Shown in pieces: positions 1-64,000 of a DNA stretch of 64,000 nt. A program made the translations under genes and the position numbers. The notes beneath the pieces are model-generated. The model was not told where the DNA came from and did no database searches. It saw only the letters and a list, made by a program, of their open reading frames with translations. Origin of the DNA: Nocardioides sp. SLBN-35 (GTDB lineage: Bacteria > Actinomycetota > Actinomycetes > Propionibacteriales > Nocardioidaceae). Within the stretch, counting starts at the first letter, position 1, and the number at the start of each line of letters is the position of its first letter. The stretch spans positions 868,001 through 932,000 of the forward strand of contig NZ_VFNU01000001.1 in the NCBI RefSeq assembly GCF_006715725.1. The letters are read 5' to 3'.

Positions 1-406
1 GGCGTCGTACCAGCGGCGTGGCCCGCAGGCCGTCCCCGGAGGTCGAGGAGGGCGCGCTAGCGCCCGTCACGAGACCCGGTGAGGTGGTGCTGGGACCGTC
101 GGCGGAGGTTCCGGGGTCTCGTGACGGTTGCTGCGCAACCTCCTCGACCTCCGGAGCGGCAGGCGCGGCCTCCGCGACAGCCGTCTCCGCGACCGCGATC
201 ACGGTGCCCTGGCTGACCGTGTCGCCCACCTTCACCGAGACCGACACGATGGTGCCGTCGACGGGGGAGGGCACCTCCATGGTGGCCTTGTCGGTCTCCA
301 GGGTGATGAGCGGGTCCTCGGCGCGCACGACGGCGCCGGGAGCGACGAGCACCTCGATGACGGGTACGTCGGAGAAGTCGCCGATGTCCGGAACCTGAAT
401 GTCCAT
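1..406 (-). CDS. aceF: 2-oxo acid dehydrogenase E2 component, lipoyl domain (partial)
   Basis: Acyltransferase (E2) subunit of the pyruvate dehydrogenase complex. The 135 codons in the window hold one lipoyl domain and part of the flexible linker; the E3-binding and catalytic domains lie beyond the window edge. The lipoylation site is clear: ETDKATMEVPS, acceptor Lys40. The ATG follows the aceE stop by 11 bp, so E1 and E2 are probably co-transcribed. The linker is Ala/Pro/Ser/Thr rich as usual. However, about residues 85-124 are encoded by a palindromic interspersed repeat read in frame, giving the peptide EEVAQQPSRD. The same E2 may also serve other 2-oxo acid dehydrogenases; linkage to aceE favours PDH. 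Confidence 0.9.
   Translation of the reverse strand, partial: MDIQVPDIGDFSDVPVIEVLVAPGAVVRAEDPLITLETDKATMEVPSPVDGTIVSVSVKVGDTVSQGTVIAVAETAVAEAAPAAPEVEEVAQQPSRDPGTSADGPSTTSPGLVTGASAPSSTSGDGLRATPLVRR
37..153. repeat. palindromic interspersed repeat, copy 1 (inside E2 linker)
   Basis: Perfect 15-bp terminal inverted repeats (CGGAGGTCGAGGAGG at 37-51, its complement at 139-153). A second nested pair is CCGTCACGAGACCC at 64-77 with GGGTCTCGTGACGG at 114-127. The centre (about 82-112) resembles the centre of the copy at 26 kb (GGTGNTGCNGGGAC then GTTCCGG). The element lies wholly inside the E2 coding sequence and keeps the frame open. Confidence 0.8.
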
Positions 407-417
407 GCTTGCTGTCC

Positions 418-3063
<2,646 letters not shown>

Positions 3064-3147
3064 CGGAGGTCCTCGGGTCGGTGGTGATGGCCGTCACCAT
3101 CCTCCGATCCCGGCTGGAATGCGTCCAATGCCTAGTTCTCGGTTGAT

Positions 3148-4044
3148 CTATGCATCAGCAACATGGATCTTCCGGCTCGTCCGAAGCACGTGCTCGCGGA
3201 AGTGCGCCGACGCCGGCGGCAGGCTGCGGTCGCGGACCCAGGCCAGCCCGATCTCGCGCGAGGCGCGCACGTCCTTGACCCGGATCGAGGGTGCGGCCGG
3301 GGACGCGCCACCGCGCGGCTCGGGCAGCAGCGCGACACCGAGGCCCGCCGAGACCAGGCCGCGCAGGGTCTCGACCTCCTCGCCCTCGAACCCGATCCGC
3401 GGTGCGAAGCCGACCTCGGCGCACAGGTCCTCGGTGACCGTGCGCAGGCTGAAGCCGGGCTTGAGCACGATGAACTGCTCGTCCCGGACGTCCTCGAGGC
3501 GAGCCGTACGGCGACGGGCGAGCCAGTGGTCGGGTGGTACGACGAGCCGCAGCGGCTCGAGGAACAGCCGCCGGCTCTCCAGCTGGGGCAGGTCCGGCCG
3601 GTCGCCGGTGATGGCGAGGTCGACCGCGCCGCCGAGCAGGTCGTCGATCAGCCCCTCGTCGCCGTGCTGGCGCAGGTCGAAGCGCACCTGGGGCCGCTTG
3701 GCGCGGAACTCGCGGATCAGCTCGGGCACCAGCCAGGTGCCGAGCGTGTGCAGGAAGGCGACGGGCACGAAGCCCCCGTCCGGCGCGGTGATGTCCTGCA
3801 CCGAGCGCACCCCGCGCTCGTAGGACTCGATCGTCTCCCGCGCATGGAGGGCCAGCTCTCGGCCGGCCGGCGTCAGCACCAGGCCGCGCCCGACCCGCTG
3901 GAACAGCGGCGTGCCCACCTCGCGCTCGAGCCGGGCCAGTGCGCGGGACACGGCGGGCTGGGTGCGGTGCACCTGCTCGGCCGTCTCGGTCACGGTACTG
4001 CCGTCGGCCACGGCAAGGAATGCGCGGATGGTGTCCAGCTCCAT
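3148..4044 (-). CDS. LysR-family transcriptional regulator
   Basis: 298 residues, the usual LTTR length. The N-terminal winged HTH (MELDTIRAFLAVADGSTVTE, then QPAVSRALARLEREVGTPLF) is followed by a periplasmic-binding-protein-like effector domain from about residue 90. The effector is unknown. It reads toward aceE, 84 bp upstream and on the same strand, so it may be co-transcribed with or regulate the PDH operon; this is inference from position. An inverted repeat sits directly before its start codon and could be an autoregulatory site. Confidence 0.93.
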   Translation of the reverse strand: MELDTIRAFLAVADGSTVTETAEQVHRTQPAVSRALARLEREVGTPLFQRVGRGLVLTPAGRELALHARETIESYERGVRSVQDITAPDGGFVPVAFLHTLGTWLVPELIREFRAKRPQVRFDLRQHGDEGLIDDLLGGAVDLAITGDRPDLPQLESRRLFLEPLRLVVPPDHWLARRRTARLEDVRDEQFIVLKPGFSLRTVTEDLCAEVGFAPRIGFEGEEVETLRGLVSAGLGVALLPEPRGGASPAAPSIRVKDVRASREIGLAWVRDRSLPPASAHFREHVLRTSRKIHVADA

Positions 4045-4071
4045 GAACCCATGTTCTCAGCGCATGGGTTC
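4045..4071. promoter_or_regulatory. inverted repeat before the LysR start (possible autoregulatory site)
   Basis: GAACCCATG (4045-4053) and CATGGGTTC (4063-4071) form perfect 9-bp arms around a 9-nt spacer, directly adjoining the LysR start codon. The placement suits autorepression, or a leader hairpin over the translation start. Confidence 0.45.
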
Positions 4072-4130
4072 TCCGGCCAGGTCCACGGTGTCGGGTTCTC
4101 CGGCGCCCCCTACGTTCTGGTCGCGTGCCG

Positions 4131-4155
4131 TGCGAATTCGCAGCCAATTCGTATG
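4131..4155. promoter_or_regulatory. palindrome in the LysR upstream region
   Basis: TGCGAATTCGCA (4131-4142) is a perfect 12-bp palindrome, followed by a second AATTCG half (4146-4151). It is an AT-containing island in GC-rich DNA between the lipoate-ligase-like gene and the LysR gene. It could be a promoter or operator; no regulator can be named. Confidence 0.3.
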
Positions 4156-4181
4156 GGGCGCCGAGAGAACCCGGCCCGACC

Positions 4182-4838
4182 TCAGGTGAGCTCGTTCAGG
4201 ATCGCGGCGCGCAGCTCGGCCAGGCGGTCGCCCACCCCGGTGGCCCGGTCGACCAGGTCCGCGCCGGCGGCCGCCCGGTCGGGAGTCGTCAGGTCGAGCA
4301 GGTCGAGGACGTCGTACGGGTCCCAGCGGTCGTAGGCGATGCACTGGAACCGCGCTCCGGCCTTGGTGCGGCGCTGGGAGATGCCGACCAGCTTGCGGCC
4401 GCCGACGAGCACCTCGCCCGGGCCGAGCGCCGCGAAGCAGACCAGCCGACCCCACGGCGTCTGCTCGAGCCCGCCGCGGTACAGCTCGGAGTCGATCCCC
4501 AGGCGCGCCAGCGCCCGCTGCCACGCCTCGCCGAGCCAGTACACCGACTCCCGCACGTCGTCGCTCCACCGCTCGTCGTGGCGCGGCACCACGACGTCGA
4601 TCCAGACCGACCGCGCAGGGTCGACGTGGACCGCGCCGCCGCCGCTGCGTCGTCGTACGACGTCGATGTGAGCGGCGGCCGTCGCCTCCGCCGAGGCGGT
4701 CGTGTGGTCCTGGGCGCTGCCGAGGACCAGTGCCGGGGCGGAGGGCTCGAAGGACCACACCTCCGCCTCGGCGAGGTCGTCCGGGATCACCCGGGCGTGG
4801 AAGTCCGCGATCGAGCCGGTGACGTGGCGCAGCTGCAC
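4182..4838 (-). CDS. lipoate--protein ligase / lipoyltransferase family protein
   Basis: 218 residues of the biotin/lipoate A/B protein ligase fold. Visible signatures are RRRSGGGAVHVDP (residues about 61-73, the RRxxGGGxV motif) and GGRKLVGISQRR (about 146-157), whose Lys contacts the lipoyl-adenylate in LplA/LipM-type enzymes. It probably attaches or transfers lipoyl groups; nearby PDH E2 (Lys40) is the obvious client. It lacks the separate C-terminal domain of full LplA, so it may be an amidotransferase or a split ligase. It is transcribed on the same strand as aceE with the LysR gene between. Confidence 0.82.
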   Translation of the reverse strand: MQLRHVTGSIADFHARVIPDDLAEAEVWSFEPSAPALVLGSAQDHTTASAEATAAAHIDVVRRRSGGGAVHVDPARSVWIDVVVPRHDERWSDDVRESVYWLGEAWQRALARLGIDSELYRGGLEQTPWGRLVCFAALGPGEVLVGGRKLVGISQRRTKAGARFQCIAYDRWDPYDVLDLLDLTTPDRAAAGADLVDRATGVGDRLAELRAAILNELT

Positions 4839-4885
4839 GCCTGGATTCTGCCGCAGAGGCTGGCAGGCTCCGTCCCGGGTAGCGC

Positions 4886-6466
4886 ATGCCCATGAAGGCC
4901 AGCGGATGGGCGATCCCGGCCGCGGTGGTCGCCGGGGTGGCTGGGGTGGCGGCTCGTGACCTCAGGCAGCGCAAGCACGCGCTGCTGCGCAACTTCCCGG
5001 TCCTCGGCCACGCGCGCTACCTGCTGGAGGCGATCGGTCCTGAGCTGCGGCAGTACGTCGTCGCGGGCAACGACGAGGAGCGACCGTTCTCCCGCGACCA
5101 ACGGCGCTGGATCTACGCCTCGTCGAAGCTGGAGAACAACTACTTCGGCTTCGGCACCGACAACGACGTCGAGCACACCGAGGGCTACACGATCATCAAG
5201 CACCGCACCTTCGGCGACACCGCGCCGCCCTCCCACACCCACGCGGGAGAGGAGACACCGCTGCCGTCGGCGAAGGTGCTCGGCGCGGCCCGCGGGCGTC
5301 CGGCCGCCTTCCGGCCGGAGTCGCTGGTCAACATCTCGGCGATGAGCTTCGGCTCGCTGTCGCACACCGCCATCGAGGCCCTCAACCGCGGCGCGGCCCT
5401 GGCCGGATGTCTGCACAACACCGGGGAGGGCGGGCTGTCGCCGTACCACCGCAACGGCGGTGAGCTCGTGCTGCAGATCGGCACCGGCTACTTCGGCTGT
5501 CGCGACAGCCGCGGCCGTTTCGACCTGCAGCGGCTCAAGGACGTCGTGGCCGGTGCGCCCGTACGGGCGATCGAGGTCAAGCTCAGCCAGGGAGCGAAGC
5601 CCGGACTCGGCGGCCTCCTGCCCGGGGCGAAGGTGACGGCGGAGATCGCGGAGATCCGCGGGATCGAACAGGGCAAGGACTGCGTGAGCCCCTCGCGGCA
5701 CGCCGAGTTCTCCGACGTCGACAGCCTGCTGGACTGGATCGAGCTGATCGCCGCCGAGACGGGGCTCCCGGTCGGCATCAAGGCAGCGGTCGGAGTGATG
5801 GACTTCTGGGAGGACCTCGTCGCCCAGATGGGCAGCACCGGCAGGGGAGTCGACTTCGTGACCGTCGACGGCGGAGAGGGCGGCACCGGCGCCGCGCCGA
5901 TGATCTTCAGCGACTCGGTGTCGCTGCCGTTCCGCTTCGGCTTCCCGCGGGTGTACGCCGCGTTCGCGCGTGCCGGTCTCGCCGACGACGTGACCTTCGT
6001 CGGGTCGGGCAAGCTGGGCCTTCCCGACAACGCCGTCGTCGCTCTCGCGCTCGGGTGCGACATGGTCAACGTCGGGCGGGAGGCGATGCTGTCGATCGGC
6101 TGCATCCAGGCACAGAAGTGCCACACCGACACCTGTCCCACCGGGGTGGCGACGCAGAACCGTTGGCTGGCCCACGGCCTCGACCCCGCCCTCAAGTCGG
6201 TTCGGTACGCCAACTACGTGAAGACGCTGCGTCGCGACCTGCTGAAGGTCAGCGAGACGTGCGGGGTCGTGCACCCGGGCCTCATCGACGCCGGTGACAT
6301 CGAGATCCTGTTCGCGCAGCGCGAGACCCTCTCCTTGCGCGAGCTGGTCGGCTACGAGCCGGGCTGGGGTGGCGTCTCCGAGGGCGACCGGGCGGCGATC
6401 ACCGCGTTCATGGCCGGCGCGCCGAGCGGGGGCTCACGACCTGAGTCGCCCACCGCGACCGGCTGA
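4886..6466 (+). CDS. FMN-binding glutamate-synthase-family protein
   Basis: 526 residues. An N-terminal hydrophobic segment (about residues 6-20) precedes a GltB-like FMN TIM barrel containing NTGEGGLSPYH, GGEGGTGAAP and a Cys cluster, CIQAQKCHTDTCPTG (about 409-423), of the kind that holds the 3Fe-4S cluster in glutamate synthase. The glutaminase (GATase) domain of full GltB is absent. Stand-alone proteins of this family are widespread, but their substrates are mostly unproven, so I would not call it glutamate synthase outright. Its 3' end overlaps the convergent LacI gene by 33 bp. Confidence 0.88.
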   Translation: MPMKASGWAIPAAVVAGVAGVAARDLRQRKHALLRNFPVLGHARYLLEAIGPELRQYVVAGNDEERPFSRDQRRWIYASSKLENNYFGFGTDNDVEHTEGYTIIKHRTFGDTAPPSHTHAGEETPLPSAKVLGAARGRPAAFRPESLVNISAMSFGSLSHTAIEALNRGAALAGCLHNTGEGGLSPYHRNGGELVLQIGTGYFGCRDSRGRFDLQRLKDVVAGAPVRAIEVKLSQGAKPGLGGLLPGAKVTAEIAEIRGIEQGKDCVSPSRHAEFSDVDSLLDWIELIAAETGLPVGIKAAVGVMDFWEDLVAQMGSTGRGVDFVTVDGGEGGTGAAPMIFSDSVSLPFRFGFPRVYAAFARAGLADDVTFVGSGKLGLPDNAVVALALGCDMVNVGREAMLSIGCIQAQKCHTDTCPTGVATQNRWLAHGLDPALKSVRYANYVKTLRRDLLKVSETCGVVHPGLIDAGDIEILFAQRETLSLRELVGYEPGWGGVSEGDRAAITAFMAGAPSGGSRPESPTATG

Positions 6467-7444
6467 GGGCCGTCGCGTCGAGGACGCCCGGACCACCAGG
6501 TCGGTCGCGAGGTCGGCGCGGACCGTGGGAGGGGCGCCGGCCAGCGTCGCGGCCAGTGCGTCGACCGCGGCGGTGATCGTGTCGGCGGGGCGCAGGGAGA
6601 CGGTGCTGATGGGCGGCGACGTGGAGGCGTACGTCGGGTCCTCGCTCGCGGTGACGACGAGCACGTCGTCGGGCACCCGGAGCCCGAGGGCGTCGGCGGC
6701 GGCGAGGACGCCGCGTCCGCTGTCGTCGAGCAGCCCGTAGACCGCGTCGGCGCCCTCGCGGAGCAGGCGCTCGGCCTCGGCGCGACCGACCGGGTCGGTG
6801 CTGTCGAGCAGGGCGATCCGGGGCGTGCGCACCTGGGCGCGGTACGCCGCCACGCAGTCGCGCGTGTAGTGGTCGGAGGTGTTCTGCGCGAGCAGCGCGA
6901 TCCGCCGGGCGCCCTGCTCGCGCAGGTGGCCGAGCACCTTCGCCATGGTCGCGGCGTGGTCGTTGTCGACCCAGGAGTCGCGGGGGCCGAGCTGGTGGGG
7001 CTGGCCGTCGAAGGCGATCGGGATGCCGCGGGCACGCAGCACCTCGGCCGCGGGATCGCCCTCGGGGGAGTCGAGCAGGACCACGCCGTCGGCCGACACC
7101 GCGTGCCAGCCGTCGACGTCGAGGCTGGCGGGCAGCACGGTGAGGGCGTAGCCGTGGGCGTGCGCCGCGGACGTGGCGGCGGCGACCATCTGGGCGTAAT
7201 AGGCGACCTCGGCGAAGTTCCAGGTCTGCTCGCCGAAGGTGGTGACCGCCAGGGCCAGGACGCCGGTGCGGCCCGTGCGCAGGGTGCGGCCAGCGGCATT
7301 GGGCCGGTAGCCCATCGACGCGGCCACTTCGCGCACCCGGGTCCGGGTCGCGGCCGAGGCGCGGCCGGTGTCGTTGAGGGCGTTGGACACCGTCGCCACG
7401 GACACCCCGGCGGCGCGGGCGACGTCGAGGGCGGTCGGCCTCAT
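6434..7444 (-). CDS. LacI-family transcriptional repressor
   Basis: 336 residues. The N-terminal HTH (TALDVARAAGVSVATVSNALND) and hinge (MGYRPNAAGRTLRTGRTG) are typical of LacI/PurR, followed by a sugar-binding-type effector domain. It is divergent from the flavin amine oxidase and cupin genes. A near-perfect palindrome of LacI type lies in the shared 48-bp promoter gap, so it most likely represses both directions. The ligand is unknown; the target suggests an amine or amino-acid derivative rather than a sugar. Confidence 0.94.
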   Translation of the reverse strand: MRPTALDVARAAGVSVATVSNALNDTGRASAATRTRVREVAASMGYRPNAAGRTLRTGRTGVLALAVTTFGEQTWNFAEVAYYAQMVAAATSAAHAHGYALTVLPASLDVDGWHAVSADGVVLLDSPEGDPAAEVLRARGIPIAFDGQPHQLGPRDSWVDNDHAATMAKVLGHLREQGARRIALLAQNTSDHYTRDCVAAYRAQVRTPRIALLDSTDPVGRAEAERLLREGADAVYGLLDDSGRGVLAAADALGLRVPDDVLVVTASEDPTYASTSPPISTVSLRPADTITAAVDALAATLAGAPPTVRADLATDLVVRASSTRRPSAGRGGRLRS

Positions 7445-7458
7445 CTGCGGAACCCCTT

Positions 7459-7478
7459 GTGGTTAATGGATTAATCAC
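7459..7478. promoter_or_regulatory. LacI-type operator between divergent genes
   Basis: The core TTAATGGATTAA is flanked by GTG and CAC, giving a 20-bp near-palindrome. It is strongly AT-rich for this genome. It sits 14 bp from both the LacI start and the oxidase start. The size and even spacing are as expected for LacI/PurR dimers. Confidence 0.75.
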
Positions 7479-7492
7479 TCACGGTACTGCCC

Positions 7493-8920
7493 ATGCCCGT
7501 CCGTTCCTCCCGCCCCGGGACCGTCTTCTCGCGCACCGCCGTCGACGCCGCCGCCGTCGACCACGCGCTCGCCGGCGTGCGCGACGCCTGCTTCTGGATC
7601 GAGGACCTGCCCGGCCGAGCCGACCATCCGCAGCTGAGGAGCGCGATCGACACCGACCTGCTGGTGGTCGGCGGCGGCTACACCGGCCTCTGGACGGCCG
7701 TGGTCGCCAAGCAGCGCGAGCCCGGCCGTCGGGTCGTGCTCCTCGAGGCCGCCCGGATCGGCTGGGCGGCGTCGGGCCGCAACGGCGGCTTCTGTGCCGC
7801 GAGCATCACCCACGGCGAGGAGAACGGCCGGTCCCGCTGGCCCGGTCAGTACGACGAGCTGGAGCGGCTCGGGATCGCCAACCTGGACGCCATCGAGGCC
7901 ACCGTCGGCGAGTACGCCATGGACTGCGACTACGAGCGCACCGGCGAGCTGGACGTGGCGATCGAGCCGCACCAGGTCGAGGACCTGCGGGCCAGCGGTG
8001 CGGAGGTCATCGAGGCGGACGCGCTGCGCAGGCTGGTCGCCAGCCCGACGTACCTCGCCGGCGTGCTCGACCCCGACGTCGCGCTGGTCCACCCGGCCAA
8101 GCTGGCGCAGGAGCTGGCCCGCGTGGCCACCGACCTGGGGGTCGAGATCTTCGAGGGCACCCGCGCGACGGGCATCTCCGGCGACGGCCGGCAAGGGCCG
8201 GTCACGGTGACGACCACGACCGGCACCGTCCGCGCCCGTCGGGTCGCGCTGGCCACCAACGTCTTCCCGAGCCTGCTCGCGCGCTACCGCATGCACACCG
8301 TGCCGGTCTACGACTACGCCCTGATGACCGAGCCGCTGAGCGCCGAACAGCTCGCCTCGATCGGCTGGGAGGGCCGCCAGGGCGTCGGCGACCTGGCCAA
8401 CCAGTTCCACTACTACCGGCTCAGCCGCGACAACCGCATCCTGTGGGGCGGGTACGACGCGATCTACCACTACGGGCGCAAGGTCCGGCCGTCCTACGAG
8501 CACCGCCCGGAGACCTACCGCCGCCTCGCCGAGCACTTCCTGACCACCTTCCCGCAGCTGGAGGGCCTGCGCTTCGGCCACCGGTGGGCCGGCGCGATCG
8601 ACACCTCGACGCGGTTCTGCGCCTTCCACGGAAGGGCCATGAACGGCCGGGTCGCCCACACCGCCGGATTCACCGGCCTCGGGGTGGGGGCGTCCCGGTT
8701 CGCGGCCGAGGTGATGCTCGACCGCCTCGCCGGCCTCGACACCGAACGCACCCGCCTCGACATGGTGCGCCGGATGCCGATGCCCTTCCCGCCGGAGCCG
8801 GTCGCCTCGATCGGCATCCAGACCACGCGCTGGGCGCTCGACCGGGCCGATCACCGCGGCGGCCGCCGCAACGCCTGGCTGCGTACCCTCGACGCCCTCG
8901 GACTGGGGTTCGACTCGTGA
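7493..8920 (+). CDS. FAD-dependent amine/amino-acid oxidoreductase (DAO family)
   Basis: 475 residues. The dinucleotide-binding motif is VVGGGYTGLWTA (about 55-66), followed by the ASGRNGGFC signature seen in gamma-glutamylputrescine oxidase-like DAO proteins. The C-terminal HRWAGAIDTSTRFCAFHG region fits the FAD/substrate domain. It likely oxidises a secondary or primary amine to imine with H2O2 release; the substrate is not assignable. The stop overlaps the GTG of the cupin gene (GTGA), so the two are translationally coupled. Control is probably by the divergent LacI repressor. Confidence 0.9.
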   Translation: MPVRSSRPGTVFSRTAVDAAAVDHALAGVRDACFWIEDLPGRADHPQLRSAIDTDLLVVGGGYTGLWTAVVAKQREPGRRVVLLEAARIGWAASGRNGGFCAASITHGEENGRSRWPGQYDELERLGIANLDAIEATVGEYAMDCDYERTGELDVAIEPHQVEDLRASGAEVIEADALRRLVASPTYLAGVLDPDVALVHPAKLAQELARVATDLGVEIFEGTRATGISGDGRQGPVTVTTTTGTVRARRVALATNVFPSLLARYRMHTVPVYDYALMTEPLSAEQLASIGWEGRQGVGDLANQFHYYRLSRDNRILWGGYDAIYHYGRKVRPSYEHRPETYRRLAEHFLTTFPQLEGLRFGHRWAGAIDTSTRFCAFHGRAMNGRVAHTAGFTGLGVGASRFAAEVMLDRLAGLDTERTRLDMVRRMPMPFPPEPVASIGIQTTRWALDRADHRGGRRNAWLRTLDALGLGFDS

Positions 8921-9258
8921 CCGTCCCCGACCTCCCCATCGCCCGCCTCGTCGACGCGACCGCGCTCGCCGTCGAGCACGAGCCCGCCGACGGCGTCGTG
9001 TCCGGTACGCCGAGCGTCGGGGTCGTCGAGCTCGGCACCTTCAAGGAGGTCGAGCTGGGGATCTGGGAGATCACGCCCGGTGTGGTCCGCGACGTCGAGG
9101 CCGACGAGTTGTTCGTCGTACTCGAGGGCGAGGGCACGGTGCGCTTCGAGGACGGCAGCGAGGTGGAGCTGGTGCCCGGGGCCATCGTGCGGCTGCACGA
9201 GGGGGAGCGGACCGAGTGGACGATCCGCACCCGGCTGCGGAAGGTCTACCTCGCGTAG
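8917..9258 (+). CDS. small cupin-domain protein
   Basis: 113 residues, GTG start overlapping the stop of the oxidase gene. A single cupin barrel is visible (ADELFVVLEGEGTVRFEDGS, then LVPGAIVRLHEGERTEWTIR), of the DUF861/ureidoglycine-aminohydrolase-like type. The metal-ligand His pair of motif 1 is largely missing (EADEL rather than HxH), so it may bind a ligand rather than catalyse. Coupling to the amine oxidase suggests a role in the same catabolic step. Confidence 0.82.
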   Translation: MTVPDLPIARLVDATALAVEHEPADGVVSGTPSVGVVELGTFKEVELGIWEITPGVVRDVEADELFVVLEGEGTVRFEDGSEVELVPGAIVRLHEGERTEWTIRTRLRKVYLA

Positions 9259-9267
9259 GAGTCAGGC

Positions 9268-10578
9268 TCAGGCCGGCACCGCCACCGCACTCCGAACGGC
9301 GTCCGCGAGCTCGTCGCGCGTGACCCCTCCGGGGACCCGCGGCTGCCAGCCTTCGCGCAGCTGCGCGCGGACCTGCTCGCGCACCGGCTCGAGGACGGTC
9401 GGCAATGCGAACATCCCGAAGTAAGGACCGATCACCGGCATCCAGTCCGGGTGGTCGTGCGCCGCGTCGGCGATGACGTCCCAGCCGACGGGGCCGTCGG
9501 CGGCGACGGGCTCATGGCGCCAGCGGGCATGCATGGTCGCGTCGACGGCGCAGTGGTCGTCGTACCAGGGCAGCAGCTCGGCCTCCGCCCACGCGTCCAT
9601 CGCGCCGGCCCACTCGGTGTCCGGGAGGCTGCCGACGACGTCGGCGAGCCTTCCGGCCGCCGCCATGCCGAGGCTGAGGCCGCGCGCGGCCATCGGGTTG
9701 GTGACGAGCAGGGCGTCGCCGATGGCGAGCAGGCCGGTCGCGGACGACGGCTGGCGGTGGAAGCGGTTGACCAGGCCGGCGCCGGCGCGCACCGGCCCGA
9801 TCGGCTCGGCGCGGTCGGGAGCGGTCCACGTCGCGATGCCGGGGAGCATCGCCGAGGCGACGTCATGGGCCGCCTCCTCCCGCAGCAGGGCGAGCTCGTG
9901 GTCCTCGGCGCGACGGACGACGAGTGTCTGGAAGGTGCCGGCGTCCTGGACGAAGACCATCTCCATGAAGCCGTCGTGGGGGATCGCGAGGCCCGGGCCG
10001 GGCTCGACCGGGCCCGGCCCGGCCCCGGGCAGCAGCCGGTACTCGCGGGCGACGTACGCGAACGGTGCCGCCGTCTCCTGTGCCTGCGGGCGCAGGTGCT
10101 GGCCGAGGTGGCCGGCCTTGCCGCCCGCGTCGACGACGAGGTCGGAGCGCACCAGCTCGCCGTCGACGACGACGCCCGTGACCCGGTCGCCCGCGCGCAC
10201 CAGGGCATCGACGTGGCCGGTCCGCCGCATGATCCCGGGCTCGCGGTCCGCGCACGACCACAGCACCCGCTCCATCGTCGACCGGCGCAGGTGCAGGCCG
10301 GCGGTGAACGGCGGTGCCCCGTGCGGCACCGCGCCGTACGCCGCCCCGGCGTCGAGCAGCGCCTGGTGCACGTCGGGCAGACGCGACTCGAGGAACAGCC
10401 GGCCGGGCCCACGCAGGCCCTGCGGCAGGCGGAACTGCATGACGCCGACCCGGTCCCAGGTCCCGTCCGCGCGCGGCCCGGGGTCGCGGTCGACCAGCGT
10501 CACCTGATGACCGGCTCGGGCCAGCAGCAGCGCTGCCGTCGTTCCCGACGGGCCGGCGCCCACGATCGTCATCTTCAT
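9268..10578 (-). CDS. FAD-dependent monooxygenase-like protein
   Basis: 436 residues from the ATG preceded by GGGGGT; protein begins MKMTIVGAGPSGTTAALLLARAG, with the GxGxxG at the extreme N-terminus supporting this start over one 25 codons upstream. The fold is p-hydroxybenzoate-hydroxylase/styrene-monooxygenase-like, with a late AIGDALLVTNPMAARGLSLGM motif (GD...P) that binds FAD ribityl. The substrate is unknown. It is divergent from a TetR gene across a 58-bp gap with an inverted repeat, the standard arrangement for a TetR-controlled oxidoreductase. Confidence 0.85.
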   Translation of the reverse strand: MKMTIVGAGPSGTTAALLLARAGHQVTLVDRDPGPRADGTWDRVGVMQFRLPQGLRGPGRLFLESRLPDVHQALLDAGAAYGAVPHGAPPFTAGLHLRRSTMERVLWSCADREPGIMRRTGHVDALVRAGDRVTGVVVDGELVRSDLVVDAGGKAGHLGQHLRPQAQETAAPFAYVAREYRLLPGAGPGPVEPGPGLAIPHDGFMEMVFVQDAGTFQTLVVRRAEDHELALLREEAAHDVASAMLPGIATWTAPDRAEPIGPVRAGAGLVNRFHRQPSSATGLLAIGDALLVTNPMAARGLSLGMAAAGRLADVVGSLPDTEWAGAMDAWAEAELLPWYDDHCAVDATMHARWRHEPVAADGPVGWDVIADAAHDHPDWMPVIGPYFGMFALPTVLEPVREQVRAQLREGWQPRVPGGVTRDELADAVRSAVAVPA

Positions 10579-10615
10579 GGCTACCCCCTGTATTGTGGTG
10601 ACCCGAGACGTATTC

Positions 10616-10632
10616 GTTACATCGAGAGTAAC
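10616..10632. promoter_or_regulatory. candidate TetR operator
   Basis: GTTAC-N7-GTAAC inverted repeat in the short gap between the divergent monooxygenase and TetR genes, 5 bp before the TetR start. The placement suits autorepression plus control of the monooxygenase. Confidence 0.45.
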
Positions 10633-10636
10633 TCCA

Positions 10637-11299
10637 ATGACTGAGACCGGCAAGAGGTCCTACTCGTCCGACCTGCGTGCCGAGCAGGCCCGCGCCACCC
10701 GGCAGCGGATCGTCGCGGCCGCGGGCGAGCTGTTCGCCGCCCACGGGTACGCCGCGACCACGATCGACGATGTCGCGAGGGCCGCCGGGGTGAGTCGCAA
10801 GACCGTGTTCACCGCCGTCGGCGGCAAGGTCGTGCTGGTCAAGCTCGCGTTCGACTGGGCGGTCGCCGGCGACGACGAGGACGTCCCGATGATGGAGCGA
10901 CCGGTCATCCAGCGGCTGCGTGCCTCGACCGACCCGGTCGAGGTCATCGACGGGTATGCCGCCCATCTCGCCGAGACCATGCCGCGGGTCGCGCCGATCG
11001 CGCTGGCCGTCGAGGCCGCCGCGGCGTCCGGTGATCCCGACGCCGTCGCGCTGCTCGAGGACGTGCGGCGGCAGCGGCTGTTCGGCATGACGATGATGGC
11101 CCGCCAGCTGCACGACCTGCGCGGCCTGCGCCGCGGGCTCGGCGTACCGGCCGCGGCGGACCTGCTGTGGCTGATGACCGACCCGGCGCCGTACGACCTC
11201 CTGGTGCGGCAGCGCGGCTGGACCCCCAGGAAGTACGCCGACTGGCTGGCTCGCGCGACCCGGGCCAGTGTCCTGCGCCCCGAACTCGTGGACGGGTGA
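10637..11299 (+). CDS. TetR-family transcriptional regulator
   Basis: 220 residues from the ATG that gives MTETGKRSYSSD; longer starts would run into the operator and promoter. The N-terminal TetR HTH is clear (RQRIVAAAGELFAAHGYAAT, then VARAAGVSRKTVFTAVGGK). The C-terminal ligand domain is unassigned. It probably represses the divergent flavin monooxygenase. Confidence 0.92.
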   Translation: MTETGKRSYSSDLRAEQARATRQRIVAAAGELFAAHGYAATTIDDVARAAGVSRKTVFTAVGGKVVLVKLAFDWAVAGDDEDVPMMERPVIQRLRASTDPVEVIDGYAAHLAETMPRVAPIALAVEAAAASGDPDAVALLEDVRRQRLFGMTMMARQLHDLRGLRRGLGVPAAADLLWLMTDPAPYDLLVRQRGWTPRKYADWLARATRASVLRPELVDG

Positions 11300-11333
11300 C
11301 GCTGGTCACGGCACGGGCGGGTAGCCTCCCGAC

Positions 11334-12026
11334 GTGCCTCAGATCGTCGTCCTGACCGGTGCCGGCATCTCCGCCGAGAGCGGGGTGCCGACCTTCCGCG
11401 ACGCCGACGGGCTGTGGGAGGGGCACCGCGTCGAGGACGTCGCGACGCCGGAGGGTTTCGAGCGGGACCGGGCGACGGTGCAGCGGTTCTACGACGAGCG
11501 CCGCGCCGCGCTGGAGACCGTCGAGCCCAATGCCGCCCACCACGCCCTGGCCGAGCTCGAGGAGACCCTCGGCACCGGCCTGCTCGTGGTCACCCAGAAC
11601 ATCGACGACCTGCACGAGCGCGCCGGGTCGCGCAACGTGATCCACATGCACGGTGAGCTGCTCAAGGCGCTGTGCCGCTCCTGCGGGGTCGCCTCCCCGT
11701 GGACCGGCACCCTCCTCGACGAGCCGGCCTGTCCCGGCTGCGGCGCCCACGAGCTGCGGCCCGACGTCGTCTGGTTCGGCGAGGTGCCCTACGAGATGGA
11801 CCGGATCGCCGACGCCCTCTCGGAGGCCAGCATCTTCGTGTCCATCGGCACCTCCGGCGCGGTCTACCCGGCCGCCGGGTTCGTCCAGCACGCCCGGCGC
11901 CACGGCGCCCGCACCCTCGAGCTCAACCTCGAGCCCAGCGAGGGCAGCCACTTCTTCCACGAGTCCCGGCAGGGCCGGGCCGGCGACCTGGTGCCGTTGT
12001 GGGCGCGCGAGGTGCTCTGGACCTGA
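11334..12026 (+). CDS. cobB: NAD-dependent protein deacylase (sirtuin, SIR2 family)
   Basis: 230 residues, complete. NAD-binding motifs are GAGISAESGVPTFR (residues 8-21) and TQNIDDLHERAG; the catalytic His is in HMHGEL; Zn cysteines are CRSC and CPGC. The Tyr/Arg pair in YDERRAAL is the class III (Sirt5/CobB) signature for succinyl/malonyl-lysine as well as acetyl-lysine. It removes acyl groups from lysines in the cytoplasm, for example on acyl-CoA synthetases. Start is GTG. It is followed closely by the convergent SulP gene. Confidence 0.95.
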   Translation: MPQIVVLTGAGISAESGVPTFRDADGLWEGHRVEDVATPEGFERDRATVQRFYDERRAALETVEPNAAHHALAELEETLGTGLLVVTQNIDDLHERAGSRNVIHMHGELLKALCRSCGVASPWTGTLLDEPACPGCGAHELRPDVVWFGEVPYEMDRIADALSEASIFVSIGTSGAVYPAAGFVQHARRHGARTLELNLEPSEGSHFFHESRQGRAGDLVPLWAREVLWT

Positions 12027-12036
12027 CGCCGACAAC

Positions 12037-13722
12037 CTAGGGGCGGGCCGCCTGACCCGGCTCGTGCGCGACCCGCGCGGCGTGCAGGCGCGCGTGCTCG
12101 ATGGCCTCCGGTGTCGTCGCGAACAGGTGCCGCTCATGGGCCAGCTGGCGGTGCACGCCGAGCTGCTCGAGGACGGCGACGTGCTCGGGGCGGGTGCCGG
12201 AGAGCAGGACGGTGACGCCACGCTGCTCCAAGCGGCCGATGGTGTCGGCGAGCACGTGGGCGCCGGTGGCGTCGACGGCGGTCAGGTGCGACATCCGGAG
12301 CACGACGACCCGGACCCGGCTGACCTCGGCGAGCTCGAGCAGGAAGTCGTGGGCGGCGGCGAAGAAGAGCGGGCCGTCGAGGCGGTAGGCGACGATCTGC
12401 TCGTCGAGCAGGCGGCGCTCCTCGTCGTGATGGTCGCTCTCGTCGAGCGGCACCTCCTCCAGCCGGGCCGTCGCGGCCGTGTGGCGAAGGGCGAAGAAGC
12501 CCGCGGCCGCCAGGCCGACGAGAACGGCCTGGACGAGGTCGAGGGCGACCGTGGCGACCGCGGTCAGGACCAGGGTCGCGGCGTCGCCGCGGGTCGCGCG
12601 CAGGAGCGGCGCGAGGCTGGACACCCGGACCATCTGGACCGCGGTGGCGATCAGTACGCCGGCGAGTGCGGCGAGCGGGATCTGGCCCACCCAGCGTGCC
12701 GCCACCAGCACGACGGCCAGCAGCAGCACGGCATGGGTCAGGGCGGCGAGCCGCGAGCGGGCTCCGGAGCGCACGTTGACCGCCGTACGCGCGATCGCCG
12801 CGGTGGCGGGGATGCCGCCGAACAACGGGCTGGCGAGGTTGGCCAGGCCCTGCCCGAGCAGCTCGCGGTCGGGGTCGTGCCGCTGCCCGACGCTCATCGC
12901 GTCGGCGACGGTGGCGGACAGCAGGCTCTCCAGCGCCCCCAGGGCCGCGACGGCGACCGCGGCCAGCACGAGGGTGTCGAGGTCGCCCCAGGGGACCCCG
13001 GGCAGGTGCGGCACGGGCAGGCCGGAGGGGATCTCGCCGATCGTGGCGAGTGGGCGATCGCCACCGCGGCCGGCCAGCAGTGCGTTCGCCACGGTGGCGG
13101 CCACGACGAGGACGAGAGCGACGGGGAAGCCCGCGCGCACCCGGGCGAGCACGACGATGAGGGCCGCGACGCCGAGCGCGGTTGCGGGCGCGCCCCAGGT
13201 CGGGGCCTGGGCCCACGCTCGTACGGCGTCCGCGGCGAGGACCAGGATCCTCTCGGCGTGTACGTCGACGCCGAGCGCGGCGGGCAGCTGCTGCAGCGCG
13301 ATGATCACGGCGATCCCGGCGGTGAAGCCCTCGATCACCGGCACGGGGACGTACCTGATCGCCCGGCCGGCGCCGGTGAGCGCCAGCGCCAGCAGCATCA
13401 GTCCGGCGAGCAGCCCGACCACGAGGACGCCGTCGGCGCCGTGCGCGGCGACGATGGGGATGAGGACGACGGTCATCGCGCCGGTCGGTCCGCTGACCTG
13501 GACGTGGCTGCCGCCGAAGACCGCGGCGACGGCACCGGCGACGACCGCCGTGACGATGCCGGCGCCGGCGCCGACACCCGAGCTGACCCCGAAGCCGAGT
13601 GCCAGTGGGAGTGCCACGAGGGCGACCATCACCCCGGCGGTGAGGTCGTGGCGCAGGTCGGCCTGGGCCCAGTCGGCGCGGCGCGGCGCCAGCTGGCGCA
13701 GGCGCGCGAGCACGGTGGTCAT
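12037..13722 (-). CDS. SulP-family inorganic anion transporter with STAS domain
   Basis: 561 residues. About 10-14 hydrophobic segments span residues 25-400 (for example LTAGVMVALVALPLALGFGV and GSHVQVSGPTGAMTVVLIP). A cytoplasmic STAS domain (about 435-550, with VVLRMSHLTAVDATGAHVL) follows, as in SLC26/SulP proteins for sulfate, bicarbonate or other anions. No carbonic anhydrase is fused. Its ATG is the last of eight 11-bp repeats that link it by serial stop-start overlaps to the upstream arsR gene; expression is therefore probably ArsR-controlled and translationally coupled. The anion is not assignable. Confidence 0.93.
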   Translation of the reverse strand: MTTVLARLRQLAPRRADWAQADLRHDLTAGVMVALVALPLALGFGVSSGVGAGAGIVTAVVAGAVAAVFGGSHVQVSGPTGAMTVVLIPIVAAHGADGVLVVGLLAGLMLLALALTGAGRAIRYVPVPVIEGFTAGIAVIIALQQLPAALGVDVHAERILVLAADAVRAWAQAPTWGAPATALGVAALIVVLARVRAGFPVALVLVVAATVANALLAGRGGDRPLATIGEIPSGLPVPHLPGVPWGDLDTLVLAAVAVAALGALESLLSATVADAMSVGQRHDPDRELLGQGLANLASPLFGGIPATAAIARTAVNVRSGARSRLAALTHAVLLLAVVLVAARWVGQIPLAALAGVLIATAVQMVRVSSLAPLLRATRGDAATLVLTAVATVALDLVQAVLVGLAAAGFFALRHTAATARLEEVPLDESDHHDEERRLLDEQIVAYRLDGPLFFAAAHDFLLELAEVSRVRVVVLRMSHLTAVDATGAHVLADTIGRLEQRGVTVLLSGTRPEHVAVLEQLGVHRQLAHERHLFATTPEAIEHARLHAARVAHEPGQAARP

Positions 13723-13803
13723 CGGGTGGTCATCGGGTGGTCATCGGGTGGTCATCGGGTGGTCATCGGGTGGTCATCGGGTGGTCATCGGGCGGTCATC
13801 GGG
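13716..13803 (-). repeat. eight 11-bp tandem repeats forming ATGA-linked mini-ORFs
   Basis: Eight units of TGGTCATCGGG on the + strand (first base C in the last unit). On the coding (minus) strand each unit reads ATGACCACCCG, so every copy is ATG ACC ACC CGA TGA. The stop overlaps the next ATG. The array begins in the arsR stop codon and ends in the sulP start codon, giving seven MT(T/A)R mini-ORFs. Confidence 0.95.
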
Positions 13804-14131
13804 TGCCCGGCACCATCAGCTCGTCCTCGAAGTCGGTGCGGGTCTCGGCGAGCCCGACCAGGATCCTGCGCGCCGACAGCAGCAGGTCGCGCACCTCGGG
13901 CGCGCTGATGGAGTAGACGACGGCGGTGCCCTCGCGGCGCGACACGACGAGCGACGTACGACGCAACACCGCGAGCTGCTGCGAGAGGTTGCTCGGCTCG
14001 ATCGCGATCTGCTCGAGCAGCTCGTGGACCGCGTGGTCGCGCTCGGAGAGCAGCTCGAGGATCCGGATCCGGGCCGGGTGGCCGAGGGTGCGGAAGAACT
14101 CGGCCTTGGTCTGGTAGAGCGGCACTCCCAT
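13796..14131 (-). CDS. ArsR/SmtB-family winged-helix regulator
   Basis: 111 residues, the normal ArsR length, with winged-HTH elements FFRTLGHPARIRILELLSE and EPSNLSQQLAVLRRTSLV. The CxC metal motif of ArsR/SmtB is absent, so it may sense something other than a thiol-bound metal. It is upstream of the SulP transporter on the same strand; its stop TGA overlaps the first ATG of the repeat chain leading to sulP. ArsR proteins linked to SulP/SLC26 transporters fit control of anion uptake. An AT-rich inverted repeat upstream is its likely operator. Confidence 0.92.
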   Translation of the reverse strand: MGVPLYQTKAEFFRTLGHPARIRILELLSERDHAVHELLEQIAIEPSNLSQQLAVLRRTSLVVSRREGTAVVYSISAPEVRDLLLSARRILVGLAETRTDFEDELMVPGTR

Positions 14132-14179
14132 CGCCCCGCCTTCCTCTCGTCGTCGCTGTAACCGCTATGATACATCACT

Positions 14180-14193
14180 TGAAGAAGTCTTCA
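14180..14193. promoter_or_regulatory. candidate ArsR operator
   Basis: TGAAGA-AG-TCTTCA is a perfect inverted repeat within an AT-rich island (about 14165-14200), in the promoter region shared by arsR and the divergent small gene. Both its size and its placement suit an ArsR dimer. Confidence 0.5.
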
Positions 14194-14238
14194 TATCGTC
14201 ATCCACACGGGGACCGAACGAAGGAGCGGACAGGCCGC

Positions 14239-14493
14239 ATGGACGAGGGCACCGACGAGACCGTCACCGCCGCCCAGCTCGAACCCGGTGACGTCGTCAC
14301 GCTGCCGGGGATCTCGAACCGGTGCCGGGTGCAGCTCGCCCGCTCCGCCGTCCCTGGCGTGGTGTGGCTCTACGTCGTCGACGCGGCCACCGGTGTGCGC
14401 CGCCGCGGCCACATCGCCCTGCCCCTGCACCAGGCTGTCGCCCGGCACGGACCGGCGCCGGCGCCGCGCGACCCGGCGCCCGAGGACACCTGA
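14239..14493 (+). CDS. small hypothetical protein
   Basis: 84 residues from the ATG giving MDEGTDETVTAAQLEPGD, with AAGGAG 12 nt upstream. An earlier in-frame ATG would place the start inside the ArsR operator. The middle (GDVVTLPGISNRCRVQLARS, then GVVWLYVVDAATGVRRRGHIALP) looks like a small beta barrel; no family recognised. It is divergent from arsR and may share its operator. Confidence 0.6.
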   Translation: MDEGTDETVTAAQLEPGDVVTLPGISNRCRVQLARSAVPGVVWLYVVDAATGVRRRGHIALPLHQAVARHGPAPAPRDPAPEDT

Positions 14494-14527
14494 CCCGAAC
14501 CTGACGGCCTCAGGCTGGATCCGGGCT

Positions 14528-15733
14528 TCAGGCCGCGGCCACCTCGGCGATCGCATCCAGCAGGCGTCGGACCCCCTCGGCGAGGACGTCCTCCTTCTCC
14601 AGCGAGAACGCCAGCCGCAGCTGGTTCGTGCCGCCGCCGTCGGCGTGGAACGCAGACCCGGGCACGAACACGACCCGCCGCTCGATGGCGGCGTCGAGCA
14701 CCCCGTGCACGTCACTGCCGGCGGGCAGCGTGACCCACGTGAAGAAGCCGCCGCGCGGCACCGACCAGCTGACGCCGGGCCCCGCGCCGGCCAGAGCGTC
14801 GAGCACGGCACCCGCGCGGGACTCGTAGAGCCGCCGGGCCCGGGCCAGGACGGCGAGCCAGTCGTGGCGCAGGACGTACTCCTCGACGACGGCCTGGCTC
14901 AGCACCGACGCGCAGATCACGGTGGCCTCCGAGGCCAGCTGCAGCGGCCGGCGCAGCGGCTCGGGCGCGACCGCCCAGCCGACCCGGAGGCCGGGGGCGA
15001 CGACCTTGGAGAACGAGCCCAGGTAGACCACGTTGTCGGGGTCGAGCGAGCGCAGGCTCGGCAGGGACGCGCCGTCGAAGGACAGCAGCCCGTACGGGTT
15101 GTCCTCGATGACGGTGATCCCCGCGTCGCGGCAGATCCGCACCACGTCGGGCCGCCGCTGTGCCGCGAGCGTCACGCCGCTCGGGTTGTGGAAGTTCGGG
15201 ATCGTGTACAGCGCCTTGACCCGGCGGCCCTCCGCGCGCAGCCGCGCGACGGTCTCCTCCAACGCGGCCGGCACCAGGCCGTCGTCGTCGATCGGTACGT
15301 GCACGACGTCGACCTGCATGCCGACGAACAGCCCGATCGCCCCGACGTACGACGGCCCCTCGGCCAGCACCACGTCGCCCGGGTCGAACAGCAGCTTGAC
15401 CACCAGGTCGAGCGCCATCTGGGATCCCGCGGTCACCTGCACGTCCGCGGGGTCGACCGGGATGCCCTCGGCGGCCATCGTCCGGGCGACGGCCTCGCGA
15501 GTGCCCGGCGCGCCGGTGCCGCCGCCGTACTGCAGGACCTCGAGGCCTCGGTCGCGGATCACCCGCGCCGCCACCTCGCCGAGCTCGCCGAGCGGCAGGA
15601 CCGACAGGTCGGGGTTGCCGCCGGCCAGGGAGATGATCCCGGGCTCCATCGACACCTCCCAGAAGTCCCGGACCGGGGAGGGCCGGAAGCCGCCGGCGCG
15701 GGCGGCGAGCAGGGGTGCGATCAGGTCGGTCAC
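14528..15733 (-). CDS. PLP-dependent aminotransferase, class I/II
   Basis: 401 residues, fold-type I. The PLP-Lys motif is GSFSKVVAPGLRVGW, with upstream TIPNFHNPSGVTL and EDNPYGLL. This pattern is typical of the 2-aminoadipate/LysN/valine--pyruvate-like group related to MocR C-domains. The N-terminal ISLAGGNPD is also characteristic. The amino donor is not assignable. It is a single gene with a GTG start and no HTH fusion. Confidence 0.9.
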   Translation of the reverse strand: MTDLIAPLLAARAGGFRPSPVRDFWEVSMEPGIISLAGGNPDLSVLPLGELGEVAARVIRDRGLEVLQYGGGTGAPGTREAVARTMAAEGIPVDPADVQVTAGSQMALDLVVKLLFDPGDVVLAEGPSYVGAIGLFVGMQVDVVHVPIDDDGLVPAALEETVARLRAEGRRVKALYTIPNFHNPSGVTLAAQRRPDVVRICRDAGITVIEDNPYGLLSFDGASLPSLRSLDPDNVVYLGSFSKVVAPGLRVGWAVAPEPLRRPLQLASEATVICASVLSQAVVEEYVLRHDWLAVLARARRLYESRAGAVLDALAGAGPGVSWSVPRGGFFTWVTLPAGSDVHGVLDAAIERRVVFVPGSAFHADGGGTNQLRLAFSLEKEDVLAEGVRRLLDAIAEVAAA

Positions 15734-15774
15734 CTGCCCAGTGTGAACGGCTCAGGCCGCGCGCACGGTCAACC

Positions 15775-16635
15775 TCAGCTGACCAGTTCCACGTCGACCT
15801 GCTGGCTGGTGCGGACGACGCCGAGCAGGTTGGTCTGCACGTACACGGTCACGGTCTGGCCGGCGCTGACCTCGACCAGGAAGTCCTGGCTGATCCGCTC
15901 GGGGGCGAGGACCGCGTTGCTCACGGTCCGGCTGACCTGGCTGCCGGGCACGACCGGGTCGGTCGGCAGGCCGTCGGCGCCCTTGGTGGCGAAGGCGGAC
16001 ATGGTCACCAGCGCGAGCGGCGGCTGGAGGTCCAGGCCGTAGCTGATCCGGTAGGTGCCGGTGCGGGTGAACGACAGTCCCGTGGGGCTGCCGAGGAAGG
16101 CCGGTCCGTCGCCGAGCTTGGTGAACTCGACGCCACTGACGTTCTGCGGGGTGTTGGCCACCAGGATGGGGATCGCGATGGCGTTGGCTGCGCTCCACTC
16201 GTAGGCCGTGTAGGCGCTCCCCGGTGTGCCGTCCGCGCCGGCCACGCCTTGGGGGCCGACCGGGCCGATGGGTCCGATGGGGCCGACCGGACCGGCGGGT
16301 CCCTGGGGGCCGACGGGTCCAGGCGCGCCGGCAGCGCCCTGCTGGCCCTGCTGGCCCGGCAGGCCGTTCACCCCGGCGGCGCCGGGCGTGCCTGCGGGGA
16401 GCTCGCCGGTGCGGAAGTCACGTGCGCGCAGACTGCCGTCGAGCACCTTGCCGGAGCCGACGGCGCCCTGGGCGATCTTGCCGCGAGTGACGGCATGGTG
16501 CTGCAGGGCGGCGGTGTCGACGGAGTTGCGGTGCGCGGTCACCGCCGCGTACGAGCTGCCGGACACCGCGACGAGGAGGGCGAGGAGGGCGATCACGAGC
16601 GCGGCCGGGCCGCTGCCCTTGTGGGGGAGGCGCAT
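15775..16635 (-). CDS. exported collagen-like repeat protein
   Basis: 286 residues. An N-terminal hydrophobic export segment (about 9-31, [19 protein letters not shown]) precedes a linker and an uninterrupted run of 19 Gly-X-Y triplets (residues 82-138, with [15 protein letters not shown]). A C-terminal globular domain of about 145 residues resembles the jelly-roll head of BclA/TNF-like bacterial collagens. It probably trimerises at the cell surface. No sorting signal is seen. Function unknown; bacterial collagens often act in surface hydrophobicity or adhesion. Confidence 0.85.
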
Positions 16636-16686
16636 GCCGGCACCTTAGTGGTGATGGTTCACCGGTACTGGTGCTTCGGCGCAAGA

Positions 16687-17289
16687 TCACCCGCCGGGTC
16701 GCCCGACCCGCAGGCCGGTGGCGACCAGGTCGACCAGCGCCTGGTAGGCCTGCGCGTCGTCGAGCCCGGTCGCCGTACCGATGCGGCCGTCGCCGATCGC
16801 GTCCATCACCTCGGCGACGGCGGCGCCGACGAAGGTCGCGTTGACCTGGCGCAGGGTGCCCGCCTCGACGCCCTCGGTGACCAGCGCCTGCACGCGCGCG
16901 GCGGCCTGCGCGGTGTTGGCGCGGTAGACCTCGGCCCCGGGCGGGAAGCCGGCGAGGTCGGCGTAGAACTGCGGCGAGGCGGGGGCGAGCTCGTCGGCCA
17001 CCGCGGTGAGGTACGTCGAGAGCCGGTCCGCCGGGTCGGGGGCTGCCTCGACGCGTTCCTCGATCCGTTCGGCGGCGCGCTTGAAGAACTGCCGAACCGT
17101 CGCGGTGATCACCTGCTCCTTGCTGGGCGCGACCAGGTAGAGCGTGCTGCGTGAGCAGGACAGCCGCTGGGCCAGCTCGCCGATCCCGAAGGCGGCGAAG
17201 CCCTCGGCCAGGAACAGGTCGACCAGCTCGTCGAGCAGCGCGTCACGGCGCTGGCGGGTGCGCGCCGGGAGGGTTCGCTGCTGCTGCAC
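16687..17289 (-). CDS. TetR-family transcriptional regulator
   Basis: 200 residues, GTG start. The HTH is DELVDLFLAEGFAAFGIGELAQRLSCSRSTLYLVAPSKEQV. A TetR C-terminal ligand domain follows. It is divergent from the acyl-CoA dehydrogenase gene across 79 bp, so that gene is its likely target. The gap contains repeated CGTACC words but no convincing long palindrome. Confidence 0.9.
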   Translation of the reverse strand: MQQQRTLPARTRQRRDALLDELVDLFLAEGFAAFGIGELAQRLSCSRSTLYLVAPSKEQVITATVRQFFKRAAERIEERVEAAPDPADRLSTYLTAVADELAPASPQFYADLAGFPPGAEVYRANTAQAAARVQALVTEGVEAGTLRQVNATFVGAAVAEVMDAIGDGRIGTATGLDDAQAYQALVDLVATGLRVGRPGG

Positions 17290-17368
17290 GCTGGCAGGTT
17301 AGCAACGAAAGGCGTACCGTAGTCCGTACCAGGATCACCATTTCAGTACTCAGATCACGGAGGACCCG

Positions 17369-18550
17369 ATGCCCGCACGTCGCCTGATGGCGTCCGAGGA
17401 GTACGCCGACCTGCTCCGCCTGGCGCGCCAGCTCGCCACCGACGAGCTGTTGCCGCGCGCCGCGGAGGCCGAGGCGACGGGCACCTTCCCGCGCGAGGTG
17501 TTCCGGCTGCTCGGCCGGGCCGGCTTCCTCGGCCTGCCCTACCCCGAGGAGATCGGCGGCGGCGGGCTGCCGTACGAGGTCTACCTTCAGGTGCTCGAGG
17601 AGATCGGCTCGGTCTGGTCCAGCGTCGGCGTCGGCGTCTCGGTGCACGCGCTGAGCTGCTTCGGCCTGGCCACCGCCGGGACCGACGAGCAGCGCGCGGC
17701 GTGGCTCCCGGAGATGCTCGGGGGTGACCTCCTCGGCGCCTACTGCCTCTCCGAGGCGCACGCCGGCTCCGACCCGGCCGCGATGCGCACGCGCGCCCGG
17801 CTCGACGGCGACGCGTACGTCATCAACGGCGCCAAGGCATGGGTCACCCACGGCGGCCAGGCCGACTTCTACAAGGTCATGGCCCGCACGGGCGAGGGCC
17901 GCGGCGACATCTCCTGCTTCCTGGTCCGTGCCGACACCCCCGGCCTGTCGGCCGACGCCCCCGAGGACAAGATGGGCCTGATGGGCTCGACCACCGCGAC
18001 GGTGCGCTTCGAGGACGTCCGGGTCCCCGTCGAGCAGCGCCTCGGCGCCGAGGGCCAGGGGCTCAAGATCGCCCTCGCCGGCCTCGATGCCGGTCGTCTC
18101 GGCATCGCCGCCGTCGCGACCGGCCTGGCCCAGGGCGCGCTCGACCGCGCGGTCGCCTACGCCCAGCAGCGCGAGGCCTTCGGGCAGCGGATCATCGACC
18201 ACCAGGGCCTGGCCTTCGTGCTCGCCGACATGGAGGCCGCGATCCAGTCCGCCCGCGCCACCGTGCTGCACGCCGCCCGCCTCAAGGACCTCGGCCTGCC
18301 GTTCTCCCGCGAGGCCTCGATCGCCAAGCTGGTCGCCACCGACGCCGCCATGAAGGTGACCACCGACGCCGTCCAGGTGCTCGGCGGCGCCGGCTACACC
18401 AAGGACTTCCCGGTCGAGCGCTACATGCGCGAGGCCAAGGTGATGCAGATCTTCGAGGGCACCAACCAGATCCAGCGGATGGTCATCGGCCGCTCGCTCG
18501 ACCGCGAGGCCGGCCAGGGCGCCATCGTCTCCGTCGGCCGACTCAGCTGA
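17369..18550 (+). CDS. acyl-CoA dehydrogenase
   Basis: 393 residues, the standard length. Flavoenzyme that introduces an alpha-beta double bond in acyl-CoAs (beta-oxidation or amino-acid catabolism). Signatures are YCLSEAHAGSDPAAM (FAD/substrate region), INGAKAWVTHGG, the KDFPVERYMREAKVMQIFEGTNQIQRMVIGR C-terminal block (catalytic Glu in FEGTNQIQ), and QVLGGAGYTKD. Chain-length specificity is not readable. It is preceded divergently by TetR and overlaps the convergent peptidase gene by 8 bp. Confidence 0.95.
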   Translation: MPARRLMASEEYADLLRLARQLATDELLPRAAEAEATGTFPREVFRLLGRAGFLGLPYPEEIGGGGLPYEVYLQVLEEIGSVWSSVGVGVSVHALSCFGLATAGTDEQRAAWLPEMLGGDLLGAYCLSEAHAGSDPAAMRTRARLDGDAYVINGAKAWVTHGGQADFYKVMARTGEGRGDISCFLVRADTPGLSADAPEDKMGLMGSTTATVRFEDVRVPVEQRLGAEGQGLKIALAGLDAGRLGIAAVATGLAQGALDRAVAYAQQREAFGQRIIDHQGLAFVLADMEAAIQSARATVLHAARLKDLGLPFSREASIAKLVATDAAMKVTTDAVQVLGGAGYTKDFPVERYMREAKVMQIFEGTNQIQRMVIGRSLDREAGQGAIVSVGRLS

Positions 18551-19205
18551 CGAGGACGCCGCCCTCGGCGGGCCGCACCTGCAGCGCCGACCCGGCGCCG
18601 ACGACCTCGACCACGCCGTCTCGTACGACGACCGCGGTGTGCTCGTCGATCGCCCGGGCCTGGGTGACCAGCCCGGCGCGGACCGCTGCGACCGCGCGCT
18701 GGAGGGTGCCCCACTGGGCAGCATGGACGTCCACGGCGAAGTCGACCCGGCCCAGGCCGGCGACCACGGTCAGGTCGTCGAGGTCCTCGCCGGCGTCCTC
18801 GGGCGCGACCTGGCGAGCGTCGTACGTCCAGCCGCCGACGATCGCGCGCTCGGCCGCGATCGCCGCGCCGGCCGAGAAGCCGGCGTAGGGGAGGGCGGCC
18901 AGTGCGGCGCGGGCGGGGACCACGAGCTCGGCGTACAGCGGGGTGAGTCCGCCGGCGACGAACACCCCGGCGCTGCCGGCGACGTCCTCGGCGATGAGCG
19001 GGCGTCCCTCCTCGAGGACGACGGTGCGCACCGCCGCGGCGTCGGCGAGCACGCCGCGCCAGCGGTCGAGGTCGACGCCCTCGCCGTCGTCGACGACCAC
19101 GCAGGCCGCCTCACCGCCCGCGAGGGCGGCCACGAAGGGCGCGAGCAGCGCGCGTACCTGCGTCTCGTCACGACCACCGCCGACCAGCACACTCAGTCCG
19201 ACCAT
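18543..19205 (-). CDS. peptidase S51-like / type 1 glutamine-amidotransferase-like protein
   Basis: About 220 residues. The GFSAGAAI motif holds the nucleophile Ser of the dipeptidase E/cyanophycinase (S51) group, with GGLTPLY and VDFAVDVHAAQWGTL (His) downstream. I start at the ATG of MVGLSVLVGG, where the conserved beta strand begins; an ATG 8 codons upstream is possible. Substrate unknown. It runs convergent into the acyl-CoA dehydrogenase gene with an 8-bp overlap. Confidence 0.75.
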   Translation of the reverse strand: MVGLSVLVGGGRDETQVRALLAPFVAALAGGEAACVVVDDGEGVDLDRWRGVLADAAAVRTVVLEEGRPLIAEDVAGSAGVFVAGGLTPLYAELVVPARAALAALPYAGFSAGAAIAAERAIVGGWTYDARQVAPEDAGEDLDDLTVVAGLGRVDFAVDVHAAQWGTLQRAVAAVRAGLVTQARAIDEHTAVVVRDGVVEVVGAGSALQVRPAEGGVLVS

Positions 19206-19242
19206 GGTCCGGGAAGGTAGCAGTCTCATCTAGGGTGGCGCC

Positions 19243-19962
19243 GTGAGCGACGCCGACCTGCCCGAGCCGGTCGAGCGCCGGCTGCAGAGGCTCTGGGCGG
19301 ACGCGGCCGAGCGGGGCGGGCCGATGCCGGGGGAGACCACGCTCGCCGCGTCGCTGGAGATCAGCCGGCCGGCGGTGCGCGAGGCCCTGGTCCGGCTGGA
19401 GGAGCGCGGCTTCATCCACCGCCGCAAGGGCGCCGACACCACGGTCAACAGCTCGCTGCTGGGTATCCCCGCCCGCTTCGAGCAGCGCCTCGACAGTGCC
19501 GAGCTGATCGCCGCGATGGGCCGCACGCCGTCGCTCGAGGTCGTGTCCGTGGAGGTCGGCGAGGTGAGCCTCGACGAGGCCGATGCGTACGACCTATCGC
19601 CGCGCCAGGGCGTGCTGCGCACCACCAAGGTGTGGTCCGCCGACGGTGAGCCGGTGCTGGTGGCGCGTGACGTCGTACCGATCCTGACGGGGGTGGACCC
19701 GGCCGGCCTCGACCCTGCGGCGCCGATGCCCGCGCTGGCGCGGGAGCTGGCCGGCGAGCAGGTCGGCTGGGAGCTGGTGTGGCCCGGCGCCGACGGCCTG
19801 TCGGCCGTGGACGCCGGGCTGACCGGACGCCCCGAGGGTGAGGCGGCGATGACCCTCGAGGCGACCGGGATCGGTCGCACCGGCACGGTCTGCTACTGGA
19901 CCCGTGAGGTGCACGTGCGCGGCGCGTTCCGCTACGCGATGGTGCGTCGCGCCGACTGGTAG
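19243..19962 (+). CDS. GntR-family regulator (HutC/UTRA type)
   Basis: 239 residues. The winged HTH (TTLAASLEISRPAVREALVRLEERGFIHRRKG) is followed by a UTRA-like effector domain (SLEVVSVEVGEVS, RTTKVWSADGEPVLVARDVVP). It reads convergently toward the amidohydrolase/OsmC pair, which suggests but does not prove that those are its targets. Start GTG. Confidence 0.87.
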   Translation: MSDADLPEPVERRLQRLWADAAERGGPMPGETTLAASLEISRPAVREALVRLEERGFIHRRKGADTTVNSSLLGIPARFEQRLDSAELIAAMGRTPSLEVVSVEVGEVSLDEADAYDLSPRQGVLRTTKVWSADGEPVLVARDVVPILTGVDPAGLDPAAPMPALARELAGEQVGWELVWPGADGLSAVDAGLTGRPEGEAAMTLEATGIGRTGTVCYWTREVHVRGAFRYAMVRRADW

Positions 19963-19975
19963 CCAGTAGCCAGGC

Positions 19976-21214
19976 TCAGCGCTGGAGACGGGTCGTGGTC
20001 TCCGACTCGGCGACGACCCGACCCTCGCGGATCACCCAGCGTGGCCGGGCGTGCTCGGTGAGCACGTCGCGCAACCGTCTGTCGGCGTGCACGCACAGGT
20101 TCGCCGGGTTGCCCTCCGCGATCGCGTGGTCCGCGACGCCGAGCACGTCGGCCGCCCGGGTCGTGATCAGCTCGAGCAGCAACCGCTGGTCGGCGGCGGT
20201 CAGGAAGCGCAGGGTGTGGGCGGCGAGGAAGGCGACCTCGAGCATGCTGTGCCGGCCGAACGGGTAGTACGCGTCCTCGATGTCGTCCTGGCCCAGCGCG
20301 ACCGGGATGCCGTCCTCGAGGAAGTCCCGCACCGGCAGGTGCAGCGGCCCCGTGTGCGGGTCGGACACGAAGCCCAGTCCGGCCGCGTGGGCGAGGTCCA
20401 TCAGCCGCTGCAGCGTCGGCTGCGGGTACGTCGCCAGGGCCCGCGCGTGGCACGCCACGCCGCGTCCGCGCAGGTCGTGCTCGATCATCGCCTCGGCCAG
20501 CATCTGCGTCGTACGCAACCCCGGGTCGCCGGCGTCGTCGACGAGCATCGCCACCCGCTTGCCCTGCGCGGCCGCCAGCCGGCATGCCCACTCCACGTGT
20601 GCCTTCGCATCGGCGTCGGTCATCTCGATCCAGGGGATCCCGCCCACCACGTCGGCCCCCAGTCGCAGTGCCTCCTCGCACAGTGCCGCGGCTCCCGGGT
20701 CGCGCAGCAGCCCGTCCTGCGGGAAGGCCACGACCTGGATGTCGAGCAGGTCGCGGTACTCCTCGCGTACCGCCAGCACCGCCTCCATCCCGACCAGTCG
20801 CGCGGTGGTGTCCACGTCGACGAAGGCCTGGAGGTGCAGCACCCCGTGGGCGAGTGCGGCGTCGAGCGCCCTGCGGATGTTGGGCTCGAGCCAGGCCCGG
20901 TCGTACTGCCGCTTCACCCCGCTCGCCTCCCGCACGATCGAGCGCAGCGCCGCGCCCATGCTCCCGGACGTGTACGCCGCCAGTGCGCCGTCACCCGCGC
21001 GGTCCAGGGTGTGCACCTTCTCCAGGTGCATGTGCCCGTTGACGAAGGACTCCGTCACCAGCCCGCCCGCGGCGTCGATGGTCGTCGTGGCGGTCGCGCC
21101 GTGCGGTGCCTGCGGGCCGACGTGGGCGTAGCGACCGTCGCGGATCCCCAGCGCCGCCGGCGATCCGTCGGCCAGGCGGGCGCCGGTGACGAGCAGGTCG
21201 TACGGCGCGCTCAC
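19976..21214 (-). CDS. amidohydrolase, cytosine-deaminase-like
   Basis: 412 residues from a GTG that overlaps the OsmC stop (GTGA). Metal-dependent amidohydrolase: SFVNGHMHLEKVHTLD (HxH metal motif), CHARAL, and DDIEDAYYPFGRHSML late in the barrel resemble the CodA/deaminase branch. It probably deaminates or hydrolyses a heterocycle; the substrate is unknown. Longer readings upstream simply run through the OsmC gene in another frame. Coupled translation with OsmC implies one operon. Confidence 0.88.
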   Translation of the reverse strand: MSAPYDLLVTGARLADGSPAALGIRDGRYAHVGPQAPHGATATTTIDAAGGLVTESFVNGHMHLEKVHTLDRAGDGALAAYTSGSMGAALRSIVREASGVKRQYDRAWLEPNIRRALDAALAHGVLHLQAFVDVDTTARLVGMEAVLAVREEYRDLLDIQVVAFPQDGLLRDPGAAALCEEALRLGADVVGGIPWIEMTDADAKAHVEWACRLAAAQGKRVAMLVDDAGDPGLRTTQMLAEAMIEHDLRGRGVACHARALATYPQPTLQRLMDLAHAAGLGFVSDPHTGPLHLPVRDFLEDGIPVALGQDDIEDAYYPFGRHSMLEVAFLAAHTLRFLTAADQRLLLELITTRAADVLGVADHAIAEGNPANLCVHADRRLRDVLTEHARPRWVIREGRVVAESETTTRLQR

Positions 21215-21678
21215 GCCGCGGCCTCGAACGCGATCGACTCCTGCAGGGTGAGCCCGCGGCGCAGCGTGTTGCCGACCGGGCAGGTCTCGATGCCGTTGCG
21301 CAGGGCTTCCTGCTGCTCGGTGGTGAGGTCGCCGTGGACCGTGACCTCCGCGATGATCCGCGAGATCCGCAGCTCCCGCTCGCCGGGGTCCAGCGGCCCC
21401 GAGGTCGGCCGGTTGATCCGCAGTGAGAGCCGGATCTCGGCGCGGTCGTAGTCGAAGCCGTGCTGTCGCGCGACGCCGCGCAGGGTGCCGGCCATGCAGC
21501 CGCCGAGCGCCGACAGGACGAGGCCGAACGGGTTGGGCGCCGTACCGCCGCCCTCGAACTCGCGCGGCTCGTCGATGACGACGGTGTGCTCGCCACCGAC
21601 GACGGCGAGCGAGGCGAAGTCGGTCAGGCTGTGGACGACGACATCGCGGTTGGCCGACGCGTGGGTCGTTGCGGTCAT
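21211..21678 (-). CDS. OsmC-family protein
   Basis: 155 residues of the OsmC/Ohr fold. The peroxidatic Cys sites fit an OsmC-like protein: ALGGCMAGTLRGVA (Cys 1) and GIETCPVGNTLRRG (Cys 2). It probably reduces organic hydroperoxides, or serves as an OsmC-like thiol protein of the YhfA type. It is first in an operon with the amidohydrolase. The upstream gap holds a TTGACA promoter element overlapped by two TGTCNGACA boxes. Confidence 0.9.
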   Translation of the reverse strand: MTATTHASANRDVVVHSLTDFASLAVVGGEHTVVIDEPREFEGGGTAPNPFGLVLSALGGCMAGTLRGVARQHGFDYDRAEIRLSLRINRPTSGPLDPGERELRISRIIAEVTVHGDLTTEQQEALRNGIETCPVGNTLRRGLTLQESIAFEAAA

Positions 21679-21702
21679 GGGGTCCTCCCGGGGTCCGTGA
21701 TC

Positions 21703-21742
21703 TGTCAGACAGGACGTTCCTCACCTGTCAGACATGTGTCAA
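21703..21742 (-). promoter_or_regulatory. OsmC promoter with duplicated operator
   Basis: On the minus strand a consensus -35 TTGACA (21742-21737) is followed by two copies of TGTCTGACA (21734-21726 and 21711-21703), 23 bp apart. The core GT-N3-AC matches the pattern of FadR-type GntR sites. The regulator is not identified; the nearby GntR is of UTRA type and would normally prefer another site. The remainder of the 247-bp gap shows nothing recognisable. Confidence 0.5.
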
Positions 21743-21925
21743 GGGCCCGGGGCATGCCGACGGCCCGTCTCGTCAGGTGTCGACGAGCCGGCGCGGGCGT
21801 TCGGGTCAGGATTCGCCGGTGCGCGGCCGTCCTGCCCGAGCGTGCGGTGTGGCTCCTGTTTGGTCGCGGCGGCGATCGACCTGCTCCGCGACATGCTGGG
21901 AGCTGGAGTTTCGTGATCGGGGCCG

Positions 21926-23191
21926 TCACTCCGTGAGTCGGGCCACCACCTCACTGCAGTGCTTCTGGAGGACGGGCAGGGTGCGCTCGGCCACCTCGGT
22001 CGCACCCGGGGCGTCGCCGATGTCGGCGAGCGCATTCTCGAACGCCGGCGGGAAGGCGGATGCCATGGCGGCGACGCGCTGGAGAAGGAGGTCGGGCGCG
22101 AGGCCGAGGACCTCGGCGGCCTTCGCCCACTGCTTGCCGCGGATCCTGTTGAAGATCCGCTCGCCGCCGATCGACAGCGCGAGGCTGCGCTCGACTGCCT
22201 CGGGATCGTAGGTCAGCCCGGTGGCGAGGTCGTAGAGCGGAGCGACCCAGCGGCTGCCGTCGGGGCCGAGGATCAAGGAGATGTTCTTGGCGTGGCCGTC
22301 GGGAGCGCCGGCAACCAGGTTGACCGCGGCGAAGTCCGCGAGGGCGCGGAGGTCGTCGGCGGGCTGCGTCATCTGCCTGCGGACCAGATCGGCCATGTCG
22401 CGAAGACGCGGACCGCCGGCCGACTCGTACTTCCTCTCCGGCAACCGGCCCAGCGCTTGACAGAAGTCCTCCTGGTGGAGCCGGAAGATCTTGGCGGCCG
22501 CGGTGATGCGGTCGAATCGGTCGACGACGATGGCCCACTGGTCCTCGAACCGCAGCAGTCGGCTCTCCGCGACGCTGACGCCAGTGGCCGCGGCCGCACG
22601 CATGGTGACGTGCTCGACCATGGCTTGGTGGTGCAGGACTCTGATGCCCGGCTTCACGATGTGCGTCGTCACCGCGGATCCTCCTGTCTCGTGCCACTGG
22701 CCGTCGATCCAGGTGAGGGCGAACTTCTCCTGCTGGCCGCCGAGCGACCAGTGCTCTCCCGGCAGCGTCCAGGATGCGGGCCGGTCCTGCAGGGTGCGCA
22801 GGCGTTCGGCGATGTCGTGTTCGGTCAGCGGGGTCAGCTCGGCCCCGCGGAGCCGGAGGTCCTCGATCTGCGTCTCGGGCGTGAACTGGACGGCACCGGG
22901 GCAGTCCCAGCCCATCGCTGCCAGGAGGCCGAAGGCATCGTCGGGTGTGGTGTCGAGGCGGGCCGCCCATTGCTGGCGGGTCTGGAGGTTCTCGGGAAGC
23001 AGTCCGCGGAGGTAGGGGAGGACGCGATCGGACCGATAGGTCTGGGGCGCGATGGGAAGCCGGGAGGACAGGGGGGTGCGGCCGGTTGCGGCGTACTCGG
23101 CGCTGTAGGTGAAGCTCGGGTCGTCGGATCCGGTGCGCTCGAGGTGCCCGACGGGCTGGCCGTAGAGAACGACGGTCAGTCGCTCAGTCAC
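21926..23191 (-). CDS. hipA: HipA-family serine/threonine kinase toxin
   Basis: 421 residues from a GTG that overlaps hipB by 8 bp (VTERLTVVLYGQPVGHLER). Kinase features are present: a glycine-rich loop SLGGQQEKFAL (149-159), VDRFDR (223-228), the catalytic loop DGHAKN (298-303) and the metal-binding PLYDLATG (about 318-325). The kinase therefore looks active. Known HipA kinases phosphorylate glutamyl-tRNA synthetase or other translation factors and cause growth arrest; the target here is unknown. The neighbour hipB supplies the antitoxin and repressor. Confidence 0.93.
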   Translation of the reverse strand: MTERLTVVLYGQPVGHLERTGSDDPSFTYSAEYAATGRTPLSSRLPIAPQTYRSDRVLPYLRGLLPENLQTRQQWAARLDTTPDDAFGLLAAMGWDCPGAVQFTPETQIEDLRLRGAELTPLTEHDIAERLRTLQDRPASWTLPGEHWSLGGQQEKFALTWIDGQWHETGGSAVTTHIVKPGIRVLHHQAMVEHVTMRAAAATGVSVAESRLLRFEDQWAIVVDRFDRITAAAKIFRLHQEDFCQALGRLPERKYESAGGPRLRDMADLVRRQMTQPADDLRALADFAAVNLVAGAPDGHAKNISLILGPDGSRWVAPLYDLATGLTYDPEAVERSLALSIGGERIFNRIRGKQWAKAAEVLGLAPDLLLQRVAAMASAFPPAFENALADIGDAPGATEVAERTLPVLQKHCSEVVARLTE

Positions 23192-23564
23192 GGTCACGCC
23201 CACCGTCGGCAAGCGAGTCGGTCCAGGTCTGCGATCGGGTGTCCGAGGCGCGCCGGTGCTGGTCCAAGAGGGACTCGAAGGCAGCTGTGAATGCCGGGTC
23301 GTCGGCAGTGGTCGCCCGGTGGGCAGGGGGGTGGTCGTCGGCGTCGTCCGCGCGGCGCAGGACGAGAGTGAGGTCGAGGGCGCGGAGCAGGCGCATGACG
23401 CTCTCGAGCTCGGCCGTTCGATGGCCGGCCTCCAAGCGCGCGAGCCAGGAACGGGAGAGGGAGGCGCGTGAGGCGAGTGCCTGCTGGCTGAGGCCGGCAC
23501 GCTTGCGCTCCGAGCGGATCGTGGAACCCAGCTTGGTCCAGTCGGGAATCTCGATGTCGGTCAT
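23184..23564 (-). CDS. hipB: HipB-like antitoxin/repressor (XRE HTH)
   Basis: 126 residues from the ATG of MTDIEIPDWTKLG, preceded by GGAGGG 5 nt away. The HTH is RSERKRAGLSQQALASRASLSRSWLARLEAGHR. It is longer than E. coli HipB because of a C-terminal acidic tail (residues about 80-126). It should bind and restrain HipA and repress the operon through the three palindromes directly upstream. Confidence 0.92.
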   Translation of the reverse strand: MTDIEIPDWTKLGSTIRSERKRAGLSQQALASRASLSRSWLARLEAGHRTAELESVMRLLRALDLTLVLRRADDADDHPPAHRATTADDPAFTAAFESLLDQHRRASDTRSQTWTDSLADGGRDRD

Positions 23565-23577
23565 CCGGGCCCTCCGT

Positions 23578-23649
23578 TGTCTTCGTACGAGGACATTATC
23601 CATTTGTCCTCGTACGAAGACAAAGTCAAAATGTCCTCGTACGAGGACG
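23578..23649. promoter_or_regulatory. three evenly spaced hipBA operators
   Basis: Three 18-bp palindromes lie here: TGTCTTCGTACGAGGACA at 23578-23595, TGTCCTCGTACGAAGACA at 23605-23622 and TGTCCTCGTACGAGGACG at 23632-23649. The centres are exactly 27 bp apart. They fill the hipBA upstream gap, start 14 bp before the hipB ATG, and are the obvious HipB sites. Confidence 0.88.
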
Positions 23650-23656
23650 AGGTCCG

Positions 23657-24193
23657 TCAGGACATGCCGTCGACCGGTACGACGCCCGCGCGGTGCCGCT
23701 GAGCCAGCTCGGCGTAGTAGGCGGCGTTGGTCTCGACCCAGAAGTGAGCGCCGGTGCCCTCGATCGGCCGCTTCGTCTCGGCCGGGGCGCCGGCGGCGAG
23801 TACGCCGTCGGGGATCTTCGTGCCCGGCGTGACGACCGCGCCGGCGGCGACGAGCGAGCCGGCGCCGATCGTGGCGTGGTCGAGGACGGTGCTGCCGTTG
23901 CCGAGCAGCGACTTCTCGCCCATGGTGTCGCCGTGGAACACGCAGGCGTGGGCCACGGTGGCGTTCGGGCCGATGTCGACGACGACGTCGGGCGCGCCGT
24001 GGACGACCGAGTTGTCCTGGATGTTCGAGCCCTCGCGCACGATGATCGTGCAGATGTCGGCGCGGAGGACGGCGCCGTACCAGACGCTGGCGCCCTTCTC
24101 GATGCGTACGTCGCCGATCAGGGTCGCGGTCGGCGCGACGAACGCCTCGGGGTGGACCTGGGGCCGCCGGCCCTCGAACTCGTAGAGCAACAC
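23657..24193 (-). CDS. gamma-carbonic-anhydrase-family hexapeptide protein
   Basis: 178 residues from a GTG (VLLYEFEGRRPQVHPEAFVAP). Left-handed beta-helix repeats run through the protein (PTATLIGDVRIEKGASVWYGAVLRAD). The His set typical of the CamH/PaaY/YrdA group is present (NSVVHG, TVAHACVFHG). It may hydrate CO2 or a related substrate as a trimer with zinc/iron; many homologues have no demonstrated activity. It lies just upstream of the hipBA operators on the same strand. Confidence 0.88.
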   Translation of the reverse strand: MLLYEFEGRRPQVHPEAFVAPTATLIGDVRIEKGASVWYGAVLRADICTIIVREGSNIQDNSVVHGAPDVVVDIGPNATVAHACVFHGDTMGEKSLLGNGSTVLDHATIGAGSLVAAGAVVTPGTKIPDGVLAAGAPAETKRPIEGTGAHFWVETNAAYYAELAQRHRAGVVPVDGMS

Positions 24194-24209
24194 GGCTCCA
24201 CCGTAGGGG

Positions 24210-24698
24210 TCAGCTGCCGGCGGCCCGCAGCCGGTGCTCGGCACCGCGCCACGGCTTGACCCAGGTCATGTCCTCGGGACGCAGCGGCTCGCCGCAGGCG
24301 CTGCAGGTCTCGGCCCGCGTGGTCTCCTGGCCGCAGGTCTCGTGCCGCAGTCCCATGTGCGAGCCGCCCTCGGGCAGCCGGGTGTGCTTCTCACCCCAGA
24401 TCGCGAGCTGCTGGAGCAGGGGGAGGAGGTCGGCGGCGGCCTCGGTGGCGACGTACCGCTGGCGGGTGCGGCCGTCGCGCACGTAGTCGACGGTGTCGAG
24501 CAGCCCGGCCTCGCGCATCGCCCGCAGGCGCCGGCTGAGGACGGCCTCGGAGATGCCGAGGTTGTCGCGCAGCTGCTCGAAGCGGCCGCTGCCGTGGAGC
24601 ACGTCGCGCACGATCAGCAGCAGCCACGGGTCCCCGAGCACGTCGAGGGATCGGCGGACCGGGCAGTAGTCGGTCGACCAGTCGGAGCGCAGGGCCAT
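24210..24698 (-). CDS. HxlR-family transcriptional regulator
   Basis: 162 residues from the ATG of MALRSDWSTDYCPVRRSLDVLGD. The HxlR winged helix (WLLLIVRDVLHGSGRFEQLRDNLGISEAVLSRRLRAM) has the usual N-terminal Cys. Unusually for the family it carries a C-terminal treble-Cys stretch (HETCGQETTRAETCSACGEPL), probably a zinc knuckle. It is divergent from an MFS transporter across 45 bp and is its likely regulator. Confidence 0.9.
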   Translation of the reverse strand: MALRSDWSTDYCPVRRSLDVLGDPWLLLIVRDVLHGSGRFEQLRDNLGISEAVLSRRLRAMREAGLLDTVDYVRDGRTRQRYVATEAAADLLPLLQQLAIWGEKHTRLPEGGSHMGLRHETCGQETTRAETCSACGEPLRPEDMTWVKPWRGAEHRLRAAGS

Positions 24699-24743
24699 GC
24701 GTGCTAGCGTACCGGTCTGACTTCGCTCAAGAAAGCCTGCTCG

Positions 24744-26054
24744 ATGACGATCTCCGCCCCACCGGTCACCGGCCGCCGCGTCCATCCCGCCTGGGTGGTG
24801 GCCGCGGTCGCCTTCCTCGCGCTGATCGGCGCGGCCGGCTTCCGCGCCGCACCCGGCGCGCTCATGGTGCCGCTGCACGACGAGTTCGGCTGGTCGACGA
24901 GCGTCATGTCGCTCGCGGTCAGCATCAACCTCGTCCTGTTCGGCCTGACCGCGCCGTTCGCGGCGGCGCTGATGGACCGCTTCGGCGTACGACGGGTGGT
25001 CGCCGCCGCGCTCTCGCTGGTCGCGCTCGGGTCGGGCGGCAGCGTGCTGATGACCGCGTCCTGGCAGCTCCTCGTGTGCTGGGGGGTGCTGATCGGGCTG
25101 GGCACCGGCTCGATGGCGCTGGTCTTCGCCGCCACCATCGCGAACCGCTGGTTCGACCAGCGCCGCGGCCTGGTCATGGGGATCCTCACCGCCGGCTCGG
25201 CGACCGGCCAGCTGGTCTTCTTGCCCATCGTCGCGGCGCTCGCCGAGGGCGCGGGCTGGCGCCCGGCGTCCCTGGTGATCGCGGCGGCCGCGCTGGCCGT
25301 CGTACCGGTGGTGTGGCAGGTCGTCCGCGACCATCCCGAGGACCGTGGGGTGGCGCCCTACGGCGCGCCCGCCGGCTGGACGCCCCCGGCCCGGGCGGAG
25401 GGCGGAGCCACCCGGCGGGCGGTCGAGGGCCTCACGTACGCCGCCCGGCACCGGGCGTTCTGGGCCCTCGCCGGCGCCTTCGCGATCTGCGGCGCGACCA
25501 CCAACGGCCTGATCGGCATCCACTTCATCCCCTCGGCCCACGACCACGGGATGTCCGCCACCACCGCGGCCGGCCTGCTCGCCGTGGTCGGCGTCTTCGA
25601 CATCGTCGGCACCATCGCGTCCGGCTGGCTCACCGACCGCTTCGACCCGCGGGCCCTGCTGGTGGCCTACTACCTGTTCCGCGGCCTCGGCCTGCTGCTG
25701 CTGCCGAGCCTGCTCGCCGACGCCGTGCACCCCAGCATGGTGCTGTTCATCGTGATCTACGGCCTCGACTGGGTCGCCACCGTCCCGCCCACCGCCGCGC
25801 TGTGCCGCGAGGCGTTCGGCGAGCGCGGCACCATCGTCTTCGGCTGGGTCTTCGCCTCCCACCAGCTCGGCGCCGCCGTCGCCGCCCTCGGCGCCGGCGT
25901 CATCCGCGACCAGCTCGGCACCTACACCTGGGCGTGGTGGGGCGGCGCCGCCCTGTGCGCCCTCGCCGCGGTCCTGTCCGTCGTCAGCGTGACGGGGAGG
26001 GCCTCGGTCGTCGAGGAGGGCGCGCAGCGACCGTCTCGAGACGCCGCGAGGTGA
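24744..26054 (+). CDS. MFS transporter
   Basis: 436 residues, 12 hydrophobic segments, with the MFS motif DRFGVRRVVAA after helix 2 and DRFDPRALLVA in the second half. It resembles the oxalate/formate or monocarboxylate-type MFS group; substrate unknown. The C-terminal tail (VVEEGAQRPSRDAAR) is encoded by an interspersed repeat and replaces whatever tail the family normally has; the same peptide occurs in the E2 linker at the left end of the window. The stop codon lies inside a strong hairpin. Divergent HxlR gene upstream. Confidence 0.92.
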   Translation: MTISAPPVTGRRVHPAWVVAAVAFLALIGAAGFRAAPGALMVPLHDEFGWSTSVMSLAVSINLVLFGLTAPFAAALMDRFGVRRVVAAALSLVALGSGGSVLMTASWQLLVCWGVLIGLGTGSMALVFAATIANRWFDQRRGLVMGILTAGSATGQLVFLPIVAALAEGAGWRPASLVIAAAALAVVPVVWQVVRDHPEDRGVAPYGAPAGWTPPARAEGGATRRAVEGLTYAARHRAFWALAGAFAICGATTNGLIGIHFIPSAHDHGMSATTAAGLLAVVGVFDIVGTIASGWLTDRFDPRALLVAYYLFRGLGLLLLPSLLADAVHPSMVLFIVIYGLDWVATVPPTAALCREAFGERGTIVFGWVFASHQLGAAVAALGAGVIRDQLGTYTWAWWGGAALCALAAVLSVVSVTGRASVVEEGAQRPSRDAAR

Positions 26055-26159
26055 TGCCGGGACTGTCCACGGACAGTTCCGGCATCACCTCACGTTGGTC
26101 TCGTGACGCGCCGCGACCTCGCTTGCTTCGCGGCGCGAGCGCGCCGGCGCTCCTCGACC
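26006..26159. repeat. palindromic interspersed repeat, copy 2
   Basis: The left arm (26006-26045, GGTCGTCGAGGAGGG ... CCGTCTCGAGACG) and right arm (26097-26159, GGTCTCGTGACG ... GCTCCTCGACC) are inverted copies of the same unit seen at 37-153. The right arm has an extra hairpin (GCGCCGCGA with TCGCGGCGC). The arms enclose a 20-bp-stem hairpin. The left arm encodes the end of the MFS protein. Confidence 0.8.
26049..26090 (+). terminator. hairpin at the MFS stop codon (centre of repeat)
   Basis: A 20-bp stem with one mismatch (26049-26068 with 26071-26090; AGGTGATGCCGG pairs with CCGGCATCACCT) and a very tight loop. The MFS TGA is inside the left arm. It probably ends the MFS transcript; no T-run is present, which is usual in such GC-rich genomes. 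Confidence 0.7.
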
Positions 26160-26171
26160 TGCGGACGCCTT

Positions 26172-26197
26172 CAGCGCCTTCGCAAGCTCAGGCGCTG
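26172..26197 (-). terminator. hairpin at the end of the carboxylase alpha gene
   Basis: CAGCGCCT (26172-26179) pairs with AGGCGCTG (26190-26197), spanning the stop codon of the minus-strand carboxylase gene. It is a plausible terminator for that operon. Confidence 0.5.
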
Positions 26198-27972
26198 GCG
26201 TCCTTGATCTCGCAGACGACCTCGCCGTTGCCGATCGTGGCGCCGACCTCGGCCGTGAGGCCGGTGATGGTGCCGGCCTTGTGGGCCTTGAGCGGCTGCT
26301 CCATCTTCATCGCCTCGAGGACCACGACCACGTCGCCCTCCTCGACCGCCTGGCCCTCCTCGACCGCGACCTTGACGATGGTGCCCTGCATGGGCGATGC
26401 GACCGAGTCGCCCGACGCCGCGGCGCCGGCCTTCTTGCCAGCCGCGCGCTTCGGCTTCTTCGTGCCGCCGCCACCGCCGACGGAGAGTCCGCCGAGGCCG
26501 GCCGGGAGGACGACCTCGATCCGCTTGCCGCCGACCTCGACGACGACCTTCTGCTTCTCGCCGGCCTCGTCGGCCTCGCCCGCGGCACCGCCGTACGGCG
26601 TGATCTGGTTGTCGAAGTCGGTCTCGATCCACGTGGTGTAGACGTCGAAGGAGCCCTCGCCCGACGGCGTGGACGCGCCGACCCAGGCGGGGTCGTTGAC
26701 GATGACCTCGTGGAAGGTGATCGCGGTCGGCATGCCGTCGACCTCGAACTCCGAGAGCGCCCGGCGGGACCGCTCGATCGCCTGCGTCCGCGAGGAGCCG
26801 GTGATGATCAGCTTGGCGATCAGCGAGTCGAACGCGCCCGGGACGGTCTCGCCGACCTCGTAGCCGCCGTCGACGCGGACGCCCGGGCCCTGCGGCGGGT
26901 TCCACGCGGTCAGCGTGCCGGGGGCCGGCATGAAGTTGTTGCCGCCGTCCTCGGCGTTGATCCGGTACTCGATCGAGTGGCCGCGGATCTCCGGGTCGCC
27001 GTAGCCGAGCTCCTCGCCCGCGGCGATGCGGAACATCTCGCGGACCAGGTCGATGCCGGTGACCTCCTCGGACACGCAGTGCTCGACCTGGAGACGGGTG
27101 TTGACCTCGAGGAAGGAGATGGTGCCGTCGGCGGCGACGAGGAACTCGCAGGTGCCGGCGCCGACGTAGTCGGCCTCGCGCAGGATCGCCTTCGAGGACT
27201 CGTAGAGACGCGCGTTCTGCTCGTCGGTGAGGAACGGCGCGGGCGCCTCCTCGACCAGCTTCTGGTGGCGCCGCTGCAGCGAGCAGTCGCGGGTCGAGAC
27301 GACCACGACGTTGCCGTGGGAGTCGGCGAGGCACTGGGTCTCGACGTGGCGCGGCTTGTCGAGGAACTTCTCGACCAGGCACTCGCCGCGACCGAACGCG
27401 CCGATCGCCTCGCGGGTGGCGGACTCGAACAGCTCGGGGATCTCCTCGAGGGTGCGGGCGACCTTGAGGCCGCGACCGCCACCGCCGAAGACCGCCTTGA
27501 TGGCGACCGGGAGGCCGTGCTCCTTGGCGAACGCGATGATCTCGTCGGCGTCCTTGACCGGGTCCTTGAGGCCGGGGGCCAGCGGGGCGCCGGCGGCGAG
27601 CGCGATCTGCTTCGCCTTCGCCTTGTCGCCCAGGCCGTCGATCGCCTCCGGGGACGGGCCGATCCAGATCAGGCCCGCGTCGAGGACGGCCTGGGCGAAC
27701 GCGGCGTTCTCGGCGAGGAAGCCGTAGCCCGGGTGGACCGAGTCGGCGCCCGACTGCTTGGCGACCTCGATGATCTTGGCGATGTCGAGGTACGTCTCCG
27801 CCGGCGTCGAGCCGCCCAGCGAGTAGGCCTCGTCGGCCAGGCGCACGAACAGCGCGTTGGCGTCCGGCTCGGCGTACACCGCGACCGAGCCGATACCCGC
27901 GTCCTTGGCGGCACGGATGACCCGGACCGCGATCTCGCCGCGGTTGGCGATCAGGACCTTCTTCAACGACAT
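26188..27972 (-). CDS. acyl-CoA carboxylase alpha subunit (biotin carboxylase + BCCP)
   Basis: 594 residues. Biotin carboxylase domain at residues 1-450 ([22 protein letters not shown]-grasp [20 protein letters not shown]). A linker and a C-terminal biotinyl domain with EAMKMEQPL, biotin acceptor Lys556, follow. It carboxylates biotin for acetyl/propionyl-CoA carboxylation (malonyl- or methylmalonyl-CoA) with the beta subunit. This AccA3/PccA architecture is the actinobacterial norm. It is the third gene after beta and epsilon. ATG start. Confidence 0.97.
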
Positions 27973-27988
27973 GGTGTGGCCTTCCAGT

Positions 27989-28243
27989 TCAGCGGGGCAG
28001 GGCGCTGGCGCGCCAGGCGCCGCGTCCGGGGTTCGGGTGGGAGCTGGCGGTACGACGCAGGCGGCGGGCCGGGTTGGTCCACTCCGAGCGAGGTGCCTCG
28101 GGCGCGGGCGCGCCACCGCCGAGGGCGGAGAGCACCGCGACGATCGCGGCGACCTCCTCCGGCGTGGTGCCCGGCGTGATGACCCGCAGCAGGGGAGCGG
28201 CGGGCGCCACGGTCTCCTGATCGGTCACGGTCTCGGCGCTCAC
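27989..28243 (-). CDS. acyl-CoA carboxylase epsilon subunit
   Basis: 84 residues, GTG start overlapping the beta-subunit stop (GTGA). The sequence [27 protein letters not shown] is the conserved helix of the small epsilon/AccE subunits found only in actinobacterial carboxylases, and the C-terminal [12 protein letters not shown] matches the family ending. Epsilon raises activity by bridging alpha and beta. Its presence between the beta and alpha genes supports an acetyl/propionyl-CoA carboxylase assignment. Confidence 0.9.
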
Positions 28244-29826
28244 AGCGGGATGTTCCCGTGCTTCTTGGGCGGCAGCACCTCGCGCTTGTTGCGCAGCAGG
28301 CGCAGCGCCTTGACCACCTCGGCGCGGGTCTCCGACGGCTTGATGACGCCGTCGACGTAGCCGCGCTCGGCCGCGATGTAGGGGTTGGCCAGCGTCGTCT
28401 CGTACTCGTCGATCAGCTCGGCCCGCTTGGCCTCGACGTCCCCGCCGGCGGCCTCGAGCTCGGCGAGGGTGCGGCGGTGCACGATGTTGGCCGCGCCCTG
28501 CGCGCCCATCACCGCGATCTGGCCGGTCGGCCACGACAGGTTGATGTCGGCGCCGAGGTGCTTGGACCCCATCACGTCGTACGCGCCGCCGTAGGCCTTG
28601 CGGGTGATGATCGTGACCAGCGGGACCGTCGCCTCGGCGTACGCGTAGATCAGCTTGGCGCCGCGGCGGATGATGCCGAGGTGCTCCTGGTCGACGCCGG
28701 GCAGGAAGCCCGGGACGTCGACGAAGGTCAGCACCGGGATGTTGAAGGCGTCGCAGAACCGCACGAACCGGGCGGCCTTCTCGGACGCGTCGATGTCGAG
28801 CGTGCCGGCGAACTGCATCGGCTGGTTGGCCACGACACCGACCGAGCGGCCCTCGACCCGGCCGTAGCCGACGATGATGTTGGGCGCGAACAGCGGCTGC
28901 ACCTCGAGGAAGTCACCGTCGTCGACGATCGTCGCGATGACGTCGTGCATGTCGTAGGGCTGGTTCGGCGAGTCCGGGATCAGCGTGTCGAGCGCGAGGT
29001 CCGCAGGCGTCGGCTCGAGGTCCGCCGCGTCGTCGTACGACGGCGCCTCGTCGAGGTTGTTCTGCGGCAGGAACGCCAGCAGCGCCTTGACGTACTCGAA
29101 GGCGTCCTCCTCGTCGGAGGCCATGTAGTGGGCGTTGCCCGACTTGGTGTTGTGGGCCCGGGCGCCGCCGAGCTCCTCCATCGAGACGTCCTCGCCGGTG
29201 ACGGTCTTGATGACGTCGGGACCGGTGATGAACATCGCCGAGGTCTGGTCGACCATGATCGTGAAGTCGGTGACCGCGGGGGAGTAGACGTGGCCGCCCG
29301 CGCAGTTGCCCATGATCATCGAGATCTGCGGGATGACCCCGGAGGCGTGCACGTTGCGCTTGAAGATCTCGCCGTAAAGGCCGAGCGAGACCACGCCCTC
29401 CTGGATGCGGGCGCCGGCGCCCTCGTTGATGCCGATGATGGGGCAGCCGGACTTGATCGCCAGGTCCATGACCTTGGTGATCTTCTCGCCGTAGACCTCG
29501 CCGAGCGAGCCGCCGTAGACCGTGAAGTCCTGGGAGAACACGCAGACCTGGCGACCGTCGACGGTGCCGTAGCCGGTGATGACGCCGTCGCCGTACGGGC
29601 GGTTCTTCTCGAGGCCGAAGGCGGTCGAGCGGTGGCGGGCGAACTCGTCGAGCTCGACGAAGCTGCCCTCGTCGAAGAGCATCTCGATGCGCTCGCGGGC
29701 GGTCTTGCGTCCCTTGGCGTGCTGCTTCTCCTGGGCCTTGGCGGCGGGAGCGTGCACGGCCTCGTCGGTGCGGCGGTCGAAGTCCGCCAGCTTGCCCGCC
29801 GTCGTGTGCAGGTCGATCTCGGTCAT
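28240..29826 (-). CDS. acyl-CoA carboxylase beta subunit (carboxyltransferase)
   Basis: 528 residues, full length, two crotonase-like carboxyltransferase halves ([23 protein letters not shown], oxyanion [42 protein letters not shown]). It transfers CO2 from biotin to acetyl- or propionyl-CoA. It is first in the beta-epsilon-alpha operon. The start ATG lies 7 bp from a perfect TetR-like operator and is divergent from a TetR gene. Chain-length choice cannot be fixed from sequence by eye. Confidence 0.96.
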
Positions 29827-29833
29827 GAAACTG

Positions 29834-29852
29834 AGTATCATCCATTGATACT
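29834..29852. promoter_or_regulatory. operator between the carboxylase operon and TetR
   Basis: AGTATCA-N5-TGATACT is a perfect 7-bp inverted repeat in the 49-bp gap, close to the carboxylase start codon. It should be bound by the divergent TetR protein. Confidence 0.75.
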
Positions 29853-29875
29853 GGAGTTCACAAGGGGGGTGGGGT

Positions 29876-30565
29876 GTGACGCAATCGCGTGAGGACGACC
29901 GGCGTGGCCGGACCGCTGCGGCGGCGATCGCCGACGCCGCCTTCCGGCTCTTCGCCGAGCACGGGTACGACGCCACCAGCGTCGACGACATCGCCGCCGC
30001 CGCGGGCGTGAGCCGCAGCTCCTTCTTCCGGCTGTTCGGGTCGAAGGAGATGGTGATCTTCCCCGACCACGACGCGATCCTCGCCGCGGTCGAGGAGCGC
30101 CTGGCCGCCTCCACCCAGAAGAGCGCGATCCTCGCGGTCTCCGACGCGGTGCGCGTCGTCCTGTTCCACTACATCGCCGAGGGCCCGCTGGCCCGGCGCC
30201 GCTACCAGCTGACCTCCACGGTCCCCGCGCTGCGCGAGCGCGAGCTGATCAGCGGTGCTCGCTACCAGCAGCTGTTCCGGCAGTACATCAGCGCCTGGGG
30301 CGACGGCTCCGAGGAGTCGGAGCGGCGCGGCGAGCTGATGGCGGCCGCCGTGGTCGCCGCCCACAACCGGGTCCTGCGGCGCTGGCTGCGTGAGGAGTGC
30401 GAGGACCCGCACGTCGAGATCGACGAGGCGATGGCGCAGGTCAATGCGCTCTTCGCCGCGCCGGCGGCGCCGCCCGCGACGGCCCCCGCAGCCCCCGGCG
30501 CCATCCTCGTCGTGCGCACCGACCAGGACCTCGCGGCGCTCGCGGAGCAGCTCCGGTCGCAGTGA
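29876..30565 (+). CDS. TetR-family regulator of acyl-CoA carboxylase
   Basis: 229 residues, GTG start after a G-rich Shine-Dalgarno run. [46 protein letters not shown]. The C-terminal tail is Ala/Pro rich. The divergent arrangement with beta-epsilon-alpha carboxylase genes and the shared operator resembles known TetR control of actinobacterial carboxylases (AccR/FasR type); which one it matches is not established here. Confidence 0.92.
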
Positions 30566-30573
30566 CCGGCCTG

Positions 30574-30733
30574 AGCCTCGATTCACCGATTTCCGGCTGC
30601 TCCGCGCCACCAGATGGAGCGTCGCCTGCGTTGCCGACGCTCGACAGACGCCCAGTCTGGCTTCGCGCCGGGCGCCTTGGCGCCGCACCCATCTTGTGAC
30701 GCTCGCGACGCGGCAAAACGGTGAATCGAGGCT
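30574..30733 (+). repeat. structured intergenic element, copy A
   Basis: 160-nt imperfect palindrome. P1 is 30574-30588 with 30719-30733 (15 bp). P2 is CACCAGATGG (30608) with CCATCTTGTG (30689). P3 is GCGT-TGCCG-ACGC (30628-30640). P4 is CAGAC-GCCCA-GTCTG (30645-30659). The conserved GTGACGCTCGCGACG follows P2. The copy at 63.6 kb has the same plan with different stem sequences. It lies between the TetR and SRPBCC genes. Confidence 0.8.
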
Positions 30734-30772
30734 GAGCGGCTGTCGTCGCCGCGCCGGGGTACCGACGCGTCC

Positions 30773-31204
30773 ATGCCGAGCGTCGAGCGTGTCATCGTCG
30801 TCCCCCGCCCCCTGGGGAAGGTCTGGGACTACCTGACCGACTTCACCACCACCGAGGAGTGGGACCCGCCCACCGTCACGACGGTGCGCACCTCCGGCGA
30901 CGGCGACGTCGGTACGACGTACCGGAACGTCTCCTCCTTCCTCGGCCACGAGACCGAGGTCGAGTACCGCGTCGTCGCCTGCGTGCCGCACGAGCTGTTC
31001 GAGCTCACCGGGACGGCGTCCGGCGTCGACCTGCGCGACACGATCCGGTTCGCCGAGGACGCCGGCGCCACGACGGTCACCTACCGCTCGCAGATCACGC
31101 CCCGCGGAGCCGGGAAGCTCGCGGCGCCCCTGGTCAAGGGCGGCCTCGAGCTGCTCGCGAACCAGGTCGCCGACAAGATCGAGGAGCGCCTGCTCCTCCT
31201 CTAG
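30773..31204 (+). CDS. SRPBCC-family protein
   Basis: 143 residues of the START/Bet v1-like fold: VIVVPRPLGKVWDYLTDFTTTEEWDPPTV at the N-terminus and LVKGGLELLANQVADKIEERL as the long C-terminal helix. It probably binds a hydrophobic ligand in the cytoplasm; no enzymatic motif is visible. It starts 40 bp after structured element A, which might influence its expression. The stop sits in a CTCTAG repeat shared with the convergent pseudogene. Confidence 0.85.
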   Translation: MPSVERVIVVPRPLGKVWDYLTDFTTTEEWDPPTVTTVRTSGDGDVGTTYRNVSSFLGHETEVEYRVVACVPHELFELTGTASGVDLRDTIRFAEDAGATTVTYRSQITPRGAGKLAAPLVKGGLELLANQVADKIEERLLLL

Positions 31205-31216
31205 TGCTCTAGCGCT

Positions 31217-31641
31217 CTAGCGCGTCGTGGCGTCGACGACCGCCGCGAGACCGGCGCCGACGGCGACGCCGAGGGCAGCGCCGGCGGCCACGTCCGCGGG
31301 CCAGTGTGCCCCCTGGTGCACGCGCACGTACGACGCGAGCAGGGTGCCGCCCGCTGCGGCGGCGCCGAGGATGCGCGACCCGGTGCCGCGGGCACCGCCA
31401 CCAGTGCCGCCACCGCCCAGGCCCAGCGCCTCCGCGCGGCCAGCGCGGCCGCGGTCGCCGGCAGGGTCCACGGCGTCCCGAGCTGCTGCGGAACCCGCAG
31501 CCAGCGCCGGTCCGGCGCATCGTTGACGGCCCGGAACGCCCGCATCTCGAGCCGGCCGGGCCGGTCCCGGTGCCGAACGCACAGGGCCACGTAGGTGCCC
31601 GCCGCCAGTGTCGCCACCAGCGGGTCGGAGGGTCGTCTCAT
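31217..31641 (-). pseudogene. PAP2-family phosphatase, frameshifted
   Basis: The N-terminal part reads MRRPSDPLVATLAAGTYVAL (start at 31641, hydrophobic, then RVPQQLGTPWTLPATAAALAARR). After about 31385-31400 the conserved C-terminal half continues only in another frame: SRILGAAAAGG, then SYVRVHQGAHWPADVAAG with the R-x5-H-x3-D motif of PAP2 acid phosphatases. A one-base loss in the GC-rich stretch GTGCCCGCGGCACC explains it. It could be a sequencing or assembly error, or a real inactivation. The intact protein would be a small membrane lipid/undecaprenyl phosphatase. Confidence 0.75.
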
Positions 31642-31826
31642 GGCGCGCTCCTCGCGTTCGGTCTCGTCCGGCACCGGTACCCAGGCGCATGCCGACGAGT
31701 CGAGGCCGCACAAAGCTCTCGTCGCCCGGAAACTTCACCGGGGATCCTCTCGCCAAGCAGGGGTCGGGGAGGACAGGATGTGGCCTGGCGCACATCCCGC
31801 GTCCTTCCTCTCGGAAAGGTTGATCC

Positions 31827-33359
31827 ATGCCACAGCACCACCGGCGGCTCCGTGCCGCCGTCCTCACGGTCGCGACCGGCCTCACCCTGGCCGGTCTCTC
31901 CGTGACCGGCACCGGCGCCAGTGCCGCCCCCGCGGCCGGCGGCGAGCCCGTCTCCACCCCGGTCCCGATCAGCACACCTGACGGGGTCGTGTCGGCGTAC
32001 ATCCTCAACGCGAAGCACGCCAACCCCGGCCAGACCCGGCTCCTCGAGCGCGCGGTCGCCAAGGCCGGCGGCGTGGTCGTCCAGACCTGGCCGCAGATCG
32101 GTGTGGTCGTCGCCCACAGCGACCGGGCCGCCTTCCGCACCGACGTGCAGGCGTACGCCGGCAACGCGCTCGAGTCGGTCGGCGCCACCCGCACCGTGCC
32201 GGTGACCGAGGGAACCCCGGCCGGCGTCCAGGCCCCGTGGGGTCCGGGCAAGGGCCAGGTCCGCAAGGACCAGACCTCGCCCCAGCAGGACGACACCGAG
32301 AACACCGTCACGGCCGCGGACCCGCGCGAGACCGAGCAGTGGGACATGCAGGTCATCAAGGCCGACCAGGCGCACGCGATCACCGACGGCTCCCGTGACG
32401 TCGTCGTGGGCGTGCTCGACTCCGGTATCGACCCCGACCACCCGGACCTCGTCGCCAACATCGACGTCGCCGACTCGGTCAACTGCAGCAACGCGGGCCG
32501 CCCGGACACCTCGCCGACCGGCTGGTACCCGACCACGAGCGACCACGGCACCCACGTCGCGGGCACCATCGGCGCCGCGCGCAACGGCACCGGCATCGTC
32601 GGAGTGGCGCCCAACGTGCGGATGGCGTCGGTCAAGGTCGTCAACGACGACGGGTTCATCTACCCGGAGTACGCCGTGTGCGGCTTCGTCTGGGCCGGCA
32701 TGCACGGCATGGACGTGACCAACAACAGCTACTACGTCGACCCGTTCGAGTTCTACTGCGAGGACCAGCCCGACCAGTACGCCGCCAAGGAGGCCGTGCG
32801 TCGCGCGGTCGCCTGGTCCACCGACCAGGGCGTCGTCCACGCCGCGGCCGCCGGCAACTCGGGCCACGACCTGGCCGACAAGTCGTCCTTCCTCGACGAG
32901 GGCAGCCCCGACGACGGCACCCCGGTGACGCGCACGCTCAACAGCGGCTGCCAGGACATTCCGACCGAGCTCCCGGGCGTGGTCACCGTCTCGGCCAGCC
33001 ACCGCAACGACATCCTGGCCTACTTCTCGAACCGCGGCCTCGGCGTCATCGATGTGGCCGCGCCGGGACGCAGCATCTTGTCGACCATCGTCAACGGCAA
33101 CGGCTACGGCCTGAAGTCCGGTACGTCGATGGCCTCGCCGCACGTCGCCGGCGTCCTCGCCCTGATGAAGTCGGCCCACCCCGACCTCACCCCGGCGCAG
33201 ATGGTCGCCAAGCTGCGCGCCGACGCCGACGACCACCCGTGCACCGTCCAGGAGACGCCGCCGGGCGGCGGCGACTTCGGTGCCCCGTGCGTCGGGACCG
33301 ACGCCGACAACAGCTACTACGGCGAGGGCATGGTCGACGCCCTCGACGCGGTCAGCTGA
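31827..33359 (+). CDS. secreted subtilisin-family serine protease (S8)
   Basis: 510 residues. The signal peptide (residues 1-33, AVLTVATGLTLAGLSVTGTGASA) precedes a pro-region (I9-like) to about 165. The catalytic triad is intact: Asp in VGVLDSGIDPDHPD, His in SDHGTHVAGTIGAARNGTG, Ser in GLKSGTSMASPHVAGVLALM, with oxyanion Asn in AAAGNSG. There is no C-terminal anchor. It probably acts as an extracellular protease. Single gene, ended by a hairpin shared with the convergent HTH gene. Confidence 0.97.
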   Translation: MPQHHRRLRAAVLTVATGLTLAGLSVTGTGASAAPAAGGEPVSTPVPISTPDGVVSAYILNAKHANPGQTRLLERAVAKAGGVVVQTWPQIGVVVAHSDRAAFRTDVQAYAGNALESVGATRTVPVTEGTPAGVQAPWGPGKGQVRKDQTSPQQDDTENTVTAADPRETEQWDMQVIKADQAHAITDGSRDVVVGVLDSGIDPDHPDLVANIDVADSVNCSNAGRPDTSPTGWYPTTSDHGTHVAGTIGAARNGTGIVGVAPNVRMASVKVVNDDGFIYPEYAVCGFVWAGMHGMDVTNNSYYVDPFEFYCEDQPDQYAAKEAVRRAVAWSTDQGVVHAAAAGNSGHDLADKSSFLDEGSPDDGTPVTRTLNSGCQDIPTELPGVVTVSASHRNDILAYFSNRGLGVIDVAAPGRSILSTIVNGNGYGLKSGTSMASPHVAGVLALMKSAHPDLTPAQMVAKLRADADDHPCTVQETPPGGGDFGAPCVGTDADNSYYGEGMVDALDAVS

Positions 33360-33369
33360 GCTCCGGGCT

Positions 33370-33403
33370 CCGCTGGGGCTGGGCTCAGTCCCAGCTCCAG
33401 CGG
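33370..33403. terminator. bidirectional hairpin between protease and HTH genes
   Basis: CCGCTGGGGCTGGG (33370-33383) pairs with CCCAGCTCCAGCGG (33390-33403), a 14-bp stem with one G-T pair and a 6-nt loop. It lies between two convergent genes and slightly overlaps the end of the HTH gene. Confidence 0.75.
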
Positions 33404-34248
33404 ATGCCCAGCGTCCCGGGGCCGAAGGACGTGACCGTGCGGCTCACGCTGGTCCCGAAGGTCTCGAGCTCGACGACCTCCTCGTGGCCGTCGACGATCG
33501 TGTAGTACTCGCAGTGCGTGGGCATGTCGTCCGGGTCGAACCGGATCCACAGGCTGATCGAGCGCATCTTGCGCACGGCCCAGTAGAAGTAGCTGTTGTC
33601 GTCGGGGTCGGGCGTCCGGTAGACGACCTCCTGCTCGAGCAGCGTGCTCTCGCCGGGCCCCAGCGGCCGGTCCAGGATCATCTCGCCGACGACGATGCCG
33701 CGCTCCTCGTCGTGGGTGATCTCGCCGAGCCGGAAGCCGCCGAGCGAGGTCACGCCGGGGGTCAGCGCCCCGGGCCGCACCCGCAGGATGAAGGCCCGCC
33801 GGTCGGCATTCACGCGCACCGACTCGACCACGACGATGTAGGTCATCCGCAGGGGTGAGCGGTCCGGCCCGATGACGTACTTCAGCGTCACCTCCTGGTC
33901 GATCAGCCGGTCGGACGGCGACAGGAAGCCGAGGTCGTCGAGGAGGACCTGGATCCGGTCGGCGTCGTCGCTGAGGTCGGACAGCAGGTCGGGCGCGACC
34001 CGGCGCCGGCGCCCCTCGATCAGCGCCTCCAGGGCTCCCGGCTCGAGGCCGAGGACCTCCTCGACCTGGGCGAGCGCGCGCAGCGACCGCTCCTGCTCGG
34101 GCTCGCGCTGGCCGGAGCGCCAGTAGCTCAGGGTCGCCAGGCTGACGCCGGCACCGCGCGCGCTCAGCACGCGGTGCAGCGCGCTCAAGCTCATCGCACG
34201 GTCCGAGAGAGCCCGGTCGAAGGCCAATGAGAACGGGCCCCTCCGCAT
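33385..34248 (-). CDS. helix-turn-helix protein with C-terminal beta domain
   Basis: 287 residues. The N-terminal XRE-like HTH (MSLSALHRVLSARGAGVSLATLSYWRSGQREPEQERSLRAL) is followed by about 190 residues without a recognised family (VTLKYVIGPDRSPLRMTYIV, SISLWIRFDPDDMPTHCEYYTIVDG), predicted mainly beta. It probably senses something through this C-domain and regulates transcription. It is followed upstream by a second HTH gene on the same strand, 23 bp away, perhaps one transcript. Confidence 0.75.
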   Translation of the reverse strand: MRRGPFSLAFDRALSDRAMSLSALHRVLSARGAGVSLATLSYWRSGQREPEQERSLRALAQVEEVLGLEPGALEALIEGRRRRVAPDLLSDLSDDADRIQVLLDDLGFLSPSDRLIDQEVTLKYVIGPDRSPLRMTYIVVVESVRVNADRRAFILRVRPGALTPGVTSLGGFRLGEITHDEERGIVVGEMILDRPLGPGESTLLEQEVVYRTPDPDDNSYFYWAVRKMRSISLWIRFDPDDMPTHCEYYTIVDGHEEVVELETFGTSVSRTVTSFGPGTLGIRWSWD

Positions 34249-34271
34249 GAGGCGACCCTAACCAACAGCCC

Positions 34272-34787
34272 TCAGGACGCGCGCGGGACCTCCCCGCCCA
34301 GCCGCAAGTGGCGCTCGACCCGCTTGATCCGCAGCATCATGGTCGCCGACGGTACGACGTGCCCGTGCACGTAGCTCGACAGCCGCGACGCCGACGTACC
34401 GACCCGGGCCGCGAACGCGCGCTGGCTCAGGCCGCTCATCGCCACGATCCGGCGTACCTCCGCCGCGACCGCGGCCCGTTCGCGGTCCGACTCACGTTGC
34501 TGGCAGGCCCGACGGAACTCCTCGACCGCGCGCCGGACCCGGGGATCGGCCGCCCGGAGCACCTCCTCGGTGGCGGGGTCGGTCTCGGTGGACCACGGCC
34601 GGTACGCCACCCGGGCCAGCGTCGGACCCCAGCCCAGCGGGTCGTCCCCGTCGGCCGGCGGGTCGGCCTCGAGCGCGGCGAGGAGCAGCCACCCCGCCGG
34701 GTGGTTCCTCTCGGCGAGCCCTGCCAGGACGGCCGCCGCCGCGACCGTCGCCGGCCAGTCCCGCGTTCCCTCGTGCGTGCCCGACAT
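34272..34787 (-). CDS. XRE-family helix-turn-helix protein
   Basis: 171 residues from the ATG of MSGTHEGTRDWPATV with GAGAGGGG 6 nt upstream. The C-terminal HTH is AEVRRIVAMSGLSQRAFAARVGTSASRLSSYVHGHVVPSATMMLRIKRVERHL. The N-terminal half is Ala rich and contains WGPTLARVAYRPWSTETDP, as in some antitoxin-like or stress regulators. Its partner is unknown; no toxin gene is adjacent. Confidence 0.8.
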   Translation of the reverse strand: MSGTHEGTRDWPATVAAAAVLAGLAERNHPAGWLLLAALEADPPADGDDPLGWGPTLARVAYRPWSTETDPATEEVLRAADPRVRRAVEEFRRACQQRESDRERAAVAAEVRRIVAMSGLSQRAFAARVGTSASRLSSYVHGHVVPSATMMLRIKRVERHLRLGGEVPRAS

Positions 34788-34913
34788 GCAAGCCCCTCTC
34801 CCGGTGTCCTCCGCTCCGGGCAGCACGTTAAGGAGGTGGGCTTCACGCGCCGTGTCCTCGAATGTGAAGGGCCGGACCTGCTCCGGTCATCGGGCACCGG
34901 GCACACTCGACGC

Positions 34914-35543
34914 GTGAGCGCCATCGTCCCCGAGGAGCAGTCGGGCTTCCTGCGTGAGCTCCGGCTGTTCCACCTGAACTACAAGTTCGGCCTCGACGAG
35001 ATCCTGACCAAGATCAACATCCTGCGCGAGGAGATGACCTTCCGCGACGGGGCCAACCCGATCGAGCACGTCACCTCGCGGATCAAGACCATCGACAGCC
35101 TGCGCCGGAAGGCCGAGCGGATCGGCTGTCCGTTGGAGCTCGACGCGATCGCTGAGCAGATCCGCGACATCGCCGGCGTCCGCATCGTGTGCAGCTTCAT
35201 CTCCGACGTCTACCGGGTCCTCGAGATGCTCACCTCGCAGCCCGACGTCACGGTGCGCCAGGTCAAGGACTACGTCGCGCAGCCCAAGGCCAACGGATAC
35301 CGGAGCCTGCACGCGATCGTCGAGATCCCGGTCTTCTTGTCCGACACGACCCACGCGGTGCCGATCGAGGTCCAGATCCGCACGGTGGCGATGGACTTCT
35401 GGGCCAGCGTCGAGCACAAGATCTACTACAAGTACGCCAAGGACGTGCCGGCCGAGCTCGTCGAGGAGCTCTCCGCCGCCGCCCGGGTCGCCCACGACCT
35501 CGACACCCGGATGGGCGAGCTGCACCGCATCGTGCACGGGTGA
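34914..35543 (+). CDS. small alarmone synthetase (RelQ/YwaC-like GTP pyrophosphokinase)
   Basis: 209 residues, a stand-alone RelA/SpoT synthetase domain. Signatures: PIEHVTSRIKTIDSLRRKAER, DIAGVRIVCSFISDVYRVLEML, PKANGYRSLHAIV and EVQIRTVAMDFWASVEHKIYYK. No HD hydrolase, TGS or ACT domain. It makes (p)ppGpp from ATP plus GDP/GTP under stress. The GTG start has no good Shine-Dalgarno, but a 21-codon ORF (34852-34917) ends in a GTGA overlap with it, so translational coupling is possible. It is followed by a terminator hairpin. Confidence 0.93.
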   Translation: MSAIVPEEQSGFLRELRLFHLNYKFGLDEILTKINILREEMTFRDGANPIEHVTSRIKTIDSLRRKAERIGCPLELDAIAEQIRDIAGVRIVCSFISDVYRVLEMLTSQPDVTVRQVKDYVAQPKANGYRSLHAIVEIPVFLSDTTHAVPIEVQIRTVAMDFWASVEHKIYYKYAKDVPAELVEELSAAARVAHDLDTRMGELHRIVHG

Positions 35544-35559
35544 ACTCGGGGGTGACATC

Positions 35560-35580
35560 GGGCTCGGGACCCCCGAGCCC
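35560..35580 (+). terminator. hairpin after the alarmone synthetase gene
   Basis: GGGCTCGGG-ACC-CCCGAGCCC, a perfect 9-bp stem 17 bp after the stop codon. Confidence 0.6.
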
Positions 35581-35607
35581 GCCCGTGCCGCACCCAGAAT
35601 CAGGGAC

Positions 35608-35799
35608 ATGCACAGCAGGCTCCCGATCGTCGTACGGCGCACGACGGAGTTCGACGCGCTCGTCGAGCTCCGTCTGCAGCGCCTGCGCACCGAGATCGAC
35701 GCGGCCCGCTCGCGGTTGGCCGACGAGCCCGAGATCGAGGTCCTGACCCACCTGTGCACCGTGCTCGCCGGGCTGGGCGAGCGCCTGGAGGGCCGATGA
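35608..35799 (+). CDS. small hypothetical protein
   Basis: 63 residues, mainly alpha-helical and charged (ALVELRLQRLRTEIDAARSRLADEPEIEVLTHLCTVLAGLGERL). ATG preceded by CAGGGAC. No family recognised. It stands alone between the alarmone synthetase terminator and the convergent LuxR-type gene. Confidence 0.5.
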   Translation: MHSRLPIVVRRTTEFDALVELRLQRLRTEIDAARSRLADEPEIEVLTHLCTVLAGLGERLEGR

Positions 35800-35831
35800 C
35801 GGCCGCAGCCTGAGGTCGCCGTGGGGCTCGG

Positions 35832-37691
35832 TCAGTCGGTCGGGTCGAGCAGCCCGAGGAGCTGCGCCCTGAGCACCACCGCGTCGCGGGAGCGTGCGTC
35901 GAGCTTGCGACGAAGGCTGGCCAGGTGGGTCTTGACCGTGTTGACCGAGACGAAGTTGGCCTTCGCGATCTCGGGCAGCGACAGGCCGGAGGCGAGGTCC
36001 TCCAGCAGGTCGCGCTCGCGCCTGGTCACGCTCACCAGGTCGACCGACTTGGGATAGATGTCGGTGATCCCGCGCCGGTCGAGGACGTCGAGCAGGTCGG
36101 CGAGGCCGGGCACCTCGGTGACGAGGTCGTCGAGGGTGGTCCGGGGGACCGTGGCGAGGGCGCGCGGCGCGTTCTGCTCCTGAGCGCGGGCCACGCCGCG
36201 CTGGGCAGCCTCGACGGCGCCCGGCCGGTCACCCGTCGCGTGCCGGGCAGCCGCGATCACCAGCAGCGCCTCGGTCACCGACCGTCGGCTCGCGGTGCTG
36301 TCCTGGACGACCGTCTCGGCCGCGGTGAGGGCCGCCTCGTGCTCACCGGTGAGGAGCAGCGTCCGGGCGCGCAGGACGCGGCCCGTGCCCGCGAGGTCCG
36401 GTACGCCGCCGAGCGCGGCCAGTGCGCGATTGGCCTGTCCCGTCGCGAGGTGGACGTCGGACCACAGCAGCGGGACGACTGCGGCCGCGAGGCCGGCCCG
36501 GGTCAGTGCCGTGCGCTGTGCGGCCATCGTGTCCTCGACGATGCGGCGTGCGTACGCGGTGTCGCCGCGGGTCAGCGCGTGTCGCACCTGGATCCACAGG
36601 TGGACCACCCATTGCTCGCCGCGTTGGCTGGGGTGGGGCATCGCACGCACGTGCTGATCGGCCTCCCGGTCGAGCCCGTCGATCGCGTGGAGGGCCCGCA
36701 CCGCGGTGAGGTTGGACTCGACGAAGCCGTCGACCCACAGGTCGGGACGGCGTCCGGCGCGCGCCGCCTCGTCGAGCCAGCCGACGCTGGCGGCGTACGC
36801 ACCCCGCAGCGCCTCGACCAGGGCGAGCTTGCCGGCGGTGCCCCGGGCGACGAAGCCGTACGGATCGCGCTCCCGGTGCGTCCAGGCCGTGAGGAATGAA
36901 GTCCGCGCGGCCGTCAGGTCGCCGGCGACCTGGGCGGTGATCCCGGCCTGGAGGTGCCAGTAGGGCAGGATCCGGCCGCGGTCGCCGTACCAGGGATAGA
37001 CACTGGCCTCGGCCAGGGGCGCGGCCGCCCGGACGATCTCCATCGCCTCCTCGAAACGGCCCAGCCGGCGGCGGGTGACGAGAGGCAGCAACGCCTGGCG
37101 CAGCCGGATGTCGCCGTTGCGGGCGAACTCGGCCTCGGCCTCGTCGGCGGTGGGGGGCAGGCGCACAGGGGTGGTGCCGACCGGCAGTCGCCCGATGTCC
37201 TCGAGCCGGAACGCCAGGCCGGGCAGGTCGGCGGCGAGCTCGACCGGAAGGTCGAGGGTGGCCGCGTACATCGCCGCGGCGTACGGACCGTGGGCCAGGT
37301 CCACGCCCCACCGGTCGATGATCCGGGCCGTCCGTTCGAGGTCGCCGAGGGTGCGAGCCGCCGTGAGCCCGGCGTCGAGTCGTCCGGAGACCAGGCGCAG
37401 GTCGGCCTGCCGCCGCAGCAGCTGGGCGACCCGGTCGGGCTGGTCGCGGCGCAGCGCGTCGCACACGCGCGCCGCACGGACCCCTGAGGCGAGCGTGACG
37501 GCGGCGTCCTCCGCGCGCAGCGCGAGGTGACCGGCGTCGATGGCGTCCTGGGCCGCGGTCGTGGTGCCGGGGCCGCCGAGGTCGTCGAGCTCGGCGATCT
37601 CGGTCGGGCCGAGGACCGCGATGATCTCGACGACGTCGTGGTGTGCGGGGTCGACGTCCAGCAACGGGAGCTCCTCGGATGCCGGTCCCAC
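35832..37691 (-). CDS. LuxR-family regulator with long helical N-terminal region
   Basis: 619 residues, GTG start. The C-terminal GerE/LuxR HTH is TRRERDLLEDLASGLSLPEIAKANFVSVNTVKTHLASLRRKLDAR (about 554-598). The first 540 residues are Ala/Arg-rich helical repeats of TPR type, as in MalT/LAL regulators, but there is no P-loop, so it is not a complete LAL protein. It probably controls the divergent MFS gene 93 bp away; this is inference. Confidence 0.85.
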   Translation of the reverse strand: MGPASEELPLLDVDPAHHDVVEIIAVLGPTEIAELDDLGGPGTTTAAQDAIDAGHLALRAEDAAVTLASGVRAARVCDALRRDQPDRVAQLLRRQADLRLVSGRLDAGLTAARTLGDLERTARIIDRWGVDLAHGPYAAAMYAATLDLPVELAADLPGLAFRLEDIGRLPVGTTPVRLPPTADEAEAEFARNGDIRLRQALLPLVTRRRLGRFEEAMEIVRAAAPLAEASVYPWYGDRGRILPYWHLQAGITAQVAGDLTAARTSFLTAWTHRERDPYGFVARGTAGKLALVEALRGAYAASVGWLDEAARAGRRPDLWVDGFVESNLTAVRALHAIDGLDREADQHVRAMPHPSQRGEQWVVHLWIQVRHALTRGDTAYARRIVEDTMAAQRTALTRAGLAAAVVPLLWSDVHLATGQANRALAALGGVPDLAGTGRVLRARTLLLTGEHEAALTAAETVVQDSTASRRSVTEALLVIAAARHATGDRPGAVEAAQRGVARAQEQNAPRALATVPRTTLDDLVTEVPGLADLLDVLDRRGITDIYPKSVDLVSVTRRERDLLEDLASGLSLPEIAKANFVSVNTVKTHLASLRRKLDARSRDAVVLRAQLLGLLDPTD

Positions 37692-37784
37692 TCCGAGCCG
37701 TCGTGGGGGCAGCCGGGACCGGTGCCGCCCCAGACGCCGACAAGGCTAACGTGCCGCTGCCCCCTCTCTCCCAGGAGTCCTGTC

Positions 37785-39080
37785 GTGCCCGTGCAGCGTC
37801 TGCGTCCGGCGAGTGTCGCCGCCCTCTGCGTCACCGAGCTCTGCGCCCTCGGTGCCCTGGTGGTCCCGCTCGTCGTGGGCCTGAGCCTGCTCGTGCGCGA
37901 GCTTGACTCCGGCCTCGCGCCGGAGACGCGGTTGAGCTGGGTGGAGACCACGGGGGCGCTGGCCGGGATGACCTTCAACCCGGTGTGGGGCTGGCTCAGC
38001 GACCGCCGGGTCCGGCGGGGCGGGGACCGCACGCGGTGGATCGTCGGTGGCACGGTCTGCGGCTGCGCCTTCGCGGTCACCGCGACCTTCATGCCGAACC
38101 TGCCCTTGCTCGTCGCGGTCTGGGCCTGCGCCCAGGCGTCCTACAGCGCGACCTTCGCGGCGCTCTACGGGACCCTCTCGGACGTCGTACCACCGGCCGA
38201 CCGGACCCGGGTGTCGGGTTGGTTCGCCGCGGCGGCGACCGGTGCGATCGCGCTGGGCGGCCTGATCGGGTACGCCCTGCTGAGCGGCCACTTCGGTGCG
38301 GTGCTCCGGGAGCCGCGTGCGTCATTCGTGCTGCTCTCGATCGTCGCGGTCCCGGTGGCCGCCGTCGCTGCGTGGCACCTGCGCACGCTCGAGCCGCTCC
38401 CGCACGAGCCCGCGCCGGTACGACGTCCCGCGGACGGTCCGCGAGGGCTCGTCGCCGTGCTGGCGGGAGCGGGGGCGCCCTACTGGTGGCTGTGGTTGCA
38501 GCGTCTTTTCGCGCAAGCCGCGTACAGCTGCCTGACCGTCTACGGCGTGTTCTTCCTGATCCGGCGGGTGGGCCGCGAGCCACACGACGCCGCTTCCCTG
38601 GTCGCCCTGGTGACCGCGATCGGTGCGGCGACCGGGATGGTGATGGCGATCGGCGGCGCCCGGGCACTGGCCCGGCGAGTCGGGTACCGGCCGGTCATGG
38701 CCGGCGGGATCCTGCTGCTGCTCGGCGCCAACCTGGTACTCACCACGGCGACCGGCACGCCGGCGTACGTCCTGGCCCTGCTCTGCGCCGGCGCGGGCCT
38801 GGGCACCTACGTCGCACTCGACCTCGCCGTGGCGCTGGCCGTGCTGCCGCACGGCGCGAACGGTCGCCTGCTCGGCTACTTCAACATCGCCCGGACGCTG
38901 CCGCAGACCGTCGTCCCCGCCCTGGGCCCCGCGTTCCTCGCGATCGGCAGCGGGGACCTCGTCGGCGTCGACCCGTCCCGCAACTACTTCGCCTTCTTCG
39001 TCTTCGGCAGCGCTCTCGCGGCGGTGGCGCTGGTGCTGTTGACCCGGATGACGCTCCCGGAGCGCGACTCGATGGGATGA
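37785..39080 (+). CDS. MFS transporter
   Basis: 431 residues from a GTG with AGGAG 7 nt upstream (VPVQRLRPASVAALCVTELCAL). Twelve hydrophobic segments; the motif WLSDRRVRRGGDRTRW resembles the glycoside-pentoside-hexuronide/SLC45-like branch of MFS. The C-terminal half includes LARRVGYRPVMAGGILLLLGANLVL. Substrate unknown. It is divergent from the LuxR-type regulator. It ends before a terminator hairpin. Confidence 0.88.
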   Translation: MPVQRLRPASVAALCVTELCALGALVVPLVVGLSLLVRELDSGLAPETRLSWVETTGALAGMTFNPVWGWLSDRRVRRGGDRTRWIVGGTVCGCAFAVTATFMPNLPLLVAVWACAQASYSATFAALYGTLSDVVPPADRTRVSGWFAAAATGAIALGGLIGYALLSGHFGAVLREPRASFVLLSIVAVPVAAVAAWHLRTLEPLPHEPAPVRRPADGPRGLVAVLAGAGAPYWWLWLQRLFAQAAYSCLTVYGVFFLIRRVGREPHDAASLVALVTAIGAATGMVMAIGGARALARRVGYRPVMAGGILLLLGANLVLTTATGTPAYVLALLCAGAGLGTYVALDLAVALAVLPHGANGRLLGYFNIARTLPQTVVPALGPAFLAIGSGDLVGVDPSRNYFAFFVFGSALAAVALVLLTRMTLPERDSMG

Positions 39081-39151
39081 GACGTGGGGTGAGGTTCCCT
39101 CGTCCTGCGCACGTCGGACCGAGTGAGCCCCGATGCTCACGAAGCGAGGAG

Positions 39152-39178
39152 CAGGACCCCGTCCCCCTGGGGGTCCTG
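39152..39178 (+). terminator. hairpin between the MFS and DUF11-sortase genes
   Basis: CAGGACCCC (39152-39160) pairs with GGGGTCCTG (39170-39178) around a 9-nt loop. It lies 72 bp after the MFS stop and 40 bp before the next start, so it is either a terminator or an attenuator. A weaker repeat, GTGAGC/GCTCAC, lies at 39123-39140. Confidence 0.6.
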
Positions 39179-39217
39179 TCGTCCTCGGTCTCGTGCCCCC
39201 ACTCGGAAGGTCCCCCC

Positions 39218-42200
39218 GTGAATCGCATCCTGGCCGCACGCGTCCCGGCGCTCGTGGCGCTGGTGCTCGCCCTCATCGCCTCCGGTGTGGGGGTCCTGCT
39301 CCCGACCTCGGCCGCGGCGGCTGGCAGCGGCGTGCTCAACATCGTCGTCACACCCGTCGACCTGAGCGACGGCTCGACGATCACGGACATCCAGGAAGGC
39401 GCGCACGGCAACAAGGTCACCTACCGGGTGCAGTACTCCTGCACCACGGCTGCCTGTGACAGCACCCAGGTGCAGTTCTCGACCCCGCCGGTCGACCCGT
39501 GGGGCCTGCTCCCCGCCGGGCAGACCATCCTCCAGTACGCGTCCTGGGTCGCGCCCGCCGCGGGCGGCGGCACGATCGGCGGCACCGACGCGACCGGCAA
39601 GGTGGTCGACCTCGGCAACCTCGCAGCCGGCACGTCGGGCACGTTCTCGGTGACCTACGGCTACCAGTCCTCGCGCAACCGGGAGGTCCCCAACGGCTCG
39701 TTCTACACGAACGGCTTCGACGTCCCCATGTCGGCCACGATCAGCTCGGCCACCGCCACCGCTCCGAAGACCTCGGACACCGCGGTGACGTGGCACATCG
39801 GGACGCCCAACGCCCCGTCGGCGAACCTCGCGCCGAACAACGGCACCTTCGACACCGACCTGCAGGAGACCTTCTCCATCGCGGTCAACCCCGGCAACAT
39901 GAAGACCAACCCGGGGTCCAACGTGGCCGGTGCGGCCGACTACGTGGCGACCGGCAACTACCGGATCGTCTACACCGTGCCGGCCCAGGCCGTCATCGAC
40001 GAGGCGAGCCACGGCGGTGTGGTCGACAACGCCAACCACACGGTCACCTGGACCAAGGGCTCGCTCGCCAGCCCGTCGTACGGCGCCCGCGGTGGCTTCG
40101 GCATCGCGGCCCTCAGCGGGTTCAACAGTGGCGGCGCGGCGTCGAACAACTCCCTGGTCGGTGACGACGACGACGCCTTCTGGAGCCCGCGCACGGTCAA
40201 GGTGCGCTTCCTCGGCGAGAACTTCCCGTCGGCGGATGCCGACGGCTGCAACTTCAACGAGCAGGTGAGCTCGACCCTCGACGTCACGGTGAACTACCTC
40301 GACCAGGCACGCACGCAGAAGACGCTGAGCCGCACCCAGACCAACAAGGTCGCCTGCACCACGCCGTTCGGTGGCGGGACCTCCTCGAAGACGGTCGTGG
40401 GCGGTGCCACCAGTGCCTTCGGAGACGGCGATCTCGGCGGGGGCGTCTACGCCGTCAACGTGCCCGCGCCGGGCGAGACCGACACCGGTGTGCGGGAGTG
40501 GCGGGTGGCGGCCTCCAACCAGGGCAACGTCGATGCCACCGCGGTGATCGACGAGCCGAACCTGGACCTCGACCACGTCAAGGTCCACCGGATCACGGCC
40601 TTCGCCTACGCCGGTGCGCCGTCCACCTGGCGCGCCGCGGTCGAGTGGGTGGACAACACCGGTGTCAGCGGTACCTCACAGCTCGCGACCAATGGCTTCG
40701 TCGATGCTGCCGCGGGTCGCTGGTTCGTGAGCGCGCGGACGACGGCGCCACTCGAGGCCGGCCGGATCCTCCCCACGGACAGCACGGCGACCACCATGCA
40801 GATGGGCTACCGCTTCCGCGTCGACGACGGTGCCGTACCGCTCCTCGGCGAGCAGCGCACCAACACCGCGGACGTCTCGTTGACCTACCCCGCGGACGCC
40901 GACGGGGACGGGACGCCCGACGACTACGTCAACCTGCAGGGGCAGCCGCTGCCGACCCGCCAGGTCTCCTCGCAACCCTCGCGGACCGTGAGGTACACCC
41001 AGCCGCTCGCCACGCTCGCTCCCGGCTGGTCCGGCAACCCCGTCGTGTCAGGCGGTGGGACGCCGATCCCCGGCACCGAGGTCACCTTCCGGCTGCGCGC
41101 CCTGACGTCGAACGTCTGGCCCGGGACGTCGGTCCAGCCCCAGCTGGTCTTCATCGCCCCCGAGAACTGGGAGGTCGTGCCGGGCTCGGCGGCCTTCGTG
41201 GCGGCGGGCACCGGCAACACGGCGACGGCTCCCGCCGGCGTCACCTTCGAGTACCGCACGGTGACCCTCAACGGCGTCCCGCGCAGCGTCGCGGTCGCGA
41301 CGTACCCGGGACCCGTGGCGCTGAGCTCGGCGACCAACGACTACTGGCCCACGCTCAGAGTGGTCGCGCGGCCGACGGCAGCAGCCGTTCCCGGTGCCAC
41401 CCCCTCGGCCACCGTGTGGGCGGGGGACCAGAGCGAGAGCTGGACGGACGCCACGGGCAACGCGTACGTCGCGGGACCCGACCAGTTCCGGGTCAGCGCG
41501 CTCGGCGTGGACGCCCCGGACGTCGATGGCGACGGCAACACGACCGAGGAGTACGCCGCCGTGACGACGGCGTACCCGAACCTCGCGGTCGCGGCGTCCG
41601 ACGGCCTGACCGTCGTCAAGTCGCTCTGCATCCCTGACCCGGACGCGACGGACGGCTGCACCTGGGTCTCCGACCCCTCGCAGGTGCACGAGATCCCGGC
41701 CTCGGAGTCGAGTGTGAAGTACCGGATCACCCTGACCAACGGCGGCAACACCGCGTTGCAGGACGTCGTCGCCTACGACGTCATGCCGCACGTCGGTGAC
41801 ACCGGCCTGCTGGCCGACCCCGACCCGCGCGGCTCGGAGTTCGACCTGCTCATCGACTCCGTCGAGTCGAGCACCGCCAACGCGGACCTGGCGTTCTCCG
41901 CCTCGACCAACCCCGCCCGGCCGGAGGTCAACCCGACCGCCACCGGCACCGTGAACGACTGGGGTGCCGGCGCCGCGGGCAAGAAGGCGATCCGGCTGAC
42001 GGTCCCCGGTGGTCTCGGCGCGGGCCAGAACGCGTCGGTCGTGCTCGTCGCCGCCGTGGCACCGGGTTCCCCCGCCAACAAGGTCGCGTGCAACACCGTC
42101 GCGGCGGACTCCGCGGCGACGCTTCCCGTCGAGCCGCTCCCGGTGTGCGTCACGCGTGAGGCGGGCATGCCCTCCCTCGCGACGACCAAGTCGGCCGTGC

Positions 42201-45193
42201 TCACCACCGACGGCGGCACGCACGGCGTGGCGGATGCGGGCGACGTCATCACCTACACGGTGAGCGTCGAGAACACCGGCAACATCGCGGTCGCCGACGT
42301 GTCCGTCTCCGACGAGCTGCCCGGCCTGTCCGCCGTGACGCCGGCGAGCGTCGCGACGCTCGCGCCGGGTGATGTCCAGGAGTTCACGGCGACGTACACC
42401 GTCACGCAGGCCGACGTCGACAACGGTGGCGTCGTCCGCAACACCGCCACCGCGCAGGGAACCGGGCCGGACGGCCCGGTCACCTCGCCGCCGGCCTCGG
42501 CCGACGTGACGCTGGTCGCCGCGGCACCGAGCCTGCTGACCGACAAGGAGGCCGATCTCCAGGACGCCAACGGCAACGGCAAGGCCGACGAGGGCGAGAA
42601 GATCGCCTACACCTTCACCGTCCGCAACAACGGCAACGTCACCCTCGAGGGCGTCACCGTGGACGACCCGATGGTCACCGGCATCACCCCGGCCTCGGCG
42701 ACGATCGCGCCGGGCGCCAACCAGGTGTTCACCGCGAGCCTCTACACGGTGACCCAGGCCGACGTCGACGGCGGCGGCCCGATCGTCAACCGCGCGTCGG
42801 CGAGCGGCACCGACCCCGCGGGCGGCGACGTGACCTCCCCGGACGACACGACGTCGACCGACACGGCGACCCGCACCCCGGGCATCGCGATCGACAAGTC
42901 GGCCGCGATCACGACGGACGAGGGGGTCGCCGGCAAGGCCGACGCGGGTGACGTGATCACCTATTCCTTCGAGGTCGAGAACACCGGCAACGTGACCCTC
43001 GCCGCGGTGAGCGTCGTCGACGCCCTCCCCGGCCTCTCGCCGACCTCGCCGCTGCAGGTGGCGTCGCTGGCACCGGGCGCTAGTACGACGTTCACCGCGA
43101 CGTACGTCGTGAGCCAGGCAGAAGTGGACGGTGGCGCGCCGATCCACAACTCCGCCGTGGCCAGGGGCACGGCGCCCGGCGGCGCGACCGCGACGTCTCT
43201 GCCGGACGCCACCGACACCGACGTGGCTCCGCCGACACCGGGACTGGCGATCGACAAGACCGCCGTGCTCGACGACACCAACCACAACGGCGCGGCGGAC
43301 GAGGGCGAGGTCATCACGTACTCGTTCTCGGCGCAGAACACCGGCAACGTGACCCTCACCGGCGTCACCGTGAGCGACCCGCTGGACGGTCTCTCGGCGA
43401 TCACGCCTGCGTCCGTGGCGATCCTGGCACCCGGCGACGACGCCGTCTTCTCGGCGACCTACGCGGTGACCCAGGACGATGTCGACACCGGCGGGACGGT
43501 GCACAACTCCGCCGTCGCGAAGGGCACCGCGCCCGGCGCGGTCGCCCTGACCTCGGACCCCGACACGACCGACACGAACCTCGTGCCGGGCGCACCGGGG
43601 ATCGCGCTGGACAAGAAGTCCCTGCTCGATGACACCAACGGCAACGGAAAGGCCGACGTCGGCGAGGAGATCGCCTACACGTTCGAGGTCGAGAACACCG
43701 GCAACGTCACGGTGAGCGGCGTCAGCGTCACCGACCCGGAGGTCGCGGGCATCGCTCCCGCCAGCGCGACGATCGCCCCCGGCGACACGGCGACCTTCAC
43801 CTCCGACCCGTACGTCGTCACCCAGGGTGACGTCGACGACGGGGTCGTGCACAACGTGGCGTCCGCCGCGGGCACGGCGCCCGGAGGCGTGCCGGTGAAC
43901 GGCGACGACGTCGACGACGTCGACACCGTCGAGGCGCACCCCGACGTGACGGTGGTGAAGTCCGCGGAGCTGACGCTCGACGAGCACGTGCAGGGCAAGG
44001 CCGACGTGGACGACGTGGTGACCTACACGTTCAAGGTCCGCAACGACGGCAAGGCGACCGCCTTCGACGTCACGGTGACCGACGCCCTGCCGGGTCTCAG
44101 CACCGTCTCACCGGCGGGCGTGGCCAGCCTCGCACCCGGTGCCGAGGCGGAGTTCACGGCGACGTACCGGGTCACTCGGGCCGACGTGAAGCGCGGAAGC
44201 ATCGACAACACGGCCACCGCGACCTTCCGCGGTCCCGTCCGCGGTGGCGTGACCCCGGCGCCCGTCGAGGTCGACTCCAACCAGGTGACGACCCCCACTG
44301 GGGGCCTGGGGGCGCCGGCGATCACGACGTCTGCCTCGGACCGCAAGGTCGCGATGTCGGTTCGCAGCAACGGCACACCGAACGCCGTCCAGCTGCACGA
44401 CGTGGTGACGCTGAACGGGTTCGAGGCGGGTGGCGACGCGCAGGGGACCGCCACGCTCTACGGTCCCGTGTCCCAACCGTCGGCCGCCATGTGCGTCCCG
44501 GCCAAGGCCGTCGCCACGGTCGGCTTCGCGCCCGTCAACGGCACGACTCGGACGCCTTCGGTCGCCGTCACCGAGCCCGGCTACTACACCTGGGTCGTGA
44601 GCACCGGTGCCGACCGCCGCAACGAGGCGGCCAGCCACGCCTGTGGTCTCGCCGAGGAGACGACGCTCGTGCACCGGGCCGATGTCGACAAGGTGAGGAT
44701 CGAGACCGGCTTCTCCGGGACCGCTCCGGCGACCGCGCGCCGGGCCAAGGCTGCCCGGATCTCCATCCCGGCGCTCGGGATGAGGGCCAGGCTCGAGACG
44801 GTCGGTGTGCGCAAGAGCTCGATGGTGATCCCGAAGAACGTCGCCAAGGGCGGCTGGCTGGCGAGCTCGGCCGCACCTGGCGAGGCGATCGGTGCGACGG
44901 TGATCGCCGGCCACGTCTCCGACCGGCACGACCGGCGGGGTCCGTTCGGCAAGCTGACGAAGGCGCGCAAGGGACAGGTGATCACCGTGCGCGGCGCGGA
45001 CGGCACGGTGCAGAGGTACCGCATCGCGCGGATCTACACCCAGCTGCGCACGAGGGGCTTCACCGGCGACCCGGTCAGCACCACGGGCCCCCACCAGCTC
45101 ACCCTGGTCACCTGCACCGGCAAGGTCACCCATCCCAACGGCCGCTACCACTACACGAAGAACCTCGTGGTCGTCGCGACCCCGATCGGGTAG
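39218..45193 (+). CDS. giant exported DUF11-repeat protein with C-terminal sortase domain
   Basis: 1991 residues, GTG start with GGAAGG 7 nt upstream. Order: signal peptide (1-36, ALVALVLALIASGVGVLLP, AxA cleavage); a beta-rich surface region to about 780; one divergent DUF11-like unit (about 788-900); six tandem DUF11 repeats of about 118 residues (986-1693); an Ig-like module (TATLYGPVSQPS, PGYYTWVVSTG); and a sortase fold from about 1845 to the end. Sortase residues: His1899 in TVIAGHVSDRHD, Cys1966 in LTLVTCTGK, Arg1976 in NGRYHYTKN, of the class F/E kind. No LPXTG motif, no C-terminal membrane helix. It may be a surface adhesin that anchors or crosslinks itself. A terminator follows at 14 bp. 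Confidence 0.9.
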   Translation: MNRILAARVPALVALVLALIASGVGVLLPTSAAAAGSGVLNIVVTPVDLSDGSTITDIQEGAHGNKVTYRVQYSCTTAACDSTQVQFSTPPVDPWGLLPAGQTILQYASWVAPAAGGGTIGGTDATGKVVDLGNLAAGTSGTFSVTYGYQSSRNREVPNGSFYTNGFDVPMSATISSATATAPKTSDTAVTWHIGTPNAPSANLAPNNGTFDTDLQETFSIAVNPGNMKTNPGSNVAGAADYVATGNYRIVYTVPAQAVIDEASHGGVVDNANHTVTWTKGSLASPSYGARGGFGIAALSGFNSGGAASNNSLVGDDDDAFWSPRTVKVRFLGENFPSADADGCNFNEQVSSTLDVTVNYLDQARTQKTLSRTQTNKVACTTPFGGGTSSKTVVGGATSAFGDGDLGGGVYAVNVPAPGETDTGVREWRVAASNQGNVDATAVIDEPNLDLDHVKVHRITAFAYAGAPSTWRAAVEWVDNTGVSGTSQLATNGFVDAAAGRWFVSARTTAPLEAGRILPTDSTATTMQMGYRFRVDDGAVPLLGEQRTNTADVSLTYPADADGDGTPDDYVNLQGQPLPTRQVSSQPSRTVRYTQPLATLAPGWSGNPVVSGGGTPIPGTEVTFRLRALTSNVWPGTSVQPQLVFIAPENWEVVPGSAAFVAAGTGNTATAPAGVTFEYRTVTLNGVPRSVAVATYPGPVALSSATNDYWPTLRVVARPTAAAVPGATPSATVWAGDQSESWTDATGNAYVAGPDQFRVSALGVDAPDVDGDGNTTEEYAAVTTAYPNLAVAASDGLTVVKSLCIPDPDATDGCTWVSDPSQVHEIPASESSVKYRITLTNGGNTALQDVVAYDVMPHVGDTGLLADPDPRGSEFDLLIDSVESSTANADLAFSASTNPARPEVNPTATGTVNDWGAGAAGKKAIRLTVPGGLGAGQNASVVLVAAVAPGSPANKVACNTVAADSAATLPVEPLPVCVTREAGMPSLATTKSAVLTTDGGTHGVADAGDVITYTVSVENTGNIAVADVSVSDELPGLSAVTPASVATLAPGDVQEFTATYTVTQADVDNGGVVRNTATAQGTGPDGPVTSPPASADVTLVAAAPSLLTDKEADLQDANGNGKADEGEKIAYTFTVRNNGNVTLEGVTVDDPMVTGITPASATIAPGANQVFTASLYTVTQADVDGGGPIVNRASASGTDPAGGDVTSPDDTTSTDTATRTPGIAIDKSAAITTDEGVAGKADAGDVITYSFEVENTGNVTLAAVSVVDALPGLSPTSPLQVASLAPGASTTFTATYVVSQAEVDGGAPIHNSAVARGTAPGGATATSLPDATDTDVAPPTPGLAIDKTAVLDDTNHNGAADEGEVITYSFSAQNTGNVTLTGVTVSDPLDGLSAITPASVAILAPGDDAVFSATYAVTQDDVDTGGTVHNSAVAKGTAPGAVALTSDPDTTDTNLVPGAPGIALDKKSLLDDTNGNGKADVGEEIAYTFEVENTGNVTVSGVSVTDPEVAGIAPASATIAPGDTATFTSDPYVVTQGDVDDGVVHNVASAAGTAPGGVPVNGDDVDDVDTVEAHPDVTVVKSAELTLDEHVQGKADVDDVVTYTFKVRNDGKATAFDVTVTDALPGLSTVSPAGVASLAPGAEAEFTATYRVTRADVKRGSIDNTATATFRGPVRGGVTPAPVEVDSNQVTTPTGGLGAPAITTSASDRKVAMSVRSNGTPNAVQLHDVVTLNGFEAGGDAQGTATLYGPVSQPSAAMCVPAKAVATVGFAPVNGTTRTPSVAVTEPGYYTWVVSTGADRRNEAASHACGLAEETTLVHRADVDKVRIETGFSGTAPATARRAKAARISIPALGMRARLETVGVRKSSMVIPKNVAKGGWLASSAAPGEAIGATVIAGHVSDRHDRRGPFGKLTKARKGQVITVRGADGTVQRYRIARIYTQLRTRGFTGDPVSTTGPHQLTLVTCTGKVTHPNGRYHYTKNLVVVATPIG
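42173..44297 (+). repeat. six tandem DUF11 coding repeats
   Basis: About 350-360 bp each, beginning near 42173, 42530, 42883, 43243, 43600 and 43945. Each encodes a lead strand (TKSA/DKEA/DKSA/DKTA/DKKS/VKSA), a GDVITY-F-V-NTGN core and an A-T-Y-VTQADVD edge. Units 2, 4 and 5 carry a DxNxNGxxDxGE loop. The unit-to-unit DNA identity is moderate, so the array is diverged rather than freshly amplified. Confidence 0.85.
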
Positions 45194-45206
45194 CGGAGCG
45201 CGTCGC

Positions 45207-45240
45207 GACCCGGTCCCGTCCTCACCGACGGGACCGGGTC
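45207..45240 (+). terminator. strong hairpin after the DUF11-sortase gene
   Basis: GACCCGGTCCCGTC (45207-45220), loop CTCACC, GACGGGACCGGGTC (45227-45240): a perfect 14-bp stem 13 bp past the stop codon. Confidence 0.85.
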
Positions 45241-45266
45241 CAGGCGGCGACTGCCGTACGCCGATC

Positions 45267-45280
45267 TAGAACAGGTTCTA
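45267..45280. promoter_or_regulatory. KstR-like operator before the SDR pair
   Basis: TAGAACAGGTTCTA matches the KstR consensus TnnAACnnGTTnnA at every fixed base and is palindromic outside the central two. It lies 40 bp before the first short-chain dehydrogenase start. The same core precedes the flavoprotein gene at 54.8 kb. Confidence 0.65.
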
Positions 45281-45320
45281 TGGTGTCCTCGGCATGCTGC
45301 CGCGAACTCCAGGAGGACCC

Positions 45321-46058
45321 ATGATCGACCAGCCCGCTCCCCGCCCCCAGCGCTTCACCGGCCGCCGGGTCGTCGTCACGGGTGCCGCCGGCGGCCTCGG
45401 ACAGGTCGTCGCCGGGCTGTTCCGCGCCGAGGGCGCGACCGTGGTCGCCACCGACGTGGTCGCTGCCGACGGTGTCGTGGCCTGCGACCTGTCCGACGAC
45501 GCCGCCCGCGACGCGTTCGTGGCCGACGCCCTCGCCGAGCTCGGCGGCCTCGACGTGCTGTGCAACGTCGCCGGGATCCAGAAGTTCGCCGAGGTCGGCG
45601 CGATCACCGCCGACCTGCTGCGCAAGCACTTCGACGTCAACGCCCTCGCGCCGATCATGCTCGCCCAGGCCTGCGCCGACGCGCTCGTCGCGAGCAAGGG
45701 CAATGTCGTCTCGGTCGCCTCGATCTCGGCCGTGATGGGCCAGCCCTACAACGCGCCGTACTGCTCCTCGAAGGCCGCGCTCCTGCTCGGCATGCGGGCC
45801 CTCGCCGTCGAGTTCGGCACGAAGGGCGTGCGGGTCAACTGCGTGTCCCCGGGCGGCATCGCGACGCCGATGGTCGAGGCCGCGGCCGCCGGGCTGCCCG
45901 CCGACGCCAACTGGGACCTGGTCGCCCGCAGCACCTCGGTCATTCCCGGCTTCATGCCGCCCGCCGACGTCGCGGAAGCACTGCTCTACCTCGCCTCCGA
46001 CGCCGCCGCGTCGGTCACCGGCGCCAACCTCGTCGTCGACCGCGGCGTCGTCTGGTGA
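45321..46058 (+). CDS. short-chain dehydrogenase/reductase (hydroxysteroid-DH-like)
   Basis: 245 residues from the ATG with AGGAGG 5 nt upstream (MIDQPAPRPQRFTG). Classical SDR: cofactor motif VTGAAGGLGQVVAG, structural NVAG, catalytic Ser in VASISAVMGQP with YNAPYCSSKAA. Tyr and Lys of YxxxK fit the YCSSK order. It interconverts an alcohol and a ketone with NAD(P)H. A KstR-like box upstream makes a steroid substrate plausible, not proven. Its TGA overlaps the GTG of the next SDR gene. Confidence 0.9.
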   Translation: MIDQPAPRPQRFTGRRVVVTGAAGGLGQVVAGLFRAEGATVVATDVVAADGVVACDLSDDAARDAFVADALAELGGLDVLCNVAGIQKFAEVGAITADLLRKHFDVNALAPIMLAQACADALVASKGNVVSVASISAVMGQPYNAPYCSSKAALLLGMRALAVEFGTKGVRVNCVSPGGIATPMVEAAAAGLPADANWDLVARSTSVIPGFMPPADVAEALLYLASDAAASVTGANLVVDRGVVW

Positions 46059-46855
46059 GTACTCGCCGGGCCGTCGTCACCGGTGCCGGGCCGCGCTCGA
46101 TCGGTCGTGCCGTCGCCGACGCGCTGCTCGCCGACGGCTGGGGCGTCACGGTCACCCGCCGCGACACCCTCGACCTCGCCGACCGGGCGTCGGTCGCGGC
46201 CTTCGCTGCGTCGTACGCCGAGCAGGCCGACCGCCTCGACCTGCTGGTCAACAGCGCCGGCATCCACCTCGACCTCGGCTCGCGGTGGACCGAGCCACAG
46301 CTGCTCGACGGACACGAGATCCACTGGCGCACGAACTACCTCGGCACCGTCGACCTGACGACGGCGCTGCTCCCACTGCTCCTCGCTGCTGGCGGTGGCA
46401 CCGTGGTGCACGTCGTCTCCCAGCTGCACGAGCGCGGCACCACCGACCAGCTGCTCGGGCGACCGGTCGGCTACGACTCGTGGGCGTCGTACGGCACCTC
46501 CAAGCTGGGCCTGGTCCACCACGCCGCCCTCCTCGCCGAGCGGTACGGCGAGCGGGGGCTCCGCGCCCTGTCCGTGCACCCCGGCGCGGTCTCGACGAAC
46601 ATCGCCGACCGCGGCCTCGAGACCCGCCCGCTGCTGCGCCGGCTGCGCAGCCTCGCCCTGCCCCTCGAGCGGCGCACCCTGATGACGCCCGGGGAGTCGG
46701 CCGCTCACCTGGTCCGGATCGCGACCGATCCCTCGGCCGCATCGGGCTACTACCGCAAGAGCCGGGCCCTCGACCCGGCCCCGGCCGCCGGCGACCTCGA
46801 GGCGCGGGCCGAGCTGGCGGCGGCCACGGAGGCGTGGCTGGCCGCTAGGCAGTGA
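46055..46855 (+). CDS. short-chain dehydrogenase/reductase
   Basis: 266 residues, GTG start overlapping the previous stop (translational coupling). Cofactor motif VTGAGPRSIGRAVA, structural LLVNSAGIHLD, catalytic Ser-Tyr-Lys in HVVSQLHERG and YDSWASYGTSKLGLVHHA. The C-terminus resembles the retinol-dehydrogenase/WWOX-like SDR branch. It probably acts with the preceding SDR on the same compound. It overlaps the convergent esterase gene by 11 bp. Confidence 0.9.
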   Translation: MSTRRAVVTGAGPRSIGRAVADALLADGWGVTVTRRDTLDLADRASVAAFAASYAEQADRLDLLVNSAGIHLDLGSRWTEPQLLDGHEIHWRTNYLGTVDLTTALLPLLLAAGGGTVVHVVSQLHERGTTDQLLGRPVGYDSWASYGTSKLGLVHHAALLAERYGERGLRALSVHPGAVSTNIADRGLETRPLLRRLRSLALPLERRTLMTPGESAAHLVRIATDPSAASGYYRKSRALDPAPAAGDLEARAELAAATEAWLAARQ

Positions 46856-47702
46856 GGGCCTCGGCCAGGAATCGCAGCTGGCCGGGCACCACCCGCCGCC
46901 AGTACCCGACGTCGTGCCCACCCCGACTGAACCCGCCGGCGGGCCGCGGAGCCAGATCGGCGACCAGGTCGCGGGTCGCGGGGTAGAACGGGTCGCCCTT
47001 GCCGCAGTCCACCCGCAGCGGTACACCGGCGAGCGTTTCCTCGCGACCGAAGATCGTCACCCGCGCGAAGTCGGCGGCGTCGTCGTACGAGCCGGGACTG
47101 GTGTCGGCGTACCGGTGCCAGAGCGCGGGGCTCATCACCCCCACGCCCTGGAGCGCGCTGCCCAGCGCCGGCACCAGGTGGAGCGCGCCGAACCCGCCCA
47201 TCGACCAGCCCAGCAACGCGACCCGGCTGGTGTCGAGGCCACGCTTCGCGATCAGTGGCAGGAACTCCTCGACCACCATCGCTCCGGCATCCTCGCCGCT
47301 GCTCCGCTCGTGCCAGTAGGTGTCGCCTCCGTCGACGCTGGCGATCGCGAACGCCGGCATCCCGTCGGCCATCCCGGCCGCAAGGAACCGGTCGAGCGCC
47401 AGGTGCGAGCGCGCGAACGCCGACCGGTGGTCGTTGCGCCGCCCGTGCAGCACCACCACGACCGGAAGCCCGTCCGCCGGCGCGGCGATCGACCACCCGC
47501 ACTGCGCGCCCTTCCGAGCCTGCGACACGAAGCTGCCCGAGGTGACTTCCGTGCCCCCGACGTCCGGCACCGGGCCAGCGGGTCCGTCGTCGGTCCGGTA
47601 CCGGTACGCCGCTCCCGCGCCGCCGAGGGTCACCGCGCCACCGCCGGCGAAGAGCAGTCCGCGGCGGGAGAGGCGGCGAGGTCCGCGGTCACTCGTCGTC
47701 AT
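46845..47702 (-). CDS. Tat-exported alpha/beta-hydrolase (esterase)
   Basis: 285 residues from the ATG of MTTSDRGPRRLSRRGLLF. A twin-arginine signal (SRRGLLFAGGGAVTLGGAGA) directs folded export. The nucleophile elbow is LLGWSMGGFGAL, with late Asp (LRVDCGKGDPF) and His (GGHDVGYW). It resembles the esterase D/antigen-85-like group. Substrate unknown. The start overlaps the end of the TPR gene by 14 bp, so the two are coupled; its 3' end overlaps the convergent SDR gene. Confidence 0.87.
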   Translation of the reverse strand: MTTSDRGPRRLSRRGLLFAGGGAVTLGGAGAAYRYRTDDGPAGPVPDVGGTEVTSGSFVSQARKGAQCGWSIAAPADGLPVVVVLHGRRNDHRSAFARSHLALDRFLAAGMADGMPAFAIASVDGGDTYWHERSSGEDAGAMVVEEFLPLIAKRGLDTSRVALLGWSMGGFGALHLVPALGSALQGVGVMSPALWHRYADTSPGSYDDAADFARVTIFGREETLAGVPLRVDCGKGDPFYPATRDLVADLAPRPAGGFSRGGHDVGYWRRVVPGQLRFLAEALTA

Positions 47703-48450
47703 CGTCGCGCAGCTCCTGCTCGAGGTCGCGCAGTGCCTGCGCGGCCAGGGTGTCGCCACCGGCCGCAGCGAGCCGGAAGTGCTCGATCGCGCCCTCGATG
47801 TCGCCCTGCTCGTCGAGCAGGACGGCGAGATTGTGGTGGGCATGCGCGTCGCCGAGCTCGGCCCCGGCCCGGTACGCCGCCTCCGCCGCGATCGGGTCCC
47901 CGAGCGCGTCGGCGTACAGGTTGCCGAGCGGGAGCATGCTCTCGACCTCGCCCATCAGCATACCGCGCTCCAGCACCGCCCGGCCCTCCTCGACGCGCCC
48001 GGACCGGATGAGCAGACTGCCGAGATCGCTTCGGGCCGAGGCGTACAGCTCGGCGCCGGCGCGCAGGTCGTCCTCCAGGGACGGGTCCCACGAGGTGCAC
48101 CACCGCCAGCAGGCCACGACCGCCGCGGCGGTCGTGTCGCCGGCCGCGGCCGCCCGTTCGGCCGTCTCCAGCGCCTCGTCTCGCCGGTCCAGCTCGCGCA
48201 GCGCGAATGCGACCTGCAAGATCGCGTCCTCGTCGCCGGCCGCCTCCGCGCGTTCGAACGCGGCCAACGCCTCCGGCCAGTGGCCGAGCTCGGACAGCGC
48301 GTTGCCCAGGTTGTAGGAGCCCAGCGCCGAGCCGAGCTCATCGGCCATCCGGAAGCAGTCGATGGCCGCCTCGGTACGCCCCATCTCCGCCAGCTCGCAC
48401 CCGGTCTCGATCAGCGCCTCCTCGTCGGAGGGGTCGACGCTGGGTGGCAT
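47689..48450 (-). CDS. TPR/Sel1-like repeat protein
   Basis: 253 residues from the ATG of MPPSVDPSDEEALIETG. Repeated helical pairs are visible (ALGSYNLGNALSELGHWPEALAAFERA; EVESMLPLGNLYADALGDPIAAEAAYRAGAELGDAHAHHNLAVLLDEQGDIEGAIEHF). It is probably a protein-protein scaffold in the cytoplasm. It ends in an acidic DDDDE. It lies between the LLM oxidoreductase (upstream, 11 bp) and the esterase. Confidence 0.82.
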   Translation of the reverse strand: MPPSVDPSDEEALIETGCELAEMGRTEAAIDCFRMADELGSALGSYNLGNALSELGHWPEALAAFERAEAAGDEDAILQVAFALRELDRRDEALETAERAAAAGDTTAAAVVACWRWCTSWDPSLEDDLRAGAELYASARSDLGSLLIRSGRVEEGRAVLERGMLMGEVESMLPLGNLYADALGDPIAAEAAYRAGAELGDAHAHHNLAVLLDEQGDIEGAIEHFRLAAAGGDTLAAQALRDLEQELRDDDDE

Positions 48451-48460
48451 GCCCCGGAAT

Positions 48461-49309
48461 CTAGCGCCGCAGCTCCGCCAGCGCGTGCAACTGCTCGACA
48501 TAGTGACCCGCCGAGTCCGCGGTGATCCGCACCGAGGCAGCGGTCGCGCCGACCTCCTCCAGCACCCCGAGCGCAGCGGCCGCAGCGTCCGGAGCGGAGG
48601 ACGGGTCGAGGGCGATGTCGGGAGTGAGCACGACCTCGAACCCCTCCGGTACGTCGGCCCGAGCCAGCATGGCCGCCAGCTCGGCCGGCGCGAGGCCGAA
48701 GGGCACCCAGCCGTCGGCGAGCTCGACCGCCCGGCGCAGGGAGCGCGGGGTGCGGCCTCCGATCCAGAACGGGACGTGCGGCTGCACGGCATGGGGCGAG
48801 ACGACCACGTCGGAGAAGGAGAAGTGCGGCCCGTCGTACGACGGCGCCCGGGTCGACAGCGCGGCCCGCAGCGCCCGCAACGCGTCGTCGGCGGCGGCAC
48901 CACGCCCCTCGAACCGCGCGCCGAGCAGCGCGAACTCCTCCTCGAGCGAGCCGACGCCCAGGCCGAGGACCAGCCGGCCGCCGCTGACCAGGTCGAGCGT
49001 GCCGTAGCGCTTGGCGATGGCGAGCGGGTGGTGGTAGCCGAGGACGAGGACCTGGGTGGCGAGCCGGATCCGGGAGGTGCGGGCGGCGAGGTAGCCGAAC
49101 GTGGCGAGCGGGTCCCAGTACGTGCCGCCGCGCTGGGTGGCGATGTCGGCGGGGACCATCACGTGCTCGCTGCAGGTGAGGAAGTCGAAGCCGAGGGTGT
49201 CCGCGGCCTCGGCGATCGCGCCGAGCTCGGCGATGCCGGCGTCGGCCTCCCACGGGGAGAACGACCCCGGCAGCTGCACCACCACGGGGCTGTTGATGCC
49301 GATCCTCAC
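48461..49309 (-). CDS. LLM-class flavin/F420-dependent oxidoreductase
   Basis: 282 residues, GTG start with AGAGG 8 nt upstream (VRIGINSPVVVQLPG). Luciferase-like TIM barrel: CSEHVMVPADIATQRGGTYWDPLATFGYLA, RIRLATQVLVLGYHHPLAIAKRYGTLDLVSGGRLVLGLGVG, WIGGRTPRSLRRA. This pattern is usual for actinobacterial F420-dependent family members. The substrate is unknown. A perfect KstR2-like box lies upstream, shared with the divergent gene, which hints at sterol ring C/D or similar degradation. TPR and esterase genes follow on the same strand. Confidence 0.9.
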   Translation of the reverse strand: MRIGINSPVVVQLPGSFSPWEADAGIAELGAIAEAADTLGFDFLTCSEHVMVPADIATQRGGTYWDPLATFGYLAARTSRIRLATQVLVLGYHHPLAIAKRYGTLDLVSGGRLVLGLGVGSLEEEFALLGARFEGRGAAADDALRALRAALSTRAPSYDGPHFSFSDVVVSPHAVQPHVPFWIGGRTPRSLRRAVELADGWVPFGLAPAELAAMLARADVPEGFEVVLTPDIALDPSSAPDAAAAALGVLEEVGATAASVRITADSAGHYVEQLHALAELRR

Positions 49310-49345
49310 GTCACGCCTCTTTCCTCGTCCGCGTCCGTCTGATAG

Positions 49346-49359
49346 ACCAAGTGCTTGCT
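49346..49359. promoter_or_regulatory. KstR2-like operator between divergent genes
   Basis: ACCAAGTGCTTGCT matches the KstR2 consensus AnCAAGnnCTTGnT at every fixed base. It lies 36 bp before the LLM gene and 40 bp before the divergent gene. A wider arm pair, ACCAAG/CTTGGT, overlaps it. Similar CAAG-CTTG sites are used by related TetR proteins, so KstR2 itself is not certain. Confidence 0.6.
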
Positions 49360-49399
49360 TGGTTATCCGAACCCTACCCCCATCACGCAGGAGCCCGCC

Positions 49400-50191
49400 G
49401 TGACCAGCCCGCTCAACGACAGCCCCCTCGTCTTCTTCTCCTTCGTCACCCTCGAGGGAGCCGGGCCCGAGGAGCATCACGCCTACAACGAGTGGCACCA
49501 GCTCGACCACCGCCCCGAGAACCTCGCCCTGCCCGGCGTCGCGTGGGGCGACCGCTGGGCCCGCCCCGTCGAGTACCGCGGCGGCGTCGCGTCCGACGAG
49601 CACGCGCCGACCGACTACATCGCCATGTACTGGTTCAACGACCCCGTCGAGCGCGGTCTCCAGGAGTGGTCCGACCTCGGCGAGGACTCGTTCCAGTGGG
49701 GCCGCGGGCCGCTCATCCCGGGCGTGCGGCGCAAGCTGCTGTCGTTCTACCGACCCGTCAAGGGGTACGCCGCCGCGTCGGCGCTGGTGTCGCCCGAGGT
49801 GATCCCGTACCGCCCCAACCGCGGTCTCCACCTCACGCTGTCACGGCACGCCGAGCACCACAGCGGCGCCACCCACGAGCACTTCACCTGGCAGGACCGC
49901 AGCCTGATCCCCGCGCTGCTCGACCTCGACGGTGTCGCGGGCGCGTGGACCTTCTCCTTCGCCCGCCACCAGGCGCACCCGTCGCTGCCGCTCGCCACCG
50001 AGACCGCGGACGCGCCGGGGTCACTGCGGATCCGGCTCGTCTACCTCGACCAGGACCCGCTGCCGACCACCGAGGCCATCGAGAAGACCACCGCCGAGCT
50101 GACCGCCGAGCTCAGCGAGGAGGCCGTCGCCTCCGAGGAGGTCCTGCTCAGCACGCCGCTGCGCACGATCATCCCGTGGCAGGACTGGTGA
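49400..50191 (+). CDS. conserved hypothetical protein, dimeric alpha/beta-barrel-like
   Basis: 263 residues from a GTG with AGGAG 7 nt upstream (VTSPLNDSPLVFFSFV). The first part (EEHHAYNEWHQLDHRPENLALPGVAWGDRW) has the xxYNEWHxxDHxPE pattern of EthD/ferredoxin-like barrels; a second similar half (LHLTLSRHAEHHSGATHEHFTWQDR) suggests an internal duplication. No characterised function recognised. It is divergent from the LLM gene with a shared KstR2-like box, so it probably belongs to the same catabolic regulon. Confidence 0.75.
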   Translation: MTSPLNDSPLVFFSFVTLEGAGPEEHHAYNEWHQLDHRPENLALPGVAWGDRWARPVEYRGGVASDEHAPTDYIAMYWFNDPVERGLQEWSDLGEDSFQWGRGPLIPGVRRKLLSFYRPVKGYAAASALVSPEVIPYRPNRGLHLTLSRHAEHHSGATHEHFTWQDRSLIPALLDLDGVAGAWTFSFARHQAHPSLPLATETADAPGSLRIRLVYLDQDPLPTTEAIEKTTAELTAELSEEAVASEEVLLSTPLRTIIPWQDW

Positions 50192-50206
50192 GCACGCCGA
50201 GCGGGA

Positions 50207-53029
50207 TCAGCTGAGCCCGCGCGCCAGCAGCTCGGCGAGATGGACCGGCTCCGCGTCGGGAGCCAGCTCGTCGAGCTGGGTGCGGCACGAGAACCCGTCG
50301 GCCAGGACGACGCGCCCCGGCTCGTCGGCCGACGACCGGACTGCCGGCAGCAGGTTCGCCTCGGCGACCGCGACCGAGACCTCGTAGTGCCCCTGCTCGA
50401 CGCCGAAGTTGCCGGCCATGCCGCAACACCCGGGCACCGTCTCGACACTGGCCCCGGCCCGCTCCAGCAGCGCCTGGTCGGTCGACCAGCCCATCACCGC
50501 GTGGTGGTGGCAGTGCGGCTGGGCGACGATGCGCACTCCGGCGAGCGAGGGCGGGGTCCAGCCCGGCGTACGCGAGAGCAGCTCGGCCAGGGTGGTGGTC
50601 GCCGCAGCCACCGCCGCCGCGTCCTCGCCCGGCACCAGCTCGCGCAGCTCGTGGCGCAGCACCGCCGTGCAGGAGGGCTCCAGTCCGACGATCGGTACGC
50701 CGGCCCGCGCGTCCGCGGCCAGGGCGGCGACCATCCCGCCCAGCCGGCGGGCGGCGCCGTCGAGCTGGCCGGTGCTGATCCACGGCAGGCCGCAGCACTC
50801 CTGCTGGCGGGTGATCCTCGGGTCGTAGCCGGCGTCGCGCAGCACCGCGACCGCCGCCTCGGCGACGCGCGGCGCGAAGTGGTTGGTGAACGAGTCGACG
50901 AAGAGCACGACCGGCGTACCCGTCCCCGCCGCGCCCGCGAACGAGCGCCGGAAGGTCCGTCGCGCGAACGCCGGCATCCGCCGACGCGTGTCGACCCCGG
51001 CCGCCTTCAGCGCGATCTTCCGCAGTGGCGCGAGGTCCATCGACCTGTTCGCGAAGCGCGGCATCGCGGAGCCGACCTTGGCCCACCTGGGCAGCCAGCC
51101 GACGGAGTAGTGCGACCGCGGGCGCAGCTTGCGCTTGTAGGTCTGGTGCAGCACCTCGGCCTTGTACGACGCCATGTCGGTCCCGGTCGGGCAGTCCGAC
51201 GCGCATCCCTTGCACGACAGGCACAGGTCGAGCGCCTCGTGCACCTCGGGCGAGCTCCACGTCGTCGTACTCGACCCGTTGACGATCTCCTGCAGCAGCC
51301 GTGCCCGGCCGCGGGTGGAGTGGATCTCCTCGCGCGTCGCCTGGTACGACGGGCACATCACGCCGCCCGAGCCGCTGTTGTCGGCGCGGCACTTGCCCAC
51401 GCCGGTGCAGCGGTGCACGGCCTGGCCGAAGTCGCCGCCGTCGGAGGAGTACGCGAGCGCCAGCCCCTTGGTGAGTCTGGACGAGGCCGAGTAGCGAAGG
51501 TCGGCCGCGCTCGAGGCGGCCTCGACGAGGATGCCCGGGTTGAGCATGCGGGTCGGGTCGAAGACGTCCTTGACGGCGGCCATCAGGGACAGCGCGGCGG
51601 GGGAGTACATCCGCGGCAGCAGGTCACTGCGCGCGCGTCCGTCGCCGTGCTCGCCGGACAGCGAGCCGCCGAGCGAGGTGACCAGGTCGGCGGCGTCCTC
51701 GAGGAACGCGTGGAACGCCTCGGCCCCGTCGGGCCGGTCGAACGGGAAGTCCATCCGCACGTGGATGCAGCCCTCGCCGAAGTGCCCGAAGGGCATCGCG
51801 GTCAGCTCGTGCCGCGCGAGCAGGTCCTCGAACGAGGTCAGGTAGGTGCCGAGCCGGTCCGGCGGTACGGCGGCGTCCTCCCAGCCGGCCCACGCGGGCT
51901 TGCCCGAGGGCGCGCGCCCGGCGAGACCGGCGCCGTCGGCGCGGATCTTCCAGAGCCGGTCGGCCGTCCGGGGGTCGTCGATCACCTGCGCCGAGACGCC
52001 GAGGCCGGCGGCGGCCAGGAGGTCCGCGCGGCGCCGTACGTCGTCGGGGTCGGTGCCCGACAGCTCGACGAACATCCACGCGTCACCGGCCGGCAGCGGC
52101 GGCACCGCGTTCTCGCCGCGCCGCTCGCGGATCACCTCGACGATGCGCCGGTCCAGGCCCTCGCAGGCGGACGGCTCGAAGGCGAGCACCTCCGGCGTCG
52201 CGAAGCCGGCCGTCGGGAAGTCGGGGAAGCCGAGCACCACCATGATCGCGGCCTTCGGTGCCCGGACCAGCCGGACCGTCGCCTCGGTGAGCACGGCCAG
52301 CGTGCCCTCGGAGCCGACCAGGGTGCGGGTGAGGTCGAAGCCGCGCTCCGGCGCGAGGTGGTCGAGCGCGATGCCGGACACGTGCCGCCCGAAGGTGCCG
52401 AACTCGGTCCGCACGGTCGCGAGGTCGCCCGCGACGACCTTCCGCAGCCGCTCGACGACGTCGCTCCCGTCCGCCGTCGCCACCGGCGCGCCGGCGGCGT
52501 CGTACCCCGTCGTCAGCCCGGACCCGTCCGCGAGCAGCGCCCGCACCGCGCGCACGTTGTGCGACGTCCGGCCGTACGCCAGCGACCGCGCCCCGCACGC
52601 ATCGTTGCCGATCATCCCGCCGATGGTGCAGCGGGTGCTGGTCGAGGGGTCCGGCCCGAACTTCAGGCCGTACGGCGCCGCCGCCCTCTGCAGCACCGCC
52701 TGGACCACGCCCGGCTGCACCACCGCGGTCTCGGCCTCGGCGTCGATCGACACGATCTGGTCCATGTGCCGGCTGAAGTCCACGACCACGCCGGGCCCGA
52801 TCGCGTTGCCCGCGACCGACGTACCCGCGCCGCGTGCCGTGACCGTCAGCCCCTCCGCACGCGCCGCTGCCAGTACCGCGGCCACCTCGTCGGCCGAGCG
52901 TGGGAACGCGACGGCGACGGGCGGGATTCGGTAGAGCGAGGCGTCGGAGGAGTATGCGCCGAGGACCGCGGCGTCGTCGCTGACGTCGCCCGCTCCGTGG
53001 CGCTGGAGCTGCTGAGCGATGCCGGACAC
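50207..53029 (-). CDS. FAD-linked oxidase / Fe-S fusion (D-lactate or glycolate dehydrogenase-like)
   Basis: 940 residues, GTG start (VSGIAQQLQRHGAG). The N-terminal FAD_binding_4 domain (GAGTSVAGNAIGPGVVVDFSRHM; FGPDPSTSTRCTIGGMIGNDACG) and FAD-oxidase C domain (FGHFGEGCIHVRMDF; SGEHGDGR) are fused to a GlcF-like part. That part has two 4Fe-4S motifs (CTGVGKC...CPSY and CLSCKGCASDCP) and CCG domains (QQECCGLPW; VPGCCGMAGNFG). Related proteins oxidise D-lactate or D-2-hydroxyacids and pass electrons to quinone. The substrate is unproven. Confidence 0.9.
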   Translation of the reverse strand: MSGIAQQLQRHGAGDVSDDAAVLGAYSSDASLYRIPPVAVAFPRSADEVAAVLAAARAEGLTVTARGAGTSVAGNAIGPGVVVDFSRHMDQIVSIDAEAETAVVQPGVVQAVLQRAAAPYGLKFGPDPSTSTRCTIGGMIGNDACGARSLAYGRTSHNVRAVRALLADGSGLTTGYDAAGAPVATADGSDVVERLRKVVAGDLATVRTEFGTFGRHVSGIALDHLAPERGFDLTRTLVGSEGTLAVLTEATVRLVRAPKAAIMVVLGFPDFPTAGFATPEVLAFEPSACEGLDRRIVEVIRERRGENAVPPLPAGDAWMFVELSGTDPDDVRRRADLLAAAGLGVSAQVIDDPRTADRLWKIRADGAGLAGRAPSGKPAWAGWEDAAVPPDRLGTYLTSFEDLLARHELTAMPFGHFGEGCIHVRMDFPFDRPDGAEAFHAFLEDAADLVTSLGGSLSGEHGDGRARSDLLPRMYSPAALSLMAAVKDVFDPTRMLNPGILVEAASSAADLRYSASSRLTKGLALAYSSDGGDFGQAVHRCTGVGKCRADNSGSGGVMCPSYQATREEIHSTRGRARLLQEIVNGSSTTTWSSPEVHEALDLCLSCKGCASDCPTGTDMASYKAEVLHQTYKRKLRPRSHYSVGWLPRWAKVGSAMPRFANRSMDLAPLRKIALKAAGVDTRRRMPAFARRTFRRSFAGAAGTGTPVVLFVDSFTNHFAPRVAEAAVAVLRDAGYDPRITRQQECCGLPWISTGQLDGAARRLGGMVAALAADARAGVPIVGLEPSCTAVLRHELRELVPGEDAAAVAAATTTLAELLSRTPGWTPPSLAGVRIVAQPHCHHHAVMGWSTDQALLERAGASVETVPGCCGMAGNFGVEQGHYEVSVAVAEANLLPAVRSSADEPGRVVLADGFSCRTQLDELAPDAEPVHLAELLARGLS

Positions 53030-53095
53030 GGGCTGCAATCTATCGGGCGCGCGGCACGGTCGAGGCGGCGCGGGCCGGGCTTGGACCTCTCGCTT

Positions 53096-53211
53096 GCGCC
53101 GACCCGGCACAAAGTGTCCTCCGAATCGCGCCGACCCGGCAGAAAGTGTCCTCCGAACCGCGCCGACCCGGCAGAAAGTGTTCGGGCGTGCGCACACTTT
53201 CTGCCGGGTCG
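53096..53211. repeat. direct/inverted GACCCGGCAGAAAGTGT repeat array
   Basis: Two 32-bp direct repeats (53096-53127 and 53128-53159) and a third truncated copy (53160-53181) start with GCGCCGACCCGGCA. The third copy forms a perfect 18-bp stem with its inverse (CGACCCGGCAGAAAGTGT at 53164-53181, complement at 53194-53211; 12-nt loop). Two related words, CGAGCCGGGTC, follow at about 53232 and 53263. The array fills most of the 243-bp gap between two minus-strand genes; no gene is seen in it. Confidence 0.85.
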
Positions 53212-53272
53212 ACGTGATCTGCGAGCTACTTCGAGCCGGGTCGGCGGATCTCAGGAGCCCGTTCGAGCCGGG

Positions 53273-54757
53273 TCAGCGGGTGGCGGCGTGCCGCCCAGCC
53301 CGGCGGCCGAAGAACGACCCCTCGCCGAGCTGGGTGCCGGAGCAGTAGCCGGCGCCGTCCTGGGCGATGTTCGACGCGCAGGCGCCGGCGGCGTACAGGC
53401 CGGGGACGACCGAGCCGTCGGTACGACGTACCTCGCCGTCGACGGTGGTCGCCATCCCGCCGATGGTGAAGCCGGCGTACAGCGCGACGCCCAGCGAGAG
53501 GTCCAGCACGGCCCAGGGGCCGGCGGTCTGCGGGGCGATCCAGTCGGGGTGCTTGTGGAAGTCGGGGTCCTCGCCGTGGGCGGCGTTCTCGTTGTAGGTC
53601 TCGATCGTCTTGACCAGCGTGCCGGCGGGCATGCCGAGGCCGGACTCCATCTCCTCGAGGGTCTCGAAGCCGTCCTTGAGCGGCACCAGCGGCATGTGGT
53701 CCTCGCCGAGGTGCTCACTGTCGACGATGAGGTACGCGATGGCATCCGGCTGCTGGAGCACGTGGTACGACGTCCGCGCGTGGTAGCTGTCCTCCGCCAC
53801 GAAGCGCTCGCCGTCCTTGTTGACGATGATCCCCTTGCAGCGCGACGACGGCGGGTAGAAGGGCGCGGTGATGAACGGCTCCTCCATGTTCTCCAGCGCC
53901 GCGCCGACGGACTCGCCGAGGCGGATGCCGAGCCCGTCGTCGTACGTCGAGCCGAGGGTGAACAGCTTCGAGCCCAGCGCGGGCGTGTAGCGGGCGACCA
54001 TGTCGGGGTTCATCACGAACCCGCCGGCAGCGATGACCACGCCGCCGGCGGAGACCACGCCGTGCTGGTCGAAGGAGCGCCAGCCCACGCCGACGACGCG
54101 CCCCGACGTGGGCGAGCCGTCGACGACGAGGTTGCTCGCGCCGGTCTCGTAGCGGACCTCGACGCCGGCCTCCTCGACCGCGGTGCGCAGCAGGTCCATC
54201 ACGATCCTGGTGCCCTCGGTGTCGCCCGGCACCGGCACCTTGTGGCCGCGCGGCGCGGGCGCGACCTGGTCGCGGAAGGGCCACAACTTCTCGTTGCCGG
54301 TGAACATCAGCCCCTGGGTGCCCGGCTGGATCACGGCCTTGCCGGGGAAGTACGAGCGCTCGAACTCAAAACCCAGGGACTCCAGCCAGTCGAAGTGCGC
54401 GACCGATCCCTCGCAGTAGGCACGGATCTTGACCTCGTCCGGGTCCTTGGTCGAGGCCATCAGGTAGCCGACCATCGCCTCGACCGAGTCGTCGTGGCCG
54501 GTGGCGCGCTGGACCGCCGTACCGCCGCCGAGGTAGAAGTGCCCGCCCGACATGGACGACGTGCCGCCGTGCACCGCGGCCCGCTCGAGCAGCAGCACCC
54601 GGGCGCCGGCGCGGGCGGCCTCGAGTGCGGCGCAGCCGCCGGCGATGCCGAAGCCCACCACGACGACGTCGTAGTGCTCGGCGTCGGCCAGCACGGTGGC
54701 CGGGAGGACGTCGGGAAGGGTCAGGCCGGCCGGAGCGTTGGGGGTTGCAGATGCCAC
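53273..54757 (-). CDS. FAD-binding dehydrogenase, fumarate-reductase/KstD-like
   Basis: 494 residues, GTG start (VASATPNAPAG). FAD motif DVVVVGFGIAGGCAALEAARAG near residue 30, then GGTSSMSGGHFYLGGGT. The C-terminal GGMATTVDGEVRRTDGSVVPGLYAAGACASN block is shared by flavoprotein subunits of fumarate reductase, ketosteroid dehydrogenases and related desaturases. It may dehydrogenate a steroid or acyl compound. A perfect KstR-like box lies 11 bp upstream of its start. It is not certain that it is a 3-ketosteroid-delta-1-dehydrogenase. Confidence 0.85.
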   Translation of the reverse strand: MASATPNAPAGLTLPDVLPATVLADAEHYDVVVVGFGIAGGCAALEAARAGARVLLLERAAVHGGTSSMSGGHFYLGGGTAVQRATGHDDSVEAMVGYLMASTKDPDEVKIRAYCEGSVAHFDWLESLGFEFERSYFPGKAVIQPGTQGLMFTGNEKLWPFRDQVAPAPRGHKVPVPGDTEGTRIVMDLLRTAVEEAGVEVRYETGASNLVVDGSPTSGRVVGVGWRSFDQHGVVSAGGVVIAAGGFVMNPDMVARYTPALGSKLFTLGSTYDDGLGIRLGESVGAALENMEEPFITAPFYPPSSRCKGIIVNKDGERFVAEDSYHARTSYHVLQQPDAIAYLIVDSEHLGEDHMPLVPLKDGFETLEEMESGLGMPAGTLVKTIETYNENAAHGEDPDFHKHPDWIAPQTAGPWAVLDLSLGVALYAGFTIGGMATTVDGEVRRTDGSVVPGLYAAGACASNIAQDGAGYCSGTQLGEGSFFGRRAGRHAATR

Positions 54758-54767
54758 GGCTGAAATC

Positions 54768-54781
54768 TAGAACATGTTCTA
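54768..54781. promoter_or_regulatory. KstR-like operator before the flavoprotein gene
   Basis: TAGAACATGTTCTA is a full 14-bp palindrome matching TnnAACnnGTTnnA. It sits directly before the flavoprotein start on the minus strand and 45 bp before the antiporter start on the plus strand. Confidence 0.7.
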
Positions 54782-54825
54782 CCGATAGACTAGGCCTCCG
54801 CCACCCGACGAAAGCCGAGTGACTC

Positions 54826-56319
54826 TTGACCTTCGACGTCCACCAGCTCGACACGTTCCTGCTGATCGGCGCCGGGGTCACGTTCCTGGCCGTGCTGGCA
54901 GTGCGGATGTCGTCGGGGATCGGGCTCCCCAGCCTCCTGGTCTACCTGCTCATGGGCGTCGCCCTGGGCGACGCGGGACTCGGCATCAACTTCAGCGACG
55001 CGCAGGTCGCCCACGCGATCGGGTTCGGCGCCCTCGCCGTCATCCTCGCCGAGGGTGGTCTCACCACGAGCTGGCGCGACGCCCGCCCCGCGATGCGGAT
55101 GGGTCTGTCCCTGGCGACGCTCGGCGTGCTCGTGTCGATCGCCATCGTCGCCGTCGGCGCGCACTTCCTGCTCGGGCTGTCGTGGCAGCTGTCGATCCTG
55201 CTCGGCGCGGTCTGCTCGCCGACCGACGCCGCGGCCGTCTTCTCGGTGCTGCGCGTCGTGCCCCTGCCGAAGCGGATCACCGGCACGCTGGAGGCCGAGT
55301 CCGGCCTCAACGACGCCCCGACCGTCGTCCTGGTCACCCTCGTCTCGTCCGGCGCGGTCGGCGAGCACGGCCTGCTCGGCACCACCGGCATCGTCGTCTA
55401 CGAGCTCGTCGCCGGCGTCGCGTTCGGCCTCGCGGCCGGCTTCGGCGGCGCCTGGGTGATGCGCCGCGCGGCCCTGCCGTCGTCCGGCCTCTACCCGATC
55501 GCGGTGCTCTGCCTGACCCTGATCGGGTACGGCGGCGCCGCGGCCGTGCACGCCAGCGGGTTCGCCGCGGTCTACGTGGCCGCGCTCGTCCTCGGCAACG
55601 CCGAGCTGCCGCACCGCGTCGCCACCCGCTCGTTCGTGGAGGGCCTGGCCTGGTTGGCCCAGATCGGGCTGTTCGTCATGCTCGGCCTGCTGCTCTCGCC
55701 GGCCCGGCTGACCTGGGAGGTCATCGGGATGGCCGTCGTCGCGGGCAGCATCCTGACCTTCGTGGCGCGGCCGCTCTCGGTCGTGGTGAGTGCCGTCGTA
55801 CGGCCCATGAGGTGGGCCGAGCTCGGCTTCATCTCCTGGGCCGGGCTGCGCGGCGCGGTCCCCATCGTCCTGGCCACGATCCCGCTCGCCGAGGGGGTCG
55901 ACGGGGCCACCCGGCTCTTCGACATCGTCTTCGTGCTCGTCGTCCTCGACACCCTCATCACCGCGCCGTCGCTGCCGCTGACCGCCCGGCTGCTGCGGGT
56001 CGCCCGCCGCTCGGAGCCGCGCGGCATCGAGGTCGAGGCGGCGCCGCTCGACCGGGTCGCCGCGGACCTGCTCCAGATCACGATCAGCCCGGTCTCGAAG
56101 CTGCACGGCGTCGAGGTCGGCGAGCTGCGGCTGCCGGTGGGCGCCAACGTGTCGATGGTCGTGCGCGAGGGGCGCACCATGGTGCCCGAGCGTCGTACCG
56201 TCCTGCGCCACGGCGACGACCTCATCGTCGTCACCCCCCGCAAGCTGCGCGAGGCCACCGAGAACCGGCTGCGCCAGGTCAGCCAGGGTGGCCGGCTCGC
56301 GCAGTGGCTCGGGGACTGA
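54826..56319 (+). CDS. cation/proton antiporter (CPA family) with C-terminal RCK/TrkA_C domain
   Basis: 497 residues, TTG start (LTFDVHQLDTFLLIGAG). Twelve to thirteen hydrophobic segments to about 390 with the antiporter core LLGAVCSPTDAAAVFSVLR and EAESGLNDAPTVVLV (conserved ND pair), and the motif SWAGLRGAVPIVLAT. A TrkA_C-like regulatory domain (about 425-480, VSKLHGVEVGELRLPVGANVSMV) follows. It resembles potassium/proton antiporters of the CvrA/NhaP2 type for ion and volume homeostasis. Its stop abuts the stop of the convergent gene (TGATCA). Confidence 0.92.
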   Translation: MTFDVHQLDTFLLIGAGVTFLAVLAVRMSSGIGLPSLLVYLLMGVALGDAGLGINFSDAQVAHAIGFGALAVILAEGGLTTSWRDARPAMRMGLSLATLGVLVSIAIVAVGAHFLLGLSWQLSILLGAVCSPTDAAAVFSVLRVVPLPKRITGTLEAESGLNDAPTVVLVTLVSSGAVGEHGLLGTTGIVVYELVAGVAFGLAAGFGGAWVMRRAALPSSGLYPIAVLCLTLIGYGGAAAVHASGFAAVYVAALVLGNAELPHRVATRSFVEGLAWLAQIGLFVMLGLLLSPARLTWEVIGMAVVAGSILTFVARPLSVVVSAVVRPMRWAELGFISWAGLRGAVPIVLATIPLAEGVDGATRLFDIVFVLVVLDTLITAPSLPLTARLLRVARRSEPRGIEVEAAPLDRVAADLLQITISPVSKLHGVEVGELRLPVGANVSMVVREGRTMVPERRTVLRHGDDLIVVTPRKLREATENRLRQVSQGGRLAQWLGD

Positions 56320-56862
56320 TCAGCTGGGGTCCTCGGGCTGGCTGCTGAGCGGCGGCGTGCAGACGTAGGCGTCCTTGCGCGCGGTCACCGTCGGGTGCCC
56401 CTCGACGACGCCCTTGAACCGCTTGCCGACCACGATCGTCACGCCGGGGTAGCCGGACGGCTGGTCGACGATGTCGACGTCGCTGCCGAGGTACGACGCC
56501 AGCAGGATCGCCGCGGGGTCGCCGGGGTCGTCCGACCACACCTGCGCGGCCACCGTGCCGTCGGTGTCGGGGGCGTTGCCGGTGTCGCCCTTGGCGAAGC
56601 CGAAGCCGACCAGCTTGTCCATGGTCGTGCCCGCCAGGCCGTTGGGCCCGCCGCCGTTGAGCACGGTGACCATCACCTGGGGCGGCGCGAGGTCGTCGCC
56701 CTTGGGGATCAGGGTGGAGGTGCAGGGCGCGGCCTCGACCTTCTCGGGGAACGGCTGGGTCACCTTGGCCCAGCCCCACGCCGCGCTGGCGACGAAGACC
56801 ACTGCCAGCGCCCCCAGGGTCACCGCCGAGCGGCTGCCCGCCTTGACGTCGAGACCATTCAT
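56320..56862 (-). CDS. LytR C-terminal (LytR_C) domain membrane protein
   Basis: 180 residues. An N-terminal membrane helix (AVTLGALAVVFVASAAWGWA) is followed by an extracytoplasmic LytR_C domain (PPQVMVTVLNGGGPNGLAGTTMDKLVGFGFAKGDTGNA, YPGVTIVVGKRFKG), here without the catalytic LCP domain. Such single-domain proteins are widespread in actinobacteria and thought to act in wall assembly; the exact role is unknown. The next gene lies 7 bp upstream on the same strand, so they likely form a pair. Confidence 0.85.
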   Translation of the reverse strand: MNGLDVKAGSRSAVTLGALAVVFVASAAWGWAKVTQPFPEKVEAAPCTSTLIPKGDDLAPPQVMVTVLNGGGPNGLAGTTMDKLVGFGFAKGDTGNAPDTDGTVAAQVWSDDPGDPAAILLASYLGSDVDIVDQPSGYPGVTIVVGKRFKGVVEGHPTVTARKDAYVCTPPLSSQPEDPS

Positions 56863-56869
56863 CGGGCGC

Positions 56870-57166
56870 TCAGCCCTCCATCCGGATCACGCGCGCGTGG
56901 AGCACGTTGCGCTGCTGCAGGGCGGCCCGCAGCGCGCGGTGCAGCCCGTCCTCGAGGTAGTAGTCGCCGCGCCACAGCACGACGTGGGCGAAGAGATCGC
57001 CGAAGAAGGTGGAGTCCTCGTCGAGCAGCGACGAGAGCTGCAGCGTGTCCTTGGTCGTGACCAGCTGGTCGAGGCGGACCTGGCGCGGGGGCACGGCGGC
57101 CCACCCCTTGGAGGTGAGGCCGTGGTCGGGGTAGGGACGCCCGACCCCCACACGCTTGAAGATCAC
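56870..57166 (-). CDS. conserved small actinobacterial protein (ParB-like/VapB-like)
   Basis: 98 residues from a GTG (VIFKRVGVGRPYPDHGL). The block VPPRQVRLDQLVTTKDTLQLSSLL followed by FFGDLFAHVVLWRGDYYLEDGLHRALRAALQQRNVLHARVI looks like a ParB/sulfiredoxin-type fold (R-x-D...DGxHR). Homologues in other actinobacteria are sometimes labelled VapB-family antitoxin, but no VapC partner is next to it here. It is probably one transcript with the LytR_C gene. Function unknown. Confidence 0.75.
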   Translation of the reverse strand: MIFKRVGVGRPYPDHGLTSKGWAAVPPRQVRLDQLVTTKDTLQLSSLLDEDSTFFGDLFAHVVLWRGDYYLEDGLHRALRAALQQRNVLHARVIRMEG

Positions 57167-57232
57167 GGCTTCGGAGTCTACGGGGCGAGGCCGCGCCTGA
57201 CTGCGACGGCGTGTTCGGCCTAGAGTTCCGGC

Positions 57233-58876
57233 ATGACGCAGGAGCAGACGCCCACTCCCGACGCAGCACCTGACACCGCAGCCCCCGCAGCACCCGCAGC
57301 ACCCGCAGCCCCCGCACCCGCCGCGAAGAGCCCGATCGAGGAGGCGATCGCCCCCGGGTACGCCTTCGAGGGTCCCGCGCTCGAGCTCGGCGGCCTGATG
57401 ACCGGCCCCGACCAGCTCTCCGGCAGCACCATCCGGATCCCGCTGGCGATGCTCAACCGGCACGGCCTGGTGGCCGGTGCGACGGGTACCGGCAAGACCA
57501 AGACCCTCCAGCTGATGGCCGAGCAGCTCTCCGCTGCCGGCGTACCCGTCTTCGCGGCCGACATCAAGGGCGACCTCTCCGGCATCGCCACCGCCGGTGA
57601 GTCCAGCGACAAGCTCCTCGCCCGCACCAGGTCGGTGGGGCAGGACTGGAAGGCGACGGCCTTCCCGGTGGAGTACTACGCGCTCGGCGGGCAGGGCATC
57701 GGCATCCCGATTCGGGTGACCGTGTCGTCCTTCGGCCCGATCCTGCTCAGCCGGGTGCTCGGCCTCAACGACACCCAGGAGTCCAGCCTCGGCCTGGTGT
57801 TCCACTACGCCGACAAGCAGGGCCTGCCGCTGCTCGACCTGCAGGACCTGCGCGCCGTCGTCCAGCACCTCACCAGCGACGAGGGCAAGCCCGACCTCAA
57901 GGACCTCGGCGGCCTGTCGTCGGCGACCGCGGGCGTGATCCTGCGCGAGCTGATCGCGTTCGCCGACCAGGGCGCCGAGGCGTTCTTCGGCGAGCCGGAG
58001 TTCGACTCCGCCGACCTGCTCCAGCAGGCGTCCGACGGACGCGGCCTGGTCAACCTGGTCGAGCTGCCGAACCTGCAGGACCGGCCGGCGATCTTCTCCA
58101 CCTTCCTGATGTGGCTGCTGGCCGACCTGTTCCACGACCTGCCCGAGGTCGGCGACGTCGACCAGCCCAAGCTGGTCTTCTTCTTCGACGAGGCGCACCT
58201 GCTGTTCAAGGACGCGTCCAAGCCGTTCCTGGAGTCGATCGCCCAGACCGTGCGGCTGATCCGGTCCAAGGGCGTCGGCGTCTTCTTCGTGACGCAGAGC
58301 CCGACCGACGTACCCGACGACGTGCTGGCCCAGCTCGGATCCCGGATCCAGCACCAGCTGCGCGCCCACACCCCCAACGACGCGAAGGCGCTCAAGGCGA
58401 CCGTCAACACCTATCCCAAGAGCGCGTACGACGACCTCGGCGAGGTGATCACGACCCTCGGCATCGGCGAGGCGATCGTGACCGTGATGGGCGAGAAGGG
58501 TGCACCGACGCCGGTCGCCTGGACCCGGCTGCGCGCGCCCGAGTCGCTGATGGCGCCCAGCGCTGCTGCGTCGATGGAGGCCACGGTCAAGGCCAGCCCC
58601 CGTCAGGCGAAGTACGCCGAGGTCGTCGACCGCGAGTCGGCCCGCGAGATGCTCGCCAAGAAGCTCGAGGAGGGCGCGAAGGCGGAGGCCGGCGAGAAGG
58701 CCGACAAGGCCGACGCGAAGGAGAAGGCCGCCCCGAAGGCGAAGAAGGACGACGGCAACGCGGCCGGCGAGATCGTCAAGGACGTCGTGAAGTCCTCGGC
58801 GTTCAAGCAGTTCATGCGCACCGCGGCCGCCGAGATCGCCCGCGGCATGTTCGGTACGGCGCGCCGGCGCCGCTGA
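57233..58876 (+). CDS. HerA-like / DUF853 family AAA ATPase
   Basis: 547 residues. The Ala/Pro-rich N-terminus (to about 33) precedes an FtsK/HerA-class ATPase: Walker A GATGTGKTKT (about 83-92), Walker B KLVFFFDEAHLLF (about 311-323), sensor VFFVTQSPTDVPD. The Lys/Ala/Glu-rich tail (about 480-510) is coiled-coil-like. The family is common and poorly characterised; HerA relatives translocate DNA or act with nucleases, but no NurA-like nuclease is adjacent. It ends before a very strong terminator. Confidence 0.9.
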   Translation: MTQEQTPTPDAAPDTAAPAAPAAPAAPAPAAKSPIEEAIAPGYAFEGPALELGGLMTGPDQLSGSTIRIPLAMLNRHGLVAGATGTGKTKTLQLMAEQLSAAGVPVFAADIKGDLSGIATAGESSDKLLARTRSVGQDWKATAFPVEYYALGGQGIGIPIRVTVSSFGPILLSRVLGLNDTQESSLGLVFHYADKQGLPLLDLQDLRAVVQHLTSDEGKPDLKDLGGLSSATAGVILRELIAFADQGAEAFFGEPEFDSADLLQQASDGRGLVNLVELPNLQDRPAIFSTFLMWLLADLFHDLPEVGDVDQPKLVFFFDEAHLLFKDASKPFLESIAQTVRLIRSKGVGVFFVTQSPTDVPDDVLAQLGSRIQHQLRAHTPNDAKALKATVNTYPKSAYDDLGEVITTLGIGEAIVTVMGEKGAPTPVAWTRLRAPESLMAPSAAASMEATVKASPRQAKYAEVVDRESAREMLAKKLEEGAKAEAGEKADKADAKEKAAPKAKKDDGNAAGEIVKDVVKSSAFKQFMRTAAAEIARGMFGTARRRR

Positions 58877-58900
58877 CGTCCCGAGGTCCCTGACGAACAC

Positions 58901-58935
58901 CGCCGGGCGGCTCCTGCGTGAGGAGCCGCCCGGCG
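58901..58935 (+). terminator. strong hairpin after the HerA-like gene
   Basis: CGCCGGGCGGCTCCT (58901-58915), loop GCGTG, AGGAGCCGCCCGGCG (58921-58935): a perfect 15-bp stem 25 bp past the stop. Confidence 0.85.
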
Positions 58936-58964
58936 GTCCGGGGAAGGCGGTCGAGGAGCGCCGG

Positions 58965-59180
58965 TCAGGCCGACCAGCGGATGGCGTCGTCGACGAAGTC
59001 GGCGAGTGGGTGCACTCCGCGCAGGTCGGTGCGCTCGTCCATCAGGCGCGAGAGTCCGTGGGCATGGCGGTCGCGCAGGGCGGCGCGGCGGGCGAGTGAG
59101 CGGTCCACGGCGTCGAGGTCCTCGACGGGCTCGAGGTGACGCCCTGCGATCTGGGTCTCAGGAGAGGTCGTCTTGGTCAT
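58965..59180 (-). CDS. small hypothetical protein
   Basis: 71 residues (MTKTTSPETQIAGRHLEPVEDLDAVDRSL, then LRDRHAHGLSRLMDERTDL), charged and helical. ATG start without a clear Shine-Dalgarno. No family recognised. It lies between the HerA terminator and a small membrane-protein gene. Confidence 0.45.
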   Translation of the reverse strand: MTKTTSPETQIAGRHLEPVEDLDAVDRSLARRAALRDRHAHGLSRLMDERTDLRGVHPLADFVDDAIRWSA

Positions 59181-59274
59181 GGATCCAGCCTGTGGGCCGC
59201 AGGTTTCGGGTCGGCCGCGCGACGGTTACGAGTTGGTGACCGGGCCTGTGAGCCGCGCGACAGTGCGCTGATGG

Positions 59275-59550
59275 TCAGGCGCCGTCGAAGCCGTTCAGCA
59301 GAAGGAAGAACACGGCGACCCCGACCAGCGCGCCCAGGATGCCGAGCCCGGCGCCGGTGAGCGCCGGCCGCTGTGCCGAGGGGCCGAGCAGGAGGCGGCC
59401 GATGGCCGCGCCGACCGCGGCGGTCACGAGCACCTGCGCCGGCACGATCAGGTTCTCCCCGGTGTCGGTGCCGTCGAGGACGAGGGCGCTCAGCGGCAGG
59501 GCGACGCACCCGACCACGACCAGGACGAGGACCAGCAGCAGGATCCGCAC
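59275..59550 (-). CDS. small membrane protein
   Basis: 91 residues, GTG start. Three hydrophobic segments: residues 2-23 (ILLLVLVLVVVGCVALPLSA), 36-55 and 65-86. No enzymatic motif. Its end is 4 bp before the metal-receptor gene's 3' end on the same strand order (receptor upstream), so it is probably downstream in that transcript. Confidence 0.65.
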   Translation of the reverse strand: MRILLLVLVLVVVGCVALPLSALVLDGTDTGENLIVPAQVLVTAAVGAAIGRLLLGPSAQRPALTGAGLGILGALVGVAVFFLLLNGFDGA

Positions 59551-59554
59551 GCGC

Positions 59555-60316
59555 TCAGCCTGACAGAGTCTCGTGCGCCTCGACCATCGCCGGCCCGTAC
59601 CAGGTCAGCAGCCGCCCCGACACCAGCCGCGTCGGGACCCGGGTGAACGCCTCGGGCCCGTCGTCGTGCGTGAACACATAGGGCTCGTCGGGCAGCAGGA
59701 TCAGGTCGAGGTCATCGCGGTCGAGGTCGGCCAGGTCGACCTTGGGGTAGCGGTCGGCGCCGGTGCCCCCGGCGTCGTACGCGTTGCGCCAGCCGAGCCG
59801 GGCCAGCAGGTCGCTGGTGTAGGTCCGCGGGCCGACGACCATCCACGGGTCGCGCCACACGGGGACCGCGACCCGCCCGCGCGCTGTCAGGGGCGGGTCG
59901 GACCAGAGCTCTCCGGCGCGGGTCAGCCACGCAGGAGCAGCGAGCCCGAGGGCTTCGCCGTACAACCGGGCCAGGGAGGCGAGCGCCTGCGGCACCGTCT
60001 CGATCGCGGTGACCCACACGGCCACGCCGGCCTCGCGCAGGCGGCGTACGTCGAGCTCGCGGTTCTCCTCCTGGTTCGCCACCACCAGGTCCGGGGCGAG
60101 GGCGCGGATCGCGGCGAGGTCGGGGTTCTTGGTGCCGCGTACCCGGGTGACGGCGAGGTCCGCGGGGTGGGTGCACCAGTCGGTCGCGCCGACCAGCCGC
60201 TCGGCCGCGTCGGTGGCGATCGCCTCGGTGATCGAGGGCACGAGGGAGACGACCCGGCGCGCGGGACCGGGGAGTGGCACCGGAGCGCCGAGATCGTCGA
60301 CGAGGGGCCTGATCAC
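59555..60316 (-). CDS. helical-backbone metal receptor (BtuF/FecB-like, no signal peptide)
   Basis: 253 residues with the periplasmic-binding-protein class III plan: VSLVPSITEAIATDAAERLVGATDWCTHP at the N-terminus, LDLILLPDEPYVF late, and a connecting long helix. Related proteins bind cobalamin, heme or siderophores. The absence of a lipoprotein signal or an ABC permease partner makes transport unlikely; it may be a cytoplasmic metal or cobalamin-binding protein. Often annotated simply as a helical backbone metal receptor. Confidence 0.85.
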   Translation of the reverse strand: MIRPLVDDLGAPVPLPGPARRVVSLVPSITEAIATDAAERLVGATDWCTHPADLAVTRVRGTKNPDLAAIRALAPDLVVANQEENRELDVRRLREAGVAVWVTAIETVPQALASLARLYGEALGLAAPAWLTRAGELWSDPPLTARGRVAVPVWRDPWMVVGPRTYTSDLLARLGWRNAYDAGGTGADRYPKVDLADLDRDDLDLILLPDEPYVFTHDDGPEAFTRVPTRLVSGRLLTWYGPAMVEAHETLSG

Positions 60317-60400
60317 GGGCTCACCGTAGTCCGTGCTGACCAGGCGGCGGACCGGTGATGGCTCCTTCGGGCCACCCCGATCGGACCCTCGCCCCTAGCC

Positions 60401-60414
60401 AGTAACAGGTTCTA
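60401..60414. promoter_or_regulatory. degenerate KstR-like site upstream of GH16
   Basis: AGTAACAGGTTCTA keeps AAC-NN-GTT-NN-A of the KstR consensus and differs only at the first T. It lies in the 193-bp gap between divergent genes. The gap also contains direct GATCNGGCTCGA words (about 60423-60451). Weaker evidence than the two perfect boxes. Confidence 0.35.
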
Positions 60415-60509
60415 TACGCAAGGATCGGCTCGATCTTCGCGATCCGGCTCGAACATGGGCAGCCCGATGGGGCTGACCGGATCGCACTGGGGGGAGAGAA
60501 AGGTCCACC

Positions 60510-61418
60510 ATGCTCCGATTCCGACTTCTGTGTGCCCTCGGCGCGGCGACTGCCGCCGTCGCCGCACTCGCCCCGGTGACCGCCGGCCCCACCGCTGCGG
60601 CACCCGCGGCCGGTGTGTCGGCGCTCAGCAAGGGCGCCTGCGGCGGCGAACGGCCGGCCAGGCCCGGCGGCGGGCGCTACACGTGCACCTTCGAGGACGA
60701 CTTCAGCGGCACCGCCCTCGACCGGTCGAAGTGGGTGGTCCAGGACACCTCGCTGAGCGGGTTCCACGCCGGTCAGAGCGGCTGCTACGTCGACGACCCC
60801 GACAACGTGAGCGTGGGCTCCGGCCAGGTCTTCCTGACCTCGCGCAAGGAGGCCGAGCCCTTCGTGTGTCACAGCCCGTACGGCGACTACACGTCGGACC
60901 GCACCGCCGCGACGATCGCCACCTGGGGCCTGTTCGCGCAGACCTACGGCCGCTTCGAGTTCCGCGCGAAGCTGCCGGACACAGCCATCCAGGGCATCCA
61001 CTCCGCGCTGTGGCTCTACCCCCAGAAGTTCACCTATGGCGCCTGGCCGAACTCCGGCGAGATCGACGTCGCGGAGTGGTTCAGCGGCGGCGCCGAGAAC
61101 GTCTACCCGTCGGTCCACTACGCCGGTGAGGACCCCTGGAAGAGCACCGGCTACAACTGTCCGATGCCGAGCGCCGGCACCCAGTTCCACCGCTACGCCG
61201 TCGAGTGGACGCCGACCTCGATGCGCTTCCTCTACGACGACCGGGTCTGCTTCACCCACTCCTGGACGCCGGCCGCGCCGTTGGTGGCGCCGCAGCCGTT
61301 CGACCAGCCGTTCTACGTCGTCCTCACCCAGGTCTTCGGCGGCGGCTGGAACGCCATCACCGACCAGACGCCCACCTCGGCGACGACCGCCGTCGACTGG
61401 GTGCGGGTCTGGAAGTAG
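60510..61418 (+). CDS. secreted glycoside hydrolase family 16
   Basis: 302 residues. A signal peptide (1-31, FRLLCALGAATAAVAALAPVTAG) precedes a GH16 jelly roll with the catalytic signature GEIDVAEW, where the two Glu are nucleophile and acid/base. Cys pairs (CGGE, YTCTF, SGCYV, FVCHS) suit secreted disulfides. It cleaves beta-1,3/1,4-glucans or related polysaccharides outside the cell; precise specificity is not readable. AAAGGT Shine-Dalgarno upstream. No carbohydrate-binding module. Confidence 0.93.
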   Translation: MLRFRLLCALGAATAAVAALAPVTAGPTAAAPAAGVSALSKGACGGERPARPGGGRYTCTFEDDFSGTALDRSKWVVQDTSLSGFHAGQSGCYVDDPDNVSVGSGQVFLTSRKEAEPFVCHSPYGDYTSDRTAATIATWGLFAQTYGRFEFRAKLPDTAIQGIHSALWLYPQKFTYGAWPNSGEIDVAEWFSGGAENVYPSVHYAGEDPWKSTGYNCPMPSAGTQFHRYAVEWTPTSMRFLYDDRVCFTHSWTPAAPLVAPQPFDQPFYVVLTQVFGGGWNAITDQTPTSATTAVDWVRVWK

Positions 61419-61444
61419 TCGCCATCACGCGCCATGATCGGCGC

Positions 61445-61792
61445 GTGAACGCGATCTTCGGGTGGTCGGTCCTGGCCCTGGTCTTCGTCGACGAGCTGCT
61501 CGCGGTGGCGGCGTTCGGGGTCTGGGGCTGGGACCGCAGCCCGCGGTGGCTGCTCGTGTGGCTGCTGCCCCTGCTGGCGATGACCGTCTGGTTCCTCCTG
61601 GCCTCGCCGAAGGCGCCGTACGGCGGCCCGCTGGTCCGCCCGCTGGCCAAGGTCGTCGTGTTCGGGCTCGCCTGCCTGGCACTGTGGGACGCCGGTCACG
61701 AGGACTGGGCGGTCGCCCTGCTCGTCTTCTCGGTGGTCGTCAACGGGCTCGCGCAGCTGCCCAGCATCCGGGTCCTCTCCGAGCAGGAGTAG
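61445..61792 (+). CDS. YrdB-like DUF2568 membrane protein
   Basis: 115 residues, GTG start. Four hydrophobic segments (about 5-26, 34-52, 65-82, 87-103); LLAVAAFGVWGWDRSPRWLLVWLLPLLAMTVWFLLASPKAPYGGPLVRPLAKVVVF is the DUF2568/YrdB pattern. Function unknown. It follows the GH16 gene by 26 bp. Confidence 0.82.
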   Translation: MNAIFGWSVLALVFVDELLAVAAFGVWGWDRSPRWLLVWLLPLLAMTVWFLLASPKAPYGGPLVRPLAKVVVFGLACLALWDAGHEDWAVALLVFSVVVNGLAQLPSIRVLSEQE

Positions 61793-61805
61793 CTGGAGCA
61801 GTCCC

Positions 61806-63050
61806 TCAACGGGGCTTGCGGGCCACCACGTACAGCCGCTCGGTGGTCTCGCCGCGAGCGAGCACCGGCCCGCGCCGGTACCACTCGACGCCGACGAGCC
61901 CGGCCTTCTCGACGAGCGTGACGACATCGGCCGGCTCGTGGAGGACCACGTCGAGGTCGACCGCCTGGTCGAACCAGGTGTCGTGGTGGCGCACCTCCGC
62001 GCCGGCGTGGAGGGCGAGCACCAGGAGCCCGCCAGGGCTCAGCGGCCGGGTCAGGGCGTCGAGCGCCGCGGGCAGCTCGGAGGCAGCGAGGTGGATCAGG
62101 GAGTACCAGCCCAGGACGGCCGCCCATCCAGAGCCGTTGACCGGGCGCATCAGGGTGCGCAGGTCGCCGACATCGTAGACCCCGTCCGGGTAGCGCTCGC
62201 GCGCCTGCGTCACCATCTCCGGTGTCAGGTCGAGCCCGGTCGCGTCGGCGCCGGCCTCGGCGAGGTACGCCGTGACGTGCCCGGGTCCGCACCCGACCTC
62301 GACGACCGGGTCGGTGCCGGCGTGCGCGGCGACCCGGTCGAGCAGCCAGCGCTCGAAGGGAAGGGCGTCGAGCTCGTCGGCCAAGGCATCGGCGTACGCC
62401 GTCGCAACGGCGGCGTAGGCCGCCCGCACCTTCGCGTCCCTGGCCTCGGCGCCGCCGGCGAGGACCGCGTCGCGGTCGACGGCCGCGGCGGCCGTACCGC
62501 CGGGACCGGACCCGCCGGATGCGCCGGACGCGCCGGACGGGTGGTCGGCGGGCCCGAGGAGGTGGATCCAGCGGGCGTCCTGCTCACGTGGCTGCCTCGG
62601 CAGCGCCTGGACCAGCGGGGTCTCGCGCGCGGCCAGCTGCTGCAGGCACGCCTCGACGGCGTCGCGGTCGGGGAAGGCGTGCAGCCGCTCGGTGCGCGTC
62701 CGCAGGGCGCCCGGGGGCTGAGGCCCGCGCAGCAGCAGGACGGTGATCAGGGCTCGTTCGTCCTCGGCGAGGTCGAGCAGCACCGCGAGCCGCTGGAGGT
62801 ACTTCAGGGTGCGCCGGCCGCGGTCGTCCCACGTGACCGCGACCAGATCGCGCTGCTTGAGCTCGCGCAGCGTGCGGTGCACGAGCTCGTCGTCGTACTC
62901 CACGACGGGCTCGCGGCTGCTCTGCTGGTTGCAGGCGGTGCGGACGGCGCCCACGGTCATCGGGTACGACGCCGGGACCGTCACCTCCTTCTCCAGGAGG
63001 CTCCCCAGCACGCGCCGCTCCTCGGCCGTCAGGACGGGCAGGTCGCTCAC
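61806..63050 (-). CDS. YceH-like (DUF480) winged-helix protein fused to SAM methyltransferase
   Basis: 414 residues, GTG start. Residues 1-170 are a YceH/DUF480 double winged helix (LTAEERRVLGSLLEKEVTVPASYPMT, ACNQQSSREPVVEYDD, ALPRQPREQDARWIHLL). After a Gly/Ser linker a class I methyltransferase follows (VVEVGCGPGHVTAYLAEAGADATGLDLTPEMV; VYDVGDLRTLMRP; LGWYSLIHL). YceH is usually a free protein of about 215 residues; the fused enzyme is unusual. Function of either half is not established. Confidence 0.88.
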   Translation of the reverse strand: MSDLPVLTAEERRVLGSLLEKEVTVPASYPMTVGAVRTACNQQSSREPVVEYDDELVHRTLRELKQRDLVAVTWDDRGRRTLKYLQRLAVLLDLAEDERALITVLLLRGPQPPGALRTRTERLHAFPDRDAVEACLQQLAARETPLVQALPRQPREQDARWIHLLGPADHPSGASGASGGSGPGGTAAAAVDRDAVLAGGAEARDAKVRAAYAAVATAYADALADELDALPFERWLLDRVAAHAGTDPVVEVGCGPGHVTAYLAEAGADATGLDLTPEMVTQARERYPDGVYDVGDLRTLMRPVNGSGWAAVLGWYSLIHLAASELPAALDALTRPLSPGGLLVLALHAGAEVRHHDTWFDQAVDLDVVLHEPADVVTLVEKAGLVGVEWYRRGPVLARGETTERLYVVARKPR

Positions 63051-63122
63051 GGAACGGAGACTACCGATGCGGGTCGGGTGAGGCCGAGCGGCGCGACATG
63101 CGCGAGCGGAGCGAGCGCCGAA

Positions 63123-63620
63123 CTAACGCAGCTCGAGACACCCCGAAGTCACCGGCTCCCACTCGATGCCGGCGTGCTCGGCGACCCGCTTGTCGAGGCC
63201 CGCGGCGATGTCGGCCGGCCAGGGGGCGGTGCGGCGATCGGCGATCTCGACGCAGAGGAAGATCTCCTCGAACACGCACGCCACCCGCTGGTTGGTGTCG
63301 TCGAGCACGAACACCAGAGCGTGGGCGGCCCGCTCGGAGCGCCCGAGCAGGCGCACCCGGACCGACATCTGGTCGCCGGTCCTCAGCTCGTGCAGGTAGG
63401 TCAGGTGGTGCTCCGCCGAGAGGCACGCGAAGCCGCTGAGCACGGGCCAGTTGAACGGGATCCCGATGTCGTAGAGCGACTCGTCGAGGCCCTCGCTGCC
63501 GATGCCGAGGTAGTGGCGCACGTTGAGGAAGCCGTTGCTGTCCTCGAACGCGCTGGGGACCGGCTGGACCGCGAAGGCCGGAAGGGTGGCGAGCTGGTCA
63601 TACGTCGGCTGCGTGCTCAT
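63123..63620 (-). CDS. acyl-CoA thioesterase-like hot-dog protein
   Basis: 165 residues, ATG start. 4HBT/hot-dog features: DSNGFLNVRHYLGIGSEG (Asp/His region of thioesterases), then SAEHHLTYLHELRTGDQMSVRVRLLGRS and VACVFEEIFLCVEI. It probably hydrolyses an acyl-CoA. No operon partner; element B lies upstream of it. Confidence 0.83.
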   Translation of the reverse strand: MSTQPTYDQLATLPAFAVQPVPSAFEDSNGFLNVRHYLGIGSEGLDESLYDIGIPFNWPVLSGFACLSAEHHLTYLHELRTGDQMSVRVRLLGRSERAAHALVFVLDDTNQRVACVFEEIFLCVEIADRRTAPWPADIAAGLDKRVAEHAGIEWEPVTSGCLELR

Positions 63621-63631
63621 GCCCCGGACCC

Positions 63632-63794
63632 TAGGGCATGGCCGTCGGCCCCGCGCCTGCTACGCGCCACGTCCGACTCGATCTGGCTGCGTTGGGGACG
63701 CTCGACGTGCGCCCAGCATGCCGTCGCGCCCCCGCCTTGCCAGATCGGCCGGACGTGACGCTCGCGACGGCACGGCGCCGGCGGCCATGCCCTA
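63632..63794 (+). repeat. structured intergenic element, copy B
   Basis: 163-nt counterpart of the element at 30.6 kb. P1 is TAGGGCATGGCCG with CGGCCATGCCCTA (63782-63794). P2 is 63668-63687 with 63739-63757 (CACGTCCG with CGGACGTG, CGATCTGGC with GCCAGATCG). P3 is GCGT-TGGGG-ACGC (63689-63701). P4 is CGTGC-GCCCA-GCATG (63706-63720). The stems differ from copy A but still pair; GCCCA, TCGA and GTGACGCTCGCGACG are identical. Confidence 0.8.
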
Positions 63795-63928
63795 CTGAAC
63801 CCGGCCGATGATTGGGCGGCGCCCGACACGCGGTCGTACCATGGGTGCACCAGATCCACTGCGTGTATCTACCTCGCGCCGGCTCGACCGGCGGTCCAAG
63901 GCGGCACCCGACCCCTTGGACGAAGGAC
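63795..63928 (+). promoter_or_regulatory. leader region of the last gene
   Basis: Together with element B this completes the 308-bp gap after the thioesterase gene. It contains a TGTATCTA stretch (about 63863) as a possible -10 region and an inverted repeat TCCAAGG (63895-63901) / CCTTGGA (63914-63920) ending just before the GAAGGA Shine-Dalgarno, which could mask it. No gene is seen here. Confidence 0.35.
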
Positions 63929-64000
63929 ATGCCTGATCACTCCCCGACGCTGGTGCGGGCCGCCGGAGCGTCGTACTTCCCGATCGCGCTCGTCGCGCGC
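63929..64000 (+). CDS. start of an MFS-like transporter (partial)
   Basis: Only 24 codons are visible (MPDHSPTLVRAAGASYFPIALVAR); the gene continues past the window. ATG with GAAGGA upstream. The FPIALVAR start recalls the first helix of some actinobacterial MFS exporters, but this is a guess from a short fragment. Confidence 0.45.
   Translation, partial: MPDHSPTLVRAAGASYFPIALVAR

Follow-up and report, generated by a model that had tools for sequence, protein, structure and literature searches.

Miniature elements are usually regarded as decayed transposons with a meaningless interior. The element described here resembles the bacterial MITEs of the IS5 family: it is short and gene-less, it has terminal inverted repeats and many dispersed copies, it is flanked by target duplications of 3-4 bp (TNA or CTAG), and one of its end types is common to IS5-family elements with DUF4096/DDE transposases. 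It differs from those MITEs in that several unrelated end types occur on one homologous core, and in that this core has a covarying, strand-biased fold. By most tests that can be made on sequence it would work like a MITE. ERIC, Correia and RUP-type elements are imperfect palindromic miniature elements of intergenic regions that can fold in transcripts. The present element is likewise imperfectly palindromic, intergenic and foldable; it differs in sequence and hosts, and ERIC, Correia and RUP-type elements are not known for a covarying core under differing end types. In IS200/IS605 or REP/REPIN systems a hairpin-ended single strand inserts without target duplication, and membership in these groups was rejected on account of TGA and CTAG duplications at empty-site comparisons. 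TIMEs are Tn3-derived, non-autonomous elements that have been shown to transpose and for which RNA folding has been predicted (PMC4133298). The element shares with them the lack of autonomy and the inverted repeats; unlike it, TIMEs are 262 bp long with 38-bp repeats and 5-6 bp duplications and belong to the Tn3 family (PMC4133298). A survey that gives 250 mobile or repeat candidates describes MRSC-65-2, with a long covarying single stem, many copies and a conserved UYCCGG repeat (PMC11109978). A single long covarying stem in dozens of copies per genome is also found here, but in contrast to that description UYCCGG is not conserved, having one occurrence in 12 of 97 elements and two in none of the 97; on the other strand it is present in 2 of 97 copies. 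The family may be among the 250 candidates of the survey, the comparison being with the description of MRSC-65-2 alone. A literature search over titles and the starts of abstracts, covering few subscription papers, returned no description of such an element. The Rfam search suggested by a preliminary description of the DNA found no family that matches the element: at gathering scores none of 4227 families matches the window, and at E ≤ 1 on four copy-bearing loci there is nothing in the element and one weak miRNA match outside it.

The window is a stretch of 64,000 nucleotides from Nocardioides sp. SLBN-35, in which the preliminary description had noted two copies, A and B, that share a plan and have unlike stem sequences. 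Both copies lie where it had placed them and are built as it had said (coordinates are those of the window, except where prefixed G000:C1 for the genome). The outer stem of copy A is 15 bp long (AGCCTCGATTCACCG at 30574-30588, paired with its complement at 30719-30733) and that of copy B 13 bp (TAGGGCATGGCCG at 63632-63644, paired with 63782-63794), as had been claimed, and the apical loop GCCCA is indeed carried on CAGAC/GTCTG in A and on CGTGC/GCATG in B, the latter with one G-T pair. The unit at A had been given as 30574-30733; an element is present there, and its bounds change to 30575-30732 plus a 3-bp duplication. The whole inserted element is thus 158 bp (30575-30732; minus, the best-folding strand; covariance-model match G000:C1:898592-898714) between a left TGA at 30572-30574 and a right TGA at 30733-30735. 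Sequence and a genome pattern search place its left terminal inverted repeat, GCCTCGATTCACCG of type T1, at 30575-30588 on the plus strand and the right one at 30719-30732 on the minus strand. Between the repeats lie a conserved junction motif, M1 (CTGCTCCGCGCC, 30597-30608, from alignments of 17 and 61 copies); the conserved TGCGTTG (30627-30633), which reads CAACGCA with unpaired A residues on the opposite strand in the 61-copy alignment and the fold; the apical hairpin CAGAC-GCCCA-GTCTG (30645-30659); the conserved CGCCTTG (30673-30679; CAAGGCG on the opposite strand), whose columns are invariant or nearly so in 61 copies; and GTGACGCTCGCGACG (30696-30710), conserved in the alignments of 17 and of 61 copies. 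Copy A is neighboured by a gene for a TetR-type regulator (29876-30565, plus strand, Pfam TetR_N) and one for a protein of polyketide cyclase or lipid-transport type (30773-31204, plus strand, Pfam Polyketide_cyc2). Copy B is 157 bp (63635-63791, minus strand; covariance-model match G000:C1:931652-931773) and has a thioesterase-like gene (63123-63620, minus strand, Pfam 4HBT_2) as neighbour. On its left is CTAG (63631-63634), presumed from the sequence to be a target duplication, and on its right CTAC (63792-63795), the duplication with one mismatch. In our reading, to which we give a probability of about 0.6, copy A represents one insertion, 158 bp long, of a miniature element present in many copies; IS5-type transposases likely move this element in trans, and selection likely preserves the rod-shaped hairpin predicted for its reverse strand.

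Mobility is indicated by empty sites. In two relatives, G104 and G034, both flanks of copy A are found at 85-90% identity and the element is absent. The site of A reads CCGGCC-TGA-(158 bp)-TGA-GCGGCTG and that of G104 reads CGGCCCGGACCGGCTG, the relatives having GGA in place of the TGA of A. Judged from these alignments, copy A is an insertion with a TGA target duplication. At two further copies, L046 and L050, CTAG is single in the empty sites of relatives and double around the element. The preliminary description had offered a structured RNA or a cruciform-forming mobile repeat; each of the two is supported in part, the mobile repeat by these empty sites and target duplications. L046 (G000:C1:1927364-1927484) and L050 (G000:C1:1925094-1925216) are inserted some 10-15 bases upstream of an ATG in a TAGNNT box, which we take to be -10-like. 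Since the duplication restores this box beside the gene, target choice may spare or rewire promoters. The junction of another copy, L040 (G000:C1:1921143-1921266), fits no simple duplication. Its left outer-stem arm coincides with the apparent last codons of a gene that is conserved in element-less relatives, and its right arm is a near-inverted copy of the left; this copy prompted the idea that host flank had been copied to form the outer stem, which was dropped as similar-ended copies sit elsewhere. Short derivatives also exist that keep the ends and are without part or all of the core. Those with little or no core are at G000:C1:2476902-2476957, 4559949-4560008, 5149811-5149881 and in the 4595657 region, and are suggestive of partial deletion of the palindrome.

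The terminal inverted repeats that form the outer stems fall into several types, unrelated to one another, on a single homologous core. Among these types, the T1 end is TNA followed by GCCTGGATCCACCG (also given as TNA followed by GCCTSGATYCACCG), T2 is CTAGGGAAGCGCTGATC, T3 is CTAGGGCGTGTCTCCCAAG and T5 is AGAGGTCCCGCCAATAGG. Copy A carries T1; the core of copy B clusters with T3 cores in a tree that leaves its own end untyped. Outer stems reach 15 bp or more, in some cases with mismatches, in 45 of the 46 copies of the own genome, and a clear outer stem is less frequent in the copies of relatives. A count of mismatches took in the copies whose outer stem was clear, 44 of 46 own ones and 54 of 69 from relatives. 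On a core tree made from few columns, with 41 of 92 inner branches open and an end type assigned to 73 of 97 rows, the seven end types need 12 changes (minimum 6; shuffle mean 41), so that end type mostly tracks core lineage and yet has switched more often than the minimum. Three copies within 5 kb (G000:C1:635845-640700) differ in end type.

A search of 11 genomes for DUF4096 (PF13340, IS5-type) gave matches in 5. The T3 end matches the ends of IS5-family elements in G104 and G034 over 16-20 bp. The T3 repeat of the G034 elements, CTAGGGCGTGTCTCCCAAGT, is one end of a G104 insertion sequence of about 1 kb whose other end is one base off (its ends, CTAGGGCGTGTCTCCYAAGTC, match the T3 repeat), and the G034 insertion sequence has CTAGGGCGTGTCTCCC in common at one end (first 16 bases) with one difference at the other. 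The proteins of these elements match DUF4096, and those of G104 and the own genome match DDE_Tnp_1 as well. The IS5-type element of the own genome has ends TTA/TAA-GAGATTCCGCGGGTAGG, which are similar, and no more than similar, to T5. Its four copies (G000:C1:4692996, 4727506, 4728660 and 5246076) are near-identical, about 1 kb long and have one transposase gene. A pattern search of the own genome that allowed up to 3 mismatches turned up no full-length insertion sequence with T1 ends, nor were paired T1 ends 0.7-2.5 kb apart found in 12 relatives with up to 1 mismatch; no insertion sequence with T2 ends was found in the own genome. Insertion, target duplications and the match of T3 to IS5-family ends together make this a MITE-like element, and one likely moved in trans by IS5-type transposases that would recognise the end repeats. 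The argument for such transposases is strong for T3 ends; for the T1 ends of copy A no matching insertion sequence was found. Each element lineage would then have taken its end repeats from an IS5-type element of its own, whose transposase it would borrow.

A covariance model built from 17 copies collected by sequence similarity has 46 matches at E ≤ 1 in the own genome (5.37 Mb), the weakest with an E of 3.7e-4; such a model and genome search had been proposed in the preliminary description. In a search of 58 genomes, the own and 57 relatives, matches occur in 37, that is in 36 of the 57 relatives. Under its stricter filters the own genome has 45 copies; up to 35 are found in one relative, and many genomes of the same genus have none. 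Copy A had no match in collections of plasmids and phages. The gene neighbours of the own copies, as delimited by a simple gene finder, are in all four arrangements (18, 12, 8 and 7; one unresolved). Because gene context is not kept, the core most likely serves the element itself. The family might instead be a host regulatory RNA or terminator that spread by duplication, with long hairpins adjoining genes and two checked copies in a -10-like CTAG site ahead of a start codon. The 46 dispersed copies, the target duplications, the many same-genus genomes without a copy and the varied gene arrangements all speak against this origin, as does a terminator consensus scan in which neither A nor B has a T-tract terminator, and we think it highly improbable. 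No site resembling a promoter was seen at A or B with a sigma-70 consensus scan, which fits actinobacterial promoters poorly.

The core of about 110 bp is predicted to fold into a rod-shaped structure in an alignment, A4, of 61 copies on the reverse strand. Of 97 copies that have a stem and are 155-178 long, 87 were non-redundant; 69 of these entered the alignment, 18 divergent copies (T8-type copies and some others) being left out by name; A4 excludes eight odd rows of the 69. The matches were gathered with a pairing-aware model, which favours paired copies; the model was built on the other strand. In A4, 93.0% of stem cells are paired, against 69.8% in shuffles and 29-45% when the structure is slid, and both sides have changed in 52 of 63 pairs. 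The covariation score of 0.582 is reached by none of 500 shuffles, for which the value is 0.174, and sliding the structure gives no more than 0.108. With 200 dinucleotide shuffles of the opposite strand per copy, z is -7.1 for copy A; for copy B it is -12.2. Together with the matches across the genome, these values bear out the earlier suggestion that the structure exceeds chance. Helix 1 consists of the exchanged ends, so that part of the covariation is trivial; the inner helices covary in their own right, helix 4 at 17 of 23 pairs.

Outer and inner stems change differently. Among 39 copy pairs at 5-10% core divergence, which are not independent of one another, the outer stem has 140 double Watson-Crick changes, 19 other double changes and 58 single changes, and the inner stems have 14, 6 and 144, respectively, with double changes catching up only at greater divergence. 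This pattern indicates that outer stems switch as units and inner stems change stepwise, as expected of outer stems that are exchanged or arm-copied and of a core maintained by compensation. The initial claim that covarying stems reflect selection on structure is upheld for the inner stems, where compensation is stepwise, and is unsupported for the outer ones, whose terminal-repeat types are swapped whole. For repeat families in general the lesson is that covariation in exchanged ends has to be told apart from that in slowly compensated cores. After a change in one end, the opposite hairpin arm is probably copied from it by template switching; such arm-to-arm copying would keep the ends matched and let end types be exchanged as units. 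One study reports that template switching can give rise to perfect hairpins and to multibase compensatory changes, and can also preserve them (PMC8794818). Might copying alone suffice, the family being an ordinary IS5-derived MITE whose stems are paired by arm copying in replication and whose folded molecule has no function? The switching of outer stems as units at low divergence, the making and keeping of perfect hairpins reported for template switching, and the derivatives that arose as if by palindrome deletion agree with this. It is nonetheless unlikely: single changes exceed double ones in the inner stems at low divergence, the internal-loop motifs, which arm copying would erase, are some of the best-conserved parts, and copying predicts no excess of G-U over A-C on one strand that is independent of replication direction.

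Such an excess is present throughout most of the structure. A G-U (or G-T) pair is tolerated in a hairpin on one strand, and the same changes read A-C on the other. On the reverse strand the outer 16 pairs of 83 of 115 copies have 33 G-U against 3 A-C, the first few pairs being paired by the stem picking itself. Helices 2-6 of the 61 copies have 196 against 15, or 65 against 14 when four wobble-rich pairs are removed. In A4 the outer helix has 53 against 21, a weaker bias than in the pairwise test, and the apical helix is biased in the opposite way (3 against 16). Folding energies point to the same strand. The minimum free energy is -97.8 on the minus strand and -84.4 on the plus strand for copy A, and -132.0 and -116.6 for copy B (63631-63794). 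All 61 copies have their lower energy on the reverse strand, with RNA and DNA parameters alike; so do all 21 of the further class copies with sequence (of 23) and all 12 that were read from other classes. The observation made at first holds, and the best-folding strand is the reverse of the one on which it had been read (below, the reading strand). A cruciform, which had also been considered, would draw on the two strands alike and so does not explain the strand bias. The bias is similar in copies oriented with replication (G-U to A-C 19:3) and against it (12:1), and so belongs to the element; on the same grounds we discarded an origin in replication-strand damage or in the cleavage of lagging-template mismatches. 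In the outer stems, on the reading strand, in addition to the excess of A-C over G-T, C-C mismatches exceed G-G (29:4 in own copies, 48:9 in those of relatives), partly from conserved inner positions. The set of avoided mismatches is, we presume, that cut by the actinobacterial mismatch enzyme NucS.

The structured RNA that had been one of the two initial options gains from a core covariation unmatched in 500 shuffles and from a strand bias such as single-strand folding would leave. On the reverse strand 33% of unpaired positions are A, against 9% of paired ones, conserved unpaired A residues occur within CAAGGCG and CAACGC, and one inner pair is U-G in 29 of 61 copies and G-U in 17. The core would thus be selected as a folded reverse single strand, and on the proposed model this is more probably RNA than single-stranded DNA, a ranking made because of the wobble pairs and the A-rich loops. 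Two points favour DNA, namely the participation of the outer pairs and the connection with replication. An RNA spanning the outermost pairs would need a transcription start beyond the element or right at its border.

The orientation of copies relative to replication is a second fact, separate from the strand bias. With dnaA at 300.7 kb in the own genome, some genome lengths rounded, and linear or broken chromosomes taken as running outward from dnaA, 97 of the 128 copies listed in 13 genomes are so placed that fork and reading strand run the same way. Among the copies listed, seven genomes together have 78 of 101 with the fork (own 34 of 46, G025 22 of 26, G032 7 of 8, G001 2 of 4, G027 3 of 3, and G267 and G303 5 of 7 each), and six further genomes have 19 of 27, with just 2 of 6 in G389. 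Own copies between divergent or convergent genes follow the fork in 22 of 26 cases, which leaves neighbouring transcription as no easy explanation. Possible leads to the cause are template switching, whose induced form in E. coli is reported to be stronger on the leading strand (PMC6357072), and the reported binding of the sliding clamp by transposases of many families (PMC4549789).

These orientations bear on two further alternatives. The selected molecule may be the reverse strand as single-stranded DNA, for instance a transposition or replication intermediate, and not RNA. Consistent with this, the pairing bias spans the outer 16 pairs, which always lie within a full-length DNA strand (with the first few biased by picking), orientation follows replication in the majority of copies listed and in own copies between divergent or convergent genes, and DNA energy parameters also favour the reverse strand throughout A4. 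The target duplications at A and two other copies suit a double-strand DDE transposase, however, the A-rich unpaired positions and the alternating U-G and G-U pair are RNA-like, and the mismatch bias is independent of replication direction; we regard the DNA alternative as doubtful, if far from negligible. The second alternative is that copies are lost unless the hairpin of the lagging-strand template is at its weakest, strand and orientation bias both reflecting the loss of strong hairpins. A reading strand that runs with the fork is, by standard replication geometry, the lagging-strand template, and it is this weaker-folding strand that does so in the excess of copies listed; deletion derivatives are present as well. 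The minority orientation has a G-U to A-C ratio like that of the majority, which weakens this explanation, and inner-stem pairing is upheld by compensation, so that hairpin loss appears quite improbable as the source of both biases.

The fold reaches beyond the genus. A class-wide search with a second model (E ≤ 1e-4) found the element in 89 of 394 genomes and 26 of 137 genera, and a phylum-wide search (E ≤ 1e-6) in 26 of 396 genomes and 17 of 237 genera, 17 of these genomes lying outside the class; the own genome is included in each case, and copy counts are lower bounds, as scoring was limited to seven candidates in each genome. From other classes 12 copies were read; 11 of them retain GCAAGGC, a motif of the core, and their ends are unlike those of A and B. 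Beyond the preferred reading of copy A, a wider proposal, which we advance tentatively and at somewhat less than even odds, is that these are phylum-wide gene-less transposons whose sole cargo is a conserved structured RNA (or single-stranded DNA fold) serving their own spread, and whose end repeats are swapped as cassettes for different IS5-type transposases. In this element it is the interior that is conserved and the ends that vary, with a strand-specific fold in several classes of one phylum. If the proposal is true, a gene-less transposon carries a working RNA-like structure, and the family lets one ask directly whether the success of a miniature element can lie in its non-coding interior. 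The copies also form a large natural data set on the upkeep of near-perfect palindromes in genomes. Nine of the 12 copies from other classes (L386-L397) contain UCGAAUGC, which is slightly like a tRNA T-loop, where the Nocardioides copies have GCGYAGCAGGC.
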